Part shown: positions 1 to 64,000 of the stretch, piece by piece
How positions within the stretch are numbered: position 1 is the stretch's first letter
How the letters are laid out: each line of letters begins with the position of its first letter
Source of the DNA: a bacterium
GTDB lineage: Bacteria > SAR324 > XYD2-FULL-50-16
NCBI GenBank assembly: GCA_024275165.1
Contig: JAJRZQ010000029.1
Span: forward strand, 1 to 64,000
Length of the DNA: 64,000 nt
Direction of reading: 5' to 3'
The notes under the pieces: generated by a model
The model's database searches: none
What the model was told of the DNA's origin: nothing
The model's input: the letters and a program-made list of their open reading frames with translations, nothing else
Translations under genes and position numbers: made by a program

Positions 1-71
1 CTAAAAGCGAAGCTTGCTAAAGAATAAGACCATGCGATACAATGTGCGATACAGAATGAGGTAGTTTTGGG

Positions 72-90
72 GTCAAAGGGTAACCCTTTG
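72..90. repeat. 19-bp palindrome beside tRNA-Gly
   Basis: Two 9-base arms, TCAAAGGGT and ACCCTTTGA, are separated by one base, with four T residues following on the plus strand (92-95). The 9-mer TGCGATACA is directly repeated at 33-41 and 45-53. On the minus strand this lies immediately beyond the 3' end of tRNA-Gly, but no T-run follows in that direction, so it is not a clear tRNA terminator. Confidence 0.5.
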
Positions 91-96
91 ATTTTA

Positions 97-172
97 TGGA
101 GCGGGAAACGAGACTCGAACTCGCGGCCCTCAGCTTGGAAGGCTGATGCTCTACCAACTGAGCTATTCCCGC
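97..172 (-). tRNA. tRNA-Gly (anticodon UCC)
   Basis: The minus strand folds as a full cloverleaf. A 7-bp acceptor stem pairs GCGGGAA with TTCCCGC, and the T-arm holds the GTTCGAGTC motif. The anticodon stem TCAGC/GCTGA encloses the loop CTTCCAA, giving anticodon UCC. The discriminator is U, usual for glycine tRNAs, and CCA is encoded (97-99). It lies just downstream of a tRNA-Gln on the same strand, so the two may be cotranscribed. Confidence 0.96.
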
Positions 173-237
173 TTTTTGGTGTTGGCTTAGGCCGAATGCT
201 TAGCTGCTTAATCCATGGATCAGAGCTAAAAAAGTGC

Positions 238-312
238 TGGCTGGGCCGCCTGGGTTCGAACCAGGGAATGTCGGTACCAAAAACCGATGCCTTACCACTT
301 GGCTACGGCCCA
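238..312 (-). tRNA. tRNA-Gln (anticodon UUG)
   Basis: The minus strand gives a cloverleaf with acceptor stem TGGGCCG/CGGCCCA and a T-arm containing GGTTCGAACC. The anticodon stem TCGGT/ACCGA encloses the loop TTTTGGT, so the anticodon is UUG. U1 and discriminator G are typical of tRNA-Gln, and CCA is encoded at 238-240. It precedes tRNA-Gly by 65 nt on the same strand. Confidence 0.96.
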
Positions 313-482
313 ATTCGTTTCGGTTTAACCCCGAACTGATCCCGCAATTTAACGAGGCCTTTTTTCTTTGGCAAGTCATTTTCCTCTTTTCTCCTCTATT
401 TTCTTTAAAGCAATTCGACTCAAGGCGGGGTAGGAGTAAGCTAAGGATTGATTTTCTCAACGGCCCCGTTATGCTAAAAGCC

Positions 483-2144
483 ATGAAGACAATCCTATTT
501 TGTTTAAGTTTTTTATTGAGTACACAATTGGCTTTTGCCCAAGTCAAGGTGAATTCGAGCCTGGATCGGGATCAGGGTTTTGTGGGCGAGCCCTTGCAAT
601 TTCAGATTCGGATCAATGGTGCCCGGCAAGGGGTCGAGGTCACCCCGCCCCAGGTGCCTGGCTTGGAAATCGAACCTCTCGGGCCCCCTTCTTCCACCAG
701 CCAAACCACGATCATCAATGGGAGCATGACTCGCTTTGTGGGCCTGGTTTATACATACCGCATTTTGCCCCTTGCGGGGGGGAAGTATCAATTGCCCGCC
801 TTTCAGGTACAGGTCGGCAAGCAAAGTTTTTATACGGATCCGGTAGAGATTGTAATCCGTGACCTCACGACTTTAGAGGGGAAAAAAACGATTCGTCTTC
901 AACTCATCGCGCCCAAAACCCAAGTCTACGCCGGGGAGGAGGTGCGTTTTCGCCTCCGTTGGGAGTTGCTGGAAGACATCAATGAATACGACCTGCGCCT
1001 GCCCTTGGTCGAGCGTAAGGATATCGAACTTGATTTGGTGGAAGAGTCCCAAGCGGGCTCAACCACCAAGTTGCAACTAGGGCCCTTTCAGGTTCCCTTT
1101 TATGTAACCAGTGAAAGCCAAGCCGAGGGTACCTGGACCGTTTATTGGCGGGAGTTTCGTTTTTTTCCCTTGGAACCGGGGGAGTTTGCCATCCAGCCCG
1201 CTCGGGTAACGGCGATGGCGGTTCGTGGTTACCAACAACAAACCGATTTTTTTGGTCGGGTCGTGCGCAGCCCTCGCCTCGTCCGCCGCTTTGCTCGCAG
1301 CAACGCGGTACCCTTGAAGATTCTTCCTCTTCCCCTCCAGGGCCGTCCGGCTATTTTTAAGGGGGCCGTGGGCCGGTTTAGGGCTAGGGTCACCAGCCCC
1401 TTTGCCGATCTGCAAGTCGGCGACGCCTTAGAGCTGACCTGGGAACTCACGGGAAAAGGTCGCCTGCGAGGCATTACCCCTCCGGACTTGAGTTTTTTGG
1501 AAAAAGATTTTCAAATTGCGCCTTGGTCTGCGGGAGAGCAAGAAAAGGGAAAATTGCGCTTTACCACTAAGTTGCGCCCCAAAAGGGCGGGGGCCCTGCA
1601 AGTGCCCCCCCTGCCCTTTGCGTACTTTAACCCGGAGAAAAAGGCCTATGAACAGGCCTTGACGCAGGCCCTTGCTCTCAATGTGTCTTTGGAAAAGAAC
1701 CTGGATCTAAGCCACTTGCGCCCTGGCTCATCCAGGAGTTTGCCGGAGGCCCGGAAGCTGAAATTTTATGGTCACAGCAAAACCAATCCCTTTCACCCCG
1801 CTTGGTTTGCTTTGTTTTTGCTTCCGGTCGGGGTGACTTTGGCGCTTCGGCAGTGGGCCAAAAGGGGGCAAAAGGTCGTGAGTCAATCGTTGGGGCCGAA
1901 TTGGCAACGGGTGCAACAGGGCTTAAGGGCGGCAGAACAAAGCTTAGAAAAGCCGGAGCTTTTTTATCAGCATCTGTGGGGTTTGATGGAGCAAGAAAAC
2001 TTACCTACTTGGAAGGCTTTGTTGGAGGAGCGGCGTTATGGCCCGGGGAGGCGTACTCCAGAAACCTGCAAAGCCGATCTGGTTCAACTCAATAAGTTAT
2101 TGAATGAGCTGCAAACTCATTCGCCAAGCAAAGCGGCCCCATAA
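483..2144 (+). CDS. batD: BatD-like oxygen-tolerance family protein
   Basis: A secreted, membrane-anchored protein of 553 residues. The start at 483 gives a clean signal peptide (MKTILFCLSFLLSTQLAFA) followed by Ig-like beta-rich repeats, beginning VNSSLDRDQGFVGEPLQF. This is the pattern of BatD family proteins, which act at the periplasmic face of Bat/MoxR complexes. A single transmembrane segment (about residues 440-460, AWFALFLLPVGVTLA) is followed by a basic cytoplasmic tail. An alternative ATG lies 12 nt upstream at 471. The frame is open further upstream, but that part overlaps tRNA-Gln and is not coding. No batA, batB, batC or moxR gene adjoins it, which is unusual because bat genes are normally clustered. 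The last 28 nt overlap the convergent kinase gene. Confidence 0.8.
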   Translation: MKTILFCLSFLLSTQLAFAQVKVNSSLDRDQGFVGEPLQFQIRINGARQGVEVTPPQVPGLEIEPLGPPSSTSQTTIINGSMTRFVGLVYTYRILPLAGGKYQLPAFQVQVGKQSFYTDPVEIVIRDLTTLEGKKTIRLQLIAPKTQVYAGEEVRFRLRWELLEDINEYDLRLPLVERKDIELDLVEESQAGSTTKLQLGPFQVPFYVTSESQAEGTWTVYWREFRFFPLEPGEFAIQPARVTAMAVRGYQQQTDFFGRVVRSPRLVRRFARSNAVPLKILPLPLQGRPAIFKGAVGRFRARVTSPFADLQVGDALELTWELTGKGRLRGITPPDLSFLEKDFQIAPWSAGEQEKGKLRFTTKLRPKRAGALQVPPLPFAYFNPEKKAYEQALTQALALNVSLEKNLDLSHLRPGSSRSLPEARKLKFYGHSKTNPFHPAWFALFLLPVGVTLALRQWAKRGQKVVSQSLGPNWQRVQQGLRAAEQSLEKPELFYQHLWGLMEQENLPTWKALLEERRYGPGRRTPETCKADLVQLNKLLNELQTHSPSKAAP

Positions 2145-3004
2145 ACCCCAGCGGAGTCACCAAGCTGATTTTTTACGATTTTTGTTGTCAAGGCCTCATC
2201 AAAAAGTCGTTTTTCCACTTCGGCTAAGCCCTGGGTGTAGAGCCAGGGCAGATTAGACACTCCACCGCCTAAGACCAAAACATCGGGGTCAAAGCAGACG
2301 ATCAGGTTTGCCATGGCCTCTCCGAAGAGTTTTAGGCTTTCTTGAGTTAGTTGCAGTGCCGCGGGCTCGCCTGCCAGCCTGCGTTGTTCAATCTCGATTA
2401 AAGCGAGGGGTTTCCCGGATAATTCCCGGTAGCGTTGCTCCATGGCGGGGCCGCTGAGATAGGTTTCGAGGCAGCCTTTGCGCCCGCACCAGCAGTCTCT
2501 ACCGTGATAATCAAGGGTGCTGTGTCCCCATTCCCCCGCAATGCCGTTGGGGCCTTTGAATAGTTGCCCTTGAAAAACGATTCCACCCCCTACGCCCGTG
2601 CCGAGAATGACGCCCAGCACTAGGTTTTTTCCTTTTCCGGCGCCATACAAGGCTTCGGCAAGGGCAAAGCAGTTGGCGTCGTTTTCCATGTGGACTTTGC
2701 GGTTTAATTCCCCTTCTAAGTCTCGCAAAAAGGGTTGATGGATCAGGCAGGCCGTATTTGAATTTTTAACCCGGTTGGTTTGGAGGGATAAATTTCCCGG
2801 GATTCCGACCCCAAGGCTGGGTGGACTTGGGGATCGGGCGATCATCTCTTGGAGGAGCGCCGCGGTTTGTTTTAGGATATGGGCGTATCCCTTTTCTTGC
2901 TCTGTGGGAATTCGCTTTTTGGCGATGAGTTCTAAGGGGTTTTCGGTGGTTAAAATCACCTCGGTTTTTGTTCCTCCGAGGTCGAGGCCAATGCGAAATT
3001 TCAT
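2117..3004 (-). CDS. ROK family sugar kinase (fructokinase-like)
   Basis: An ATP-dependent cytoplasmic hexose kinase of 295 residues. The N-terminus carries the phosphate-binding motif GLDLGGTKTEV. The segment MENDANCFALAEA supplies the catalytic Asp, and GEWGH plus CWCGRKGCLETYLSG form the ROK zinc site. FDPDVLVLGGGVSN matches the C-terminal signature. The pattern is close to E. coli Mak (fructokinase) and NagK, so fructose or an amino sugar is a likely substrate, but specificity cannot be read here. ATG at 3004 is preferred over a TTG three codons upstream. No strong Shine-Dalgarno is visible. It diverges from glnN across a 214-bp promoter region. Confidence 0.88.
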   Translation of the reverse strand: MKFRIGLDLGGTKTEVILTTENPLELIAKKRIPTEQEKGYAHILKQTAALLQEMIARSPSPPSLGVGIPGNLSLQTNRVKNSNTACLIHQPFLRDLEGELNRKVHMENDANCFALAEALYGAGKGKNLVLGVILGTGVGGGIVFQGQLFKGPNGIAGEWGHSTLDYHGRDCWCGRKGCLETYLSGPAMEQRYRELSGKPLALIEIEQRRLAGEPAALQLTQESLKLFGEAMANLIVCFDPDVLVLGGGVSNLPWLYTQGLAEVEKRLFDEALTTKIVKNQLGDSAGVYGAALLGE

Positions 3005-3086
3005 TTTTGACAAATTTAACAGGTTAATTTAGGCGTTTTTGTTATTTTTATTGCAAGAGAAATTGAGATTGTTCTCGATAGTCAAT

Positions 3087-3107
3087 TCAATTTATTGATT
3101 AAATTGA
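3087..3107. promoter_or_regulatory. Palindromic operator candidate upstream of glnN
   Basis: TCAATTTA and TAAATTGA form a perfect 8-bp inverted repeat with spacer TTGAT. Its right edge is 2 bp upstream of the sigma-54 -24 element. It lies in the region shared with the divergent ROK kinase gene, so it could serve either direction. The binding protein is unknown. Confidence 0.45.
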
Positions 3108-3108
3108 T

Positions 3109-3125
3109 TTGGCCTTTTTATTGCA
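3109..3125 (+). promoter_or_regulatory. Sigma-54-type promoter of glnN
   Basis: TTGGCCTTTTTATTGCA has the invariant GG (3111-3112) and GC (3123-3124) exactly 10 bp apart and matches the TTGGC...TTGCA consensus for RpoN promoters. Transcription would start near 3136, leaving a leader of about 80 nt. Sigma-54 control of a glutamine synthetase fits NtrC-type nitrogen regulation. No matching enhancer site was recognised. Confidence 0.7.
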
Positions 3126-3218
3126 GAGCAAGTGCACCCTAAAAAAACAGGGTAACTCAAGCTCAGGGATTTGATTATTTCCCTCCAACCAGGCTGATAC
3201 TAAACTGAAGGAAAGAAT

Positions 3219-5399
3219 ATGACCACGACTAGGCAAATCGTAGCAAGAAATATCGCGCACCGCGGGGATGCGCAAGACTATACTCCGAATAAAACAACAA
3301 AGATTACGGATATCTACGGGATGCATGTCTTCAACGATTCCGTAATGAAGGCGCACCTTCCGAAAAACATTTACAAAAACCTAAAAGAAACCATCGAGCG
3401 CAACCAAGCCCTCGACCCCAGCATCGCCGATATCGTTGCCGCGGCCATGAAAGATTGGGCGATTGAATTGGGCGCGACTCACTATACACATTGGTTTCAA
3501 CCTCTAACCGGCGCCACGGCGGAAAAACACGACTCCTTTTTGACGCCGCAAAATGACGGCAGCGCCATCATGCGCTTTAGCGGCACTGAGCTGACCCAAG
3601 GCGAACCGGATGCCTCAAGTTTTCCCTCCGGTGGCATCCGGGCCACTTTCGAGGCTCGGGGTTATACGGCTTGGGACCCTTCCAGCTCCGCTTTTGTGCG
3701 CTTGAACGATCAAGGCGGGACTCTGTTTGTCCCCACCGCGTTTTGTTCCTACACGGGCGAGGCCTTGGACAAAAAAACTCCCGTACTCCGCAGTCAAGAG
3801 GCTTTATCCAACGCCGGGGTTCGCCTGCTCCGGGCCTTAGGGAATACAGAGGTCAGCTTGATCAACTCCACCGTGGGTTTAGAGCAAGAATACTTTCTCA
3901 TTGACGCGGAATTTTTCAACGCCCGCCCCGACCTGGTCGCCACGGGGCGCACTCTGTACGGCGCGGCTCCCTACAAGGGCCAGAGCCTGGACGATCATTA
4001 TTTTGGTTCCATCAAGGCTAGGGTGTTGAGCTTTATGCAAGATACCGAGCAGGCTTTGCACAAGTTAGGGGTTCCCGTTAAGACGCGCCACAATGAGGTG
4101 GCGCCGGGACAATATGAAGTGGCGCCGATTTTTGAGCGCTCCAATGTGGCGATTGATCACAATATGCTGGTCATGGAGGTCATGAAAAGCATTGCTGAAA
4201 AGCATAAATTCAGGATGTTGCTCCATGAAAAGCCCTTTGCCGGGTTAAACGGCAGCGGGAAGCATTGCAACTGGTCGATGGCCGACAATTTAGGCAACAA
4301 CCTTTTAGAGCCCGGTCATACCCCGCATGAAAACATGCAGTTTTTGGTCATTTTAACCGCGATTTTGCGGGGGATTGATCAATACGCTTCGCTGCTTCGT
4401 CTCACCGTTGCTCACGCCGGCAATGATCACCGCTTAGGGGCAAACGAGGCCCCTCCCGCTATTATCTCCGCGTTTTTAGGGGATGAACTGGGTTCCATCG
4501 TAGAGGACTTAGCCCAGGGCTCGGCTACCAGCAGCAGCAGCAAGAGCAAGATTGATTTGGGTTCGTTGGTTTTGCCCGACCTCCCCAAAGACACCACGGA
4601 TCGAAACCGCACCAGTCCCTTTGCCTTTACGGGAAACAAGTTTGAGTTCCGCGCCCTTGGCGCCTCTCAGCATGTTGGTGGCCCCGTGTTCTTTTTAAAC
4701 ACGATTGTTGCCGATTCCTTTGATTATATGGCAGAGGAAATCAACGCCAAGATGAAAAAAGGGGTGAGCATCGCCGTGGCTGCCGATGAAGTCGTCAAGG
4801 GAACCTTGAAAAAACATATCCGCGTGGTGTTTAATGGAGACGGCTACTCCGAGGCGTGGCATAAGGAAGCCGCCAAGCGGGGCTTGCCCAATTTGCCCGG
4901 CACCCCCGAGGCGACGCAAGAGATGCTGAGCCCAGAGGCCGGGAGGCTCTTTGAAAAATATAAGGTTTTGAGTAGGGGAGAGTTGGAAGCAAGGTATAAC
5001 ATCAAGCTGGAAAACTACATCAAAACCTTGGAGATTGAATTCAATGCGGCACAAGATATTGCCCGTACGCTGATTTTGCCCGCTGCCTTAGAATACCAAA
5101 GCCAGTTGGCGGGTTCTGTTGCCGCGGCCAAGGCATGCGGGGTCGGGGGGGATCGGCAAGCTAAGCTGTTAACCGACCTCAGCAACAATATCGAAAAGCT
5201 GCTCGCTGCCTTGGAACAGTTTGAAGCGGGGTTGGAGCAAATCCCTCAAGGAGAAGATTTCGAACATGCCGACTACTGCCGTGAAAAACTCATCCCCTTG
5301 ATGAGCGAGTTGCGCGAAGTGGCCGACAGCTTAGAGACTCAGGTGGATGATCGCCTGTGGCCCCTACCGAAGTATCGCGAAATGTTGTTCCTTTCCTAA
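3219..5399 (+). CDS. glnN: Glutamine synthetase type III
   Basis: ATP-dependent condensation of ammonium with glutamate to glutamine, in the cytoplasm. The protein has 726 residues, the large size typical of GSIII rather than the roughly 450-470 residues of GSI. It starts with the GSIII N-terminal region. Motifs include [10 protein letters not shown] (acid catalytic site), [29 protein letters not shown] and [17 protein letters not shown] (nucleotide/glutamate binding). A long helical C-terminal extension holds [12 protein letters not shown]. The ATG at 3219 is preceded by AAGGAAAG. It sits 46 nt upstream of glnB and downstream of a sigma-54-type promoter, consistent with nitrogen-limited expression. 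Confidence 0.96.
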
Positions 5400-5433
5400 A
5401 CCCTGTGGGGCCGCCTGCGGTGGCCCCTGCTAA

Positions 5434-5784
<351 letters not shown>

Positions 5785-5819
5785 ATGAAGATGCCGGCTT
5801 TCGCAAAGTCCGCATTGGA

Positions 5820-5860
5820 CCTCTAAACCCCTTGAGGGCTTGTTGGGGTGAGGTTTTTTT
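5820..5860 (+). terminator. Intrinsic terminator after glnB
   Basis: ACCCC (5827-5831) pairs with GGGGT (5845-5849), and CCTC (5820-5823) pairs with GAGG (5850-5853) across a small TAA bulge. Seven T residues follow at once (5854-5860). It would end the glnN-glnB transcript and separate it from amtB. Confidence 0.75.
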
Positions 5861-5872
5861 AAGCTTTAGAGC

Positions 5873-5890
5873 TTGGGAGTCAATCTGCAA
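5873..5890 (+). promoter_or_regulatory. Sigma-54-type promoter of amtB leader
   Basis: TTGGGAGTCAATCTGCAA has GG (5875-5876) and GC (5887-5888) separated by exactly 10 bp, the invariant spacing of RpoN promoters. It lies just after the glnB terminator, and the predicted start is near 5900. The -24 element diverges from the GGCAC consensus after GG, so it is weaker than the glnN site. The position before an ammonium transporter gene supports it. Confidence 0.55.
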
Positions 5891-5925
5891 CCTTAAAGTA
5901 AATCAACTCACTGTATACTTGATTT

Positions 5926-5979
5926 AGCGGGTTCTTCTCGACCCGCTAGGAGTCTCTGCACACTCAGAGGCTCTTTTTT
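5926..5979 (+). promoter_or_regulatory. Tandem-hairpin leader with terminator before amtB
   Basis: Hairpin 1 is a perfect 7-bp stem, AGCGGGT (5926-5932) with ACCCGCT (5941-5947). Hairpin 2 pairs GAGTCTCTG (5950-5958) with CAGAGGCTC (5965-5973), with one G-U pair, and is followed by six T residues (5974-5979). It ends 21 nt before the amtB start, leaving no room for another promoter. Expression of amtB must therefore read through, as in an attenuator, or the unit is a nitrogen-controlled small RNA with read-through. Confidence 0.65.
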
Positions 5980-6000
5980 AACTTAAAGAAAATTAAAAAA

Positions 6001-7302
6001 ATGAATACCCTGCGAAATTTTCTGCCTGGGGCTCTGGCGGCCTCTGCCTTGTTTTTTCCCTTGAACCTCTTTGCCCAAACCCAAGAGATTCAGGCCGGTG
6101 ATACGGCCTGGATGTTGGTCTCTACCGCCATGGTCATGCTGATGATCCCCGGGTTGGCGCTGTTTTACGGGGGAATGGTGCGTAGTCGCAATGTCTTGAG
6201 CGCCATGATGCATTCCTTCTTCGCTTTGGGCCTTGTCACCCTGCAATGGGTGGTGATCGGTTATAGCTTAAGCTGGGGGACGGATCACGGGGGCTTTATC
6301 GGGGGCTTGAACTACGCCTTTTTGCAAGGGGTTGGCTTGGAGGCCAATGGAACCATCCCTCATGTACTCTTTATGGCTTTTCAGGGGATGTTCGCGATCA
6401 TCACCCCGGCGATTATCTTAGGGGCCGCGGTGGAGCGGATCAAGTTTTCGACCTATGCCGTTTTTATCTTTTTATGGAGTACCTTAGTCTACGACCCCTT
6501 GTGCCACATGGTCTGGCATCCCGATGGCTTTTTGCTCAATCGTGGCGGCCTTGATTTTGCAGGGGGCACGGTGGTGCATATTTCCAGTGGGGTGAGCGCC
6601 TTGGTACTCGCTTGGGTTTTAGGCCGTCGCAAGGGCTACGGCAAACTGCCCATGCCCCCTCACAATTTGGTTTTAACCCTTTTAGGGGCGGGGCTTTTAT
6701 GGTTTGGCTGGTTTGGCTTTAACGCGGGTTCCGCCTTAAGCGCCGGAGCCTTGGCCGCCAATGCCCTGGCCGTGACACATATCTCCGCGGCTATGGGCCT
6801 GATCGCTTGGGTGGGCTTGGAATGGATTCTTTTAAAGAAACCCAGCGCGCTGGGTGCCGCTTCGGGGTTGGTGGCCGGCCTGGTGGCTATCACCCCCGGG
6901 GCTGGTTTTGTGTCGGTTGGGGCCTCGATTTGGATCGGCTTGATCGGAGGGGCGGTTTGTTTTTATGGGATTCGGATCAAAAGCCGCATGGGGCTGGATG
7001 ATAGCCTGGATGCCTTTGGGGTGCATGGCATTGGCGGGATCACCGGGGCGTTGCTCACCGGGGTATTTGCCTCTGTGGCCATCAACCCCGCTGGGGCTGA
7101 TGGGGTTTTATTCGGGGCCGAGGGTTGGCACCTGTTGTTGGAGCAGGCTATTGCGGTTGCCTTTACGGTCGTTTATTCCGGAGGGATCACCTACTTTTTG
7201 GTCGTGCTTTTGGATAAAATCATGGGAATACGCGTTCCCGAAGAAACGGAACTGGCCGGCTTGGACTCCACCCTGCATGGGGAGCAAGCCTACCAAAATT
7301 AG
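6001..7302 (+). CDS. amtB: Ammonium transporter
   Basis: An inner-membrane Amt/Rh channel of 433 residues. A cleavable-type signal peptide (LPGALAASALFFPLNLFAQ) is followed by about 11 membrane segments. Family signatures include DTAWMLVSTAMVMLMIPGLALFYGGMV and the pore His regions GGTVVHISSG and FGVHGIGGITGALLTG. The short cytosolic tail (PEETELAGLDSTLHGEQAY) resembles the GlnK-interacting end of AmtB. Start ATG 6001 follows an A-rich, weak ribosome-binding stretch and lies directly after an intrinsic terminator, so leader control is likely. PII is encoded immediately upstream, as in most bacteria. Confidence 0.96.
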   Translation: MNTLRNFLPGALAASALFFPLNLFAQTQEIQAGDTAWMLVSTAMVMLMIPGLALFYGGMVRSRNVLSAMMHSFFALGLVTLQWVVIGYSLSWGTDHGGFIGGLNYAFLQGVGLEANGTIPHVLFMAFQGMFAIITPAIILGAAVERIKFSTYAVFIFLWSTLVYDPLCHMVWHPDGFLLNRGGLDFAGGTVVHISSGVSALVLAWVLGRRKGYGKLPMPPHNLVLTLLGAGLLWFGWFGFNAGSALSAGALAANALAVTHISAAMGLIAWVGLEWILLKKPSALGAASGLVAGLVAITPGAGFVSVGASIWIGLIGGAVCFYGIRIKSRMGLDDSLDAFGVHGIGGITGALLTGVFASVAINPAGADGVLFGAEGWHLLLEQAIAVAFTVVYSGGITYFLVVLLDKIMGIRVPEETELAGLDSTLHGEQAYQN

Positions 7303-7317
7303 GGGAGCTTGTTAGGT

Positions 7318-8820
7318 TTAACGGATGCTCTGCCCGTAAAAGGGGCGGTAGGCCGCCCCTAAAATCAGGCTAAAACAGCCTAAAAGAATCAGGGGGGTGA
7401 GGAAATCTCCCCAAGAGTAATAGAGGCTGACTCGGCTCTGCCCCCGCACGGGGTAGAGCCCTGTTAAGGCTTGGGGAATCCAGGTTCCTAGGTTTTCTTG
7501 TTTGTATTTCCCGGCGACAACTCCGCTTATCCCTCCATTGGCAGCGACTAAAACGGTTTTTAAACTTTGTAGGGACAGAGATACGGCCCGGCGGGATAGG
7601 GCCTTTTTCCCCTCGGGGGCCAACTCGAATTGGCGGCTTAAGATGATCAAGAGGTCCGCTTCTTGGGATTGGCGATAAAAGGAATCGAGGTATTGCTCAA
7701 AACAGATCCCCACGGCGATTTTCAATCCCTGGACCTCCAACAGCTCGCGTTTGCCCGGGCTGTATTCAAAGGAGCGCGGAATCAAGGGAGCGACCCCCAT
7801 AAACCTAGCCCAAGCGGGCATGTATTCCGCTAGGGGGAGTAAGGTTTCTTTTTGACTGAGTTGGTAGTTCAAGCCCGGTAGGGGAGCGAGCAGCAGGGCG
7901 GAATTGAAATAGTTGAATTGGCTTCCGGCCAAGCGTTGCTCCATCACGCCGGTCAGTAGGCTTTGCGAGGGCTCTAAAAAGCGGTGGGCCAGTACATCCA
8001 GCGCGTTCCCCTGCCCCACAAAACCGGGTAGAGCGGTTTCGGGTAAAATAAAAAGGTCCGGTTGGTGGGGCCCGAGTGCCTTTTTTTTGGCAAAAAGGTC
8101 GTTGATGACCGCTTCTGTGGTGGGCGCTGTGCCTAGGGTTCCATTCCAAGGCATGACCGCCGCTTGTAGAATCGGCCCTTTTTTTGGAGGAAAGCGACCG
8201 GCAAAGGATAAAAAAATCAAAACCAACAGGGGGGTCCAGGGTAGGGTAAAGAGGGTTTTGGGGTCTGCCTTGCTGATCAAGGGGAGGAGGATCAGCATGA
8301 AAAAACTACTGGCCAAGGCCTCGACCCCTTCGCCTCCTAAGAGGGGGTAGGCCCCGCTAAACCAACTCTGTAAGAGCGGTTGATCCGCTAGGGAAAGCAG
8401 GGGGAGGTTGCCTAAGGCGAACAAAGGTAAGAGTTGCAGCCCTAGAAAATGGGCAAAGGGAAAGCAAAGATAACGGTAATAGGCCCTCTGCTCACTATCG
8501 GAGCGGATTAGGCTGAGGGTCCCGTTGACAAAGAGTAGAGCGAGAAACAAAGGAATGGACAACCAGAGCAGGGTCGAGCAATACAAACCGAAGCTGTCCC
8601 AAAAATCGTTTTTCAATTGGGAGAGCGTATCCAAAACCCAGGACTGGGTTACGGCAAGCTCGACAAAGACAAAGCTGAACAAGGCCCAGGGGGATTTGCA
8701 ATTTTTTAAAGTAGCCAGGTAAAACCCGGCCCCCAAAACCCCCAGCCACCAAGCGGGATGAGGCAGCTTGGTCAAACCCCAAAACCCCCCGGCCAACAGG
8801 GGGTAAAAGCATCGGATCAT
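7318..8820 (-). CDS. lnt: Apolipoprotein N-acyltransferase
   Basis: Adds the third acyl chain to lipoproteins in the inner membrane. The 500-residue protein has an N-terminal bundle of hydrophobic helices followed by a carbon-nitrogen hydrolase domain facing the periplasm. Visible active-site regions are FILPETALPGF (catalytic Glu), QKETLLPLAEYMP (Lys) and AVGICFEQYL (nucleophilic Cys). The last has ICFE where E. coli has ICYE. A C-terminal transmembrane segment follows. Its ATG overlaps the corC stop codon as ATGA, indicating translational coupling. Two lipoprotein genes later in the window are plausible substrates. Confidence 0.92.
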   Translation of the reverse strand: MIRCFYPLLAGGFWGLTKLPHPAWWLGVLGAGFYLATLKNCKSPWALFSFVFVELAVTQSWVLDTLSQLKNDFWDSFGLYCSTLLWLSIPLFLALLFVNGTLSLIRSDSEQRAYYRYLCFPFAHFLGLQLLPLFALGNLPLLSLADQPLLQSWFSGAYPLLGGEGVEALASSFFMLILLPLISKADPKTLFTLPWTPLLVLIFLSFAGRFPPKKGPILQAAVMPWNGTLGTAPTTEAVINDLFAKKKALGPHQPDLFILPETALPGFVGQGNALDVLAHRFLEPSQSLLTGVMEQRLAGSQFNYFNSALLLAPLPGLNYQLSQKETLLPLAEYMPAWARFMGVAPLIPRSFEYSPGKRELLEVQGLKIAVGICFEQYLDSFYRQSQEADLLIILSRQFELAPEGKKALSRRAVSLSLQSLKTVLVAANGGISGVVAGKYKQENLGTWIPQALTGLYPVRGQSRVSLYYSWGDFLTPLILLGCFSLILGAAYRPFYGQSIR

Positions 8821-9602
8821 GAAGCGATGCGGCTGGGCGCGGGAAGGCGTAGTTTTAAGAGCCTGCGTTCGTCGCTCTCTTCTACCGTGAACGAGATGTT
8901 GTCGATTTTAAAGCTCTCTGCTTTGCTGGGGATCTTGCCCAGCACATGGATGGTATAACCCCCAATGGTTTCAATTCCTTCTTTCTTAAAATCCACATGA
9001 AAGAGTTCGTTGAAGTCTTCTAAAGCGAAGTTCGCGTCCATGACGATAACTCCATCACCGACTTCTTCGTAGCTTGGGTCTGAGTCTTTATCAAATTCGT
9101 CGGGGATCACTCCCACCAGTTCTTCCAAAATATCAGAAAGGGTCAAGACTCCGTCTACCCCGCCGTATTCATCGACCACCAAAGCCATATGGGTATGGGC
9201 TTGACGGAAGTTCGCCATGATTTGATGGATCGGTTGGGAGTAGGAAACAAAAAGAGGTTTTCGCATCGCTTTGGAGACCGGTTGGCTCAAATTATCGCTT
9301 TCGGCAAAAGGAAAGAGGTCGATGGCGTGCAGGATGCCTACGATGTTGTCTTCTTTTTTGTCGTAAACGGGGAGGCGAGAATGACCGGATTGATGATGGA
9401 GTTTTAAGGCCTCTTTAATCTGCGCCTGGCAATGAATGCTGACGATTTTGGTACGGGGCTCCATGGCGTCGCTGGCCGTGGCAGAGAAGAAATTTTCCAG
9501 TTTGTCTAAGAGGGCTTGAGTTTCTACGCTGCTCTCGCCGCCTTGATGCTTGAATGAAGCCTTGAGTAGGTGGATCAGACTACTGCCCGATGGACTATCC
9601 AC
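8817..9602 (-). CDS. corC: CorC/HlyC-type CBS-domain protein
   Basis: A soluble 261-residue protein of the CorC/YbeX group. Two CBS domains (about residues 45-165, starting MEPRTKIVSIH) are followed by a CorC_HlyC domain (DGVIVMDANFALEDFNELF). Family members are linked to magnesium/cobalt efflux and to ribosome maturation. The start is GTG at 9602, supported by AGGAGG 3-4 nt upstream, and no ATG fits better. corC-lnt order and the 4-bp overlap match the ybeX-lnt arrangement of other proteobacteria. Confidence 0.9.
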   Translation of the reverse strand: MDSPSGSSLIHLLKASFKHQGGESSVETQALLDKLENFFSATASDAMEPRTKIVSIHCQAQIKEALKLHHQSGHSRLPVYDKKEDNIVGILHAIDLFPFAESDNLSQPVSKAMRKPLFVSYSQPIHQIMANFRQAHTHMALVVDEYGGVDGVLTLSDILEELVGVIPDEFDKDSDPSYEEVGDGVIVMDANFALEDFNELFHVDFKKEGIETIGGYTIHVLGKIPSKAESFKIDNISFTVEESDERRLLKLRLPAPSRIAS

Positions 9603-9794
9603 TTGCCTCCTGATAGGGTTGAAAAAACCTCTTTATAAAGAGGAGAAAATTAGTTGTATTATAGAATAAGAGATACAGAAATAACAAGGGGAAAAGCCTT
9701 GATTTTTGTAAATCTTGCTATTGCGTCGGGGGCTTGCTAATTTAAATCTGTTCCAGGCAGTTGCGCGTTTATTTTTTTGTTCTCCGCTACCTCC

Positions 9795-10610
9795 ATGCAG
9801 CAAGTCCTTGCCCAAGGGGCAAAATATATTAAAGAAGCCAAGGCCTTGATTCTGACCGCGGGGGCAGGGATGGGGGTGGATTCGGGGTTGCCTGATTTTC
9901 GCGGGGATCAAGGTTTTTGGAGGGCTTACCCGCTTTATCAGCAGTTGGGCCTAAGCTTTGTCGATGCCGCGAACCCCGCTCGGTTTGCGCAAGACCCGTC
10001 TTTTGCCTGGGGTTTTTACGGGCATCGCTTAGGGCTGTACCGGCAATGCCGTCCCCATGCCGGTTTTGCTTTGATTCTCCAATGGGCGGCCCGTTTTGGG
10101 CAAGAAATCTTTGTGGTCACCTCCAATGTCGATGGGCAATTTCAGCAGGCGGGCTATGATGAAGCCAAAATCTATGAGGTTCACGGCAGCATTCACCACC
10201 TACAATGTCTGCGCAACTGTCGGCCCGAAATTTGGGAAAATTCAGAAACCCCGGTAGTGGATTTAACCCAAATGAAAGCAAAAACCTATCCCTGTTGCAA
10301 GTTTTGCGGGCGAGTCGCGCGGCCCAATATCTTAATGTTTGGGGACGCCGCTTGGCAAGGCGCGCGCAGCGCGGCCCAAGAGACGAGATTTCATCAGTTT
10401 TTATCTAGGCATCAACCTCACTCTAGGCTGGTTATTGAAATCGGAGCGGGCCAGGCCGTGCCCACCATTCGTCGGCTCAGCCAAGGCTTAGGCCGCGAGG
10501 GGGCTAGGGTGATGCGGATTAATCCTCGAGAAGCGGAGATCACGGCCCCTCACTTGAGCCTTCCCCTAGGTGGGTTGGAGGGGCTGACCCGCCTAGACCA
10601 AGCTTTATGA
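9795..10610 (+). CDS. Sir2-family NAD-dependent protein deacylase
   Basis: A sirtuin of about 271 residues. The NAD-binding motif LTAGAGMGVDSGLPDFRG is near the N-terminus, FVVTSNVDGQF is in the core, and the catalytic His is residue 130 in YEVHGSIHHLQC. Cysteines in LQCLRNC and CCKFC could form the zinc site. The spacing of the first pair is unusual (CxxxC rather than CxxC). The frame opens at TTG 9777, but ATG 9795 gives a normal sirtuin N-terminus; neither has a clear Shine-Dalgarno. Its stop overlaps the next ATG (ATGA), so it is coupled to the unknown gene and to glgA. A role in acetylation control of glycogen synthesis is possible but not shown. Confidence 0.88.
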   Translation: MQQVLAQGAKYIKEAKALILTAGAGMGVDSGLPDFRGDQGFWRAYPLYQQLGLSFVDAANPARFAQDPSFAWGFYGHRLGLYRQCRPHAGFALILQWAARFGQEIFVVTSNVDGQFQQAGYDEAKIYEVHGSIHHLQCLRNCRPEIWENSETPVVDLTQMKAKTYPCCKFCGRVARPNILMFGDAAWQGARSAAQETRFHQFLSRHQPHSRLVIEIGAGQAVPTIRRLSQGLGREGARVMRINPREAEITAPHLSLPLGGLEGLTRLDQAL

Positions 10611-11164
10611 ACGATCCCTTGCGAGTATATAAAGACGGGCTGCTGGCCCTTGCCGGGCTGTTGGCGAAACTTTTGAAGGTCATGGGGCATTCCGACCCCA
10701 CCGCCAAAGCTAAGCAGGTCGAACTCTATCAAAAATATAAGGCGAACCTGAAGCTTTATGCGCAGTCGGCAAAAAATCGCTGGCCCTGGCAAGACCTGCT
10801 TCTCTACCTCAGAAACTTAGAGGGGGAGTTGGGGAGTGATTTTGAAGTGAAAGAAACGGTACGCAAAAAGCTGATCAAGGACTTAAGTGAACTCATGGTG
10901 CCGCCCGCGGAACTCCCGGAATTTAAAGAGGTCGCTCCGCCATTGAGGCCGAGATTTTCCAAAGCACAAAAAGAGGTCTTGCGGGCCGCAAAACAAAGGG
11001 TGGAAGCCGAGCAAGCGGCCTTTTCTCCTCCTCCCCCTTCCCCCCCCACCCTGCGCCAGACCCAGGGGACGGCCAGCCTGCTGCGTTTAATCCAAGCGAT
11101 CAATAAGGTGGGCCCCGATGCCATTGAGGCACAAATCAACAAACATTACAGGAAAAAGGAATGA
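10607..11164 (+). CDS. Hypothetical helical protein between sir2 and glgA
   Basis: A 185-residue soluble, charged protein with no motif I recognise. The first 90 residues look alpha-helical (GLLALAGLLAKLLKVMG, then a Lys/Gln-rich helix). A proline-rich linker follows near residues 138-147, and a short helical tail ends RKKE. It overlaps sir2 upstream and glgA downstream, each by 4 nt (ATGA), so all three are translationally coupled. That is the only functional clue. Confidence 0.8.
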   Translation: MNDPLRVYKDGLLALAGLLAKLLKVMGHSDPTAKAKQVELYQKYKANLKLYAQSAKNRWPWQDLLLYLRNLEGELGSDFEVKETVRKKLIKDLSELMVPPAELPEFKEVAPPLRPRFSKAQKEVLRAAKQRVEAEQAAFSPPPPSPPTLRQTQGTASLLRLIQAINKVGPDAIEAQINKHYRKKE

Positions 11165-12624
11165 GAATCTTAATTGCCGCTACTGAGGCGGTTCCCTATG
11201 TCAAGACCGGGGGGCTGGGCGATGTAGCGGGAACTTTAGCTCTCGAACTCGCCAAGGCGCGCCATGAAGTCGCCTTGGTGCTGCCCCTGCACCAAGCGAT
11301 TGTTCCCGTAAAATGGAAGTTGGAAATCGCCATGGACAGTCTGCGGGTCAAGATGGGGGACGCGGACCTCTATTGCCGGGTTTGGGCGCGTCAGGCCCTG
11401 GCTCATTGCAGGGTTTATTTCATTGAATATGACCGCTATTTTCATCGCGACCCCATTTATAATGACGGGAGCAAGGATTATTACGACAATGGCAGTCGTT
11501 TTGCTTTTTTCTCTAAAGCCTGTCTGGACTTGGCTCAAGCCTTGGATTTTCAACCTCAGGTCATTCAGGCCAACGATTGGCAAACCGCCTTGATCCCCTT
11601 TTATTTAAAGACTTGGAATTATGAGGGGTATTTTCGCAAAACAGCAAGTTTGCTCTCGATTCACAACATGGGTTATCAGGGCCACATGCCTGCCGAGATT
11701 TGTTCTTTCATGGGAATCCAGCGCTGGCAGTTTCGAGAATCCGAATTCGAGTCTTTTGGAGGGGTGAATTTTTTAAAGGGAGGGATTTTTTACGCGGATA
11801 AAATCTCTACGGTGAGCCCGACCTATGCCAAAGAAATCTTAGGCGAGCCCGGGGGAAGCGGATTAAGCCCCTATTTGCAACGGCGCAGCAATGATGTGGC
11901 GGGAATTTTAAACGGGATTGACCAAAAGGAATGGAACCCGAAAAAAGATAAACTGCTCCCTGCTCGTTACTCGGCGGAGGATTTAAGCGGCAAGGCCATC
12001 TGCAAGGCGGAACTGCAAAAAAAGTTCTTGTTGGAGGAAAAGGCAGACAAACCGATCTTCGGGCTCGTGGGACGATTGGCGGATCAAAAGGGGTTGGATC
12101 TCTTAAAAGAGATCATCCCAGAAATCATGCGCTGGGATTTGCAAATGGTTTTGATTGGCTCGGGAGACCCGGAGTTGGAACGCTTTTTTGGCGACCTCCC
12201 GAAGCATTATCCCGGGAAATTCGGCAGTTATATCGGTTTTGAGCCGAAATTAGCCCATCTAGTGGAGGCGGGGAGTGACTTTTTTGTCATGCCCAGCAGG
12301 TACGAGCCCTGCGGCCTCAATCAAATGTATAGCCTGATCTACGGCACCTTGCCCGTTGTAAGGGCGACCGGTGGTTTGGCCGATACGGTGGAGAACTTTC
12401 AACCCCAGGCCGGGCAGGGGACGGGTTTTGTCTTTCAGGATATTTCTTCAGCGGCCTTGCGGGATACCTTGGGTTGGGCCTTGCACACTTGGTATCACCA
12501 ACAAGACGAGATCGCGGCGATGCGGGTACGGGCGATGGAGCGGGATCACAGTTGGAAGAAGGCGGTGAAGGAATATGTCAAAGCCTATAAGGAGGCTCTA
12601 GTGCGCCGTGCTTTGTGGAAGTAG
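11161..12624 (+). CDS. glgA: Glycogen synthase (ADP-glucose type)
   Basis: A GT5 glucosyltransferase of 487 residues that elongates alpha-1,4-glucan from ADP-glucose in the cytoplasm. The N-terminal KTGGLGDV motif (Lys15) binds the nucleotide sugar. The GT5 signatures QANDWQTALIPFYL, NMGYQGHMP and KGGIFYADKISTVSPTYA are present. The C-terminal GT1-like fold contains LVGRLADQKGLDL and PSRYEPCGLNQMYSLIYGTLPVVRATGGLADTV. The length is normal for the family. The start overlaps the upstream gene by ATGA. No other glg gene is in the window. Confidence 0.95.
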   Translation: MRILIAATEAVPYVKTGGLGDVAGTLALELAKARHEVALVLPLHQAIVPVKWKLEIAMDSLRVKMGDADLYCRVWARQALAHCRVYFIEYDRYFHRDPIYNDGSKDYYDNGSRFAFFSKACLDLAQALDFQPQVIQANDWQTALIPFYLKTWNYEGYFRKTASLLSIHNMGYQGHMPAEICSFMGIQRWQFRESEFESFGGVNFLKGGIFYADKISTVSPTYAKEILGEPGGSGLSPYLQRRSNDVAGILNGIDQKEWNPKKDKLLPARYSAEDLSGKAICKAELQKKFLLEEKADKPIFGLVGRLADQKGLDLLKEIIPEIMRWDLQMVLIGSGDPELERFFGDLPKHYPGKFGSYIGFEPKLAHLVEAGSDFFVMPSRYEPCGLNQMYSLIYGTLPVVRATGGLADTVENFQPQAGQGTGFVFQDISSAALRDTLGWALHTWYHQQDEIAAMRVRAMERDHSWKKAVKEYVKAYKEALVRRALWK

Positions 12625-12669
12625 GGCAAAAAAAGGCTTGCCTGAAACGGAGAGGGGATGGAGGGCAGC

Positions 12670-13782
12670 TTACTTCTCATAGCGTCGCATTCTTACATTT
12701 AAGATTAAACCGATGCCAATCATGTGACTGATCATTGCCGAACCGCCATAGCTCATAAAGGGTAAAGGCATCCCTACAATGGGCATGAGGCCCAGCACCA
12801 TAGCGATATTGATGGTGATTTGACTGGCTAAGATAGCGGTCACTCCATAGGTTAAAATCGTGCCGGAGCGGTCCTTGGTTTGCCCGACAAAGCGCAAACA
12901 CCAAAAAATCAGGATCAGGTACAGGGTCACTAAAATAACCCCGCCGATAAAACCCCATTCCTCGGTAAAAACCGAAAAAATAAAATCCGTATGTCGGGCC
13001 GGCAAAAAGTTGAGCTGCGCCTGCGTTCCCTGTAAAAACCCCTTGCCCCAAATCCCGCCTGAGCCAATGGCGATTTTCGACTGAATGATGTGATACCCCT
13101 TGCCTAAAGGGTCGGACTCGGGGTTGATCAGGGTTAAAATCCGGTTTTTTTGATAGGGCTTTAAAATAAAATACCAAGCAAAGGGCGCGCTCACCAAAGC
13201 GAGCCCTAAGGAAGCCCAAACCACCTTCATTCGCAAGCCCGCCAAAACAATAATCGGGACGGCCACAATCAGTAAAACCCCGGCCGTACCCAGGTCCGGT
13301 TGCTTGAGGATTAAAATAAAGGGCACCAAGACCAGGGTCAAGGGCCAAAAGAGATCCTTAAAACCCAAATCCCCGATCCGCCTGGAATCACGAAAGTGAT
13401 TGGCTAGGGCTAAGACCAAAGAAAACTTAACGAACTCCGAAGGCTGCAAGAAAAATGGTCCCAGCTTAAGCCAGCGGCTCACCTTGGAGCCCGGGCCACC
13501 GGTGCCGTAAAAGAGCACGAGCAGCAAAAGCACAATCAGCACCAGATGCACCCAGGGGGCAAGGCGCAACATGAGTTTGTAGTCCACCAACACGGTCGCC
13601 GTAATGACCAGCAAGCCAAAGAAAAACCAAAGAATTTGTTTTTGAAAGTAGAGGGTATCGGTGCCGTAGCTTGCAGAGGCGGAGTAGATCGCCACAAACC
13701 CGATCACGCTGATTATCGTGACTAAAGCCAACAAGGCCCAATCAATATTCGCGATCAGTCTAGGATTGAGCAGCATGGCCAT
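12670..13782 (-). CDS. rodA: Peptidoglycan glycosyltransferase RodA
   Basis: A SEDS-family integral membrane protein of 370 residues with about 10 transmembrane segments. It polymerises lipid II for the elongasome in partnership with PBP2. Family features are GSKVSRWLKLGPFFLQPSEFVKF, KQPDLGTAG and FIFSVFTEEWGFIGG, ending with MPLPFMSYGGSAMISHMIGIGLI. It overlaps the 3' end of rfaE2 by 23 nt and probably forms an operon with it. mrdA (PBP2) and mreBCD are not in the window. Confidence 0.94.
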   Translation of the reverse strand: MAMLLNPRLIANIDWALLALVTIISVIGFVAIYSASASYGTDTLYFQKQILWFFFGLLVITATVLVDYKLMLRLAPWVHLVLIVLLLLVLFYGTGGPGSKVSRWLKLGPFFLQPSEFVKFSLVLALANHFRDSRRIGDLGFKDLFWPLTLVLVPFILILKQPDLGTAGVLLIVAVPIIVLAGLRMKVVWASLGLALVSAPFAWYFILKPYQKNRILTLINPESDPLGKGYHIIQSKIAIGSGGIWGKGFLQGTQAQLNFLPARHTDFIFSVFTEEWGFIGGVILVTLYLILIFWCLRFVGQTKDRSGTILTYGVTAILASQITINIAMVLGLMPIVGMPLPFMSYGGSAMISHMIGIGLILNVRMRRYEK

Positions 13783-14266
13783 ATCTTTGTACTATTCTTT
13801 CGATCAAATTACTGGTAGAGCGCTCGGGGATTAGGGGGATCGTAAATACTCGGCCTTTTTTGGCCTCCACCACCTCTCGCCCGACAATGGATTCCAGTGG
13901 CCAGTCGCCCCCCTTGACCAGTAAGTCGGGTCGCAGGCGGGTGATCAAGTTGAGGGGAGTATCTTCTTCAAAGGGGATCACAAAATCAACAAACCAAAAG
14001 TTAGCCAGCATCTCCATTCGTTCCTCTAAGGGGACTAAAGGCCGCTTTGGCCCCTTGAGCCGTTGAATGGAAGCATCGGAGTTCACCCCGATAATCAGCA
14101 GGTCCCCTGCTCTACGGGCAGCGGTGAGGTAGCGAGTGTGCCCGATATGCATCAAGTCGAAGCAACCATTGGTAAAGACCGCTTTTTTGCCTTCTTGTTG
14201 CAGGGTTTGAAGCTTTAAGGCGAGGTCGGCTAAAGCAAGGAGCTTGGTTTTTAAAAGGGGGTCCAT
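13760..14266 (-). CDS. rfaE2: D-glycero-beta-D-manno-heptose 1-phosphate adenylyltransferase
   Basis: A 168-residue nucleotidyltransferase that makes ADP-heptose for LPS core. It has the class I HxGH-type motif in FTNGCFDLMHIGHTRYL and the late motif ERSTSNLIERIV. LLVKGGDWPLESIVG matches the family. It is the stand-alone C-terminal (RfaE2) form rather than the bifunctional HldE of E. coli, so a separate heptose kinase must lie elsewhere. ATG 14266 leads, and the gene is cotranscribed with rodA by overlap. Its presence supports a Gram-negative envelope. Confidence 0.92.
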   Translation of the reverse strand: MDPLLKTKLLALADLALKLQTLQQEGKKAVFTNGCFDLMHIGHTRYLTAARRAGDLLIIGVNSDASIQRLKGPKRPLVPLEERMEMLANFWFVDFVIPFEEDTPLNLITRLRPDLLVKGGDWPLESIVGREVVEAKKGRVFTIPLIPERSTSNLIERIVQRYGHAAQS

Positions 14267-14388
14267 AGGTTTTGCCTGCCCCTCGCGGAAGGGATTTTCA
14301 ATGGATTTTTCTGAGTTGATCAGCTAGTTTGGAGTTTGGTACAAAGCAAGCGCCCTGTCAACGCGGGGGCATTTTTCTATGGGAGAGC

Positions 14389-15654
14389 ATGTCAAGGGTA
14401 CTGACATTATACAATTACACCGCTCATGGAGCGGGTCAAGTCGCCCAACTTGAAGGGAAGGATCTCGTTGCAAAGGAGTTGGCTCTCACCGAACACCTGC
14501 GCAATCATCCCGACGACTTTGCGTTATCCTTAGACCTCTTTCATCACCTCATGGTTCACTTAATCCAGCAACGCCAAGAGGGGGAAACCACAACCCAAAT
14601 CCAGTTGCGAGGTGAGGTTTTAGATAAATTGCTGCAAATTATGCAGAGCCAAAACCAGTTTTTTGGCTATAATTCAGGGAGTGAGTTTTTTCAAGTCATT
14701 GATGAGTGGAGGCCACCGCTTTTTGCCCAAGAAACGGCATTGATCAAAGCAATCGGGAGTTATTTCCCGCCGCGCCAACCTGAAAAGGAAGAGGGGTACG
14801 ATTTCCCCGAAAGCTATAACGAACAGGTCGACGCGGACTTGCAACAAACGGCGAATCGTTGTGAAATGGCCTTTACGGAGATTTTAGAGGTTTTGCCGGT
14901 CATGCAGAAGTCGTTTCGGATTAAAGAGCAGTTCCATGCCGGGGACTTGAGTTTGACCCAAGCCGATTTGGAGACGGCCAAGGTGACCTTTGAGGAATAT
15001 CGCACCCAGTACCAAAAATACGCCAAGGAAATCGCTTCGGGCATGCCCTTTGTTCATGGCTGTTTCCAGCATTATCAAGACAACCTCAAGGTACATGGGA
15101 TTTACAATCAATACTTGGCTAAGCTCTTGTCGAGTCGAGAAGCGCGCTACCCCGTAGAAGGGTATGTACTGCGCCTGGCCAAGGCCTCTTTTGTCTTTGA
15201 AGAGCCGAGCTTTACGGTAGATAAAGAAGAAGAATACCGAGGCATCACCGTAGAGCAAAAACGAGAAGAGTTTCGTAAGGCAACCCAGGTCGTCACCAAC
15301 CGCTTAGAGAGCCGATACAAAAAGCGCAAGCTGATGGCGGCTTTGCAAAGCGGAACCCCGCCTTATAAAATCTTAAAAAAGGTGATCCAGCTCTGCGAAA
15401 CCGATCCCGATGACATTAAAACCCATATCTTTGCCGCCCGCATGCTGGCAGAGCAGGGGAAATCCATGACCAATCCGGCAAAACGAATTGAATATCGTGA
15501 GCGGGCCTTGGCCCATTGTCAAGAAGCCTTTATCCGGATTGATACCTATTTGGATATACAGGGCCTGCAAGATTTGCAAGAGCGGGATCGGGTTCGGGTT
15601 GGTTTTGTCAAGACCATCTCTGGGGTCAGAAATCCTTTGATTCGAGGGAGCTGA
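14389..15654 (+). CDS. Hypothetical helical cytoplasmic protein
   Basis: A 421-residue protein with no recognised family. It is mostly alpha-helical with many Gln, Glu and Lys residues. No signal peptide or transmembrane segment is visible. The C-terminal third (about residues 315-400) has TPR-like helices: VIQLCETDPDDIKTHIFAARMLAEQGK and ERALAHCQEAFIRID. The frame is open from a TTG at 14329, but ATG 14389 is preceded by GGGAG and is the better start. It ends 3 nt before yjbQ, suggesting an operon. Its divergent neighbour is rfaE2. Confidence 0.8.
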   Translation: MSRVLTLYNYTAHGAGQVAQLEGKDLVAKELALTEHLRNHPDDFALSLDLFHHLMVHLIQQRQEGETTTQIQLRGEVLDKLLQIMQSQNQFFGYNSGSEFFQVIDEWRPPLFAQETALIKAIGSYFPPRQPEKEEGYDFPESYNEQVDADLQQTANRCEMAFTEILEVLPVMQKSFRIKEQFHAGDLSLTQADLETAKVTFEEYRTQYQKYAKEIASGMPFVHGCFQHYQDNLKVHGIYNQYLAKLLSSREARYPVEGYVLRLAKASFVFEEPSFTVDKEEEYRGITVEQKREEFRKATQVVTNRLESRYKKRKLMAALQSGTPPYKILKKVIQLCETDPDDIKTHIFAARMLAEQGKSMTNPAKRIEYRERALAHCQEAFIRIDTYLDIQGLQDLQERDRVRVGFVKTISGVRNPLIRGS

Positions 15655-15657
15655 TGG

Positions 15658-16077
15658 ATGAAAAGTTATCGTAAGGAGCTTTGGTTTTCCACGCTGAAGC
15701 GGATGGAATTGATCAACATCACCCAAGAAGTGCGGCAGTGCCTAAGGGACTCGGAGATCACCGAAGGGCTTTGTTTGGTCAACGCGATGCACATTACGGC
15801 CTCAGTCTTTATCAATGACGATGAGCCCGGTTTGCATCAAGACTATCAAAAATGGTTAGAAACCCTAGCCCCCCACGAACCCTTAAGCCTCTACCAGCAC
15901 AACCGCACGGGGGAAGACAACGGAGATGCCCATCACAAGCGGCAAATCATGGGTAGAGAGGTTGTGGTGGCCGTTAGTGACGGTCAGCTTGATTTCGGCC
16001 CCTGGGAGCAAATTTTTTACGGTGAATTTGACGGGAGGCGCAAAAAGCGCGTCTTGGTAAAGATCATTGGGGAATAA
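15658..16077 (+). CDS. yjbQ: YjbQ family (UPF0047) protein
   Basis: A small cytoplasmic protein of 139 residues. Signatures are [40 protein letters not shown] and [25 protein letters not shown], with the conserved His residues that line the family's active site. E. coli YjbQ has weak thiamine-phosphate synthase activity, and the physiological role is unsettled. It starts 3 nt after the upstream hypothetical gene and is followed by a strong terminator. Confidence 0.92.
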
Positions 16078-16090
16078 GGTCCTTTTTTTA

Positions 16091-16129
16091 CCCTTCTGGC
16101 CCTGTTGGGGCGGTAGAAGGGTTTTTTTT
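16091..16129 (+). terminator. Intrinsic terminator after yjbQ
   Basis: CCCTTCT (16091-16097) pairs with AGAAGGG (16115-16121), and an inner stem of CCC with GGG closes part of the loop. Eight T residues follow (16122-16129). It ends the transcript of the hypothetical gene and yjbQ. Confidence 0.85.
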
Positions 16130-16408
16130 GTCTTTTTTTAATTTGCAAGTTTATCCTAGAAAAAATATCATATATTTAAGATAAATCAGCTTGCCGTACT
16201 TCGTTTGACGCAGGCTCTTGAGCTAACGCCTTTTTTCACAGGGCGAGCTCAGCTTTATTTTTGGGGCAATCGGGTTCAAGCGTTCTCCCTTTGCCGTTTT
16301 TGGTCAGTCTCTGGTCTCAAGGGGAGGGACGGATCGTTTTGACTCGCAAAAACAAGTTTCCTCCTGGGCCGAACACGACAACCCTCTAAGTTTACCGGGT
16401 ACTCCCCC
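16130..16408. other. Intergenic region upstream of the CHASE sensor
   Basis: This 279-bp gap begins AT-rich (to about 16190) and continues with mixed composition. I found no RNA gene, convincing coding frame or clear promoter hexamers. It presumably holds the promoter of the phosphorelay genes at 16409-23657. Confidence 0.4.
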
Positions 16409-18289
16409 ATGCAGTTGGAAAACGATAAATTGTTGAAGGCCATTCCTTGGGTTTTATTGGTGGTGCTGGGGCTCGGCGCGTTGGGGGTCGCCTGGTCGAA
16501 CATGATGCGCGAGGAACAAACCCGCCTCGACAACGAAACCTTAATCTTAGAAAGCGCTTTTAACCACAATTTCACCGCCCTGTTGGAAGTCAGTCCTTAT
16601 TTAGATTCCCTTTTTGCCGCCTCTCAAGCGGTCACTGCCGAGGAGTTTCATATCTTTGCTCAGCCCTTGTTGAATCGCATGCCTTTTTTAAAAAGCATCG
16701 CCTACCTCCCCAGGGTGCGGTCTAACGAAGTCGAGGCTTTCACCCGGGGGATGCGCTCGCAAGGTTTTCTTCACGATGGGTTGAATCAACCCACCCCGGG
16801 GGATGTGTTTCCCGTAAAGTATATTGAGCCTCTGAGCGATGAATGGACCCAAACCTTAGGTTACAACTACTTCGCCCATACCGAATTTCGCCAAAAGGCG
16901 ATGCAGGCGATTGAAGGCGCCACTCCGCTTTGGTTGCAAAAAGGTCTGGTTTGTTGCCCAAAGCCTGCTTACTCCATGGTGGTGCAAGCCGGTTACGCCG
17001 GCAAAGGCAATCCAGTCGATCCCCAAAAGCTTACTCCTAAGCAACGGCGGGAAACAGTGAATGCCTTATATATTTTGTCTTTTGATGAAAACCAACTGAT
17101 CCAGCCAAAATATACCCCTCAAAACCTAGAATTGAAGATTGAGGTTTTTAGGCATCAGGCCAAGGCACAGGGGCACCCGTTACTTTCTGTTTCTGTGCCA
17201 ACAAAGCAATGGCGGCTTCCCTGGGGCCAAATCGAGAGCGTGGTTTGGGTTGACGGGTCAGAGCAGGATTTTCGTATTTCAGCTCAGAGGTCGCTTCCCC
17301 TAGCCGAGGTTCATTTTGGCGAATTTTTGTTGGCTCTAGGGGTTGCCGCCCTCTTGGTGATCTTAGGGACTTTTTTGCTCCGCGCCCAACAGCGCTATAA
17401 AGAATTTCTTTTGGCGAGAAACAAAGAGATCGAAATTCAGGTGAGCGAGCAAACAGGGAGCTTGGCCAATCGAACCATTGCCTTGCAGGCGACCAACCAG
17501 CAATTGTTGGAAACCGAAGCGGAGCTGTTTAAATCCAAACGCATGGTCGAGATGGTTTTAGACAGTATTCCCGTGCGGGTTTATTGGAAGGATACCAACC
17601 TAAAGTATTTAGGGGCCAATCGCCTTTTTGCTCAAGACGCCGGGGTAGCGTCTCCCAGCGACTTAATCGGCAAAAGTGATTTTGATCTTGTCTGGAAGGC
17701 CTACGCGGAGAGCTACGCTAAAAGGGATCAAGAGGTGATGGAGAGCAAAAGGCCTCGCTTGAATTACATTGAACCCCAAATTAGCGAGCAAGGAAGAGAG
17801 TCCTGGTTGGAAATGAGTCAGATTCCCTTAACTTCGGCAGAGGGAGAGGTGGTTGGAATTTTGGGGGTGTATACAGAGATTACGGAACGAATTTTGGCCC
17901 AAAGGGCCTTGCAAGAGCATACCACCAACCTAAATCAAGTGCAGTCCATGGCTCATGTGGGGAACTGGACCTGGGACATTGCAACGGGGGAGGTCCAATG
18001 GTCCGATGAGATTTTTCGCATCTTTGGTTTTGAGCCCGGGGCCTTTACCCCGAGTTACGAGCGTTTTTTGCAGGCAATTCCCGTAGCGGATCAGCATTTG
18101 GTCAAAGAGGGGATTGAGCAGGCTTTAAAGCAAAACCAAGAATACGCGGTGAATCATCGGATTATACGCCCTAATGGCGAGACGCGTCATCTTTTTGAAA
18201 AAGGAGAGGTGTTTTTTGCTTCAGAAGGGAAGCCTTTGCGGATGCGGGGCTTTATTCAAGACATTACCGAGCATAAGCTGGCAGAATAA
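16409..18289 (+). CDS. CHASE-PAS-PAS sensor half of a split hybrid kinase
   Basis: Sensory N-terminal part, 626 residues. TM1 (about 10-30) and TM2 (about 306-326) flank a periplasmic CHASE domain (FAQPLLNRMPFLKSIAYLPRV). A coiled coil and two PAS domains follow (about 380-500 and 510-625). The frame ends at TAA 18287-18289 after DITEHKLAE, exactly where a PAS C-cap normally runs on into a linker. The same frame continues after the stop as [14 protein letters not shown], into the GAF-kinase gene. No frameshift is needed to join them. Without the second half this product has no kinase domain. It is best read as one gene with a nonsense codon, although two separately translated subunits cannot be excluded. 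Confidence 0.85.
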   Translation: MQLENDKLLKAIPWVLLVVLGLGALGVAWSNMMREEQTRLDNETLILESAFNHNFTALLEVSPYLDSLFAASQAVTAEEFHIFAQPLLNRMPFLKSIAYLPRVRSNEVEAFTRGMRSQGFLHDGLNQPTPGDVFPVKYIEPLSDEWTQTLGYNYFAHTEFRQKAMQAIEGATPLWLQKGLVCCPKPAYSMVVQAGYAGKGNPVDPQKLTPKQRRETVNALYILSFDENQLIQPKYTPQNLELKIEVFRHQAKAQGHPLLSVSVPTKQWRLPWGQIESVVWVDGSEQDFRISAQRSLPLAEVHFGEFLLALGVAALLVILGTFLLRAQQRYKEFLLARNKEIEIQVSEQTGSLANRTIALQATNQQLLETEAELFKSKRMVEMVLDSIPVRVYWKDTNLKYLGANRLFAQDAGVASPSDLIGKSDFDLVWKAYAESYAKRDQEVMESKRPRLNYIEPQISEQGRESWLEMSQIPLTSAEGEVVGILGVYTEITERILAQRALQEHTTNLNQVQSMAHVGNWTWDIATGEVQWSDEIFRIFGFEPGAFTPSYERFLQAIPVADQHLVKEGIEQALKQNQEYAVNHRIIRPNGETRHLFEKGEVFFASEGKPLRMRGFIQDITEHKLAE

Positions 18290-18313
18290 AAAAAAGAGCG
18301 CATCAACGAGGGG

Positions 18314-21300
18314 TTGAGCATTTTGAGTCAATTGCAGTTTAGCAAAACAGGCAACCTGAACATGATCAACATGGTCATTCAGCAGACCTTGCAGGTCACC
18401 TTTTCCAGCATCTGGCTGGAAAGTCAAACCGGGGATGCCCTGGTGCGCCAAGGCGAGTTTAACGGCTTGACCAATCAACATGAAAAAGGTGGCGAAATCC
18501 AACAGGAGCAATATCCTTCTTATTTCAGGTATTACAAAACCTCAAATCTGATCGAGATTCCAGATGCCTTAACCCACCCCGCCTTGGTGGAGATGCGCAA
18601 AGATTATGTCCAACCCAAGGGGGTGGTTTCCATGTTGAATATTCCCTTTTTGGTTCTAGGTCAAAAGATTGGCCTGCTTTGCGTTGAGGCAACCGAAACC
18701 CGCAGGGACTGGTCGATTGAGGAGAAAAATTTCGCGCTCGCGGCGGCAAAAACCCTTTCGTTAGATTATGAACGGTTGGAAAGGGAGCGGGTCGCTAAGG
18801 AGTTGCGAATTTCAGAGCAGCGACTGCAACAAATCTTAGACACCATTCCCGTGCGGGTTTTTTGGAAAGACAAAGAATCAAATTATTTAGGCGGAAATCG
18901 CCTTTTCGCGCAAGACGCAGGAGTGAAGGCGACGCAAGACTTAGTCGGGCTAAAAGATGAAGACCTCCCCTGGAAGTCTTCTGTTGCCGCTCACAGTAAC
19001 ACAGACCGTCTGATTCTTTCTGAGGGGGAGCCGCTGCTCAACTATGAAGAGGTACAAAGAAACGCCGACCATAGCAAGATATGGATCGAAATGAGCAAAA
19101 TTCCCTTAAGGGATTTGGAAGGCCGGATTATCGGTGTTTTAGGGGCCTATCACGACATCACGGCACGCAAAGAAGCAGAGCAAAAACTGACCCAAGCCAA
19201 AGAAGACGCGGATGCCGCCAGTCAGGCCAAGTCTGATTTCTTGGCGAATATGAGCCATGAGATTCGCACCCCCATGAATGGGATTTTAGGGATGGTGCAG
19301 CTTGCCCTGCAAACCCCTTTGAGTGAAAAACAGGCCGATTACCTCGACAAGGTTCATCATTCGGCCAACAACCTGTTGCATATTCTCAATGACATTTTGG
19401 ATTTTTCCAAAATTGAGGCAGGGAAGCTCGAGATTTCCGAGTGCGAGTTTTTCTTAGATGATCTTTTAGAAGACTTATCTCACTTAGGGGCAAAAGCAGC
19501 TTATGACAAGCATTTGGAATTGCTTTTCAAGGTGGACCCAAAGGCTCAACAAGCCTTATTGGGTGATTCTTTGCGCTTGGGGCAAATCCTGTCTAATTTG
19601 CTTTCAAATGCCTTGAAATTCACTGAAAAAGGGGAGGTTCTATTAGAGGTCCAACAACTTGCGGCCAAGGAAAACGAGGTTTTTTTGGAATTCAGCGTTA
19701 CCGATACGGGAATCGGTTTAAGCCCAGAACAGCAGGCAAAGCTTTTTCAATCCTTTACCCAGGCCGATACTTCCGCCACCCGCCACTTTGGGGGCACCGG
19801 CCTGGGTTTGAGTATCAGCAAGCAGCTCGCGGGCATGATGGGGGGAGAAATCTGGGTGGTCAGCGAAGTGGGAAAAGGCAGTACCTTTACCTTTAACGCT
19901 TGGGTGAAAAAATCAACCCAGTCCTGCGATAAAGCGCGAGTCATCGAGCCCGATCAGTCGTTGCGGGTTTTGGTGGTTGACGATAACCGCAGTTCCCGTG
20001 AGCTTTTAAAACTCTACTTGACGACCATGGGTTGCCAAGCGGCCACCGCCGCTACGGGAGAAGAAGCGATAACGCTTTTGGAAGCCGCCTCGGACGCGCC
20101 TTATGAATTGGTTTTAATGGATTGGAACATGCCCGGTTTAAATGGCCTGGAAACCATAAAAAAGATACGCCAGCATACCCACCTGCCTCAGCAGCCTATG
20201 GTGGTGATGGTGAGTGCCTATGGCCGCGAAATTTTGGTGGAGCAAACCCGTGAATTGAAGTTGGAGTTTTTTCTCACCAAACCCGTTACCTCCTCCAGCT
20301 TGTTTGATACCCTAATGCAGGTCTTAGGGAAGCGAGACAAACGGCTCACGCCCCAAGTAAAGGGCAGCGGCTTTCAAGATGCGCTACGACCCTTGGCGGG
20401 GGCGCGGATTCTTATTGCCGAAGACAATAAAATCAACCAACAGGTGATTGAAGAGCTCTTAAGCAGTGCCGGATTAAGGGTCACCTTAGCCGACAACGGG
20501 CTGGAGGTAGTGCGGTTCTTGCAAAAAGAAACCTTCGACGCTCTTTTGTTGGATTTGCATATGCCCTTAATGGACGGGTTTGAAGCGACAAAGCGGATTC
20601 GCGAAGAGCTTCATCTTTCAGGCCTCCCCATTATTGCCCTCACCGCCAGCGCGATGGTGGGAGAGCGGGAACGCTGTTTAGCGGCGGGGATGAACGAACA
20701 TACCGCCAAGCCCATCGACCCTTCTGATTTGGCGGAAAAACTACTTTTATGGGTGAAACGGGATGCCCTTCCCATTGTCGCGGCGCCCCAAAATGAAAAA
20801 GCTTTACAACGAGAGCCCTTGGCCTTGCCTCTCTTGCAAGGTTTTGAGCAATCCGCCAGCTTGCTGCGGCTCAACGGCAACCGTCCACTTTACGCTCAAC
20901 TCCTACTCGGTTTTTTAGATTACCGTAAGGCCGCAACCCAATTGGCAGAGCTGATCAACAAAAAAGTCTGGTCAGAGGCACAGATTTTGGCCCATACTCT
21001 AAAAGGCTTAGCCGGTAATTTAGGGGCTGTTGTATTGAGTGAGGAAGCAGGGGCGTTAGAGGTGGCTTGTAAAGAGCAAAAAAACGCCGATCCACAACCC
21101 CTGAGTATCGCCTTCAATGCCGTAATTGACGAGATTCAAGAAAACGAGGTCGCTTTGCGCCTTTTAAGCGAAAGCCGGGGGCAGCCTGCCACCGCCATTT
21201 CGAACCTGAGCCCTCAAGCATTGTTGGATCAGTTCAAAGAGGCGCTGAAAAGTCGTAACCCCACGCGTTGCAATGAGTGCTTGAGTCAAATTAAAAGGGT

Positions 21301-21415
21301 GCGTTGGGACCCGGCTCAGAGTGTGCTGATCAAAGATTTAGCGGCCTTGGTCAAAAAATATCAATACAAACAAGCGCTCACTTTACTGGAACAATCAAAG
21401 CAAAGCGAATCATGA
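18314..21415 (+). CDS. GAF-PAS-HisKA-HATPase-REC-REC-Hpt half of a split hybrid kinase
   Basis: 1033 residues from the first TTG after the stop; the first ATG is 18362. Neither start has a well-spaced Shine-Dalgarno. Order: GAF (about 15-165), PAS (170-290), HisKA with His315 in [11 protein letters not shown], HATPase ending [16 protein letters not shown]1 with Asp603 (LMDWNMPG), REC2 with Asp747 ([13 protein letters not shown]), Hpt with His894 ([12 protein letters not shown]). The complete relay suggests phosphotransfer to an external receiver, possibly one of the next two genes. Its PAS domain closely resembles PAS1 of the upstream half (both share [12 protein letters not shown]), a sign of internal duplication. 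It lies in the same reading frame as the upstream half. Confidence 0.88.
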
Positions 21416-22515
21416 ATAAGGCTCGTATCTTAGTTGTCGATGATAACCCGATGAATCTCGATTTATTAGTGAAGTGTTTGGGGGAGCAATACGATATCCA
21501 AGTGGCCCTAGATGGGGAAGAGGCGTTAGAGGCCATGAGCGAGCTTTCTCCTGATTTGGTTTTACTCGATGTGATGATGCCGAAGATGGATGGCTTTCAG
21601 GTGTTGGAGAGGATGCAGCAAGAAAATCTATACCCCGATCTGCCGGTGATTTTGTTTACCGCCTTAAACGATATTGAAAGTAAAACCAGAGGGTTTAAGG
21701 CAGGGGCGGTCGATTTTGTCACCAAACCGGTCAATATGTATGAGGTCGTTGCTCGGGTCAACACGCACTTGAGTCTAAAAGAGGCCAAAGAGAAATTGAA
21801 AAAGCAAAACCTTTTGTTGGAAGAAAAGGTACAAGAGCGCACCCGCCAATTGGTATCTTTGCAAAGAGCGGTTATTAACGGTTTATCTTCCTTGGCTGAA
21901 AGCCGTGACCCTGAAACGGGGTTTCATATCCAACGCACCCAAGAGTATATGCGCTTTTTGGGGAACAAATTAATCGATCACCCCCAAAAAGCCTATTGCC
22001 TGACTTTAGAACAAGTGGAGCAATTCGCCGAGGTGGCCCCCCTGCATGATATCGGCAAGGTGGGGATTTCGGATCGGATTTTACTCAAGCCGGGGAAGCT
22101 AACCGCGGAGGAATTTGAAGTCATGAAGGAGCATACCCTGTTTGGAGGGAAGGCCTTGGCCAAGGCAATCGAGTTGGATCAAAGCAATCCGTTGTTGCAG
22201 GGGGCCATCGAGATTGCCATGACGCATCATGAAAAATGGGACGGGAGCGGTTACCCTAAGGGATTAAGGGGGGAGGGCATCCCTCTGCCCGGTCGTCTCA
22301 TGGCCTTGGCCGATGTTTATGACGCTTTGATCTGCAAAAGGGTATATAAAAAACCCATACCTCATTCAAAAGCGGTGGAGATAATCCAGCAGGGGAAGGG
22401 GCTTCACTTTGACCCTTTGCTGACGGAACTGTTTGTATTGCATCACGATGAATTTAGGCAGATCGCTCTTCGCTTGGTGGAATTTGCCGAAAAAAGACAA
22501 TCTTTGCGGGAATAA
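21412..22515 (+). CDS. REC-HD-GYP response regulator, c-di-GMP phosphodiesterase
   Basis: 367 residues. The N-terminal receiver has the acidic pair in VVDDNPMN and the phospho-acceptor Asp in [13 protein letters not shown] short coiled coil leads to an HD-GYP domain with [19 protein letters not shown] and [20 protein letters not shown], the metal-binding HD and GYP motifs, so it probably hydrolyses c-di-GMP. ATG 21412 overlaps the stop of the upstream kinase as ATGA, a strong hint that the kinase's Hpt domain feeds this receiver. The frame extends upstream, but that part lies inside the kinase gene. Confidence 0.93.
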
Positions 22516-22526
22516 GGAAAACTAGA

Positions 22527-23657
22527 ATGACCTCTCCAGTAAAACCTCACCTACTGCTTGTAGATGATACCCCTGAAAATATTGACCTTTTAGTTGAAAT
22601 GTTAGGGCCTGATTATGAGCTTTCGGTGGCCACGGATGGGGCCTCGGCTTTGGAGGCCACCGAGGATCAGATTCCTGATCTTATTTTACTCGATATTATG
22701 ATGCCCGGAATGGACGGCTATGAGACCCTAAAACATTTAAAAGAAAACCTGGAATGGGCCGCAATTCCCGTGATTTTCCTCACCGCAAAAAATCAGAATG
22801 AAGACCTGCTTTTAGGGTTTCAACTCGGCGCGGTCGATTTCATTACCAAACCCTTTAATTTAGCGGAATTGCAGGCGAGGATTCGCACCCATATCGACCT
22901 TGCCCTGGCCATGCGTGTCATCGAAAAGCAAAAAATAGAGTTGGAAGCGGTCAATGGTCAGTTAGCGGTGGCAAACAATGAGCAAAAAGAATTGCTGCAT
23001 GTGCTCTGTCACGACTTGGTTAATCCCTTGGGCAGCATCAATTCCTTTGCGAAGTTGATGCAGACGGACCCCGATACCGTTGCGATGGGGTTGGAGTTGA
23101 TCGAAGGCAGTTCTCAACAGGGTTTAGACATCATCGACCTCATTCGCCGCATGCGGGCGATGGAAGAATATGAGGTTGAGTTGACCTCTTGGAAGGTAGC
23201 CGAGGTAATCGAGAATTCCTTAAAGCAGTTAAAACTTAAATTGGAGGCAAAAAAGCAGGAAGTTAAGCTCAGTTTAGAGCCCGGGCTGGAGGTCTTGGCC
23301 GAACCCTCCTCTTTGGTTCATTCGGTATTGAACAATCTCTTAACCAACGCGATTAAGTTTTCTTATCCTCAGCAAACCATTGAGGTTCGAGGGGTCAAGA
23401 AAGGGGAACAGGTGAGGTTGGAAATTGAAGATCACGGCATTGGTATTCCCCCAACTCTGTTGGCGAATCTTTTTCAAATCAACAAAAAAACCAGTCGCCT
23501 CGGCACGGGAAAGGAAGAAGGCACCGGCTTCGGCATGCCCCTAGTGGAAAAATTCATGCGGCTTTATGGGGGGGAGATTGAGGTTGAATCCACCAGTATC
23601 GAGGAAAACCAAGATCATCATGGAACGGTCATGCGCTTGATCTTTCAAGCGGGCTGA
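22527..23657 (+). CDS. REC-histidine kinase
   Basis: 376 residues. The N-terminal receiver (LLVDDTPENIDLL, LLDIMMPGMDGYE, K in TKPFNLAEL) resembles that of the preceding HD-GYP protein. A coiled coil follows, then a HisKA-like segment with His in LCHDLVNPLGSINSF, and an HATPase with NNLLTNAIKFS, DHGIGIPP and GTGFGMPLVEKFM. It is soluble, so it may take phosphoryl groups from the upstream hybrid kinase and pass signals onward. It starts 11 nt after the HD-GYP gene and is probably in the same operon. Confidence 0.9.
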   Translation: MTSPVKPHLLLVDDTPENIDLLVEMLGPDYELSVATDGASALEATEDQIPDLILLDIMMPGMDGYETLKHLKENLEWAAIPVIFLTAKNQNEDLLLGFQLGAVDFITKPFNLAELQARIRTHIDLALAMRVIEKQKIELEAVNGQLAVANNEQKELLHVLCHDLVNPLGSINSFAKLMQTDPDTVAMGLELIEGSSQQGLDIIDLIRRMRAMEEYEVELTSWKVAEVIENSLKQLKLKLEAKKQEVKLSLEPGLEVLAEPSSLVHSVLNNLLTNAIKFSYPQQTIEVRGVKKGEQVRLEIEDHGIGIPPTLLANLFQINKKTSRLGTGKEEGTGFGMPLVEKFMRLYGGEIEVESTSIEENQDHHGTVMRLIFQAG

Positions 23658-23773
23658 TCCAGTTTTTTTCGAGCGGCGCCGCAAAACAGGTGGTTCCTCC
23701 CCCTGGCGGGGTTGAAGTACCTATGTTTTGAATTTCTGAAGGCAAAGTCTTTTTTTTATTGTCAAGAGGAAGC

Positions 23774-23817
23774 GACTAGGGTATATTCCTTATTAGGTGA
23801 CTAGGGTTTTTACCCTA
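23774..23817. promoter_or_regulatory. Direct repeats and hairpin before the sORF
   Basis: GACTAGGGT occurs at 23774-23782 and 23799-23807, 25 bp apart. The second copy forms a 6-bp hairpin, TAGGGT with ACCCTA (23802-23817). The hairpin ends 24 nt before the start codon of a small ORF. Spacing and position suggest an operator or leader structure, but no regulator is recognised. Confidence 0.4.
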
Positions 23818-23841
23818 AATTAATCGTTAAAAAGGGGTATC

Positions 23842-23931
23842 ATGAATCAAACCGATTATGTGGTGATGACCGCCAAGGCAATCTGCCTCAGCATGATGAT
23901 GGCTTTAGCTCTCGCCTTAATGCTCGGCTAG
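23842..23931 (+). CDS. Small single-TM peptide (29 residues)
   Basis: ATG at 23842 is preceded by AAAGGGG with suitable spacing, and the frame runs 29 codons to TAG. The peptide has a short polar start (MNQTDYVVMTAKA) followed by a hydrophobic stretch rich in Met, Ala and Leu, so it would be a one-pass membrane peptide. The N-terminus vaguely resembles FliQ/SctS proteins, but it is far too short and has no T3SS neighbour. No homologue is recognised. Confidence 0.45.
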   Translation: MNQTDYVVMTAKAICLSMMMALALALMLG

Positions 23932-24158
23932 TCGCGAATCCGTTGTATGGAGCGAAGTTCTTGACCTAGTAGGGATCAACGCAGGTCAAGCGTCAGCGCA
24001 GGTCACTTTAGTGGTTCGCGCATGAGCGCTCAGCGTTAAGATGGATATGGCGGGAATCGACAGGGCGAGAGAAAGAAATTAAGCTTTTGTCTTTTGTCGC
24101 GCTTAATATAGAATTTTTTGCCTTTTCTTCGCCTTTGAGTGGCCTGGGCGCTTGTTTT
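23932..24158. other. Structured intergenic region, no gene seen
   Basis: An inverted repeat, TTGACCT (23961-23967) and AGGTCAA (23983-23989), and a direct repeat of CGCAGGTCA (23980-23988, 23997-24005) lie here. There is no T-run after the hairpin, so it is not a simple terminator. The remaining sequence shows no coding frame with a ribosome-binding site. Confidence 0.4.
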
Positions 24159-24533
24159 TTAGTCCTTCAAATGGTCTAGAACCATTTTTTCCAACACCAC
24201 TTGGCTGTGCCGTTCCAAGTCCACCTCCCCCACCTTGAGATTGTAGGCGAGTTGCTTGAAAAAAGCCTGCTCCCGCGCATCAATCCGTAAGTCCGCCCGC
24301 GCCACCGCGGCCAAAGCGAGTAGAAACACCTGCTTGGCTAATTTGGAAGAAAGTTTTTTTGCCAGTTCTCGAATATCCATGTTTCCGGCCAGTTCATGGG
24401 GATGCACTTCGGCTTTCAGCATCAATTTTTTTAAAAAATCCTTTTCCTTTTGATCTACATGCTGGTCTTTTTTTGCCATCAGCAAGGCGGCGTGGGTGAT
24501 GATAATTAAATCTTGATGATTGATTTCGCTCAT
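24159..24533 (-). CDS. TerB-like domain protein
   Basis: A 124-residue all-helical cytoplasmic protein. It has the TerB/DjlA-N-like pattern: a first helix (ITHAALLMAKKDQHVDQKE) with acidic residues after the hydrophobic core, and a second repeat (ALAAVARADLRIDAREQAFF) in which 'ADxxID..E' is typical. TerB domains bind divalent metals through such acidic residues. ATG 24533 is preceded by AGGA; a longer frame to 24617 uses TTG and adds a low-complexity extension. It diverges from the large TerB/zinc-ribbon gene at 24794, suggesting related roles. Confidence 0.78.
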   Translation of the reverse strand: MSEINHQDLIIITHAALLMAKKDQHVDQKEKDFLKKLMLKAEVHPHELAGNMDIRELAKKLSSKLAKQVFLLALAAVARADLRIDAREQAFFKQLAYNLKVGEVDLERHSQVVLEKMVLDHLKD

Positions 24534-24793
24534 GATTTTATCCTGTTGAAGGCAAAAGGATGAAGTCTGTAGGCTTAGTCTTACAGGTTTTTTATTTCTT
24601 TTAAAGGACTTCTTCAAAGAGCGAGTGACTTTTCTTCAGCCTCTGGCTTGTATTTTTTTAGGGGCAAAAAAGCGGATCGACTCTTTGTTTCCTCCCCTGC
24701 TTGTAGTAGGGCTTTGGGATGAGGCGGCATAAGGAGTAGGCAAATTGTACCAAAGCGGCTAGGGTGGCTAAGAATCTATCTCAATAATATAAA

Positions 24794-26524
24794 ATGCTAC
24801 GATTAATCAAAGAATTCAAACCAGAACAGTTGATTTGGTATGGCCAGTTATTGGTGAAAATGGTGATTGTCGATCAAAACTTTTCTCCCTCCGAGTTGCA
24901 ATTTGTGAAAGAGGTGTTGGCGCAAATTCCCGATGAAAAAGAACGCAAGAGCCTTGTCGGCTATTTGGAAAAACAACAAGAACCGCCCCTGAGGCAACCT
25001 AAAAGCTTAAACAAAGAGGTCTTGGCCCAGGTTTTTATCCAATTGATTCATGTTGCCTTAGCCGATAACGAGCTCCATGCGGCAGAATTGGCTTTATTAA
25101 AAAGTCTCAGTCGTCTCTTTGATTTTCATCCCAATTACTTAAAGGACTGTCTTGCCTGGGCGCAAGATGGAATTTACATCCGCCGGTTACAGCAAAAATT
25201 GGCCAAGCGCACCCTTTCTTTGCGCAATGAATTGGTGCCGGTCAAAAAGCTCAACACGGAGCAAAAAAAATGGTATATCGACGCCGTGGTCGCCGCCTTA
25301 ATCCATGAAGGACTCAAGGAGGAAAAAGAGCTAAACCTGTTAAAGCGGATGTTTGCCAGCACAGAGAGCCGAGAGGAACAAATCCTGCTGCGCAATCATA
25401 TCTTGCTGCAACATCGCCCTCCGATTCGTCGGCCTCCCCCCATGCCCGAAGGGTTGACTCTCTTGATTTTAATGGAGGTCGCTTTAATCGGAGCCCGCAA
25501 TGGGGATATGAGTTATCAGTCCAGTCAGCATTTGCGGCTTTTAGCCGATGTAAGTCGCTTGTCGGCCAAATCCTACAACGAATTGATGGAGTGGATCAAC
25601 CAAAGCGTGCTTTGGAAAAAACGGGAGCGAGACCTCTTAAATCAAGTGCGGCTCAACTCGAGCGAAGAGGAAGAAGAGGCCAAAAAGCAGGGGCGACTGA
25701 TCACCCACCCAGACAACAATTCGATTCAAGTCAGAAAGGTTCAGTGTTTTGTCTGTGGCTCCGGTAAGGATTTACCCCTGTTTCAGTTAAGGCATCTTAG
25801 TCAGAAAACCAGCCAAAATATCTTTGGAACCCCTATTTTTTTAGGGGCCAATGAAGGTTTTGACCCCATCGACTTCAACCGGATCAAGGTGGTCGTCTGT
25901 CCCGCCTGTCTGTTTGCCAGTCCCAAAAAAGAGCATTTTATCCGTCAGAAAAAGGACCAAACCCCGGAAGAACTCAGCGATCCTCGCTTTAAGGGGGAAT
26001 GGATCCGTCAGGTCTTAGAGCGTGAAGAGCAAATCGAGCCTTATAAAAAGCAGATATCCACGATCCAGCGCAGCCTTCCCGCTGCCATTGCCTGTTATGA
26101 TTTGGCGATTGACGCGGTGCGGCATTATCATGCCCATTTGCCCAAAGAGTCGAACCAAGGTCAATTGATCAACCTGTATCTCACCTTAGCGGAATTGAAG
26201 ATGCAAGCGGGCTTGCGAGAAGAAGCCGAAAACGACCTCAGGCTTGCCATGGACTTGGCGAAACAGATTTATCTCAAAGGGAGAGCGCCTCAACTCGTTT
26301 TACGCTGCGCCCGCTTATTGCTCATTTCCGCGCTGTATTTTGAGGATGAGAAAAATATCGGGGAATACATGAACTTCTTTCACCGCTATAAAACCGATAA
26401 GGCCGAGGGGTTTAAGCTGCAAGATCGGCAAGAATTCATGAAGCTTTACCAGGAGGTCAGCGGAATTTTCTCCCAGCGAGAACGCTATAAAAAATCAGCC
26501 CTCAAGGGATTTAAGCTGCTATGA
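24794..26524 (+). CDS. TerB-like/zinc-ribbon/helical-repeat protein, copy 1
   Basis: 576 residues, cytoplasmic. Two helical TerB-like regions (about 10-130 and 155-290) have the acidic pattern VIVDQNFSPSEL and VALADNELHAAEL. A zinc ribbon with Cys318/Cys321 (CFVC) and Cys369/Cys372 (CPAC) resembles DUF2225 proteins. A TPR-like C-terminus (about 410-576) contains YLTLAELKMQAGLREEAEN. A paralogue of the same order lies at 46047-47759, sharing SxNIFG, GFDPxDxN, CPxCxxAS and the ending ALKG. I know no characterised protein with this architecture. Coupling of metal sensing to protein interaction is a guess from the domains. Confidence 0.82.
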   Translation: MLRLIKEFKPEQLIWYGQLLVKMVIVDQNFSPSELQFVKEVLAQIPDEKERKSLVGYLEKQQEPPLRQPKSLNKEVLAQVFIQLIHVALADNELHAAELALLKSLSRLFDFHPNYLKDCLAWAQDGIYIRRLQQKLAKRTLSLRNELVPVKKLNTEQKKWYIDAVVAALIHEGLKEEKELNLLKRMFASTESREEQILLRNHILLQHRPPIRRPPPMPEGLTLLILMEVALIGARNGDMSYQSSQHLRLLADVSRLSAKSYNELMEWINQSVLWKKRERDLLNQVRLNSSEEEEEAKKQGRLITHPDNNSIQVRKVQCFVCGSGKDLPLFQLRHLSQKTSQNIFGTPIFLGANEGFDPIDFNRIKVVVCPACLFASPKKEHFIRQKKDQTPEELSDPRFKGEWIRQVLEREEQIEPYKKQISTIQRSLPAAIACYDLAIDAVRHYHAHLPKESNQGQLINLYLTLAELKMQAGLREEAENDLRLAMDLAKQIYLKGRAPQLVLRCARLLLISALYFEDEKNIGEYMNFFHRYKTDKAEGFKLQDRQEFMKLYQEVSGIFSQRERYKKSALKGFKLL

Positions 26525-26527
26525 GGG

Positions 26528-26571
26528 AGGTGGGGCGTGGTGACTGAATCGGTTCACCCCCCTTTTTTTTT
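26528..26571 (+). terminator. Intrinsic terminator before napD
   Basis: A GC-rich hairpin is formed by GGGG (26532-26535) and GGTGA on the left and TCACC plus CCCC on the right, followed by nine T residues ending at 26571. It follows the TerB/zinc-ribbon gene and separates it from napDAB. Confidence 0.65.
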
Positions 26572-26647
26572 GTTTTCCTGCTTTTTCATTCTATCGTTTT
26601 TGCTTGTATTCTGATAGGCTTTCCTTAGCGTTCTAAAAAAAGGCAGC

Positions 26648-26884
26648 ATGAACCTATCGGCTCTTCTGATACATACCCAACCGACAAAACTCCCAGACCT
26701 CATTACTCGTATTGAGGCGGTGTCTTGGGCCAAGACCCATCACCATGATGAACAAGGTCGCTTGATCGTGACCGTTGAAGCTGCTGATCTGCGTGAAGAT
26801 CAGCAGCGTTTGGAAAAAATTCAAAGCTTGCCGGGGGTGATTTCCGCTGAAGTCGTTGAGTTCTGGCCTGACATGCAAACTTAA
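26648..26884 (+). CDS. napD: NapA maturation chaperone NapD
   Basis: A 78-residue cytoplasmic chaperone that binds the twin-arginine signal of NapA and prevents export before cofactor insertion. The ferredoxin-like fold pattern is visible in MNLSALLIHTQPTKLPDLITRIE and SLPGVISAEVVEF. Length matches NapD. It starts the nap cluster, 12 nt before napA, with a GGCAG ribosome-binding site. Confidence 0.9.
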   Translation: MNLSALLIHTQPTKLPDLITRIEAVSWAKTHHHDEQGRLIVTVEAADLREDQQRLEKIQSLPGVISAEVVEFWPDMQT

Positions 26885-26896
26885 TGGGAGGCAAGC

Positions 26897-29617
26897 ATGA
26901 CGCATCCAAATCGTAGAGAGTTTCTCCGTAACAGCTTGGCGGCAAGCGCGGCCTTGGCCGTGGGAATGCAATTGCCGAAAGAGGCGCAAGCCGCGTGGAT
27001 GAAAGATCCGGAAGAATATAAAGGGATCACCTGGGATCGCTCCGCCTGCCGTTTTTGTGGAACCGGTTGCAGTATTTTGGTGGGAGTGAAAGACGATAAG
27101 ATTCGCGCGGTCAAGGGCGACCCCGAAAGTCCGGTCAACCGGGGGTTGCTTTGCGTGAAGGGCTACGCGAACGCTAAAATTCTCTATGGGGAAGATCGCC
27201 TGACCACTCCCCTGTTGCGGATGAAAAACGGTAAACACGCCAAAGACGGGGAGTTTGCCCCCGTGAGTTGGGATCAAGCCTTTAAGGTCATGGCAGAACA
27301 ATGCAAAAGGGCGTTGAGGCAAAAGGGCCCCAAGGGCATCGCTCTTTTCGGGAGCGGTCAATACACCATTGACGAGGGGTACGCCGCGGCCAAGCTGGTC
27401 AAGGCCGGGTTTCGCTCCAACAATATCGAGCCCAACGCGAGGCACTGTATGGCCAGCGCCGTGGTGGGGTTCTTTCAAACCTTTGGCATTGATGAGCCTT
27501 CTGGTTGCTATGATGACATCGAAGCGACCGACAATATGGTTTTATGGGGGGCCAACATGGCCGAGATGCACCCCATTTTATGGACTCGCGCTGTGCGCCG
27601 CAAGATGACGGCTCCAGACCGGGTGACCATCGTCAACCTTACCACCTATACCAATCGCTGTAGTGAACTGGCGGATTTGGAAATCATCTTCAAGCCCAAT
27701 ACGGATTTGGCGATTTTCAACTACCTCGCTCGTGAGGCCATTGCTCGGGGGGCGATGGACCAAGCCTTTGTGAAAAAGCATTGTGTTTTTTCCACCGGCC
27801 CGAGAGACATCGGTTTTGGTTTGGAGGCCTCCCATCCTAAAGAGCAAGAGATCGCCTTGAGCAAAGCAGAGGCGATTGCCTGGGGGCTCGGCCCAGAGGG
27901 GGAAGGCACCAAGGTGACCCAAAAACATCGAAATGGCGCCTTAAAACATTGGCTGATCGAATTTGCCGATTTTAAACAGGCTATAGAACCCTATACCCTT
28001 GATTTCGTCGCCCAAACCGCTAAGGGAGACGCGGGCGAAGACTTAGAAGGTTTTAAAAAGAAATTGGTGCGACTGGCCGATATTTACTGCAAAAAGAGCA
28101 GCCCTGTGGTGAGTTTTTGGACCATGGGGATGAACCAGCATGTGCGCGGCAGTTGGGTCAACGAACAGGCTTATATGCTGCATCTGCTCTTAGGGAAACA
28201 GGCAAAACCGGGTATGGGGGCCTTTTCCTTGACCGGGCAACCCTCGGCTTGCGGTACGGCGCGCGAGGTGGGAACCTTTGCCCACCGCCTTCCCGCCGAT
28301 ATGCTGGTTGCCAAGGCCCCCCACCGCGCCAAAGCGGAAGAAATTTGGGGACTCCCCGCCGGCACCCTCAATCCTAAGCCGGGCGACCACGCGATTAAAA
28401 TGATGCGGAAATTGGAACAAGGAGAGATCAAATTCTTTTGGTCTCAGGTTTCCAACCCCTTTCAAGACTTCCCCAATGCCAATCGCTGGTTCAAGGCAGC
28501 GCAAGAGCCCGATAATTTCATTGTGGTTTCCGACTGCTACCCCACCATTAGCGCCAAGATGGCAGATTTGATTTTGCCGAGCGCGATGATTTTTGAGAAA
28601 TGGGGCGCTTACGGTAACGCGGAACGGCGAACCCAGCATTGGCGGCAGATGGTTGCTCCGCCAGGCGAAGCCAAGGGGGATACTTGGCAGTTTTTGGAAT
28701 TTGCCAAGCACTTTACCATTGCCGAGGTTTGGGGGGCGCGGGGCAAGCTGCCCGATGTGATTCAAGCGGCGCGGGGCAAAGGGATCAAGGGGAGCGACAG
28801 CCTCTATGAAGTGTTGTTTGGGCGCTTAAGAGCCAGCCACCCTTGGAGCAAAGATCATCCGCTCGCGGAGGGCCGAAAAAACGATATTGCCGAGGAGTTT
28901 GGTTTTTTTGTTCATAAAGCCTTGTGGGAGGAATACCGCCTTTTTGGTCAGGGTCACGGTCACGATTTGGCCCCCTTTGACGCGTATTTTAAGGTTCCCG
29001 GCCTGCGCTGGCCCGTGGTGAAGGGCCGGGAAACAGCCTGGCGTTACTTAGAGGGCTCTGACCCTTATGTTGCCCCGGGAGAAGGCTTCAACTTCTACGG
29101 CCCGGCCTTAAAGGCCTTGCCCAAAGGGGATTTGCAGGGGCCAAGCGGGGCAGATAAGGTGAAGCTCTTTGGCTCCAAAGATGCCCAAGGTCACCTCCGT
29201 GGCGGCAAGGCGAAAATCTTTTTTCGCCCCTATCAAGAGCCCCCTGAGGCACCGGATCAAGAATACGACCTCTGGCTGTCCACGGGCCGAGTGATCGAGC
29301 ATTGGCACTCGGGCACCATGACGAGGCGCGTCCCCGAGCTGCATCTCGCCATGCCCAACGCCCTGATTTATATGCATCCCGCTGACGCGAAAAAGCGGGG
29401 GTTAAAGCAAGGCGATGTGGCGAAGATGACCTCTAGAAGGGGCGAGGTCTTAGCCCGTATCGAAACCCAAGAGCGCAATCATATGCCCCGGGGCATGATT
29501 TTCGTTCCCTGGTTTGACGAACAGGTATTGATCAACAAGCTCACTTTAGATCAAACCTGTCCTCTATCCAAGCAGACCGATTATAAAAAATGCGCCGTCA
29601 AGGTCGCCAAAGCTTAG
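26897..29617 (+). CDS. napA: Periplasmic nitrate reductase, catalytic subunit
   Basis: A 906-residue molybdopterin enzyme exported by Tat that reduces nitrate to nitrite in the periplasm. The twin-arginine signal is [19 protein letters not shown]. Cys51, Cys54, Cys58 and Cys86 (CRFCGTGC...GLLC) bind the 4Fe-4S cluster. [13 protein letters not shown] contains the Mo-ligand Cys. [13 protein letters not shown] and the C-terminal motif [14 protein letters not shown] are NapA-specific. It is longer than E. coli NapA (828 residues); inserted segments lie in the C-terminal third. GGGAGG precedes ATG 26897. It is coupled with napD and napB. Confidence 0.96.
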
Positions 29618-29625
29618 GAGGGAAG

Positions 29626-30117
29626 ATGAAATACTTAAGGTGGATGTTGCTGGCGGTTCTTTTGTTTCTCGCCGCTTGCGAGTCAGAGCAAAGAGCAGGT
29701 AAGCAAATTTGTGACCAGACCCTTTCTTTGCGTAAGGATTGTGTTTTTAAGCAGGCTCAGCCCCTGCCCATGGCGCTTTACTCGCAAAAATCTCCCGGTG
29801 AATCGACTAAGCTTAACCGGGCTTATGCTACCGCGCCGCCCTTGATCCCCCACAGTATTGAAGGGGTCGAGGTCAACGCCTCAATGAACGGCTGTCTCTT
29901 GTGCCATAGTGGGGAGATGCCCGATGTCCCCGCTATTCCGGCGAGTCATCGGCAGATTGCGGTGATAGGGATTTCTCAGGCGCAAAAGCCCCTGGTAACC
30001 CAAGTGAAGGGCTTTAAGGCCGCCCCGAGTGGAGTGGATCAAGGTCGTTATGTCTGCCTTACCTGCCATGTTCCTCAGGCAGGTAACTTAAAACCCCTGG
30101 TGGCCAACCAGTTTTAA
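29626..30117 (+). CDS. napB: NapB diheme cytochrome c, predicted lipoprotein
   Basis: 163 residues. The N-terminus MKYLRWMLLAVLLFLAAC ends in a lipobox with Cys19, so the protein is probably a lipoprotein. Ordinary NapB is soluble in the periplasm. Two heme sites, CLLCH and CLTCH, plus His in PPLIPHSI and PASHRQ as likely axial ligands, match NapB. It passes electrons to NapA. TAGGAGG precedes ATG 29626, and a longer frame from 29590 overlaps napA and is not needed. No napC, napG, napH or napF follows, so the quinol-oxidising partner is encoded elsewhere. Confidence 0.9.
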   Translation: MKYLRWMLLAVLLFLAACESEQRAGKQICDQTLSLRKDCVFKQAQPLPMALYSQKSPGESTKLNRAYATAPPLIPHSIEGVEVNASMNGCLLCHSGEMPDVPAIPASHRQIAVIGISQAQKPLVTQVKGFKAAPSGVDQGRYVCLTCHVPQAGNLKPLVANQF

Positions 30118-30122
30118 TCCCT

Positions 30123-30159
30123 AAGAGGCTTATTGCGCCTCTTCAGGGGCACTTTTTTT
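30123..30159 (+). terminator. Possible terminator after napB
   Basis: AAGAGGC pairs with GCCTCTT (about 30123-30142), and eight T residues follow after a gap of about 10 nt (30152-30159). The separation from the T-run weakens the call. mgtC begins 10 nt beyond it. Confidence 0.45.
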
Positions 30160-30169
30160 TGCTGCGACC

Positions 30170-30868
30170 ATGCTTATCAGTCATCAAGATATCCTAATCC
30201 GCCTTTGCGTAGCCTCCATTTTGGGCGGCATCGTTGGGATCGAACGCAATATACATGGTCGCCCCGCAGGTTTGCGGACCCATCTCTTAGTGAGCCTCGG
30301 TTCTTCGACCTTTATGGTTTTAAGTGTGCTGATCCCCCATCTGTATCCGCTCTCCGGGACGAGAGGCGTTTTTTTTTCCGACCCGGCGCGTATTGCGGCC
30401 CAGATCGTGACCGGGATCGGGTTTTTAGGCGCCGGGGTGATTATTAAAGACGGATTGAATATCCGTGGTCTGACCACTGCCGCCTGCTTATGGGCAACGG
30501 CCGGCATCGGTATGGCCGCCGGGGCGGGGCTGTTTTTTGTCGCTATAGTGGCGACCCTGATCGCTTTGATTGGGTTGGTTTTTTTTCCTTGGGTGGAAAA
30601 ATTATACAAGAAAGACTATTATTATATGCTGACGATTGTTTTTTCCAACCGCCTTCCCTTAGAAGAACTGTTATGTTTTATCCAGGCTCCCGAGTTCCCC
30701 TATCGCAATTTTGAGTATGAAAGGAACTTTGAAACCCAGCAGACCGAAGTGCAAATCAGCCTAAGCATAAAGCATAAAGAAGAGGCCCCTCAAGTGATGG
30801 ATGATTTAGTGAAACGAATCGAGCAAAAGGGGCTGCCCCTCATTTCCCTCAAATGGTTTGCCCCTTAG
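30170..30868 (+). CDS. MgtC/SapB family membrane protein
   Basis: A 232-residue inner-membrane protein. The N-terminal 140 residues carry the MgtC signature (LGGIVGIERNIHGRPAGLRTHLLVSLGS, GIGFLGAGVIIKDGLNIRGLTTAACLWATAGIGMAAG) with about five hydrophobic segments. The C-terminal soluble part (about 150-232) has an ACT-like pattern. MgtC proteins are involved in magnesium limitation and virulence in pathogens, through effects on ATP synthase or phosphate uptake. In environmental bacteria the role is unclear. No Mg riboswitch is visible upstream. Confidence 0.9.
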   Translation: MLISHQDILIRLCVASILGGIVGIERNIHGRPAGLRTHLLVSLGSSTFMVLSVLIPHLYPLSGTRGVFFSDPARIAAQIVTGIGFLGAGVIIKDGLNIRGLTTAACLWATAGIGMAAGAGLFFVAIVATLIALIGLVFFPWVEKLYKKDYYYMLTIVFSNRLPLEELLCFIQAPEFPYRNFEYERNFETQQTEVQISLSIKHKEEAPQVMDDLVKRIEQKGLPLISLKWFAP

Positions 30869-30991
30869 TTGGTCGTAATCAATATTACCATTGAAAAAAA
30901 ACCTTTCAAAGTCTTGGCCAATTCTCAGGTTTTGACTATCATAAATATTAAGATGACTTCTTTTTTGCGACGCCCCTAACCGGATTCCTCC

Positions 30992-33568
30992 ATGAAATTT
31001 AAAGATCTGAGCCTAATGGCTAAACTGATGCTGATCAATGGCGTTACTTCTTTTATTTTAATTACGACTTTATCTATAATTGGTTACTTTGACAGTAAAT
31101 CCGTGGCGGAAAAATCGGTATTTATTCGTTTGGATAATCTTAGCGAAGCAAAGGCGGAAGAGATCGCGAGACTGTTCACCTCCATGCAAAACGATTTGAA
31201 GTTTTTAAGCACCAACCCCACGGTTGTAGATCACATCGAAAAGCTGATTGAGGCCTATGATCATTTTGCTCCCTCTACCCCAGGGCAAAAGCGACAGGTG
31301 CTGCAAAGTCTGCGAGACGAGTTTTTGCCTCAGTACCAAAAAGTCAACCCCGGTCAAGGCAAAGCGAGGGATTTTTTGCCCATCAAAGGCAATTCTCAGG
31401 CCTTACAATTGGCATATATCGTCAACAATCCCAATAAATTAGGGGAAAAGCAAAAATTGAGCCGCGCTGGCTCAAGCCCTTATGATCAACTTCATGCCAA
31501 ATTACATCCCTGGTTGAATGATTTTCTGCAAGCCTACGGTTATTATGATCTTTTTCTCATTGATGTAAAAAACCTAGATATTGTTTACAGTGTGTTTAAA
31601 GAGCGGGACTTTGCCACGAGTTTAAAAAAAGGGCCATTTAAAAACAGTAATCTAGCTAAGCTTGTGCAACAGGTTGCTGCTACCGGTGAAGCAGGGCGCG
31701 CTGATTTTGCTTCCTATAAACCAAGTTATGGGTTTCCCGCCGCTTTTTTAGCGGCCCCGATTAAAAGTCAGGGCCGTATTGTAGCCATTGTCGCCTTGCA
31801 GATTTCTACGGATCGCTTAAATAAAGTGATGATTGGGGATAAGGATTGGAAAGGCCACGGTTACGGGGATACGGGCGAGGTTTTTTTAGTGGGGAAAGAT
31901 CAACTCATGCGCAGCGAGTCGCGTGAATTTATCGAAAACCAAGCCGCTTTTTTCCAAGCCGCCGGCTCTGAGGTGAGCCGGGAAATCCTTTCTAAAATGA
32001 AGCATCTCCATACCACCATTGGGCTTTTTCAAATCGATTCTTCGGCGATTCGCAAGGCTTTAGCAGGCAAAGAACAGCATGAAATCAGCACTGATTTTAG
32101 AGGGATTGAGGTTTTAACCAGTTATCGACCGGTTTCAGTTCCTGGCTTGGATTGGGCTGTTGTCGCCAAGCAGGATAAAAAAGAGGCCTTTGTGTCGGTA
32201 ATCGAGATGGAAAAGAAATTTATTTTCATTGGGTTGTTGATTTTTGCGGTGAGCATGCTGGTCATCTACTTTATCGCTAAAAAACTAGCGGCACCCTTGT
32301 TGCTTTTAACTCGTAAAATTATAGAAATCTCCGATACGAAAGACTTAACCCTGACTTTAGAGTTGGACCAAAAAGACGAAATCGGACAGACGATTCTTAG
32401 TTTCAACAAATTTTTGCACAGCTTGCGCGATATTTTATCGAACATTCGCAATGATGCCTTGCAACTGCTGGATTCTTCCCACAGCCTTGCAGGTACCGCG
32501 GCGACGATGAGCAACAACGCAGAAGAGATTCAAACGCAAAGCGGGATTATCGCCTCTGCCTCGGAAGAATTAACCGTGAATATGAACACGGTTGCCTCGG
32601 CGACCGAAGAAACCAGCTCCAATTTCAGCCATATTGATGGCGCCATTGGGGAGCTTTCCTCAAATATTGACGCCATTGCCTCGGCGACCAATGAAGCTTC
32701 GACCAACATGCAAGGCATGGAAGACAACTTAAACCGGATTGCCTCTGAAACCCAAGACGCGGCCTCTTCCATTACCGACTTGAGCCAAGTGTTGGCCACC
32801 GTAAATCAAAAATCGAAACAGGCCTTGGAGATTTCCAGTAAAGCCAGTACAGAAAGTGAAGAGACCCAAGCCATTTTGGAACAGCTCAATGAAATGGCCG
32901 AGCAAATCGGGGGTATTGTGCGCTTGATCGGGAATATCGCCAGCCAAACAAGCATGCTTGCCTTGAACGCCACCATTGAGGCAACCAATGCGGGGGCCGC
33001 GGGCAAAGGGTTTTCTGTGGTTGCGGAAGAGGTCAAGGGTTTGAGCAAAAAAACTTCAGAAGCAAACGATGAAATCAGAAAAAATATCGAATCCATTCAA
33101 AAACAAATTACCATCAGCCGTGGTAAGATTCAAACCGTGGTATCGGTGATCAATCAAGTTGGTTTGGCCAATCAGGAAATCGCCGAGCAGATGACCATCC
33201 AATCGGCGAAGGCAAAAGAAACCTCGAATTCCATGGAATCGATCAATAAAGCGACCCAACTCTCGGTAGCCAATACCAAAGAAGCCGTGCAGGGGATCAA
33301 CGAAACCAGTAAATCGGTCTCTGAAATTGCTTCTCATACCCGTGAATCGGCTCGCAACATCTCAGAAGGGGTTAAGGGAGTCGAAGAAATTGCCCGCAGC
33401 TCAGATGAAGCGGCAATCGGGTTGAGCGAGGTCAACCAAAGCTTACAAAAAAACAGTACCGCCATTCATGAGGTGGACCAACAAGCCCATCAAGTGGCCG
33501 AAAGCGCCAAAACCTTAAGTCAAATTGCGGAAGACATGGGAAAAGTTTTGAGTACGCTTCAATTTTAA
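30992..33568 (+). CDS. Methyl-accepting chemotaxis protein with large periplasmic sensor
   Basis: 858 residues. TM1 (about 10-35) and TM2 (about 408-428) flank a roughly 370-residue periplasmic region of dCache type (DLFLIDVKNLDIVYSVFKERDF; GDTGEVFLVGKDQLMRSESREF; SYRPVSVPGLDWAVVAK). HAMP and a long MCP signalling domain follow. The tip is IASQTSMLALNATIEATNAGAAGKGFSVVAEEVKGLSKKT. It differs from the classic [17 protein letters not shown] sequence by Ser-Met and Thr for Ala and by the TNAGA change, but keeps the heptad pattern. No che genes are near. It is followed after 6 nt by the GGDEF-EAL gene, suggesting cotranscription. Confidence 0.92.
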   Translation: MKFKDLSLMAKLMLINGVTSFILITTLSIIGYFDSKSVAEKSVFIRLDNLSEAKAEEIARLFTSMQNDLKFLSTNPTVVDHIEKLIEAYDHFAPSTPGQKRQVLQSLRDEFLPQYQKVNPGQGKARDFLPIKGNSQALQLAYIVNNPNKLGEKQKLSRAGSSPYDQLHAKLHPWLNDFLQAYGYYDLFLIDVKNLDIVYSVFKERDFATSLKKGPFKNSNLAKLVQQVAATGEAGRADFASYKPSYGFPAAFLAAPIKSQGRIVAIVALQISTDRLNKVMIGDKDWKGHGYGDTGEVFLVGKDQLMRSESREFIENQAAFFQAAGSEVSREILSKMKHLHTTIGLFQIDSSAIRKALAGKEQHEISTDFRGIEVLTSYRPVSVPGLDWAVVAKQDKKEAFVSVIEMEKKFIFIGLLIFAVSMLVIYFIAKKLAAPLLLLTRKIIEISDTKDLTLTLELDQKDEIGQTILSFNKFLHSLRDILSNIRNDALQLLDSSHSLAGTAATMSNNAEEIQTQSGIIASASEELTVNMNTVASATEETSSNFSHIDGAIGELSSNIDAIASATNEASTNMQGMEDNLNRIASETQDAASSITDLSQVLATVNQKSKQALEISSKASTESEETQAILEQLNEMAEQIGGIVRLIGNIASQTSMLALNATIEATNAGAAGKGFSVVAEEVKGLSKKTSEANDEIRKNIESIQKQITISRGKIQTVVSVINQVGLANQEIAEQMTIQSAKAKETSNSMESINKATQLSVANTKEAVQGINETSKSVSEIASHTRESARNISEGVKGVEEIARSSDEAAIGLSEVNQSLQKNSTAIHEVDQQAHQVAESAKTLSQIAEDMGKVLSTLQF

Positions 33569-33574
33569 CCTTGG

Positions 33575-36301
33575 ATGAATAGAGCGCGGCAAGGCTTCAA
33601 CAGGCGAGCCCTGGGTTTGGTTGGGATCATGGTCTTGGTGACCTTGATCACCAATTTTATAGCGATTTATATTCATTTTAACGCGGTGCTGGAGGGGCAG
33701 CAGACCCGTTTGCGCGAATGGGCGCAAATGCAAGCTTATCTACTGGAAGCCCGGATTGGGCTCCAGCAGGCCAACCGTAAATTATCTCCTTTTTTGTTCA
33801 GCTTTGCCCAGGCCCAGGAATCCCTTGCCTCGGTTTCAGGCCACGGTAAATCCCCTACCTTGATTCTAGCCCAAAAAGAGGGTGATTCGATTCGTTATCT
33901 CGTAATCAGCCCATCCCCTGCAAAAGCAGAGACTCGCTCCCTCCCCTGGCAGAGTGAGTTTGCTCTTCCTTTGCGCTTGGCCCTGCAAGCAAAGAGCGGA
34001 GTCGTGCGGTCGATCAATGTAAAGCGTCAGTCTGTTCTGGCCGCTTATGAACCCATTCAGGCGCTTGAGGTCGGACTGGTGGCGCAAATTGAGCTGCGAG
34101 AGATATACCGCCCCTTGATCGGCTATGCTTTGAAGCTGATCGCGGTCAGTTTGTTTTTTATTTTACTCGGTGCCCGTTTTTGTTTTGTTTGGTTTAATCC
34201 TGTACTCCATGCCCTTGCCCAAGAGGTGAAAGATAGCAAAGACAAGGAAGAAACCTCGATATTTCAAGAGAAAAAACTTTCTCGCGTCTTGACCTTGGCC
34301 AACATGGGCAGTTGGGAGTGGAGGCGGGAAGATTCCTTTTTCAGTTTTTCCAAAGAGTTGCAAGAACTTTTAGGGTTAACGGTGCAAGAGCGACAATCTC
34401 CCTATGAAGCTTTTTTGGCTTGCATTCATCCAGAAGATCGCGATCAATTTCAGTTTGCCTTAGACCAAGCGATGAGTAATGGGATGAATTTTTCTCTCGA
34501 TCATCGAGTGGTGACCGCTTTTGGGAAAGCTTTATATGTTCATTCAACGGGGGAAGTGGTTTGGGACGCAGAGGGGGTGCCGAGTAAAATGCTCGGGATC
34601 ATGCAAGATATTACCGAATCCAAATCCGCGACCCAGCGCATTCAACTTTTGGCCACGGTTTTTGAAAACGCCCAGGAGGGGGTGGTAATCACGGACCATC
34701 AAAACCACATTATCGAGGTGAACCCAAGTTTTGAAAAGATCACCGGTTTTACCTTTGCCGAAGTCAAAGGGCACAATCCCAAACGGTTGAGTTCGGGGCG
34801 TCATAAAAAACCCTTTTACCAAGCCATGTGGGCTAGCATTCAAGAAACCTCGACTTGGTCTGGTGAAGTTTGGGATCGGAAAAAGTCGGGGGATATTTAC
34901 CCTAAACATTTGAATATTACGGCCTTTAAAAATGAAATCTCAGGCAAAACCAATTATCTTGGGGTTTTTTCTGATATTTCACAACAAAAAGAAAACGAAG
35001 CCAAATTGGCCCAGATGGCTTATTATGACCCCTTGACCAACCTGCCCAATCGGAGCTTTTTCATTGCCGACATGATTCGGGAACTGCAATTAGCAGAACG
35101 AGCCCAAATCAGTTTGGCCGTACTCTTTTTAGATCTGGACCGGTTTAAGCATGTCAATGATTCCTTTGGGCATCAAGTGGGGGATCAATTATTGATTCAA
35201 GTAGCTGCAAGATTAAAAGAAGCCTTACGGGAGTCAGACCTGATCGCTCGATTAGGCGGTGATGAGTTCGTGGTTTGCTTGAGGAATATCGAAGACCCGG
35301 CTGACGCGGGTCAAGTGGCCCAAAATATCTTACAGGCCCTACACCGCTCTTTTAATTTAGAGGGGCATTTAGTGTATATCAATACCAGCATTGGGATCAG
35401 TCTTTACCCCCAAGATGGCTCTGAACCCGGTGTGTTGATTAAGAATGCCGATTCGGCCATGTATCTCTCGAAGGAAAAAGGGAAGGGGATTTTCAGCTTT
35501 TTTACCCAAGCCTTAAACGAAAAGGCCCAAAAGCGAATTTTTCTCGATTCCAGCCTCCATCAAGCTTTAGAGCAGGATCAGTTTTTTTTGCAATATCAAC
35601 CGCAGGTTGAAATCGCCACAGGTCAGATTGTCGGGTTAGAGGCTCTGATTCGTTGGCGGCATCCCACCCGTGGGTTGATCTCTCCCGTTGATTTTATTGC
35701 TCTTGCTGAAGAAACGGGGCTCATTGTCCCCATTGGGGATTGGGTATTGCAAGAGGCTTGCGCCAAGACTAAACAATGGCAAGACGCGGGTTTAAAGCCG
35801 GGAGTGATTTCGGTCAATGTTAGTCAAAAGCAATTTGCTCGGGGGGATATCTTACAGAGCGTTACTCGTACCTTAAAGCAAACGGGGCTTGATCCGAAGC
35901 AATTGAAATTGGAACTGACCGAGAGCCTTTTCATCAAGGGTACGAACCATGCTATTGAAATTCTGCATCATATTCGCGACTTAGGGGTGGGTTTGAGTAT
36001 TGATGATTTTGGTACCGGTTTTTCCAGCCTTAGTTATTTGAAAAATATCCCCCTAACGGATTTAAAGGTAGATCAATCCTTTGTTAAAGGGCTTTTGCAA
36101 GATTCCCGCATCGCTGAGGCAATTATCTCCTTGGCGAAAAGTTTGCACCTTTCGATTATCGCTGAAGGGGCGGAGGAAAAGGCGCAGGTCGATTTTTTAA
36201 ATCAATTGGGCTGTCAAAGAATTCAAGGTTATTATTATTCCAAACCCCTGGAAGAAAAAGACCTGCTTCCCCTGCTGCGCCAAGGGAAAATTATGGTTTA
36301 G
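33575..36301 (+). CDS. PAS-PAS-GGDEF-EAL c-di-GMP enzyme
   Basis: 908 residues, membrane-anchored. TM1 (about 14-33) and TM2 (about 188-210) enclose a periplasmic domain. Two PAS domains (about 235-350 and 355-475) lead to a GGDEF domain with intact RLGGDEFVVCL and an I-site RESD five residues upstream, and then an EAL domain with EALIRW, NVSQKQF, LELTES, DDFGTGFSSL and LKVDQSFV. All catalytic motifs look complete, so both c-di-GMP synthesis and hydrolysis are possible. It follows the chemoreceptor by 6 nt. Sensing in the periplasm is inferred from the topology. Confidence 0.95.
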   Translation: MNRARQGFNRRALGLVGIMVLVTLITNFIAIYIHFNAVLEGQQTRLREWAQMQAYLLEARIGLQQANRKLSPFLFSFAQAQESLASVSGHGKSPTLILAQKEGDSIRYLVISPSPAKAETRSLPWQSEFALPLRLALQAKSGVVRSINVKRQSVLAAYEPIQALEVGLVAQIELREIYRPLIGYALKLIAVSLFFILLGARFCFVWFNPVLHALAQEVKDSKDKEETSIFQEKKLSRVLTLANMGSWEWRREDSFFSFSKELQELLGLTVQERQSPYEAFLACIHPEDRDQFQFALDQAMSNGMNFSLDHRVVTAFGKALYVHSTGEVVWDAEGVPSKMLGIMQDITESKSATQRIQLLATVFENAQEGVVITDHQNHIIEVNPSFEKITGFTFAEVKGHNPKRLSSGRHKKPFYQAMWASIQETSTWSGEVWDRKKSGDIYPKHLNITAFKNEISGKTNYLGVFSDISQQKENEAKLAQMAYYDPLTNLPNRSFFIADMIRELQLAERAQISLAVLFLDLDRFKHVNDSFGHQVGDQLLIQVAARLKEALRESDLIARLGGDEFVVCLRNIEDPADAGQVAQNILQALHRSFNLEGHLVYINTSIGISLYPQDGSEPGVLIKNADSAMYLSKEKGKGIFSFFTQALNEKAQKRIFLDSSLHQALEQDQFFLQYQPQVEIATGQIVGLEALIRWRHPTRGLISPVDFIALAEETGLIVPIGDWVLQEACAKTKQWQDAGLKPGVISVNVSQKQFARGDILQSVTRTLKQTGLDPKQLKLELTESLFIKGTNHAIEILHHIRDLGVGLSIDDFGTGFSSLSYLKNIPLTDLKVDQSFVKGLLQDSRIAEAIISLAKSLHLSIIAEGAEEKAQVDFLNQLGCQRIQGYYYSKPLEEKDLLPLLRQGKIMV

Positions 36302-36307
36302 GGACCC

Positions 36308-36513
36308 CTCTGAAAAACTCCTTGCCTACCGCTTGCTCAAGCGGTAGGTTCGTGCCCTTCGGGCTGAGGATAGCCCTTGGGGCGCGTCGAGTTTTTCGGT
36401 CTTTTCGGTGGGGAATAAAATCCATAACCTCAACGCGAATCAATAAGTTAAACTTTTTGTTTTGGCAAGGCGTCCCTGCCTTGCTGGGAAACTCCGCGTT
36501 TTTCAGAGTTTCC
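36308..36513. repeat. Nested inverted repeats between convergent genes
   Basis: The outer arms are CTCTGAAAAAC (36308-36318) and GTTTTTCAGAG (36498-36508), a perfect 11-bp inverted repeat 201 bp across. Inside are CCTACCGCTTG/CAAGCGGTAGG with a 2-nt centre (36325-36348), a small GCCC/GGGC hairpin, and GCAAGGC/GCCTTGC (about 36463-36484). At the right end GGAAACTC/GAGTTTCC (36487-36513) encloses the outer arm. The region lies between the 3' ends of two convergent genes. It may act as a bidirectional terminator, or be a small non-autonomous element. Confidence 0.7.
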
Positions 36514-36518
36514 TTAGA

Positions 36519-37628
36519 TTAATAAAAATAGAGCGCGAAACCAAAGCCTAGGGTGGAGTCCGCAAAGAGTTTGCTCTCGATGAGAGTCGGGTCGAGGGGG
36601 GTAGCGCTCTTTTCGAGCAAATAGGAAGTTTCCGCAAGCTTTAGGTTAAAGTCGAGGTTGCTGTCGTACATGATTCCAAAATTCAATTCGACGACACGCA
36701 CTTTACGGCGTGAAAGGTAATGGGCCGCTATGGCCTCTTGCAGCTCGGTTTTGACCCGTTTTTCTAAGCTGATTCCCCGTCCATCCCATTGCAGTCGGTA
36801 TCCATAGCGATAGCCTTGACTTTTTTCCATACTGTAAAAATTGGACTGGTCTGCCGCTAGGTTAAACTCTAACCCTCGCTGTTGGCGCTGCATGGAATAA
36901 AAGAAGCGGCTGCCGTTTTTTAAGCCATAGCCTAAGGTGCCTTGAGCTAAGTTCATTTTATAGTCTGCCGGGGCGGCCAAGCTGTCGCCTTCGATGCGGC
37001 TTTGTCCCACTTGCCGGAGCAGTAATTCGCTATACAAGCCTTCTCGGTTTAAGGGCCGCTGGTGAAAATGAACCCCCTTAAACTGGCCTTGCAACTCATA
37101 AGAGAGATTAAAGAGGCTTTGGCTTTGTTCAATCCGCCTTGTTTCTTTCATGGTCCCCTGAAATATCCCGATTTCCAGCCCTAAAGAGGGCCATAATAGG
37201 CCCGCGGATTGATTGCTCTCCATAAATTCGGAGTTGTCGTTGAAAAAATAAAAGGGGTTGAGAGCGGTTGAGGTCGGGATATTCAAATAAGTATTGCTTT
37301 TTTGCCCACTTTGGTCGCCGCGCAAGAAGAAATAACCCAAGGGCAACAGCAGGCTCGCTTGGCCAAGGGTATCATTGGCGCTGTACTTGTTTCCCGCTTG
37401 ATTGACTTCAAAGGCTTGGTTGTTATAACTCGCCGCGCCAGCTACAACAGCTTGAAATTTAAAGGCTCCCCCTCGGCTGAGGAGGTGATCCTTACGGGGG
37501 GTTTGCCCATCGGGATTGGTTTCTCTTAAGTTTTCCTGATAGTAGTATTCGAACTCCATTCCCGTTTCTGCAAACAGAGGAACGGAGAGAGCGAGTAAAA
37601 CACAAACAAGGAGAATCGCGCTTCTCAT
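36519..37628 (-). CDS. Predicted outer-membrane beta-barrel protein
   Basis: 369 residues with a signal peptide (MRSAILLVCVLLALSVPLFA). The remainder alternates hydrophobic and polar residues, is rich in Tyr, Phe, Gly and Asn, and ends in aromatic FALYFY, as outer-membrane barrels do. No family is recognised. Roughly 14-16 strands would fit this length, but I did not count them reliably. It is the convergent neighbour of the GGDEF-EAL gene. Confidence 0.72.
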   Translation of the reverse strand: MRSAILLVCVLLALSVPLFAETGMEFEYYYQENLRETNPDGQTPRKDHLLSRGGAFKFQAVVAGAASYNNQAFEVNQAGNKYSANDTLGQASLLLPLGYFFLRGDQSGQKSNTYLNIPTSTALNPFYFFNDNSEFMESNQSAGLLWPSLGLEIGIFQGTMKETRRIEQSQSLFNLSYELQGQFKGVHFHQRPLNREGLYSELLLRQVGQSRIEGDSLAAPADYKMNLAQGTLGYGLKNGSRFFYSMQRQQRGLEFNLAADQSNFYSMEKSQGYRYGYRLQWDGRGISLEKRVKTELQEAIAAHYLSRRKVRVVELNFGIMYDSNLDFNLKLAETSYLLEKSATPLDPTLIESKLFADSTLGFGFALYFY

Positions 37629-37694
37629 TACCGGATAGGAGTAGAAAGTTCATCTCTCTATCGGATCAAAAGGGGGAAAACTTAAGTTAAAAAA

Positions 37695-38600
37695 TTATTC
37701 TTTTTGCGAAAGCACCTGAGCGGTCAATAAAACCAAGGAAATCCATACAAGATCGGCAATGAAGAGGTGAAACATCTGCAAGCCCACCGGGGCCTTTAAA
37801 ATCACATTAAAGCTGCCCACCACCAATTGCAGCAAAAAAATAAGGATGAGGTTGCGGCCTAATTTGCGGGTGGTCGGGTTGAGGCTGCGCCGTTCATAGC
37901 TGATGGCCATAAAGATAATATAAAAACCGGTTAAAACGGCAAAAATCGGATGAAAGATCCGCAACTCGACTAAGACTTGAGCGGCAAGGTTATCGACCAG
38001 CAATTCCCCCATTTGATCTACGGGGAAGAGGGTATCGCCCAAGGCGGTAACCGCGCCGCTCATGCCGATGAGGAAAAGGCACAAGATGGCGCCGCCTATT
38101 TTTTTGACATTTTTGCTCCATCCCTGGGCAACTGGGGCTTGCCCTCCGCTTGCCCACCAGGCGGTTAAACTGATGGCCCCGAGGAGTAAAAAGGTGTTGG
38201 TCAAGTGAATGGGCATGGAAAAAACCCGCGCCATGCTGACATCATCGGCAACCAGTTCAAAGAGTACCAGCCCCGCGCCCAACCCCGCTTCGGTGAGCAT
38301 CAAGAGGAGGCTCCAAGCCGAGGCTTTGCGGACTAAATGCCCTTTGGGGTAGGTTTTAAAGGCAAAAATCACCAAAAGAAGGACCCCCAGCAAAGCCAAT
38401 CCGCTACTCAAGCGGTGGCTGTACTCGATGAGAGTTTGTGCCCCTGGGCTGCGGGGGATGACCTCGCCTTGGCACACGGGCCAATGGCGACCGCAACCGG
38501 CCCCTGAGCCGGTAGCCCGCACATAGGCGCCCCAGATGATGACTAAAAGATTGTAGCTTAAAAAGCCCCAGGCATATTTGGCAAAAGCGTTTAGCGGCAT
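37695..38600 (-). CDS. ctaA: Heme A synthase (COX15/CtaA)
   Basis: A 301-residue integral membrane protein with eight hydrophobic segments that oxidises heme O to heme A for aa3-type oxidases. Conserved regions are IIWGAYVRATGSGAGCGRHWPVC (with a Cys pair), YSHRLSSGLALLG, MPIHLTNTFLLLGA, RIFHPIFAVLTG and MFHLFIADLVW, which include the His ligands. The start ATG 38600 replaces a longer GTG reading (38663). Its presence implies an aa3-type oxidase elsewhere. ctaB and cox genes are not in the window. Confidence 0.9.
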   Translation of the reverse strand: MPLNAFAKYAWGFLSYNLLVIIWGAYVRATGSGAGCGRHWPVCQGEVIPRSPGAQTLIEYSHRLSSGLALLGVLLLVIFAFKTYPKGHLVRKASAWSLLLMLTEAGLGAGLVLFELVADDVSMARVFSMPIHLTNTFLLLGAISLTAWWASGGQAPVAQGWSKNVKKIGGAILCLFLIGMSGAVTALGDTLFPVDQMGELLVDNLAAQVLVELRIFHPIFAVLTGFYIIFMAISYERRSLNPTTRKLGRNLILIFLLQLVVGSFNVILKAPVGLQMFHLFIADLVWISLVLLTAQVLSQKE

Positions 38601-38773
38601 ATTAATTCTCTGTGTTTTAGATGTATCCTGAGCCTTTTGTTTTTTTTTTGCAAGCGCCAGCACCTTAATGTAGCGGTTGGAGGTGTAAAATTCTCAGGAA
38701 AATCACTTTAATGAATCAGTTTTTTTTGTCATAGTATAAAGGAAAGAATCTGAGTTTTTGCAAGGAGTGTGCA

Positions 38774-40492
38774 ATGGTTGTAGGCAAAAAGCTTATTTCA
38801 AATAATGCTGTTAATCTTTTGGTATTACTTGGTTTTATTGGTTATTTCTCCTGGAGTTTGGAACAGGTTGAAACTCAGGTGGAACGAACCCAAACCAAAA
38901 GCTCGGTTTTTATGCGCAAGGCCTTGCGCGCGGAAAACGCGGTGATCGAGGTTCAGCAGTACCTTTCGGATATTTCCGCGACCCGCGCGACCAATGGTTA
39001 TGACGATGGACTGAGGCAAGCCGAAAAGAGCGCCCAAAAATTTTATCAATTGACCGGTGATTTTTTGACCCGCTTTCGGGCTGAAAAGGATTCGCCAAGC
39101 ATTGCCTTGGTAGAAGAAATCAACAAAAGTTTTGAACGATATTACCGTATCGGCAAAAAAATGGCCCAGGTCTACATCAACCAAGGGCCGGCGGGGGGGA
39201 ACCGCTTGATGTCGGACTTTGATCTAGCGGCGAGTCAACTTAAGGCAAAAACTGATCGCTTGGTAGAGGCTCAAGATCAAGAGTTGGAAAGTTCCATGAC
39301 CATGATCCATCGTCTTGTAACCCGGCTGATGAATATGATGCTCGGGGTCGCGGTGGTGGCATCGCTTTTTGCCTTGGGGTTTGGTTATTTATTATACAAT
39401 TCAATTGTTTCCCTTTTGGTGACCTTGGTCAACGACTTGACCCATTCTTCGGAGCAAATTACCGGCGCTGCCGAAGAAATCAGTAAGTCTTCGATTCAGC
39501 TTTCTCAAGGGGCGACCGAGCAGGCGGCCAGTTTAGAGCAAACCTCGGCGGCTATAGAGGAGTTGGCCAGTCAAACCAAAGAAAACGCGAGTTCCGCCAC
39601 CTCGGTAGCGAGCAGTATGCAAGATGTTTTATCCATGGTGCAAGCCTCGGTGGATATCTCTCAAAAAGCGGCTCAGCTGGCTCAGGACGCGCAAGGTTCC
39701 AGCAAAAAAGGAGTGGATACCATGGATGAAATTTCCAAGGCGATGAAACAAATTGGAGAGGGCAGTGAGCGCATTGTCGATATCATTGAGGTGATTAATG
39801 ATATCACCCATCAAACCAAAATGCTTTCGACCAACGCCGCGATTGAGGCGGCCCGGGCAGGGGAGCAGGGTAAAGGTTTTGCGGTTGTCGCCGATGAGGT
39901 GAGTAAATTGGCGGAAAACTCCAAAACAGCGGCAAAAGAAATCGAATCCCTGATTAAAGCCAGTGTGCGCAGCAGCCAATTGGGGGCGGAAAGATCCCAT
40001 CAAGGTCAAGAGGTGCTGCAAGAGATCTATACCCGCAGTCAGGATGTCTCCGGATTGATGGCAGAAACCTTGGAGTCAAGCCACCTCCAAGCGCAGCAGA
40101 TTGAGCATATCGCTCATCAGATCAACAATATCCAGCTTTCTTCAACCGAACAGGCCAGCGGCGTGGCAGAGGTCAGCCGGGCGATTGTTGAAATTGAGCA
40201 GGTGACCCAGGGCAACGCGGCGAGTTCGGAAGAGGCCGCTGCCGCTGCGGAAGAGTTGGCGGCGCAGGCGAAAATGATGCGGGAGTTGGTGGCGCACATC
40301 GCTGTTTTTGTGGGAACCCGGCATAGCCAAATCCCTTCTTGGGAAAAGAAGGAAACAGCCCCCGCCCCCGCGAGCGCCGCTCTTTTGCCTCAGCCTAAAG
40401 CCAAACCCAGTTCCGCATCAGGGCCCATGGGCTCGCGTCATGTGAAGCCGACGAAGGCGATCCCTCTTCGCGATGATTTTAAGGAATTTTAA
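38774..40492 (+). CDS. Methyl-accepting chemotaxis protein, four-helix-bundle type
   Basis: 572 residues. A short N-terminal anchor ([21 protein letters not shown]) is followed by a helical periplasmic bundle (about 35-175) and TM2 (about 188-212, [23 protein letters not shown]). The MCP domain has the standard tip ([45 protein letters not shown]). The C-terminal tail from about 520 is Pro/Ala-rich and ends RDDFKEF, without a CheR-binding pentapeptide. ATG 38774 has AAGGAG upstream. A monocistronic unit is likely. Confidence 0.92.
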
Positions 40493-40511
40493 AACTGCTT
40501 TGCGGGACTCC

Positions 40512-40808
40512 CTATAAAAGGATCACCTTGTCGCATTGTTGGTGCAAAATAGCATTGTTCAACTGGGTGCCTTTTTTGATTTTTTTGGGCAAGTTGTCTA
40601 TGGGAACCTTCAGTTTTTTTGCGCTATATTCGCAAAAGGAGATGGCGACTTTTTCTGCAAAGGCTAAAACCTCGGGGTCTTCTAAAAGCAAGGTGCCGAA
40701 ATCATTGATAAACCAACGAACCTCCCAACCCCTGTTTTTTGCCCCTTGCGTCAAGCCCAAAAGAGCTTCTTTATTGATTTCGTTTAAAACAAAAAATCCG
40801 AGTTTCAT
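40512..40808 (-). CDS. DsrE-like small protein, third of three
   Basis: 98 residues. The N-terminal beta-alpha unit (MKLGFFVLNEINKEALLGLTQGAKNRGWEVRWFINDFG) and the Cys in SFCEYSAKK are consistent with the DsrE/F fold used in sulfur transfer. It is the last of three small overlapping genes; its ATG overlaps the upstream stop (ATGA). Homology is inferred from fold pattern only. Confidence 0.6.
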   Translation of the reverse strand: MKLGFFVLNEINKEALLGLTQGAKNRGWEVRWFINDFGTLLLEDPEVLAFAEKVAISFCEYSAKKLKVPIDNLPKKIKKGTQLNNAILHQQCDKVILL

Positions 40809-40990
40809 TGGTGCCCCGTTACTTGCCAGGAGATGACTCGATCTGCCTTTTCAATGGTATCTAAAATTTCATTCCAATTTTTATTGACTCTTAAATCAAT
40901 AATTTGGACACTGTGTACTTTTTTTTGCTCATCTAAGATTGTCTGCAGGTCCGCGCTCAAGTCGCTATTAATGATGTATAGCAATTTCAT
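40805..40990 (-). CDS. Small protein of the DsrE-like operon, second of three
   Basis: 61 residues from ATG 40990. The pattern MKLLYIINSDLSADLQ, VQIIDLR and KADRVISW is a compact alpha/beta unit of the kind seen beside DsrE-family proteins. No cysteine is present. The stop overlaps the next ATG by 4 nt, and its ATG lies 2 nt from the end of the preceding gene. A TTG-started longer version overlaps the upstream gene and is less likely. Confidence 0.6.
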   Translation of the reverse strand: MKLLYIINSDLSADLQTILDEQKKVHSVQIIDLRVNKNWNEILDTIEKADRVISWQVTGHQ

Positions 40991-40991
40991 A

Positions 40992-41258
40992 TCAGTAAAA
41001 GAGTAGAACTTGATCAAAACCCAACAAACTTTGACTTAGTTTGTTTAGGGATAAAGCGTTTCCCTCCCCAGGATAAAAATGTACCGGAATTTCCATCTCC
41101 TTGACCTGCAAGAATTGTTGCTGGGCCATTCCGTCGGTACTGATCTTTTGGCTTACTACAAAAATCTCGACTTGATCATCAAGCAAGAGCAAACCGAGCG
41201 CAACGCGAAACGCCTCTCCTTGACGGTCTTTGGTAATGACTGCATAGCGTTTTGGCAA
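40992..41258 (-). CDS. DsrE-like small protein, first of three
   Basis: 88 residues. It starts at TTG 41258, supported by AAGGAG about 5 nt upstream, and no ATG is available. The pattern RYAVITKDRQGEAFRVALGLLLLDDQVEIFVVSQKIS is that of a DsrE-type Rossmann-like unit. No Cys is present, so if it belongs to this group it is structural rather than a sulfur carrier. It heads a three-gene operon of overlapping genes. Confidence 0.6.
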   Translation of the reverse strand: MPKRYAVITKDRQGEAFRVALGLLLLDDQVEIFVVSQKISTDGMAQQQFLQVKEMEIPVHFYPGEGNALSLNKLSQSLLGFDQVLLFY

Positions 41259-41486
41259 GTTTTCTCCTTATAATATATTTTTCATAAGTCAGCGTATTTC
41301 AACAGAAATAAATCAAAGTCACAACCTAATTTAACCTAACTTGACAGAAAATTAAGCTTTAACCAAGCCATTTCCCCCTTTCTTTCAATCGGCTTAAGGA
41401 GTGGAAAGGGGCTTGCGATTTTTTTTTAAAACTCACAAAATATAACAAAGTTTTAGGTTCCTCTTTCGGTCCTCTATGTTTTTCCA
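41259..41486. other. AT-rich divergent intergenic region
   Basis: This 228-bp gap separates the minus-strand DsrE-like operon from the plus-strand operon beginning near 41487. It is AT-rich and probably contains both promoters. TTGACA occurs at 41341-41346, but no well-spaced -10 could be matched. On the minus strand a TATTAT-like -10 lies close to the TTG start. Confidence 0.35.
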
Positions 41487-42143
41487 TTGTTCAACGCTTC
41501 CCCCCCCTTGCAAATGCCGCAAATTGAGGAAATTCGCTATCAACTCGTTAACGCCGACTTAGGGGCAGAAGGTCAAAATTTTTTAAAAAGCAAGGTTTGT
41601 GAATATTTTGACGAACTGAAAGCCAAAAATCCCCTTATAGATTATAAAGCTCAATACATCCTTAACCCGGACCAGCGGCCTTTAGGCTCGGTATTGCTGG
41701 CCAATCCTCGTTTTGATCTCATTTTTTCCGGTTTCAATGTTACCCGAAAAGATGTGGAGAAAACGAACCAAGCGAGCGCTCAAGCCTTAGTCACTGAAGA
41801 AATGGGGCCGGAGCTGCAAATCGACCCGACCTTGAGGTTTCCCGCCTATCAAGAACTGTTGCGCTTGCAGCAAAGGGGGAGCTTTAATTTCAAGTATCTC
41901 TATTTTGTGGGGGATCTCAATCAACGCATTCGTGAATTTCTCCAATACGGCTTTGTCCTTTCCGCTCGTTTTTTTCAAGACGCCCAGCGTAGCCGGAGGG
42001 GGGAAGTCGTTCCTTTAAAGGATATATCCCAATTGCCGAAACTCGGCGCCACGCCAGAAGAAGGAAAACTTGATTTATCTAGGATCAGTGAATTGACCCT
42101 GGGAGAAATTCGGTTTCATGGCGTGGTCAATCTGTTGGAGTAG
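41487..42143 (+). CDS. Hypothetical protein, first gene of the coiled-coil operon
   Basis: 218 residues if the TTG at 41487 is used, 209 from ATG 41514; neither has a clear Shine-Dalgarno. No motif is recognised. It is a soluble mixed alpha/beta protein (EIRYQLVNADLGAEGQNFLKSKV, FKYLYFVGDLNQRIREFLQYG, ELTLGEIRFHGVVNLLE) without cysteines beyond one. It is followed after 15 nt by the 1080-residue coiled-coil gene, so a joint function is likely. Confidence 0.72.
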   Translation: MFNASPPLQMPQIEEIRYQLVNADLGAEGQNFLKSKVCEYFDELKAKNPLIDYKAQYILNPDQRPLGSVLLANPRFDLIFSGFNVTRKDVEKTNQASAQALVTEEMGPELQIDPTLRFPAYQELLRLQQRGSFNFKYLYFVGDLNQRIREFLQYGFVLSARFFQDAQRSRRGEVVPLKDISQLPKLGATPEEGKLDLSRISELTLGEIRFHGVVNLLE

Positions 42144-42158
42144 CAAGGGCACTTTCAT

Positions 42159-45100
42159 TTGCCCGACCCGAGTTTTTTAGATTGCATGAAAAATCTGGGT
42201 CTTTTGCATCAAGCCCGTTTAGAGAAGATTGATCAGCTCAAAGAAAGGGAAAACAAACGACTCATTCACAAAAAAACTGTCTTGGTGGTTTTGGAACCGG
42301 CGCTGTGCAAGGTGATTGTTGGCCGTTTACGCTTAGACGAGATGGAGCAGGTTATCGAGTTCGCCGGGGTGGACGCGGTAATCGAATTTTTGCAAACCGG
42401 TCATGCCCGGGGGATAGCTGAGGCCATTGAATCCAAGGGTGCCGAAGAAGTCGCTAAGCTGTTGAGCGGCGGCGAGCGGGATCAATTTCTTTTAGGCCTT
42501 TTAGGCAAGCGCCTTTTTTCTGAGATTTTAACCCAAGAGGCGCAGCAGGGGGGGAAACGACTGCTTGATTTGGAAGAAGAAAAAAAGAGAGAGCTGGTTT
42601 ATTTTTTGGATGACGCGGCAACAGAGCATTTTTTGCTTCTTCTGCAAAAAAGTCATCCCCAGAGCTTTTTAGGCAGAGTCCGCCCCGAGCTGCGAGAAAA
42701 GTTGATCTTGGAGTTTTATAAAAATCCAGCTACCGCCTTAGCGGGCTGGCAGCGCATGGATGAATCCACCCGGGATAACTTTTTATGGCAAAAGACCCCT
42801 CAAGTGTTGGCTAGTCTGTATTTGGCAGACAGCAAGCTTTTTGAAAAATCCTTTCCGGATTCCCCCCTAACCCGGCAAGGGGGGTGGGATTCCACCCAAT
42901 TTAAAGACCTAAGCCCTGGAGAAGTTCCCGTTCGCTTGAGCCTCTTTGCCGAGACGCTGCAAGGCTTGCAAATGGACCAAGCTTATTTGGATCGTGTTTT
43001 TACCCACAACCAGTGGACGCGAATCATTTCTCGTTTTATCACCCTGCGTTCGGAGGAGTTTTTTAATTTCTTTGAGCCGGAGGTAAGAAAAATTCTCTGG
43101 TATGCTGCGGGGGAGGCGAACTTACAGACTATTTATAAGCGACTCTCGGCCAAGGAGAAGCTGGATATTTTAGAGGGGGCGCAAGATCAGGTTTTGCGGT
43201 TGCTTTGTTCTGAAATAGATTGGCTCGCCCAAGAAGCGAAGGAGGGCCGTTTACTCGACCTCGCGGGGCACCTCTTGCTGCTGCTGAAGCAAGGGAATCA
43301 GCTTGAGTCGAAAGCGGGCTTGCGCAAACGCGTCGCTATGGACCCCAATCTGAGGCAATATCGCTTGGATAGTTTAGCGGAGTTTTTCGCTAGTCCCAGG
43401 GGGAAAAAGCTTTTGGGGAAGGTTTCTTTTATTTTGGCGGAGACGCAAGTCCATTTTGAGGCCGTGGTCTGCTTAAACGAAGCGGTCGCCCCCTTAAGGG
43501 CTCAAGCAGAACTCCAAGAGGCGCGGTTTATCGAGGTCGATTCGCTGCTCGATTTTTCCCTTTTGGACTTGCTGAAAAAGGGGTCTTTAGATTTAAAAAA
43601 GTATGAACAAATGCAAGGAGAGATCGAAAAAAAGATTGAAAAGGCCAAGGCAAAGTTGCTGGATTCCGGCAAAAGCGACCCGGTTGGGGTTTACGCGAGT
43701 GAAACCCTGTTGCTGATGGTGCAACTCACCCACAAGGCGATGCAGAATCAACTGGACGCGGGGATGCTCCCACAACTCGATGAGCGCCAACAAGCCAAAA
43801 CCCGTATTTTGGATCAGGTGAAAGAGAGGATCGCGCGCTTAGAGCAAACCCTAAAAACTGCGGAAGAAAGGTTGCCGGGGCTGCGCAGCAGAAATCGGGT
43901 CTTGGCGCAGAGTTTTAAGGAGCTCAAGCAAGAAACCCAGAATCGGCTTTCTCACCTGCAAGGGCGGCTGAAACTTTATGGAGAGTACCAACAACGCTTA
44001 AAGGCCTTGGAGGTGGAAAAGCGAAAGCTCGCGGCAGCGCAAAAAAAATTGTTCCGGCAATTTTTTCAGCTCATTGCTCCTCCGATGCTGAACCGGCTCA
44101 CGCGCCTACCGGGGACTTTGAGCAAGCTGGTTTCAGGGTTGAAAAAGACCTTCAACCCAGAAGAAGCCCAGCGTCGACGAAAGATATTTCGCTTTAGTGA
44201 AGAGCAATTCCAACAGCTTACCAAGCGAGATATCGTTTTTTTAACGGAAGACCCTATTTTAAAGGGTTTTATCTCAACCTGCTTGAAAATTGATGGGCTC
44301 GACAATCGCTTCTTGCGGGTTTTAGCCCCTCAAGATTTAAGCTTTGGGGTGGAGATTCTTTTTGTGGGGGCGGACTTAATCCATCAAGACTTCAGCGCCA
44401 TGGTCGAGCCTAAATTCCAGGTTCCCTTGGTGGACCCGAACTTTTATGAGGCCTTAAAACTCAACGAGGGCAAAAAGCAGGGGATGCGCAAAAGCTTACA
44501 AAAGTATAAAAACGCCTTGGTGGAACTGAAACGCTACCTTGAAACAGAAGGGGGGAATTTAAAAAAAATGGCGGTGATTGTAAAAAGTAGAGAGAGGGAG
44601 GTTCAGCGCAATCGAGAAAAAGAGCAGGAACTTAAACTTATTTTATCTCAAGAGGTTAAAAGCCTAAGGGCTTTAAAGGCGGAAGAAGAGGGCTTGGAAG
44701 TAAAATTAGCCTTGGTGGATCAACAATTCGAGCAGGCTAAAACCTCTATCGAAGCCGCCTTAAGCAAGGAGGGGGAAGAAAAGGTGACGATATTAAAAGA
44801 ACAGGCCCAACCCTTTTCAGGCTCTTTAAGTCAAGACCTGCTTCAACTCAACAAACAGCTTGCCGGGCTGATGATGATTCAAACCATTAAAGAATCCAGC
44901 GGGATCGTCAGTCAAAAAACCCAAGAGGGGCTCCGGCTCAAACTCGAGGCCAACAGCCGCTTGCCGGGGGGCAAGGCGGCGCTCAAAGAACTCACTCTGG
45001 CCAGTGATGGAGGGGTTTTGAGCGAAGAAATTCTCAGAACCTTAGAACCAGCCTGCAAGGATTATTTTGGGCAAGCGGTCCACTTAAAGCAAACCCCCTT

Positions 45101-45401
45101 TGCCAAGGTAGAAAATGAGATGGCAGAACAAGAATCCAGGCCGCAAATGGTGATTTTCATCGGAGATGACAGCGCAAACCATCTTTCCTCCTTTAAAGAG
45201 CGGTTTTTTCACCTCAAAGCTTGCGGCGCCCAGAGCCATTTTGCTCTCATCACCCCCTATCCGACGGATCCGCTTTCCGCTGATTTAGAAAGAAACCTCA
45301 CGGTTTTAAAAGACCTCTGTTTTGTCGCCAACAGCCAGTTGGAAGATTTCACCAATCCCTCTGTGATCCATCCCTTTTTACAAAGCTTGGTTCCAGGATG
45401 A
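42159..45401 (+). CDS. Large coiled-coil protein of unknown function
   Basis: 1080 residues from TTG 42159; the first ATG is at 42186. The N-terminal 400 residues are helical repeats reminiscent of FliG/MgtE-N-like superhelices (LEPALCKVIVGRLRLDEMEQVIEFAG). Residues about 500-700 and 780-900 are strongly coiled-coil (KIEKAKAKLLDSG; RLEQTLKTAEERL; VKSREREVQRNREKEQEL). Between them lies an alpha/beta segment (DIVFLTEDPILKGFISTCLKIDG). The C-terminal about 90 residues resemble a receiver-like alpha/beta unit (MVIFIGDDSANHLSSFKERF). No transmembrane segment. It overlaps the methyltransferase gene by ATGA. I do not recognise the family. Confidence 0.82.
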   Translation: MPDPSFLDCMKNLGLLHQARLEKIDQLKERENKRLIHKKTVLVVLEPALCKVIVGRLRLDEMEQVIEFAGVDAVIEFLQTGHARGIAEAIESKGAEEVAKLLSGGERDQFLLGLLGKRLFSEILTQEAQQGGKRLLDLEEEKKRELVYFLDDAATEHFLLLLQKSHPQSFLGRVRPELREKLILEFYKNPATALAGWQRMDESTRDNFLWQKTPQVLASLYLADSKLFEKSFPDSPLTRQGGWDSTQFKDLSPGEVPVRLSLFAETLQGLQMDQAYLDRVFTHNQWTRIISRFITLRSEEFFNFFEPEVRKILWYAAGEANLQTIYKRLSAKEKLDILEGAQDQVLRLLCSEIDWLAQEAKEGRLLDLAGHLLLLLKQGNQLESKAGLRKRVAMDPNLRQYRLDSLAEFFASPRGKKLLGKVSFILAETQVHFEAVVCLNEAVAPLRAQAELQEARFIEVDSLLDFSLLDLLKKGSLDLKKYEQMQGEIEKKIEKAKAKLLDSGKSDPVGVYASETLLLMVQLTHKAMQNQLDAGMLPQLDERQQAKTRILDQVKERIARLEQTLKTAEERLPGLRSRNRVLAQSFKELKQETQNRLSHLQGRLKLYGEYQQRLKALEVEKRKLAAAQKKLFRQFFQLIAPPMLNRLTRLPGTLSKLVSGLKKTFNPEEAQRRRKIFRFSEEQFQQLTKRDIVFLTEDPILKGFISTCLKIDGLDNRFLRVLAPQDLSFGVEILFVGADLIHQDFSAMVEPKFQVPLVDPNFYEALKLNEGKKQGMRKSLQKYKNALVELKRYLETEGGNLKKMAVIVKSREREVQRNREKEQELKLILSQEVKSLRALKAEEEGLEVKLALVDQQFEQAKTSIEAALSKEGEEKVTILKEQAQPFSGSLSQDLLQLNKQLAGLMMIQTIKESSGIVSQKTQEGLRLKLEANSRLPGGKAALKELTLASDGGVLSEEILRTLEPACKDYFGQAVHLKQTPFAKVENEMAEQESRPQMVIFIGDDSANHLSSFKERFFHLKACGAQSHFALITPYPTDPLSADLERNLTVLKDLCFVANSQLEDFTNPSVIHPFLQSLVPG

Positions 45402-46033
45402 AAGAGCGACTGAGCCCTACCGAGTTTTTGGATTGTTTTTCCTCTCGGTTGCCTATATTTCAAGAAATTCAAACCTATGGGCGAGCCAATCAGGTGCCCA
45501 TCTTGAGTGATGCCGCGGGTCGGGCTTTGGCGATGCTGGTGGGGCTCTTTCGCCCTGAGCGGATTTTGGAAATCGGTTGCGGAATCAGCTATTCCACCCA
45601 CTGGATGCTCACCGCCAGTGAATCCAGCCAGATCATTGCCTTAGACACCAACCTGGTGCGTTTGGGTTTAAGCGAGCGGTTTCTCACGCGTTCTAGATTG
45701 TTGCCCCGAGTGGAATTGGTACATCAAGCGGGTTTGGAATATTTAACCCAATCCAAGGCGCTTTATGACTTGATCTTCATTGACAGTACCAAAAAGGGGT
45801 ATGCGGAGTTACTTGATGAGTGCTATAAGCACCTATCCCCTGAAGGATTGATCATTGCCGATAATATCTTTTTTGGCGGCTTGATGTTTTACCCTGATTT
45901 ATCTCTGGTTCCCCGAAATAAAGCAGGGGTGCGACAGATGCAAAACTTTTGCGCCCGGGCCAGCTCTCACCCCCGCCTCGACTGTTATTTTTTGGAGTTG
46001 GGGGACGGCTTGATGGTAGCCCGAAAAAAATAG
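45398..46033 (+). CDS. SAM-dependent O-methyltransferase family protein
   Basis: 211 residues. The SAM-binding motif I is RILEIGCGISYSTHWML, followed by IIALDTN (acidic motif II) and LIFIDSTKKGYAELLD, then GLIIADNIFFGGL, which matches the COMT-like/TrmR group. The metal-binding Asp and Asn residues (IDS, ADN) are kept. The substrate is unknown. It begins with an ATGA overlap to the coiled-coil gene and lies 13 nt before the TerB/zinc-ribbon gene. Confidence 0.88.
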   Translation: MKERLSPTEFLDCFSSRLPIFQEIQTYGRANQVPILSDAAGRALAMLVGLFRPERILEIGCGISYSTHWMLTASESSQIIALDTNLVRLGLSERFLTRSRLLPRVELVHQAGLEYLTQSKALYDLIFIDSTKKGYAELLDECYKHLSPEGLIIADNIFFGGLMFYPDLSLVPRNKAGVRQMQNFCARASSHPRLDCYFLELGDGLMVARKK

Positions 46034-46046
46034 ACTCCAACGATTT

Positions 46047-47759
46047 ATGACCGTACCTGTTTCCACTCTCACTCGCATTGAAAAACTCTGGTATGCCGAC
46101 CTTGTTCTAGCCGCTATCTTGGCGGATCAAGAGATCAATGTATCGGAGGTTGATTTTTTAAAGCAGGTGATTTCCATCTTGGGTCCGGCGGATCGGCCGG
46201 GCTTGGTGAAAAAGATCGAAGCCAAGATCATGCCTCAACTTCAGCCGCCTCCGCAGGGCATTGCCGATGATCTCTTAGGGGCAATTTTCATGGAGTTGAT
46301 TTTAATCGTCATCAGCGATAAGGATTTTGCCGAGGGGGAAAAAGCCTTTTTAGAGCAGGTAGGCGCTCTTTTTGGCTTTACCGATTCTTACCAATTTCTT
46401 TTGATGAAGTGGTTGAAGGCGGGGCTCGCTTGGAAAAAGGGGCAAACGCGCCTGCTCCCGGGCGGGAGCAGCTTGGAGCGGGTTCCCCTAAAGCAATTCA
46501 ACAGTGCCCAAAAGAAGTGGTACGCTACGGTTTTGGTTTCCACGATTCTTTTGGATGGTCAGGTTGACGCTCTAGAAATGAGTTTTTTGAAAATGGCCAT
46601 TTCCTTTTTAGAGGAAAAAAGGGATCAGGCAGAACTGATGGCCTATGTAAAAAACCGCATGTGCCCGAAAATCGAGGTTCCCCCCGGGTTGAGCTTGGAG
46701 GTTTTGACCCTGATTTTCATTGAGGTCTTACTGCTGATCTCTGCGGATGAATCCATTAGCTTTACCGAGCAAAACCACTTACAGCAACTTGCCAAGCAAT
46801 GTGATTTTGACGCGGCTCATCTGCGCCAGTTGATTGAATGGTGCAAGCAGGGGGTGCAGTGGAAAAACGAGAAAAACAGTTTAATCGCGAAAGTCAAACG
46901 CAACCGCCACGACGCGGCGGCCAGCGGTCCCCAAACCACTCAGGGGAACAACGCCTTGATCTCTCGTCAATTTTTCTGCCCCCTCTGCCAAGGCCCGGTA
47001 ACCTATTATCAGTTGAAACCGAAAAGCCAAAAACTGAGCCGCAATATTTTTGGAATGACCACCTATAAGCAGGCAATGCCCGGCTTTGACCCGGTTGATT
47101 ATAATCACCTGGGGCTGCTCCTTTGCCCTAGCTGTTATTATGCTTCTTTAGATAAAGACCGTTTTTTGCGCCAAAGCGCGGACAGCCCTCCTGCGGTTTT
47201 TGCCAATGGAAGGTTCGCTCAGGTATGGAGCGCCGCCAAAGGGAAGCATAAAGAAAAATATGCCCAGCAGCTTGAAGGGTTTCAGGGGATCAACCGCAGT
47301 CTCGGCAGTGTCGTAGCGGGCTACCATTTAGCCATGGAGGGGGAAAAACTCTTTTATGAAATCACCAACAACGAAGCGCATCATTGGGCATTGCTCTCCC
47401 TCAGGCTGTTGCTGGCAGAGATTTTAACCTCCGCGGGGAAAGACAAACAAGGGGTCGATTTAATCGCCGGGGTCGTCGAGGGGGCCAAAAGCATTTTTGA
47501 AAGCCGAGCCAAGCACACTCTAATCTACAAAGCGGGGCGGATCCTTTTTTTTATTGGGCTTTTTTTCAATAAAAGGGATGAATATTCCACCTATTTGAAC
47601 TTTTTCGCGAATCTTTGCCAGAATAAAAAAAATGAAGAGGTCTCCCCAGAGGAATTGAAATTCCTGCATAAGATTTACGCTGAAATGAGAAAAGCTTTTG
47701 AAAACCGGAGCGATTACCGCAGAGAAGCCCTCAAGGGGTTGCACTTGAGGACATTTTGA
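46047..47759 (+). CDS. TerB-like/zinc-ribbon/helical-repeat protein, copy 2
   Basis: 570 residues, the paralogue of the protein at 24794-26524, with the same layout. Two TerB-like regions (AAILADQEINVSEVDFL; VSTILLDGQVDALEMSFL) come first. A zinc ribbon has Cys311/Cys314 (CPLC) and Cys360/Cys363 (CPSC), and a TPR-like C-terminus ends EALKG. Shared blocks are SRNIFG, GFDPVDYN and CPSCYYAS. It closes the operon with the 218-residue, coiled-coil and methyltransferase genes, which ties this family to a larger system. No characterised homologue is known to me. Confidence 0.82.
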   Translation: MTVPVSTLTRIEKLWYADLVLAAILADQEINVSEVDFLKQVISILGPADRPGLVKKIEAKIMPQLQPPPQGIADDLLGAIFMELILIVISDKDFAEGEKAFLEQVGALFGFTDSYQFLLMKWLKAGLAWKKGQTRLLPGGSSLERVPLKQFNSAQKKWYATVLVSTILLDGQVDALEMSFLKMAISFLEEKRDQAELMAYVKNRMCPKIEVPPGLSLEVLTLIFIEVLLLISADESISFTEQNHLQQLAKQCDFDAAHLRQLIEWCKQGVQWKNEKNSLIAKVKRNRHDAAASGPQTTQGNNALISRQFFCPLCQGPVTYYQLKPKSQKLSRNIFGMTTYKQAMPGFDPVDYNHLGLLLCPSCYYASLDKDRFLRQSADSPPAVFANGRFAQVWSAAKGKHKEKYAQQLEGFQGINRSLGSVVAGYHLAMEGEKLFYEITNNEAHHWALLSLRLLLAEILTSAGKDKQGVDLIAGVVEGAKSIFESRAKHTLIYKAGRILFFIGLFFNKRDEYSTYLNFFANLCQNKKNEEVSPEELKFLHKIYAEMRKAFENRSDYRREALKGLHLRTF

Positions 47760-47764
47760 CCCGC

Positions 47765-49006
47765 TTACAACAAGTGACTGACCAGCCCATCGACCAATTT
47801 GGGTTCAAACCAAGTTGACTTTGGGGGCATGATCTCATCGGCATCGGCCACTTGCATGATTTGCTCCATCTTGGTGGGGTGCATGCCAAAGGCTAAGGCA
47901 AACTCCCCGGTATCCACTCGTTTTTTTAGCTCCTCCAGCCCTCGAATCCCCCCAATGAAGTCGATTCGCTTATCGGTTCTTGGGTTGCCGATTCCTAAAA
48001 TCGGGGCGAGAATCAAGTCATAAAGCAGGCTTACATCTAAACTTGCCGTGGGGTCTCGCGGTATTTTTTCTTTTTTGACTTTCAGTTGGTACCATTGCCC
48101 GGCAAGGTATAAAATCATTTCTTGGGGATGGGCTGGCCGCTCCACCGCCTTGGCCGCCGCAACCTGAAAAGCGGGCTCTAGGGCCTGCAAAAAAGCTCCT
48201 GGGGTCATTCCATTTAAGTCGGTGATCGCCCGGTTGTAATCTAAAATCTTCATTTCATCAGCAGGGAAGATCACGGAAAGAAAATAATTGTAGCTCTCTT
48301 GCCCCCTGTGATTCGGGTTGGCCGCTTTTCTGCGCGCCGCGATTTGACTGGCGGCGGCAGAGCGATGATGCCCATCGGCGATGTAGAGCTTTTGAAAGCC
48401 CCCTTGGTTAAACAATTGATCCAACTCCCGCATTACAGCGGGGTCGCCCGCTAGCCAAAGGCGATGAACCACCCCCCGCTCATCTTTTATCTCGTTTTCT
48501 GCCGTAGTTTGCAGCACCGGGGCGATGATTTCGCGAAATTTCGGTGAGGCGGGGCAAGCGAGCAGGACAGGGCTTGCTTGAGCGTTCATGCCGTCAATCA
48601 TGCGAATTCGGTCTGTTTCTTTCTCCTTGCGGGTGAGTTCGTGTTTTACGATTTGGTTTTGGTTGTATTTCTCTACGGAGGCAAGGGCCACCAAACCGGT
48701 CTGGATGTGCGCCCCATCCTGCATTTGATAGAGGTAATATTGCTTTTGTTTGTCTTGGAGCAGGTTCCCCTGAGCCCGCATTTCCTCTAGGCGCTTTTTC
48801 CCCTGGTCGTAAACCTGGTCGTCATAGGGATTGGTAACCTCGGGGAGGTCGATTTCCGGCCTAGAGATATGCAAAAAGCTCAAAGGCTTGTTTTGCGCCA
48901 GTTCTGAGGCCTCTTGGCGGGAAACCACATCATAGGGAGGAGCGGCGACTTGCGCCGCCAGGTTTTGTTTCGGTCTGAGCCCGCGAAAGGGTTGGATAAA
49001 GGTCAT
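47765..49006 (-). CDS. DUF1015 family protein
   Basis: 413 residues. Family signatures are IQPFRGLRP near the N-terminus, VAAPPYDVVS, HELTRKEKETDR and the HIS-rich motif YIADGHHRSAAA. DUF1015 proteins are widespread and poorly characterised. ATG 49006 is preceded by AAGGAAGA and gives the usual N-terminus; a longer frame (to 49072) lies inside the upstream kinase gene. The first 77 nt overlap the end of that kinase gene in another frame. Confidence 0.9.
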   Translation of the reverse strand: MTFIQPFRGLRPKQNLAAQVAAPPYDVVSRQEASELAQNKPLSFLHISRPEIDLPEVTNPYDDQVYDQGKKRLEEMRAQGNLLQDKQKQYYLYQMQDGAHIQTGLVALASVEKYNQNQIVKHELTRKEKETDRIRMIDGMNAQASPVLLACPASPKFREIIAPVLQTTAENEIKDERGVVHRLWLAGDPAVMRELDQLFNQGGFQKLYIADGHHRSAAASQIAARRKAANPNHRGQESYNYFLSVIFPADEMKILDYNRAITDLNGMTPGAFLQALEPAFQVAAAKAVERPAHPQEMILYLAGQWYQLKVKKEKIPRDPTASLDVSLLYDLILAPILGIGNPRTDKRIDFIGGIRGLEELKKRVDTGEFALAFGMHPTKMEQIMQVADADEIMPPKSTWFEPKLVDGLVSHLL

Positions 49007-51098
49007 GCTCTTCCTTGATTGATTCGTTGGTGGAGTCGATAGGCAGCGACAGTACAAAGCTTGTCCCCACACCGTGGGTGGAGCGAATCTCTAATTCCCC
49101 TCCTGCCTCGGTTATTGCGTTGGATACCGCGTCTAAACCCACGCCCCGGCCACTGGTATCGCTCACCTCTTCCTTGGTGCTCAAACCGGGAAGCAGCAGC
49201 AACTCGAGGGGGCGTTGTTGTTGGATCAGGGATTCAACTCGGTTTTGGTCTAAATGTGGGTTCTCTCGCGCTCGGGCGCAGAGCTTGTGGGGGTCAATAC
49301 CCTGACCGTCGTCTTTAATGATCATTTTCAGGTTTTCCCCCTTTTTGTCAAAGGTGACCTGGATGCGTCCAAACTCGTCTTTTCCCAGAGTTTGCCGTAC
49401 TTCGGGTGTCTCTATTCCATGATCCATCGCATTGCGCAACAAATGGACCAACACCGGGCCCAGGGTTTGATACAACTGGGGAGGAATTAAGATTGGTTCC
49501 CCCGTAACCTTGAGCTTGACCCGCTTTTTCAGTTTTTGACTCAAGCGGTCAACCTCATCGGGCCATTGCTTGACTAAGTCTCGAGCCGGAACCCCATCGA
49601 GCCGGTTGAGGAGGGAATGCAACGCCGATAAATCACCGGCAAGCACCGCGGTTTTGAGGTGATTGAACTCTGTTGGGCTCAATACCTTGCCGGTGAGGCG
49701 GGCTTTGAGGTCTTCTCCTAGGCTGTCCAAGAGCTTTTTGGCCAGTTCTTGTTGGGTTTCAAAAACCCGGAGTAATTCTCTAAAATCATGTAGATTAAAC
49801 TTTTCCGGATGGTCGATGGCCGGGGTCAATTGGTTTTCCAATTGATGGCAGCAGCGTTTGCTGGCCTCTAACAAAAACAGGGCGCTCAATCCCTTTAAGC
49901 TATGCAGGCGGCGCAAGAGGCCCGCCTCGACTTGAAGCTTGCCCTCTCTTGCCTGCTTGTACCCTGTTTCTAATTCGCCGGTGAGCTTCGCGAAGAGATC
50001 TAAAAATTGCAGGTAGCCTTGCGGGTCATGGTATATCTTTTGTTGGGTCGCCCTTTCTTGTTCCAACTTGGCGCGCTTGTGGGCTGATTCTCGCTCCGCG
50101 GTGACATCCCTTAAACCGACATCCACCCCGGTGACCTTTCGCCCCGGCCCCTTGGTGGGGTAATAACTGAGTTGAAAGATTTTTTGCGTGCCCTTGGGCT
50201 GGGTATATTTCATTTCCTTCGGCAGTAAACCGGCAATGGCGCCGCTTCCCATGAGGTTGGATTCAAACATGAGGGGGAAGACCTTTTGCCACTGCGCCCT
50301 CATTTTCTCGGTTTGAAAAAATTCCCTAAAGGGTTTGCCCGTGAGCTGGTGAGTGCCGAAGTATTCCACGCATTTGCTGGAATACTCATCGGTGATGCGC
50401 CCCTTTTCATTGAGTAGAATTAAGCCTTCGGCGCTGTGCTTGAGTAAATCCGCCTTGCGTTGACTCGCGGTTTGAAAGCGATTGGTCATCTCCAAAAAGA
50501 CGCTCCGCCATAATTGAGGCAAGCGATTCACCGCGCCTAAGAATTGATCTCGCTCTACGGCCCAGACCTGGCAGTCTCCTAAGGCGCGCACGGTCGCAGA
50601 GGCTTCTTTTTCGCCTCGTAGGCAACTCATTTCCCCAATGGAATCCCCTTGGGCGCGTTGGGCAACAATTTCCCCTCCAACCAGAATTTCCACCTGTCCT
50701 TGCTGGATAAAATATACTGCCGCCGCCTCGCAGCCTTGGCAGAGTAAATCTTGCCCCGCCGCAATATTTTGCGGGCGCATGACGCGGGCTAGGGGGGCCA
50801 ATTCCTCAGGGGTGAGGTCCTTAAAGAGGGGAAGCTTTTGTAAAAGGTGAATCTTGTTTGCCAGTTCAATGGATTGCGGAGCTTGGTTGTGTGGTCTTGT
50901 GGTCGCCTCCAGCAAGGTGGCGATCAGGTGATGCACCCCCTGGAGCAGGTCGAGGTTCTTTGGACTGGGGGCCTTAAAATGCAGTAAGGGGTACAGGGCT
51001 TGTAAAAGCTCGATATAAGAGGTGGTTGGCAGCTGTTGGGATAAAGCTTCAAGCTTGTCATCCAGCTCCCGAATGAGGTTATTAGGGCGATCACTCAT
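48930..51098 (-). CDS. cNMP-PAS-Hpt-CheA-like histidine kinase
   Basis: 722 residues, soluble. A helical N-terminus (1-85) leads to a cyclic-nucleotide-binding-like domain (about 88-205, with GDSIGEMSCLRGEKEASATVRA). A PAS domain (about 210-340, GRITDEYSSKCVEYFGT) follows, then an Hpt domain with His399 in LRRLHSLKGLSALF, and a CheA-type HATPase (LVHLLRNAMDHGIETPEVRQ; DDGQGIDP; SGRGVGLDAVSNAI). There is no CheW or P3 dimerisation domain. The HATPase looks like CheA while the Hpt-ATPase order differs from chemotaxis CheA. The last 40 residues are disordered and overlap the DUF1015 gene. Partner regulators are not evident nearby. Confidence 0.9.
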   Translation of the reverse strand: MSDRPNNLIRELDDKLEALSQQLPTTSYIELLQALYPLLHFKAPSPKNLDLLQGVHHLIATLLEATTRPHNQAPQSIELANKIHLLQKLPLFKDLTPEELAPLARVMRPQNIAAGQDLLCQGCEAAAVYFIQQGQVEILVGGEIVAQRAQGDSIGEMSCLRGEKEASATVRALGDCQVWAVERDQFLGAVNRLPQLWRSVFLEMTNRFQTASQRKADLLKHSAEGLILLNEKGRITDEYSSKCVEYFGTHQLTGKPFREFFQTEKMRAQWQKVFPLMFESNLMGSGAIAGLLPKEMKYTQPKGTQKIFQLSYYPTKGPGRKVTGVDVGLRDVTAERESAHKRAKLEQERATQQKIYHDPQGYLQFLDLFAKLTGELETGYKQAREGKLQVEAGLLRRLHSLKGLSALFLLEASKRCCHQLENQLTPAIDHPEKFNLHDFRELLRVFETQQELAKKLLDSLGEDLKARLTGKVLSPTEFNHLKTAVLAGDLSALHSLLNRLDGVPARDLVKQWPDEVDRLSQKLKKRVKLKVTGEPILIPPQLYQTLGPVLVHLLRNAMDHGIETPEVRQTLGKDEFGRIQVTFDKKGENLKMIIKDDGQGIDPHKLCARARENPHLDQNRVESLIQQQRPLELLLLPGLSTKEEVSDTSGRGVGLDAVSNAITEAGGELEIRSTHGVGTSFVLSLPIDSTNESIKEEHDLYPTLSRAQTETKPGGASRRSSL

Positions 51099-51276
51099 TG
51101 CTAGTCTGAATATAAGTTCTATTTAAACCTTAGACCAAATCGTGGCTCTGGCAAAGGCAAAAGTGGGGTTTTTAGAGCCGAAGCGAGGTGAATGCCGGAT
51201 TGTGAAGGCCTTACCCTGGTGGTATACTAAAGATGGGGGAGAGCATAAAGACAACTTTCCCTTTGGGGAGAAAAAG

Positions 51277-51649
51277 ATGTGTGGGCAAACAAAAATCATT
51301 TTAAGCTTTATCTTGAGCGCTTTTTTGTTGCTCGGCTGCCAGAGAAGAAGGTTCCCCCGGCGAGCTTTGGCGATGCCGCGTTGGAGCCCATGATCAGCGA
51401 TAAATCCATTGCCGCGGCAGAGATCGGCGGCAACCGCATGACTTTATCTTGGCAAAAGGCCACGAAGAACGGCGAAGCCGACGCGACCCTGACCTATCAG
51501 GCCTCACCCGAAGTGTGAGCGGCGTGGTGACCGAGAGTCAATCTCAGTTGGAAGTTCCGATCAGCACTACCCTGGTCGGGTTTGATTGGTTTGTCACCTA
51601 CACCCATGTGGGGTTTCGCTTTGAGGTGGCCAAGTGGAAGGGGCCTTGA
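51277..51649 (+). pseudogene. Frameshifted lipoprotein remnant, possible FN3 domain
   Basis: ATG 51277, with GGGGAG upstream, encodes MCGQTKIILSFILSAFLLLGC, a clean lipoprotein signal. The frame then loses sense. A second frame continues with KKVPPASFGDAALEP and GGNRMTLSWQKATKNGEADATLTY, and a third with GVVTESQSQLEVPIST and GFDWFVTYTHVGFRFEVAKW. The order and style match a fibronectin-III-like extracellular domain. At least two frameshifts break it, so it is probably a decaying gene. Sequencing error is possible, but two errors in 370 bp would be needed. Confidence 0.7.
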
Positions 51650-51803
51650 CCGACATCACCCCCGCCCGTAGGTAGACCTTGATTTTGGTGGCCCCTTGGT
51701 CAACTTCGGTTTTTTTCTGCTCTATTGATTCCCCTTTGCCTTGCCAAGTTTTGACTGTCGGAGTATTCTAAACCAATTCAACCTACTTTCACGAGATTGA
51801 GCG

Positions 51804-52406
51804 ATGAAACGCCTGTTCTTCTTGACTTTATCCTTCAGCCTTTTTGTCTTAATCGCGGCTTCCTGCTCCAGTAAACGGGTCGCGCGTCTTGAGACTTCTA
51901 TTGTAACCGATTTATCGGGGAAGTGGAATGACACCGATTCCAGATTGGTTTCTGAAAATATGATCAACGATGTGCTGAGTCGCCCTTGGATTGGTGAATT
52001 TCGCGCCAGCGCCAGCCGCAAACCAAGGGTTATCGTGGGTACGGTGATCAATAAAAGCCATGAGCACATCGCGATTCAAACCTTTACCAATGATTTAGAG
52101 CGGGCTCTGCTCAATTCGGGGAAGGTCTCTTTTGTCGCCACCGCCCAAGAACGAACCGAACTGCGAGCCGAACGAGCGGATCAAACCGAACAAGCCGGCC
52201 CGGCAGGCAGACAACTCAAGGGGGAGAAGGCTGCCGACTTTATGCTCAAAGGCAGTATCAACTCGATTTTAGATGAGTTGCAAGGCACCAAGGTGGTCTT
52301 TTATCAGATCGACTTAAGCTTGATCCAAATCGACACCAATGAAGTGGTTTGGATCGGGCAAAAGAAAATCAAAAAGATCATCGACCGCGATTCGTTGAAG
52401 TGGTAA
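51804..52406 (+). CDS. lpoB: LpoB-like penicillin-binding-protein activator lipoprotein
   Basis: 200 residues with a lipoprotein signal (MKRLFFLTLSFSLFVLIAASC). The C-terminal domain resembles LpoB: SENMINDVLSRPW, PRVIVGTVINKSHEHIA, FTNDLERALLNSGKVSFV, DFMLKGSINSILDE. LpoB reaches from the outer membrane to stimulate PBP1B. The pairing with the next gene (COG3014-like) is common in proteobacteria. No PBP1B gene is in the window. Confidence 0.85.
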   Translation: MKRLFFLTLSFSLFVLIAASCSSKRVARLETSIVTDLSGKWNDTDSRLVSENMINDVLSRPWIGEFRASASRKPRVIVGTVINKSHEHIAIQTFTNDLERALLNSGKVSFVATAQERTELRAERADQTEQAGPAGRQLKGEKAADFMLKGSINSILDELQGTKVVFYQIDLSLIQIDTNEVVWIGQKKIKKIIDRDSLKW

Positions 52407-52415
52407 ACGACCCTC

Positions 52416-54353
52416 ATGCCCTTACTCCTACTTATTTTTTGCCTTTTTTGGTCTTTTCCTGCGGCAGCGATTGAGTTCAGTCGCTTTTACCCTTCTTTAG
52501 AGCAGCAGGTCGCCCAAAAAAAATACGACCAGGCGATTCGCCAATTAAAAAAGTCAAAGAGTGAGTTTTCTGGGAATCACCAAGTCTTATACCAGCTTGA
52601 AATGGGGATGTTGTTGCATCTTGCGGGTCGTTACCAAGAAAGCAACAGACTGCTTCACGCCGCGGAAGATGCCATGGAGGACTTTTATACCACCAGCGTT
52701 TCGAGCGAAATCACCGCTTTTTTAACCAATGACCTCAATCGCCCCTTTGAAGGGGAAGACTTTGAAAAGGTTTTGGTCAATTTGATCAGCGCGCTCAATT
52801 ACTCTCTTTTAGGCCAACCAGCCGAGGCTTTAGTCGAGGCCCGCAAGGTGGACCATAAATTAGGCCTCTTAGAAGCACGCTTGGAAAATGAAAAAACCAA
52901 GAATGCTTACCGGCAAGACGCCTTTGCCCGTTACCTCTCGGGGATGCTCTACGCGTCGATGCAAGAATGGAACGATGCTTATATCGCCTATCAAAAAGCC
53001 TTTGAGGGGTATCAAAGTTATCGCCGCTATTACCAGACCGAAATTCCACCTAACCTAGGGGATGAGTTGCTGCGCCTCAGTACCCGCTTAGGCTTGAAAG
53101 CCGACCGGGCCAAATGGGCCAAAGCTTTTCCCAAAGCTAAAGGGAAAGCGATTCCCCCAGGTTATGGGGAGGTGGTGGTACTCAACTATAATGGCTTGAT
53201 CCCCATTAAAAAGCCAAAAGTGAAAGAGATTTTCGTTCATGTTTTAGGGGCTCCCTACCTGATGAAAATCTCTTTTCCCTATTACCTGAATCGAGCCAAC
53301 CCGGTCGCTTACGCTCAATTGCGGTTGCAGGACGCTAAGGGTAAAAGCTATAGCGGGCAGAGCTTTGTGGTGGAAAATATCTCCGCCATTGCCCTGCGGG
53401 ATTTAAGAGACCGCATTGACCGCATCGAATCGAGAGCCATTGCCCAAGCGACCACGAAATTCGTGGCCATCAAAGCTTTAGAGATGAAGGCAAATGACGA
53501 TTACGGTTTTCTCGGGGGGTTGGCCGTGGGGCTCGCGGGCAATATATGGGCCTTTCAAACCGATAAGATTGATGATCGCGGTTGGCGTTTTCTCCCCGGT
53601 GAGGTCCAGATGACGCGGTTGTGGGTGCCCCCGGGGAAATATCAGGTTGAAGTGGAATACTTTTCTTCTCAAGGCCGCTCCTTAGGGGCTGAGTCTTTAG
53701 AGCAGGCCGAGGTCAAACCAAAGCGCGTGACCTATTTAAAGACCCGTGAAAGCCCGAGCAGCGGATTTGACCCGGATATGCGGCTTGCTTCACGCTACCG
53801 GAATACGCCCGATGAGGAACCTTCACCGATTTCGCCAGGCCGCGCAAAAAGCGAAAAAACCAATCGAATCGAACTCTCGACGCCTCTAGCCATGACCCTC
53901 AACGACTCTAGAGGGCAAGCCATTCCCACCCAATCCCAAGGCGGAATCCAGTTCAGTTGGATCCAGTGGGGAAAAGAACTCGATTATCATTGGGGTGTAG
54001 GTTTTTTAACCTTTTCCAGTATCTTGCCCAACACCAATCCAGACCAGCAATTGCAACTGGGCAATAGTTACTTTACCTTTGATTTTCGGATGGATTTTAC
54101 CCCCTCTTTTTATGGTGGTGTTGACTTGGGTCTCGGCAGTAGTTGGGTGAGTTGCGCCTCTTGCAATTATTCGTCTCAAGGGGCGGCCATTGGGCTGTTG
54201 GTTTTTGGCCTGGAAGGGGAAAGTCTCGGGGGAGTTTTGAAGTTGGGCCCCTATAGCGGCAGTGCCACGGCAATGAACGCGCAGGGGGGCATGAGCCAAA
54301 GCCTCACCTGGTCGGGAACCCTCGCCACCTTAGGGGTGACTTATAAGTTTTGA
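52416..54353 (+). CDS. COG3014-like protein with C-terminal beta-barrel
   Basis: 645 residues, exported (MPLLLLIFCLFWSFPAAA). An N-terminal TPR-like region (about 20-210; QKKYDQAIRQLKKSK, DAYIAYQKAFEGYQSYRRYY) precedes a COG3014-like domain (about 225-440; GYGEVVVLNYNGLIPIKK; VPPGKYQVEVEYFSSQGR). A proline/serine linker leads to about 170 extra residues with amphipathic strands, ending TLGVTYKF, like an eight-stranded outer-membrane barrel. The family usually stops before this barrel. It starts 9 nt after lpoB, so both probably act in the envelope at peptidoglycan synthesis sites. Confidence 0.8.
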   Translation: MPLLLLIFCLFWSFPAAAIEFSRFYPSLEQQVAQKKYDQAIRQLKKSKSEFSGNHQVLYQLEMGMLLHLAGRYQESNRLLHAAEDAMEDFYTTSVSSEITAFLTNDLNRPFEGEDFEKVLVNLISALNYSLLGQPAEALVEARKVDHKLGLLEARLENEKTKNAYRQDAFARYLSGMLYASMQEWNDAYIAYQKAFEGYQSYRRYYQTEIPPNLGDELLRLSTRLGLKADRAKWAKAFPKAKGKAIPPGYGEVVVLNYNGLIPIKKPKVKEIFVHVLGAPYLMKISFPYYLNRANPVAYAQLRLQDAKGKSYSGQSFVVENISAIALRDLRDRIDRIESRAIAQATTKFVAIKALEMKANDDYGFLGGLAVGLAGNIWAFQTDKIDDRGWRFLPGEVQMTRLWVPPGKYQVEVEYFSSQGRSLGAESLEQAEVKPKRVTYLKTRESPSSGFDPDMRLASRYRNTPDEEPSPISPGRAKSEKTNRIELSTPLAMTLNDSRGQAIPTQSQGGIQFSWIQWGKELDYHWGVGFLTFSSILPNTNPDQQLQLGNSYFTFDFRMDFTPSFYGGVDLGLGSSWVSCASCNYSSQGAAIGLLVFGLEGESLGGVLKLGPYSGSATAMNAQGGMSQSLTWSGTLATLGVTYKF

Positions 54354-54357
54354 TTTT

Positions 54358-55134
54358 CTATTCCCCAACGGGGGTGGGCATCTTGACATTTGGGCGAACG
54401 AGTTCGTTTTTTTGGTTAAACCAGTTTTTTTGCGGTCGCGTCTCTTGACTGGGGTGTTCAATGTATTCAACCAGCTTGCGAATCGCTCCGTCATGACTTT
54501 GGGCAAACTCAGGGGTATAAAACCATTCTCTCGTTTTTTTCTTGCCCCCTTCATTAATAAAAACACTGCGCTGTAAGCCTTCTTTTTTTTGGGTTCGTGG
54601 GGTGTAAAAGCCTTCTATTTTTGTCACATGGCCCTGCTCGTCATAATGCGTTATTTTTTTTGCGAGCCCTTCGATATTGTTCGGATACACCCACTCCATA
54701 CGGGTTAACTTCGCGTCCATATCGAAATATTCCACCGAGTATCCCATGTTTTTAATGACGAAGTGGTTTTCTTTTTTTTGCAGGGTTCCCGTGGCTTGCT
54801 CAAAGTAGGTCACCCTATGGCTGACGAGGCGTAAAGCTTGGTATTTTTTGGTATAATAGAGGGTCTCTTTGGTTTTTACATCAAAGAGAAAATCCATTGT
54901 CTTGCGGGCAATCCCCGTTGATAAGGCGTACTCTTCGGTATAGGCTCGATCTTGACGCATGATGGCTCCACCGGAGTCATAGAAATTTTTTCCCCGAAAA
55001 ATTCCCTTTTTATGATCTTGAAAGATAATGGTTCTCCCTCCGAACTCGTTATTTTCTTCTTGATCGAGTTGATCATAGGCCCAAAGGGAAGCGGAAAAAT
55101 AAAATAAGAGGAATAGAAAAAGGCCAACGCGCAT
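54358..55134 (-). CDS. Secreted protein of unknown function
   Basis: 258 residues from ATG 55134, giving signal peptide MRVGLFLFLLFYFSASLWA. The mature part is beta-rich with short repeats of the style YDEQGHVTKIEGFYTP and MDAKLTRMEWVYPNN, resembling MORN/YwqK-like repeat proteins, but this is uncertain. A longer frame to 55245 adds a non-signal extension. It is the last of four minus-strand genes and converges with the COG3014-like gene, 4 bp apart. Confidence 0.68.
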   Translation of the reverse strand: MRVGLFLFLLFYFSASLWAYDQLDQEENNEFGGRTIIFQDHKKGIFRGKNFYDSGGAIMRQDRAYTEEYALSTGIARKTMDFLFDVKTKETLYYTKKYQALRLVSHRVTYFEQATGTLQKKENHFVIKNMGYSVEYFDMDAKLTRMEWVYPNNIEGLAKKITHYDEQGHVTKIEGFYTPRTQKKEGLQRSVFINEGGKKKTREWFYTPEFAQSHDGAIRKLVEYIEHPSQETRPQKNWFNQKNELVRPNVKMPTPVGE

Positions 55135-55264
55135 GATGAATTTTTGGTTGAAGGAAGTTTGATTTCTGAAAGACGCGCCGCGGATGAGGGTAGCCTGCTC
55201 CATGAACAGCTTTGCGAGGGAGGTTGAAAACAGCCCAATCCGCAATGCGCCTTTCCTTTAAGGT

Positions 55265-55531
55265 TTAAGGGCTTAAATAAAGCTGGTCGCAAGCTTCTTT
55301 GAGTTTATTTTGGGAAAAACGACTCAGCGTGCCCGCGTTGAGTTCATCTAAAAAATCGTCGATTTCAGCCCCTTGTTGATTTAAGCCGAAATTGATTGCC
55401 GTCATGCCCACCATGGCTAAAAGCATCCAGATTAAAAAACCTTTTTTATACAATTGGTAGGCCGCAAATAGAGTCAATAGCGCCCCTACCACCAAGAGAA
55501 TGATGGATAAATAATCGAAGTTTAGGTTCAT
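55265..55531 (-). CDS. Small two-TM protein
   Basis: 88 residues. Two hydrophobic helices (YLSIILLVVGALLTLFAAYQLY and GFLIWMLLAMVGMTAINFGL) are followed by a charged cytosolic or periplasmic tail ending QLYLSP. Its ATG overlaps the stop of the 274-residue gene (ATGA). No family is recognised. Confidence 0.75.
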   Translation of the reverse strand: MNLNFDYLSIILLVVGALLTLFAAYQLYKKGFLIWMLLAMVGMTAINFGLNQQGAEIDDFLDELNAGTLSRFSQNKLKEACDQLYLSP

Positions 55532-56352
55532 TGCATTCCCTTTTTGTATTGTTTTTTTCTCAACAAAAAATGTTGGTCCAATTGATTTTTTAAGTCTTGC
55601 AGTTTGAGGTTGTATTCCCCCTGCTGTTCGAGTCTACGGAAATATTGATCCAGTAAGGCCTTTTCTTCAACGGTAAGGGTTTCCATGTACTGGGTCGATT
55701 CTTTGAGCCTGCGTACCATATCGGGAGCGGAGCGATGTTTGCGCGCCTTGACATCCTTTCTGGTTTGTTCTTGGATGGGATTTTTTCTTTTTTTTAAAAC
55801 ATTTTTAGCGAAGTCGCTGTTTTTAATTATTTTATTGATTAACAGCATCGCTTGATTTTGATGTTCCACTTTACAGGCTCCATCCAAAATAACAAAGGCC
55901 CGGCGGAATTTAGGCCGGGAGGCAATGAACTTGTTCCAGCGTGGCTGTTGCAAGAGTTCAATCACGCTGGTGCCTTTGGGGAATTCGTTCCAGGTGCCGG
56001 AAAAATACCAGACATCTTTGTTTCCCACTTTTAATTGTTGTTTGCGAATCTTTGAGTTCAGTTGTTTTACCGTACCGGAACGCATGGCGAGCAGGGTTTT
56101 CAATTCTTCGGGAATATTTTTTTTACAGCGGGTGAGGTTTATTTTTTTTTGAATGGGAGTAAAAAGCCCTCCCCTAGTGTTGGAGATGGTGGCCAAGTAA
56201 TACCATTGATCCAATAAAAGTTGATGGATTATATCTAAGGTTTCCTCCCAATCTCGATGAGGGGCAAGCTTATGCTCCAACCCCTGCCCTAGGCCTGGGT
56301 CCGCCATACTGTCGATTTTAGGGGCAAAATATTGGTTTTTTGTTTTGCTCAT
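55528..56352 (-). CDS. Hypothetical basic protein, 274 residues
   Basis: A soluble Lys/Arg/Gln-rich protein. The first half is alpha/beta (WEETLDIIHQLLLDQWYYLATIS; FRRAFVILDGACKVEHQ), and the last 100 residues are basic, probably helical coiled coil. No motif is recognised. It overlaps the two-TM gene by 4 nt and follows the 444-residue membrane protein by 43 nt, so the four genes look like an operon. Confidence 0.72.
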   Translation of the reverse strand: MSKTKNQYFAPKIDSMADPGLGQGLEHKLAPHRDWEETLDIIHQLLLDQWYYLATISNTRGGLFTPIQKKINLTRCKKNIPEELKTLLAMRSGTVKQLNSKIRKQQLKVGNKDVWYFSGTWNEFPKGTSVIELLQQPRWNKFIASRPKFRRAFVILDGACKVEHQNQAMLLINKIIKNSDFAKNVLKKRKNPIQEQTRKDVKARKHRSAPDMVRRLKESTQYMETLTVEEKALLDQYFRRLEQQGEYNLKLQDLKNQLDQHFLLRKKQYKKGMQ

Positions 56353-56395
56353 GGTTGGAGTTTACTGAGCGGTAAGCGAAGGGGCAAGCGCTTTC

Positions 56396-57730
56396 CTATG
56401 CGGTCTTTAGAACAACCTGTCGCAGGCGATGGGTCACAGAATAACGCAGGCGGGAAAGGGTTTCTTCTAATTGCTCACGGTTCATTAAGGCCTGATTGCG
56501 CTCGGGTATTACAGAGAAAACATAGGTTAAAAAATCAGGCATATGCTGTAATAAAGCCGGGTCATCCACCTCTTTTATCAAGCGGTTTAAAAGGCTTGCC
56601 ATCTGATTTTGACTGCATTTTTTTAAAATGGGAACCAAGAGACCGATCTCTTGTTCCAGCACATCGGTCTGATCTAGCGGGTAAAATCGGGCCATGATCT
56701 GGCGGGTTAAAAGCAGGCTGGGCAACAGGGCGACTAAGGCGAGAGAAACCATGCCGAATACATCCAGTTCGTAAAGTTCCATTAAACCCGCCCCAATGCC
56801 ACTGACCCCTAAAATGAGGGGGAAGAGTTGCATGGCCACCCGTTTCTTTTCCATTTTCATATAACGGAAATTGTAATCTTTCGCCTCTCGAAATAAACGC
56901 AGGGCGTTTTTGAAAGGGGGGTAGGTTTTGATGATTTCTTCGGCGCTCGCTTCTCGTTCTTTCATTTCTTTTTCCAGTTGTTTTTTTCGTTCCAAGGCTC
57001 TGCGGGTTATCGCGTCTTGCATGCAATAGCGTTTGGTTGAGCGCAGACGGTCGGTTAAAAGCAGGATAAATTCGTTGGGGTTTTCTTGATTGAGCGTTTC
57101 GGAATGAAAACGCGCCCGCTCCGTGAGGTAATCAAAGATGTCGTCGTAAAGCTTTTTCTGGTTGGGCGTTTTTGTGGTTTGAGCTTTTTTCTTTTGCTGG
57201 GGTTTTAATTTTTCTTCTTGCCGCTGAGTCTCCATTTTCATTTCATAGCGGATCAAGTGGGAATAAAGCTCACTAATCGTATCGTAATGCTCGGAGGAAA
57301 GCTTCATCATTTGGATGAAGTTTTCCCCCCAAGTATAGGCATAGGTGGAAAAATGACGACCTGATTTCTTATGGGCGTATTCACCTAAATCCCGTTGCCA
57401 ATGCCCTCTTGCGGAGCGCTCTATGAGTTGTTGCAAAAAATCGGCATAGCCCTCTTTATTTTGCTCGTTCCAAAAGAGGGTGGTCAAGAGTTTGGGGGCA
57501 TAGGCAGAGGTTTCTTCATCCTCTAAGAGTTCTTGCAGAAAGGGAATGAAGTAGGTTTGCTTTTCGGGGGGGGCAAAGGCCTCAAAAACCTGTTTTACCG
57601 CTTCTTCAGCGGCTTTGGCCCCATCTAATTCGCGTTCAAAGGTGAATTGCGCCTTTCTCACCATGGAGGAAATCAAACTTTTTTGTTCTTTATTGAAGGT
57701 CGGTGGAGAGGGCTGGCTTTGCATGTTCAT
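56396..57730 (-). CDS. Hypothetical helical membrane protein, 444 residues
   Basis: The N-terminal 300 residues are charged helices (about residues 180-195 Lys/Gln-rich). Two hydrophobic segments follow (about 305-325, LFPLILGVSGIGAGLMELYELDVFG; about 330-350, VSLALVALLPSLLLTRQIM), and then a short helical C-terminus. The fold is unknown. ATG 57730 or 57724 are both possible starts. It heads the four-gene operon. Confidence 0.72.
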   Translation of the reverse strand: MNMQSQPSPPTFNKEQKSLISSMVRKAQFTFERELDGAKAAEEAVKQVFEAFAPPEKQTYFIPFLQELLEDEETSAYAPKLLTTLFWNEQNKEGYADFLQQLIERSARGHWQRDLGEYAHKKSGRHFSTYAYTWGENFIQMMKLSSEHYDTISELYSHLIRYEMKMETQRQEEKLKPQQKKKAQTTKTPNQKKLYDDIFDYLTERARFHSETLNQENPNEFILLLTDRLRSTKRYCMQDAITRRALERKKQLEKEMKEREASAEEIIKTYPPFKNALRLFREAKDYNFRYMKMEKKRVAMQLFPLILGVSGIGAGLMELYELDVFGMVSLALVALLPSLLLTRQIMARFYPLDQTDVLEQEIGLLVPILKKCSQNQMASLLNRLIKEVDDPALLQHMPDFLTYVFSVIPERNQALMNREQLEETLSRLRYSVTHRLRQVVLKTA

Positions 57731-58134
57731 GGAAAAATCACCAAAAATTAACGAGGCAAGATTTGCTCTTGAATGATTTTATGCAACTGTAGTGCCCCTT
57801 TGCCTGGATGAAGGCGCTAAAGGAATATAAATGAAGGAAGTTTAACTTGCCCTGTGAGAGGGCGGGGGCTGAAAGCCCCAGACCCCCGTGGTTTTTTAAC
57901 CTCAGGAATGATATAGGGGTTTCATTAGTGTGCGGTTGTTTCTTGTTGGTTTTGTTTATTTGTTTTATGTCTATACAACATTACACCCGAGGCCGCGGCC
58001 GGCGGGGCGGCTCGCGCGAGCGCTCGCTGGGCGTAAGCGCCCCGCTACTTAAATATGCTCCGCGGTCTGGGGCTGAAAGCCCCAGACCCCCGTGGTTTTT
58101 TAACCTCAGGAATGATAATAGGGGTTTCATTAGT
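57731..58134. other. Intergenic region with the repeat and palindromic insert
   Basis: This 404-bp gap contains copy A of a direct repeat (57865-57995), a GC-rich palindromic insert (57996-58068) and most of copy B (58069-58200). Promoters for the genes at both ends must lie in or beside these repeats. No RNA gene is seen. A long frame crosses it, but only the part from 58135 looks coding. Confidence 0.6.
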
Positions 58135-58200
58135 ATGCAGTTGTTTCTCGTTGGTTTTGTTTATTTGTTTTATGTCTATACAACATTACACCCGAGGCCG
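57865..58200. repeat. 131/132-bp imperfect direct repeat flanking a GC-rich palindrome
   Basis: Copies A (57865-57995) and B (58069-58200) differ by three substitutions and one indel. Each begins with the hairpin GGGGCTGAAAGCCCC. The spacer contains an 8-bp inverted repeat GCGGGGCG/CGCCCCGC (58002-58009 and 58038-58045) and the palindrome GCGAGCGCTCGC (58016-58027). Copy B runs into the start of a small gene, while copy A has the same start region but stops early. This looks like a tandem duplication separated by an inserted palindromic element. Confidence 0.85.
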
Positions 58201-58506
58201 GTGAGCTCGACCTCGCTACAGGCAGGGCAAAGGCCTTGGTTCAGTCAAAGCGTAGAGCTCCACCTAAATGGAGTCCGGGTTTTGCGCCAGAGTTTTCCTG
58301 ATCAAAGCAGCTGTATTCAAATCCCAGACAGCGCGGAACGGGTTTGCTTACCCCCCCCAAAGAAAATGCGCGGGGCGCCGGTTTTAATCCAAAGTTGGCC
58401 CTTGGCAGGCGCAAAGGGAGTGGGGTTTTTGTATGCCGATCAAGTCGAATGCGCCTATATAAAGAGCCAGCTTCGCTGCAAGTACAGAGCAGGCTTAAAG
58501 GAGTAG
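58135..58506 (+). CDS. Small membrane-anchored protein
   Basis: 123 residues from ATG 58135. A membrane anchor (LFLVGFVYLFYVYTT) precedes a periplasmic domain of about 100 residues (SVELHLNGVRVLRQSF; GAPVLIQSWPLAGAKGVGFLYADQV) with three Cys. No family is recognised. No clear Shine-Dalgarno. The first part is duplicated upstream (copy A of the repeat), where it begins at GTG and ends after about 40 codons. Confidence 0.55.
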   Translation: MQLFLVGFVYLFYVYTTLHPRPVSSTSLQAGQRPWFSQSVELHLNGVRVLRQSFPDQSSCIQIPDSAERVCLPPPKKMRGAPVLIQSWPLAGAKGVGFLYADQVECAYIKSQLRCKYRAGLKE

Positions 58507-58581
58507 ATTGCCTTAAGCCAATTCATCGACGGTGTAGCTTGACTTGGCAGGTTGCCCCCGGTCTGGGAGCCAGGGGTTTTT

Positions 58582-61092
58582 TCAGCGGTCCGTTTTTGTG
58601 GTAGGGGTTAAATTCCTTTTGATCATTTGCCGTAATTCTTCCATGTTGACGGGCTTGGCCAGATAGTCATTCATCCCCGCGTTGAGGCACTCTTGTTTGT
58701 CTTCTCGTAAAGCATGGGCGGTGAGGGCGATGATGGGGACTTCTGGGTTTAGGCTCCCGTTGGTGTTGGAGCGAATCAGGTTGGTCGCCGTAATTCCATC
58801 CATCACGGGCATTTGAATGTCCATCAAGATCAAGTCAAAGCGATTGCCGCTTTTTAAGATGGATAAGGCCTCTTCTCCATTGCCGGCTACTTCGGTCGTG
58901 GCTCCGAATTGTTCGAGCATTCTTTTGGTTAAGGTTTGATTGAGTTCTTTATCTTCAACAATTAAAATCTTGATTCCCGAGAGCTCATTGCTGATTACTT
59001 CCCGCTTTATGTTGGTTGTGGTCATGGGCTCCCCTAATAAAGCGCAGAGGGTAAAATAAAAGTGGCTCCCCTCCCTAGGGGTGGATTCGACCCAAATCTC
59101 CCCCCCCATCATGGCCACTAGGTTTTTGGAAATGGAAAGGCCGAGTCCTGTCCCTCCGTATTCGCGGGTTGCCGAGCCATCGCCTTGAGTGAACACATCA
59201 AAGATGCGGTCTTGGCGGTCTAAGGGAATCCCAATCCCCGTATCGCTCACCTCGAATTTAAGCTTTACGAGGTCTTGGTCTAACTGCATGACCTCAACCC
59301 GAATGCGGACCTCCCCCTTTTTGGTAAATTTAAGCGCGTTGGACAAGAGATTCATCAAGACTTGCTTCATCCGCGCCGCGTCGCCACGCAAAACACTGGG
59401 GACTTCTTTAGAAATCCTTAAGCTAAGTTTCAACCCCTTGGCTTTGGCCTCTTCTTCTTTGGTTTGCACGAGGTTGGATATTTCTTCAAAGGGGTGAAAG
59501 GGGGTTTCTTGTAATTCTAAGCTGCCCGCGTCAATTTTGGAGAGGTCTAAAATCTCGCTGATGGTTTGTAAGAGGCTTTCGCAAGCGGAATGAATGATCT
59601 TAATGTTGTCTTTTTTATCTTTATCTGTTTCCGACTCCAACAAGAGGGTGGACATCCCCATGATGACATTCATGGGAGTGCGCACTTCGTGGCTCATATT
59701 GGCTAAAAATTGGCTCTTTGCCCGGTTGGCCATTTCGGTTTCTTTCATGGCCTGAAAAAGCCGCTCGACCATCTGTTTGCGTTCGGTTACATCACGCATA
59801 ATAGCAAGTATGGCGGGGGCCTTAAGGTATTGAATGGCGCTGATACTCACCTCCACCTGCAATTCGCTCCCGGCAATGCTCTTGATCATGCTTTGCACGG
59901 TTTTATTTTCTTGGGGGCGATCTGAAGACAAAGCTTTTTTTAATTCCGAGCTGGATTGGGGATGTAAAAAAGTGGAGATCCACTGGTCATGCAACTCACT
60001 TTCAGGGCATTCCAACATTTTTGCCGCTTGTTGATTCCCGAATAAAATCTTTTGTTTTTGCAGGATCAAGATACCGTCTTTTGCTTCTTCCACAACCAAG
60101 CGATAATGTTTCTCGCTTTCGGCGATGTGCTGCTGGTCTTGCTCTTGATTCAGCCTTAATTTTGTTACGCCTAAGGCGTATAAAAGCAGCAAGAAACTCA
60201 ACCCCCCATAGGTCGACCACAACCAAAGCGCGAAGGGGGTATTGTAGAGCTGCATTTGCTCATGGGTTTGGAACAAGGTGAGTTTCAATTGCCCCTTCAT
60301 CAGCAGGCTGATCGCTTCTCCTTCTTTTTTGTGCAGTTGAGGGATGAGGAGGTTTCGAGTCAGATAGGCCCCTTCTTGATTTTGATACCAATTGGTCTTG
60401 AGGAAACTAGCCAATTTTTGGCCATCAACTTGTAAAAAAGCAGGAGTTAAGTTGACCAACGGGCGGTAGTCCGCGTCTAAAATAGCGATTTGAACCCCTT
60501 TCCCCAATGAACTCGAGGTGATTTCATCCAGTAAAGCCTGGAGGCGCAAAGAGAGGAGTAAAAAACCTTGTTTGCCTTCTACGCCGAGTTTTTGCGTTAG
60601 ATAGAGATAGGGTTCCGGTTCCGATTTGCTGATCGTGAGTAGAATCGCGTTTTGACTCAAGCGATTGACCTCGATTTGGTTGATCAACTCGTCTAGGAAA
60701 ACGGAAGATTTTTTGCCGATTTGTGCTTTTTGCACCCAATTGTGGTCATATAATAAAATATTATCGATCCCAGGTTGTAACTTTTGCAGCATTTGCAATG
60801 CTTTGATTACGCCTTGCTGCGATGGCGCGTTTGCCGTCTCCTGGTTCAGCCCGTCAAAACCCTTAAAGATAAGAAAGTCAAAGAGGATATGCTTGAACTT
60901 GCTTAAGAGCAGCTTTTCGACGACCATCGCCTTTTGGGTCAGATTCTCTTTCGCTTCAATGTATTCATGGGAGAAAAAGGCCCATGTCGAACCAGAAGCC
61001 AAAAGGCTGATCGCAATAAACAGAGGCAGAAAGAGCCGAATAAACTGCTTGAAAAAGTTTGCGCTGCTATTGTTTAAATGTTCTTGGAACAT
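58582..61092 (-). CDS. Hybrid sensor histidine kinase
   Basis: 836 residues from ATG 61092; a TTG at 61131 gives a longer reading. TM1 (about 20-40) and TM2 (about 300-320) flank a periplasmic Cache-like sensor. A PAS domain follows, then HisKA with His in MSHEVRTPMNVIMG, an HATPase ([29 protein letters not shown]) and a receiver (IVEDKELNQTL; LILMDIQMPVMDG; K in LAKPVNMEEL). No Hpt domain, so phosphotransfer needs another protein. It is convergent with the small anchored gene. Confidence 0.92.
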   Translation of the reverse strand: MFQEHLNNSSANFFKQFIRLFLPLFIAISLLASGSTWAFFSHEYIEAKENLTQKAMVVEKLLLSKFKHILFDFLIFKGFDGLNQETANAPSQQGVIKALQMLQKLQPGIDNILLYDHNWVQKAQIGKKSSVFLDELINQIEVNRLSQNAILLTISKSEPEPYLYLTQKLGVEGKQGFLLLSLRLQALLDEITSSSLGKGVQIAILDADYRPLVNLTPAFLQVDGQKLASFLKTNWYQNQEGAYLTRNLLIPQLHKKEGEAISLLMKGQLKLTLFQTHEQMQLYNTPFALWLWSTYGGLSFLLLLYALGVTKLRLNQEQDQQHIAESEKHYRLVVEEAKDGILILQKQKILFGNQQAAKMLECPESELHDQWISTFLHPQSSSELKKALSSDRPQENKTVQSMIKSIAGSELQVEVSISAIQYLKAPAILAIMRDVTERKQMVERLFQAMKETEMANRAKSQFLANMSHEVRTPMNVIMGMSTLLLESETDKDKKDNIKIIHSACESLLQTISEILDLSKIDAGSLELQETPFHPFEEISNLVQTKEEEAKAKGLKLSLRISKEVPSVLRGDAARMKQVLMNLLSNALKFTKKGEVRIRVEVMQLDQDLVKLKFEVSDTGIGIPLDRQDRIFDVFTQGDGSATREYGGTGLGLSISKNLVAMMGGEIWVESTPREGSHFYFTLCALLGEPMTTTNIKREVISNELSGIKILIVEDKELNQTLTKRMLEQFGATTEVAGNGEEALSILKSGNRFDLILMDIQMPVMDGITATNLIRSNTNGSLNPEVPIIALTAHALREDKQECLNAGMNDYLAKPVNMEELRQMIKRNLTPTTKTDR

Positions 61093-61221
61093 GGCCCCTG
61101 TAAAATATTTAAGGTTCTGGAAAGGATACAAGAAAGGTCAAAAAAAATACAGAGTCTTTTTTTTCTTCCTAGTCAGTAAACTCGAAAACTCATAGAGTGG
61201 GCCTGTTATGGGAGAGTGGGA

Positions 61222-61461
61222 ATGATTGAAACAGTAATACAGGCCGCGATAACTCTGTTGAGTGGCGCGGCGATTTGGTTGGTGAGCCGCAAAGAACATT
61301 GGCGGCGTTGGGGGTATATACTCGGGTTGCTTTCTCAGCCTTTGTGGCTTTATGTTACCTATGAGGCCAAACAATGGGGGATGTTTACCTTAAGCGTTTG
61401 GTATACCTACTCTTGGATTCAAGGGGTTTGGAATTATTGGTTTTTTCCTCAAGAAGAATAA
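61222..61461 (+). CDS. Small membrane protein, about 79 residues
   Basis: Two or three hydrophobic helices (VIQAAITLLSGAAIWLVS; WGYILGLLSQPLWLYVTYEA; FTLSVWYTYSWIQGVWNYWFF). The pattern resembles small membrane proteins found in phages and bacteria and annotated as hypothetical. ATG 61222 has GGGAG 14 nt upstream, and GTG 61216 is an alternative. Its 3' end overlaps the convergent yciO gene by 13 nt. Confidence 0.7.
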   Translation: MIETVIQAAITLLSGAAIWLVSRKEHWRRWGYILGLLSQPLWLYVTYEAKQWGMFTLSVWYTYSWIQGVWNYWFFPQEE

Positions 61462-62072
61462 AACCAACTTAGATCCGCGCTCCCTTCGCGGATGACTTCC
61501 GGCGGGCGGGTGGTACAATCGATGATGGCCGATTGGGTGACAAAAATTTCCCCCACATCCAGCACCGCGTCGACCTGTTTATGCCATTGCTCGAATAAAA
61601 TTCCCCCTTCCATCCGGTCTTCCCCCTCGGGCAGGGGCACGCTACTGGTTAGAATCGGTTCGCCCATGGCCTCGACAAGTGCCTGGGTGGTTGGGGCTTG
61701 GGGGATTTTTACCCCGATGGTAGCGCGGGGGCTCAACAACACCTTCGGAATCAATTTGCTGGCCTCGAAAATAAAGCAATAGGGGCCTGGGACCGCGGAT
61801 TTGATAACCCGGAACAAAGGGGTCGAGATGCCTTTGGTATATCGCTCAAATTGAGCCGTATCGGCACAGACAAAGGTAAGAGGCTGTTTGCGGTCGATCT
61901 CTTTGAGTTGATAGATCCGCTGCATCCCCCTTTTGCTGGAGATGGCGCAACCAAAAACATAACTTGTTTCCGTGGGGAAGATAATCACCCCGCCCTCTTG
62001 CAAGACATTCACCGCAATGGCTATTTTTCTGCTCTGGGGGCCGTAGGGGTTGATTTCCAGTCGATTACTCAT
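61449..62072 (-). CDS. yciO: Threonylcarbamoyl-AMP synthase-like protein (YciO)
   Basis: 207 residues of the YrdC/Sua5 fold. Signatures are GGVIIFPTETSYVFGCAISSKRGMQRIYQLKEID, LTFVCADTAQ, PGPYCFIFEASK, ATIGVKIPQAPTTQALVEAMGEPILTSS and the end PEVIREGSADLSWF. YciO is a paralogue of TsaC whose exact role in t6A synthesis is unsettled; a weak activity has been reported. The ATG at 62072 overlaps trmL by 8 nt. An upstream TTG (62114) is less likely. Confidence 0.88.
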   Translation of the reverse strand: MSNRLEINPYGPQSRKIAIAVNVLQEGGVIIFPTETSYVFGCAISSKRGMQRIYQLKEIDRKQPLTFVCADTAQFERYTKGISTPLFRVIKSAVPGPYCFIFEASKLIPKVLLSPRATIGVKIPQAPTTQALVEAMGEPILTSSVPLPEGEDRMEGGILFEQWHKQVDAVLDVGEIFVTQSAIIDCTTRPPEVIREGSADLSWFYSS

Positions 62073-62529
62073 AGGGGGGCTGGGTTGTTTGGCGAATTGC
62101 CTCAAAAAGAACAATTCCTGTTGCGGTTGCCAGATTTATACTTCGTACGCAGGTAAAGTCAATGGGAATACGGTAAACCCGCTCCGGGTAGGCTGTCAGC
62201 AAGTCAGGGGGCAGGCCTTGGGTCTCTGAACCAAAAACCAAGGTGTCCCCGGGTTGAAATTTCGCTTGAAAATAACTTTGCTTTCCCCGGGTGGAAAAGA
62301 GAAAAAATCTTCTGGCTCGCAGCTCTTTGAGATAAGTTTCCAACTGGGGGAAGAGGTGCAAATCGACGCTTTTCCAATAATCCAACCCCGCTCGCTTGAG
62401 TTGTTTGTCTTCGATACTAAAGCCCAGCTTTCCCGCGAGTTCCAGCCTTGTCCCCGTAGCGGCGCAGAGTCGAGATATATTCCCCGTATTGGGGGGGATT
62501 TGCGGCTCTACCAGGCTTAGGGTAAACAT
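62065..62529 (-). CDS. trmL: tRNA (cytidine(34)-2'-O)-methyltransferase TrmL
   Basis: A 154-residue SPOUT methyltransferase that modifies the wobble ribose of tRNA-Leu. The signatures EPQIPPNTGNISRLCAATG, GLDYW and LVFGSETQGLPPDLL (knot SAM site), followed by IPIDFTCVRSINLATATGIVLFEA, match the family (in E. coli the last block is RSLNLSTAVGIVLYE-like). ATG 62529 has AAGGAG upstream and overlaps hisA by 13 nt. Both flanking genes are on the same strand, so hisA-trmL-yciO is probably one operon. Confidence 0.94.
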   Translation of the reverse strand: MFTLSLVEPQIPPNTGNISRLCAATGTRLELAGKLGFSIEDKQLKRAGLDYWKSVDLHLFPQLETYLKELRARRFFLFSTRGKQSYFQAKFQPGDTLVFGSETQGLPPDLLTAYPERVYRIPIDFTCVRSINLATATGIVLFEAIRQTTQPPYE

Positions 62530-63290
62530 GCGAACTCCTTTTTTTGCGCCAAGGCCAATTCGGTAAATTTAAGCCCTGTGCCGCCAAAAAGGTCTAAGGC
62601 GCTGCCCACCGTGAAGTCCAGGGCGCCTCTGCCTAGATTTTGCAGTTGGGCTACATCCTCCCAAGAGGAAATTCCCCCTGCGTAGGTCATGGGTAGACCG
62701 GCCCATTGGCCTAAGTGGTGGATTAATTCGTGATCGACTCCGCAGCCTTTGCCTTCGACATCCACAGCGTGAATCAAAAATTCAGAAGCAAATTGGGAAA
62801 AGTAACCCAATTGACTGTGGGTGAGTTCGACCTCGGTAAAGTTTTGCCACAAATCGGTGACGATGAAGTAACGGCCTGCTTTTTTTCTCACCGAAAGGTC
62901 CAAGGCCAGCCGCCCTGGCCCCACCTGCTTAGAAAGCGCTTTTAGATTGATTTCATTGACTTGCCCCCCTTGAAACACAAAGCTGGTGACAATCACCTTT
63001 TCCGCGCCTCGCTCCAGCCAGTTCACGGCGTTTTCCAAATGGATCCCCCCGCCGATCTGCATGCCCCCGGGCCAAGCGGCGAGGGCCTCTTTCGCCGCCT
63101 CCAAATTGCCCTGTCCAAGTTGGATCACATGGCCGCCGCGTAGGTTTTCCGCCTTGTATAAGCGAGAAAAATAGGCCGGGGGTTGCCTCGCCTCAAAGTT
63201 GGTTTGGAGTTGGCGATTCTTCCCTAGGGTAGAGCCCACGATTTGTTTGACCTTCCCTTGATGCAGGTCGATGCAGGGGCGAAATTTCAT
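62517..63290 (-). CDS. hisA: HisA-like isomerase, eukaryotic type
   Basis: 257 residues, TIM-barrel. The N-terminus MKFRPCIDLHQGKVKQIVGSTL resembles yeast/plant HIS6-type BBM II isomerase (CIDLHxGxVKQIVGxTL) rather than typical bacterial HisA (xxxPAIDLxxGxxVRLxxG). GGMQIGGGIHLENAVNWLERGAEKVIVTS, LALDLSVRKK, LIHAVDVEGKGCGVD and YAGGISSWEDV complete the barrel, with Asp9 and Asp in DVEGKG as catalytic candidates. It would act in histidine biosynthesis. It overlaps trmL by 13 nt. No other his gene is in the window. ATG 63290 with AAGGAAC is preferred over upstream starts. Confidence 0.88.
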   Translation of the reverse strand: MKFRPCIDLHQGKVKQIVGSTLGKNRQLQTNFEARQPPAYFSRLYKAENLRGGHVIQLGQGNLEAAKEALAAWPGGMQIGGGIHLENAVNWLERGAEKVIVTSFVFQGGQVNEINLKALSKQVGPGRLALDLSVRKKAGRYFIVTDLWQNFTEVELTHSQLGYFSQFASEFLIHAVDVEGKGCGVDHELIHHLGQWAGLPMTYAGGISSWEDVAQLQNLGRGALDFTVGSALDLFGGTGLKFTELALAQKKEFACLP

Positions 63291-63346
63291 GTTCCTTCTT
63301 GGCAGTTTGCCGTTAGTGGAGTTAGATTTGAGCACAGCATACGCAT

Positions 63347-64000
63347 TTGAAAGAATTTCGCATAGCCCTACCCCCTTATGTTTGCCCTACTCGCTTGGCT
63401 GCTTTTTTATTCCTTCCCTTTTTGTTGGGTCGTTTGGGTTTTTTATTCCTCTATGGTTCCGACTTGAGCCAATTGAGTGGAGGGCAGGCCGCCTGGGGGT
63501 TGATCGAGGGAATGCGCTTTGACTTCTCTTCGATTGCCATCTTTTCTCTACTGCCTCTGCTGGCTTTTGTGCTTCCCTTTCGCTTCGGTCAACAGCCTGC
63601 TTGGCGGTTTTTTTGGGGTCTTATCTTAACTTTGGAAGGGGTTGCGGCGCTTGCTTTTTTGCTGGGCGATTTAGCTTATTACCCCTTTGTGCGCCGTCAT
63701 TTAAGCTTTGAATTAAATCTGTTGGGGCAGCAAGAGGTCTCGGTTATGACGAAGCTGGCCTGGCAAGGTTTTAAGGGTTTTTTGGGGCTTTTTTTGTTGG
63801 GGGCGGCGCTGGTTTTGCTCAGTGGGTTCAAGTTGGCGCGTTCCCCCTGGAAGCCCGTTCCCTTCAAAGCCTTGGTCCCTTTGTTTTTTTTGTTTGCCTT
63901 GGTGGGCCGCGGGGGCTGGGGGCCGAAACCGATCAGCGTGATGGACGCTTACGCAAAAGGGAACGCCGCCTATGCCAACCTGATCTTAAACGGGGTCTTT
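63347..64000 (+). CDS. LtaS-like sulfatase-family membrane protein (partial)
   Basis: At least 218 residues, cut by the window end. TTG 63347 is the first in-frame start after a stop, and no ATG is nearby, so the start is uncertain. The visible part has about five hydrophobic segments with the family-like pattern GMRFDFSSIAIFSLLP, ALAFLLGDLAYYPFVRRHLSFEL and AYAKGNAAYANLILNGVF. This is the membrane region of LTA synthase/phosphoglycerol-transferase-like proteins. The catalytic sulfatase domain would lie past the edge. In Gram-negative bacteria such proteins modify periplasmic glucans or lipid A. The preceding 56 bp contain no other gene. Confidence 0.7.
   Translation, partial: MKEFRIALPPYVCPTRLAAFLFLPFLLGRLGFLFLYGSDLSQLSGGQAAWGLIEGMRFDFSSIAIFSLLPLLAFVLPFRFGQQPAWRFFWGLILTLEGVAALAFLLGDLAYYPFVRRHLSFELNLLGQQEVSVMTKLAWQGFKGFLGLFLLGAALVLLSGFKLARSPWKPVPFKALVPLFFLFALVGRGGWGPKPISVMDAYAKGNAAYANLILNGVF

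Follow-up and report, generated by a model that had tools for sequence, protein, structure and literature searches.

Several families of bacterial MITEs have been reviewed (PMC10969869), including Correia in Neisseria, Chunjie in Geobacter uraniireducens (178-235 bp), and the QMITEs of Coxiella. As described there, they are short, non-coding sequences with terminal inverted repeats and short target duplications, and they occur in many, mainly intergenic copies that fold strongly and can sit between the genes of an operon. A 211-bp repeat in the genome studied here is the same in these respects, the likeness being one of description. SPRITE, BOX, and RUP of Streptococcus pneumoniae are the same by description in being dispersed and structured, and SPRITE has terminator-like hairpins (PMC10969869). 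Two features of the 211-bp element differ from the reviewed MITEs as they are described: compensatory changes maintain its fold in diverged copies, and what we read as one such copy bears a terminator in the leader of amtB, a role that the 2024 review calls only conceivable (PMC10969869). We hold, with a probability of about 0.75, that the amtB leader is a diverged mobile-element copy in the glnB-amtB spacer, most likely a passive terminator that uncouples amtB. This would make it a candidate for a MITE copy that serves as an intrinsic terminator before a core nitrogen gene and would mean that a riboswitch-like leader can derive from a repeated mobile element, which is relevant to the prediction of regulatory RNAs from single genomes.

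The other system to which the locus invites comparison is the ANTAR-controlled leader (EutV, NasR), since ANTAR-target dual hairpins are known 5' of ammonium transporters (PMC3369931). The amtB leader has the same hexaloop hairpin pair, with the second hairpin at the terminator, and the same position 5' of a nitrogen gene. Unlike the ANTAR leaders, however, its loops (CUUCUC and CACACU) do not carry A1/G4, its hairpin pair does not compete with the terminator, and this genome yielded no ANTAR protein. In Firmicutes (L039, L042, L062), strong terminators were seen whose ends lie 7-40 nt 5' of the amtB start, and these are candidate ANTAR-controlled leaders.

The window (the whole 64-kb stretch of DNA that was analysed) carries on its forward strand a gene for type III glutamine synthetase (GSIII; 3219-5399; Pfam GSIII_N, 7e-77, and Gln-synt_C-ter), followed by glnB, which encodes nitrogen regulatory protein P-II (5446-5784; Pfam P-II, 2e-33), and amtB, which encodes an ammonium transporter (6001-7302; Pfam Ammonium_transp, 1.5e-119). 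Two tRNA genes lie near the window start, at 100-172 and 241-312 (-). All other window features described below are on the + strand. A first intrinsic terminator stands 3' of glnB (5818-5862; -14.5 kcal/mol), its stem region at 5818-5855 followed by a T-run, and after it comes TTGGGAGTCAATCTGCA, the GG-N10-GC sequence ahead of amtB. Three hairpins then follow one another directly: hairpin A (AUCAA...UUGAU; 5901-5924), hairpin B (5925-5948), with a 9 bp stem and the 6-nt loop CUUCUC, and hairpin C (5949-5974), with a 10 bp stem and the 6-nt loop CACACU. Together with T6 at 5974-5979, hairpin C makes a second intrinsic terminator (5949-5979), and 21 nt separate the end of T6 from the amtB ATG at 6001.

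Reading and folding both bear out the hairpin pair and the intrinsic terminator that the initial annotation had described 21 nt 5' of the amtB ATG: the stretch 5915-5982 folds at -29.1 kcal/mol (z -6.3), with none of 200 shuffles equally good, and hairpins B and C folded singly have z values of about -4 each. The double hairpin and terminator ahead of amtB are therefore real. The same annotation had placed the hairpins about 50 nt past a predicted sigma-54 start (~5900), which holds for hairpin C (~49 nt on) but not for hairpin B (~25 nt on). It had also stated that no promoter lies between the terminator and the gene, and our scan agrees, having found no sigma-70-like site scoring 9/12 or above between the second terminator and the amtB ATG.

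A search of 52 genomes of the phylum with a covariance model (CM) built solely on the amtB double hairpin returned no convincing amtB leader elsewhere and a clear second copy in the source genome itself (C16, 33.6 bits), which goes against the leader as a feature shared with related genomes. A third copy of the double hairpin, in the window at 36460 (21.6 bits), is the 3' end of a 211-nt repeat whose intact copy at 36305-36513, recognized by BLAST, alignment, profile, and CM, defines the family. A BLAST search with 36300-36530 returned 118 candidates; of these, 40 were scored, and every one proved near full-length at ~89-92% identity. When 31 copies were aligned, the ends were sharp and bore an imperfect terminal inverted repeat (GGAACCTCTGAAAAAC / GGAAACTCTGAAAAAC), and the 4-bp target duplications (e.g., TTAA, TATA, TGAA, TTTA, TAAG, and CTAA) were identical in 17 of the 31, as compared to 3.5 expected and at most 9 in permutations. 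The element is 211 nt long and non-coding, its consensus folds at -103 kcal/mol, and, on a rough prediction of ORFs, 21 of 30 copies are clearly intergenic. The source genome holds at least 88 CM matches at E<=0.01, with 150 of 1539 candidates scored. Diverged, shortened, and solo-hairpin derivatives are also present; five loci with divergent interiors carry solo or shortened ends, and no transposase was recognized by eye at those loci. Given its dispersed copies, inverted ends, 4-bp duplications, lack of coding sequence, and mostly intergenic placement, the repeat is a MITE-like element. Because the CM search gave no matches in nine other family genomes, plasmid BLAST with the element gave none, and an exact scan of viral contigs gave none, it seems recent on this lineage. 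A phage BLAST with the glnB-amtB spacer had no match either, and a literature search by the terminal repeat sequence found nothing relevant. What is described here is a structured repeat family of a known kind, unmatched in Rfam and the other collections searched, and it is its placement at amtB that is of interest.

The membership of the amtB leader in this family was assessed with a CM built from the 3' 125 nt of 18 intact element copies, the amtB copy being excluded. This model aligns with 5853-5974 along its full 125 positions and scores 43.4 bits (E 7e-10; its E-values are rough, and the bit score is the safer measure), as compared to a highest chance score of 12.7 bits among 537 kb of other genomes. 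In a sequence-only profile from 30 copies the leader ranks second in the window (E 0.001), and the global alignment of 5817-5974 to the consensus scores 44.8 against a mean of -2.9 in 1000 shuffles (sd 8.3, max 30.4). Hairpin A is the equivalent of the element's helix 2, hairpin B of its helix 3 (with different stem letters, fully paired), and hairpin C of its 3'-terminal hairpin. It could be argued that the likeness is chance or a convergence of terminator hairpins, as hairpins resemble one another generally and overall identity to the consensus is low, the amtB copy lying far from it with a weakly similar 5' half. However, the CM match is collinear and full-length, the global alignment beats every shuffle, and leader and element have in common several blocks that do not belong to hairpins B or C (TTGGGA, AATC, CAACC, AATCAA, and TTGATTT); because these blocks occur together with three hairpins in the same order, convergence is very improbable. 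On these sequence comparisons, we count the homology of 5853-5974 as established and regard the amtB leader as a diverged copy of the dispersed element.

The copy appears to be internally shortened and to span 5817-5974, of which 5853-5974 is secure by CM and 5817-5852 tentative. The glnB terminator (5818-5862) and the element's 5' end are weakly similar (GGACCTCTAAACCCC and GGAACCTCTGAAAAACTCC, respectively), with a score of 31.8, which was equaled in 3 of 2000 shuffles and in 1 of 1542 window segments. The whole glnB-amtB spacer may consequently be one shortened element copy, its 5' part being the tentative portion. The copy is not flanked by a clean target duplication (CATT on one side, TTTT on the other), and the duplication at this site may have eroded.

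The fold of the element is conserved among its diverged copies. In 13 of these, including amtB, 84.4% of cells pair, as compared to at most 51% with slid partners, and in 24 pairs both partners have changed, as against 14.6 ± 2.0 in shuffles; fitting the alignment to the model biases it towards structure, but the margin is wide. The stems of hairpin B illustrate this, being GCAAGGCA/UGCCUUGC in the consensus, AGCGGGU/ACCCGCU at amtB, and GGCAACCC/GGGUUGCC in the second double-hairpin copy, C16, and fully paired in all three. The fold may be under selection for mobility or for a role as RNA, and the data fit either. That the amtB stems remain fully paired despite divergence could point to selection for a local function; other diverged copies also stay paired.

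Such a local function would be expected if the element copy had been domesticated as a regulated attenuator, with a protein or ligand setting read-through into amtB by nitrogen status. The strong terminator within the leader, the persistence of its pairing, the fitting function of amtB, the ANTAR-target hairpins known at ammonium transporters, and the terminators near the amtB ATG in some Firmicutes all speak for this possibility. Nevertheless, the evidence against it is considerable. The pairing probabilities of the terminator hairpin are about 1, the best terminator-free fold is ~11 kcal/mol worse, and the alternative antiterminator is weak, gaining ~2.4 kcal/mol before the terminator and lost after the terminator forms; this ~11 kcal/mol gap speaks against the mutually exclusive antiterminator that an intrinsic attenuator would need. 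A leader peptide is also lacking, as 5900-5985 contains no ATG or GTG ORF and only TTG-ATT-TAG. At curated and relaxed thresholds alike, Rfam gave chance-level matches (nqrA-II at 18.3 bits with a cut-off of 55, STnc410 at 18.4 bits with a cut-off of 50). The ANTAR domain was found in none of 49 genomes (the 98%-complete source genome and 48 relatives), although the same search recovered it in 6 of 6 other genomes used as a positive control, and we rejected ANTAR antitermination on this ground and on the absence of the A1/G4 pattern from the hexaloops. CAT_RBD and Hfq proteins were searched for in the genome and not found. The stems were not conserved at the orthologous leaders of the relatives, an outcome set in advance as a point of refutation, and this counts against a riboswitch or attenuator as well. 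The attenuation or riboswitch-like switch that the initial annotation had predicted for ammonium uptake accordingly found no support in a competing fold, a leader ORF, an Rfam match, family conservation, ANTAR, CAT_RBD, or Hfq, and we consider a domesticated attenuator unlikely.

The relatives are informative about what the spacer may have been. G002, G003, G004, and G006 retain the order GSIII-glnB-amtB, and G001 retains glnB-amtB; in these five the spacer before amtB is 24-77 nt (three) or about 195-275 nt (two). Neither a terminator ahead of amtB nor an equivalent of the leader was found in any of the five, where glnB adjoins amtB, and excising 5817-5974 from the present locus would leave a spacer of ~58 nt. 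We infer that a MITE-like element inserted between glnB and amtB and split an ancestral GSIII-glnB-amtB operon. The 3'-terminal hairpin of the element, lying beside a T-run, would supply the terminator ahead of amtB, and the glnB terminator probably owes part of its sequence to the element's 5' end. Passive, leaky termination would then uncouple amtB from glnB and lower its transcription, and amtB transcripts would arise by read-through or start at a weak promoter within the element, either the sigma-54-like site at 5874 or the TATACT at 5914.

A related reading is that the hairpins are a backup second terminator for glnB and that amtB is expressed solely by read-through from a sigma-54 promoter of GSIII. 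It is compatible with an element origin, and the tandem arrangement of terminators, the absence of a promoter past the second, and the operon order of the relatives, with a sigma-54-like site upstream, are as it would predict. However, two strong terminators in tandem would nearly silence amtB barring an intervening promoter, and weak candidates for one exist there, so we regard this reading as possible but somewhat doubtful. One of these candidates, CTTAAA-N16-TATACT (5892-5919), is a sigma-70-like site read by eye that scores 8/12, under the 9/12 threshold of the scan.

The other candidate is the GG-N10-GC sequence. TTGG-GAGTCAATC-TGCA occupies 5873-5889, with GG at 5875-5876, N10, and GC at 5887-5888, and predicts a +1 at ~5900; the sigma-54-like site itself (TGGGAGTCAATCTGCA, 5874-5889) lies within element-derived sequence. 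Against TGGCACG-N4-TTGCA it scores 12 of 15.5 by weights of our own, a medium match, and the window holds 32 sites scoring at least as well on both strands, itself included. The sigma-54-type promoter initially annotated after the glnB terminator is hence present as a GG-N10-GC sequence, but with a medium score and 32 comparable sites per 64 kb that sequence alone is weak evidence, and a sigma-54 site before amtB is plausible but weak. The -12 GC is missing from the element consensus, so the site, if it works, would have arisen in the amtB copy. A BLAST match to the sigma-54 region on contig 14 (E 0.007) was discarded, as it looked like chance and is probably antisense to a coding region.

It has also been suggested, with the original description of this leader, that a sigma-54-dependent small RNA (~5900-5979) is made here, with occasional read-through into amtB. 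The GG-N10-GC sequence and a compact predicted transcript of ~80 nt, structured and ending in a terminator, are consistent with this, as are the RpoN and sigma-54 activators that the genome encodes and the MITE-derived small RNAs reported in Coxiella (PMC10969869). The missing -12 GC in the element consensus, the medium match of the site, the failure to find Hfq, and the lack of conservation of the leader in the family argue against it, and we consider it distinctly improbable.

Sigma-54 control of the nitrogen genes GSIII-glnB-amtB as such is likely, because RpoN is present, together with several sigma-54 activators, and relatives in the family also have sigma-54-like sites ahead of the operon. 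A site 5' of GSIII (TGGCCTTTTTATTGCA, 3110-3125) scores above the one at amtB, and comparable sites stand ahead of GSIII or glnB in 4 of 5 relatives (GSIII in G003, G004, and G006; glnB in G001), with a further site before amtB in G007. Their recurrence suggests family-wide sigma-54 control of the gene row, as judged from site sequences. The distance recurs as well, with sigma-54-like sites ~75-110 nt 5' of GSIII (or glnB) at 3110-3125 and in L112, L114, L115, and L117.

A bolder proposal is that a structured mobile element specific to this lineage was turned into a set of RNA leaders and terminators, among which the amtB copy is under nitrogen control, and that its scattered copies make up a transposon-born RNA regulatory network. 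Were this true, the compensatory changes in diverged copies would reflect selection on RNA; we think it improbable. Solo 27-nt end hairpins (GGAAACTCTGAAAAACGCGGAGTTTCC) without the remaining element, REP-like in character, occur at L246 2931 (+) and L247 2719 (-). The palindrome CCTCTGNNNACTCAGAGG was seen exactly three times (L157 1501-1518 (-), L155 1501-1518 (-), and L156 1501-1518 (+)), with a count of 0 for a reversed-pattern control; the amtB copy differs from it by one mismatch, and these palindromes may represent a sub-family of the terminal hairpin of the element.
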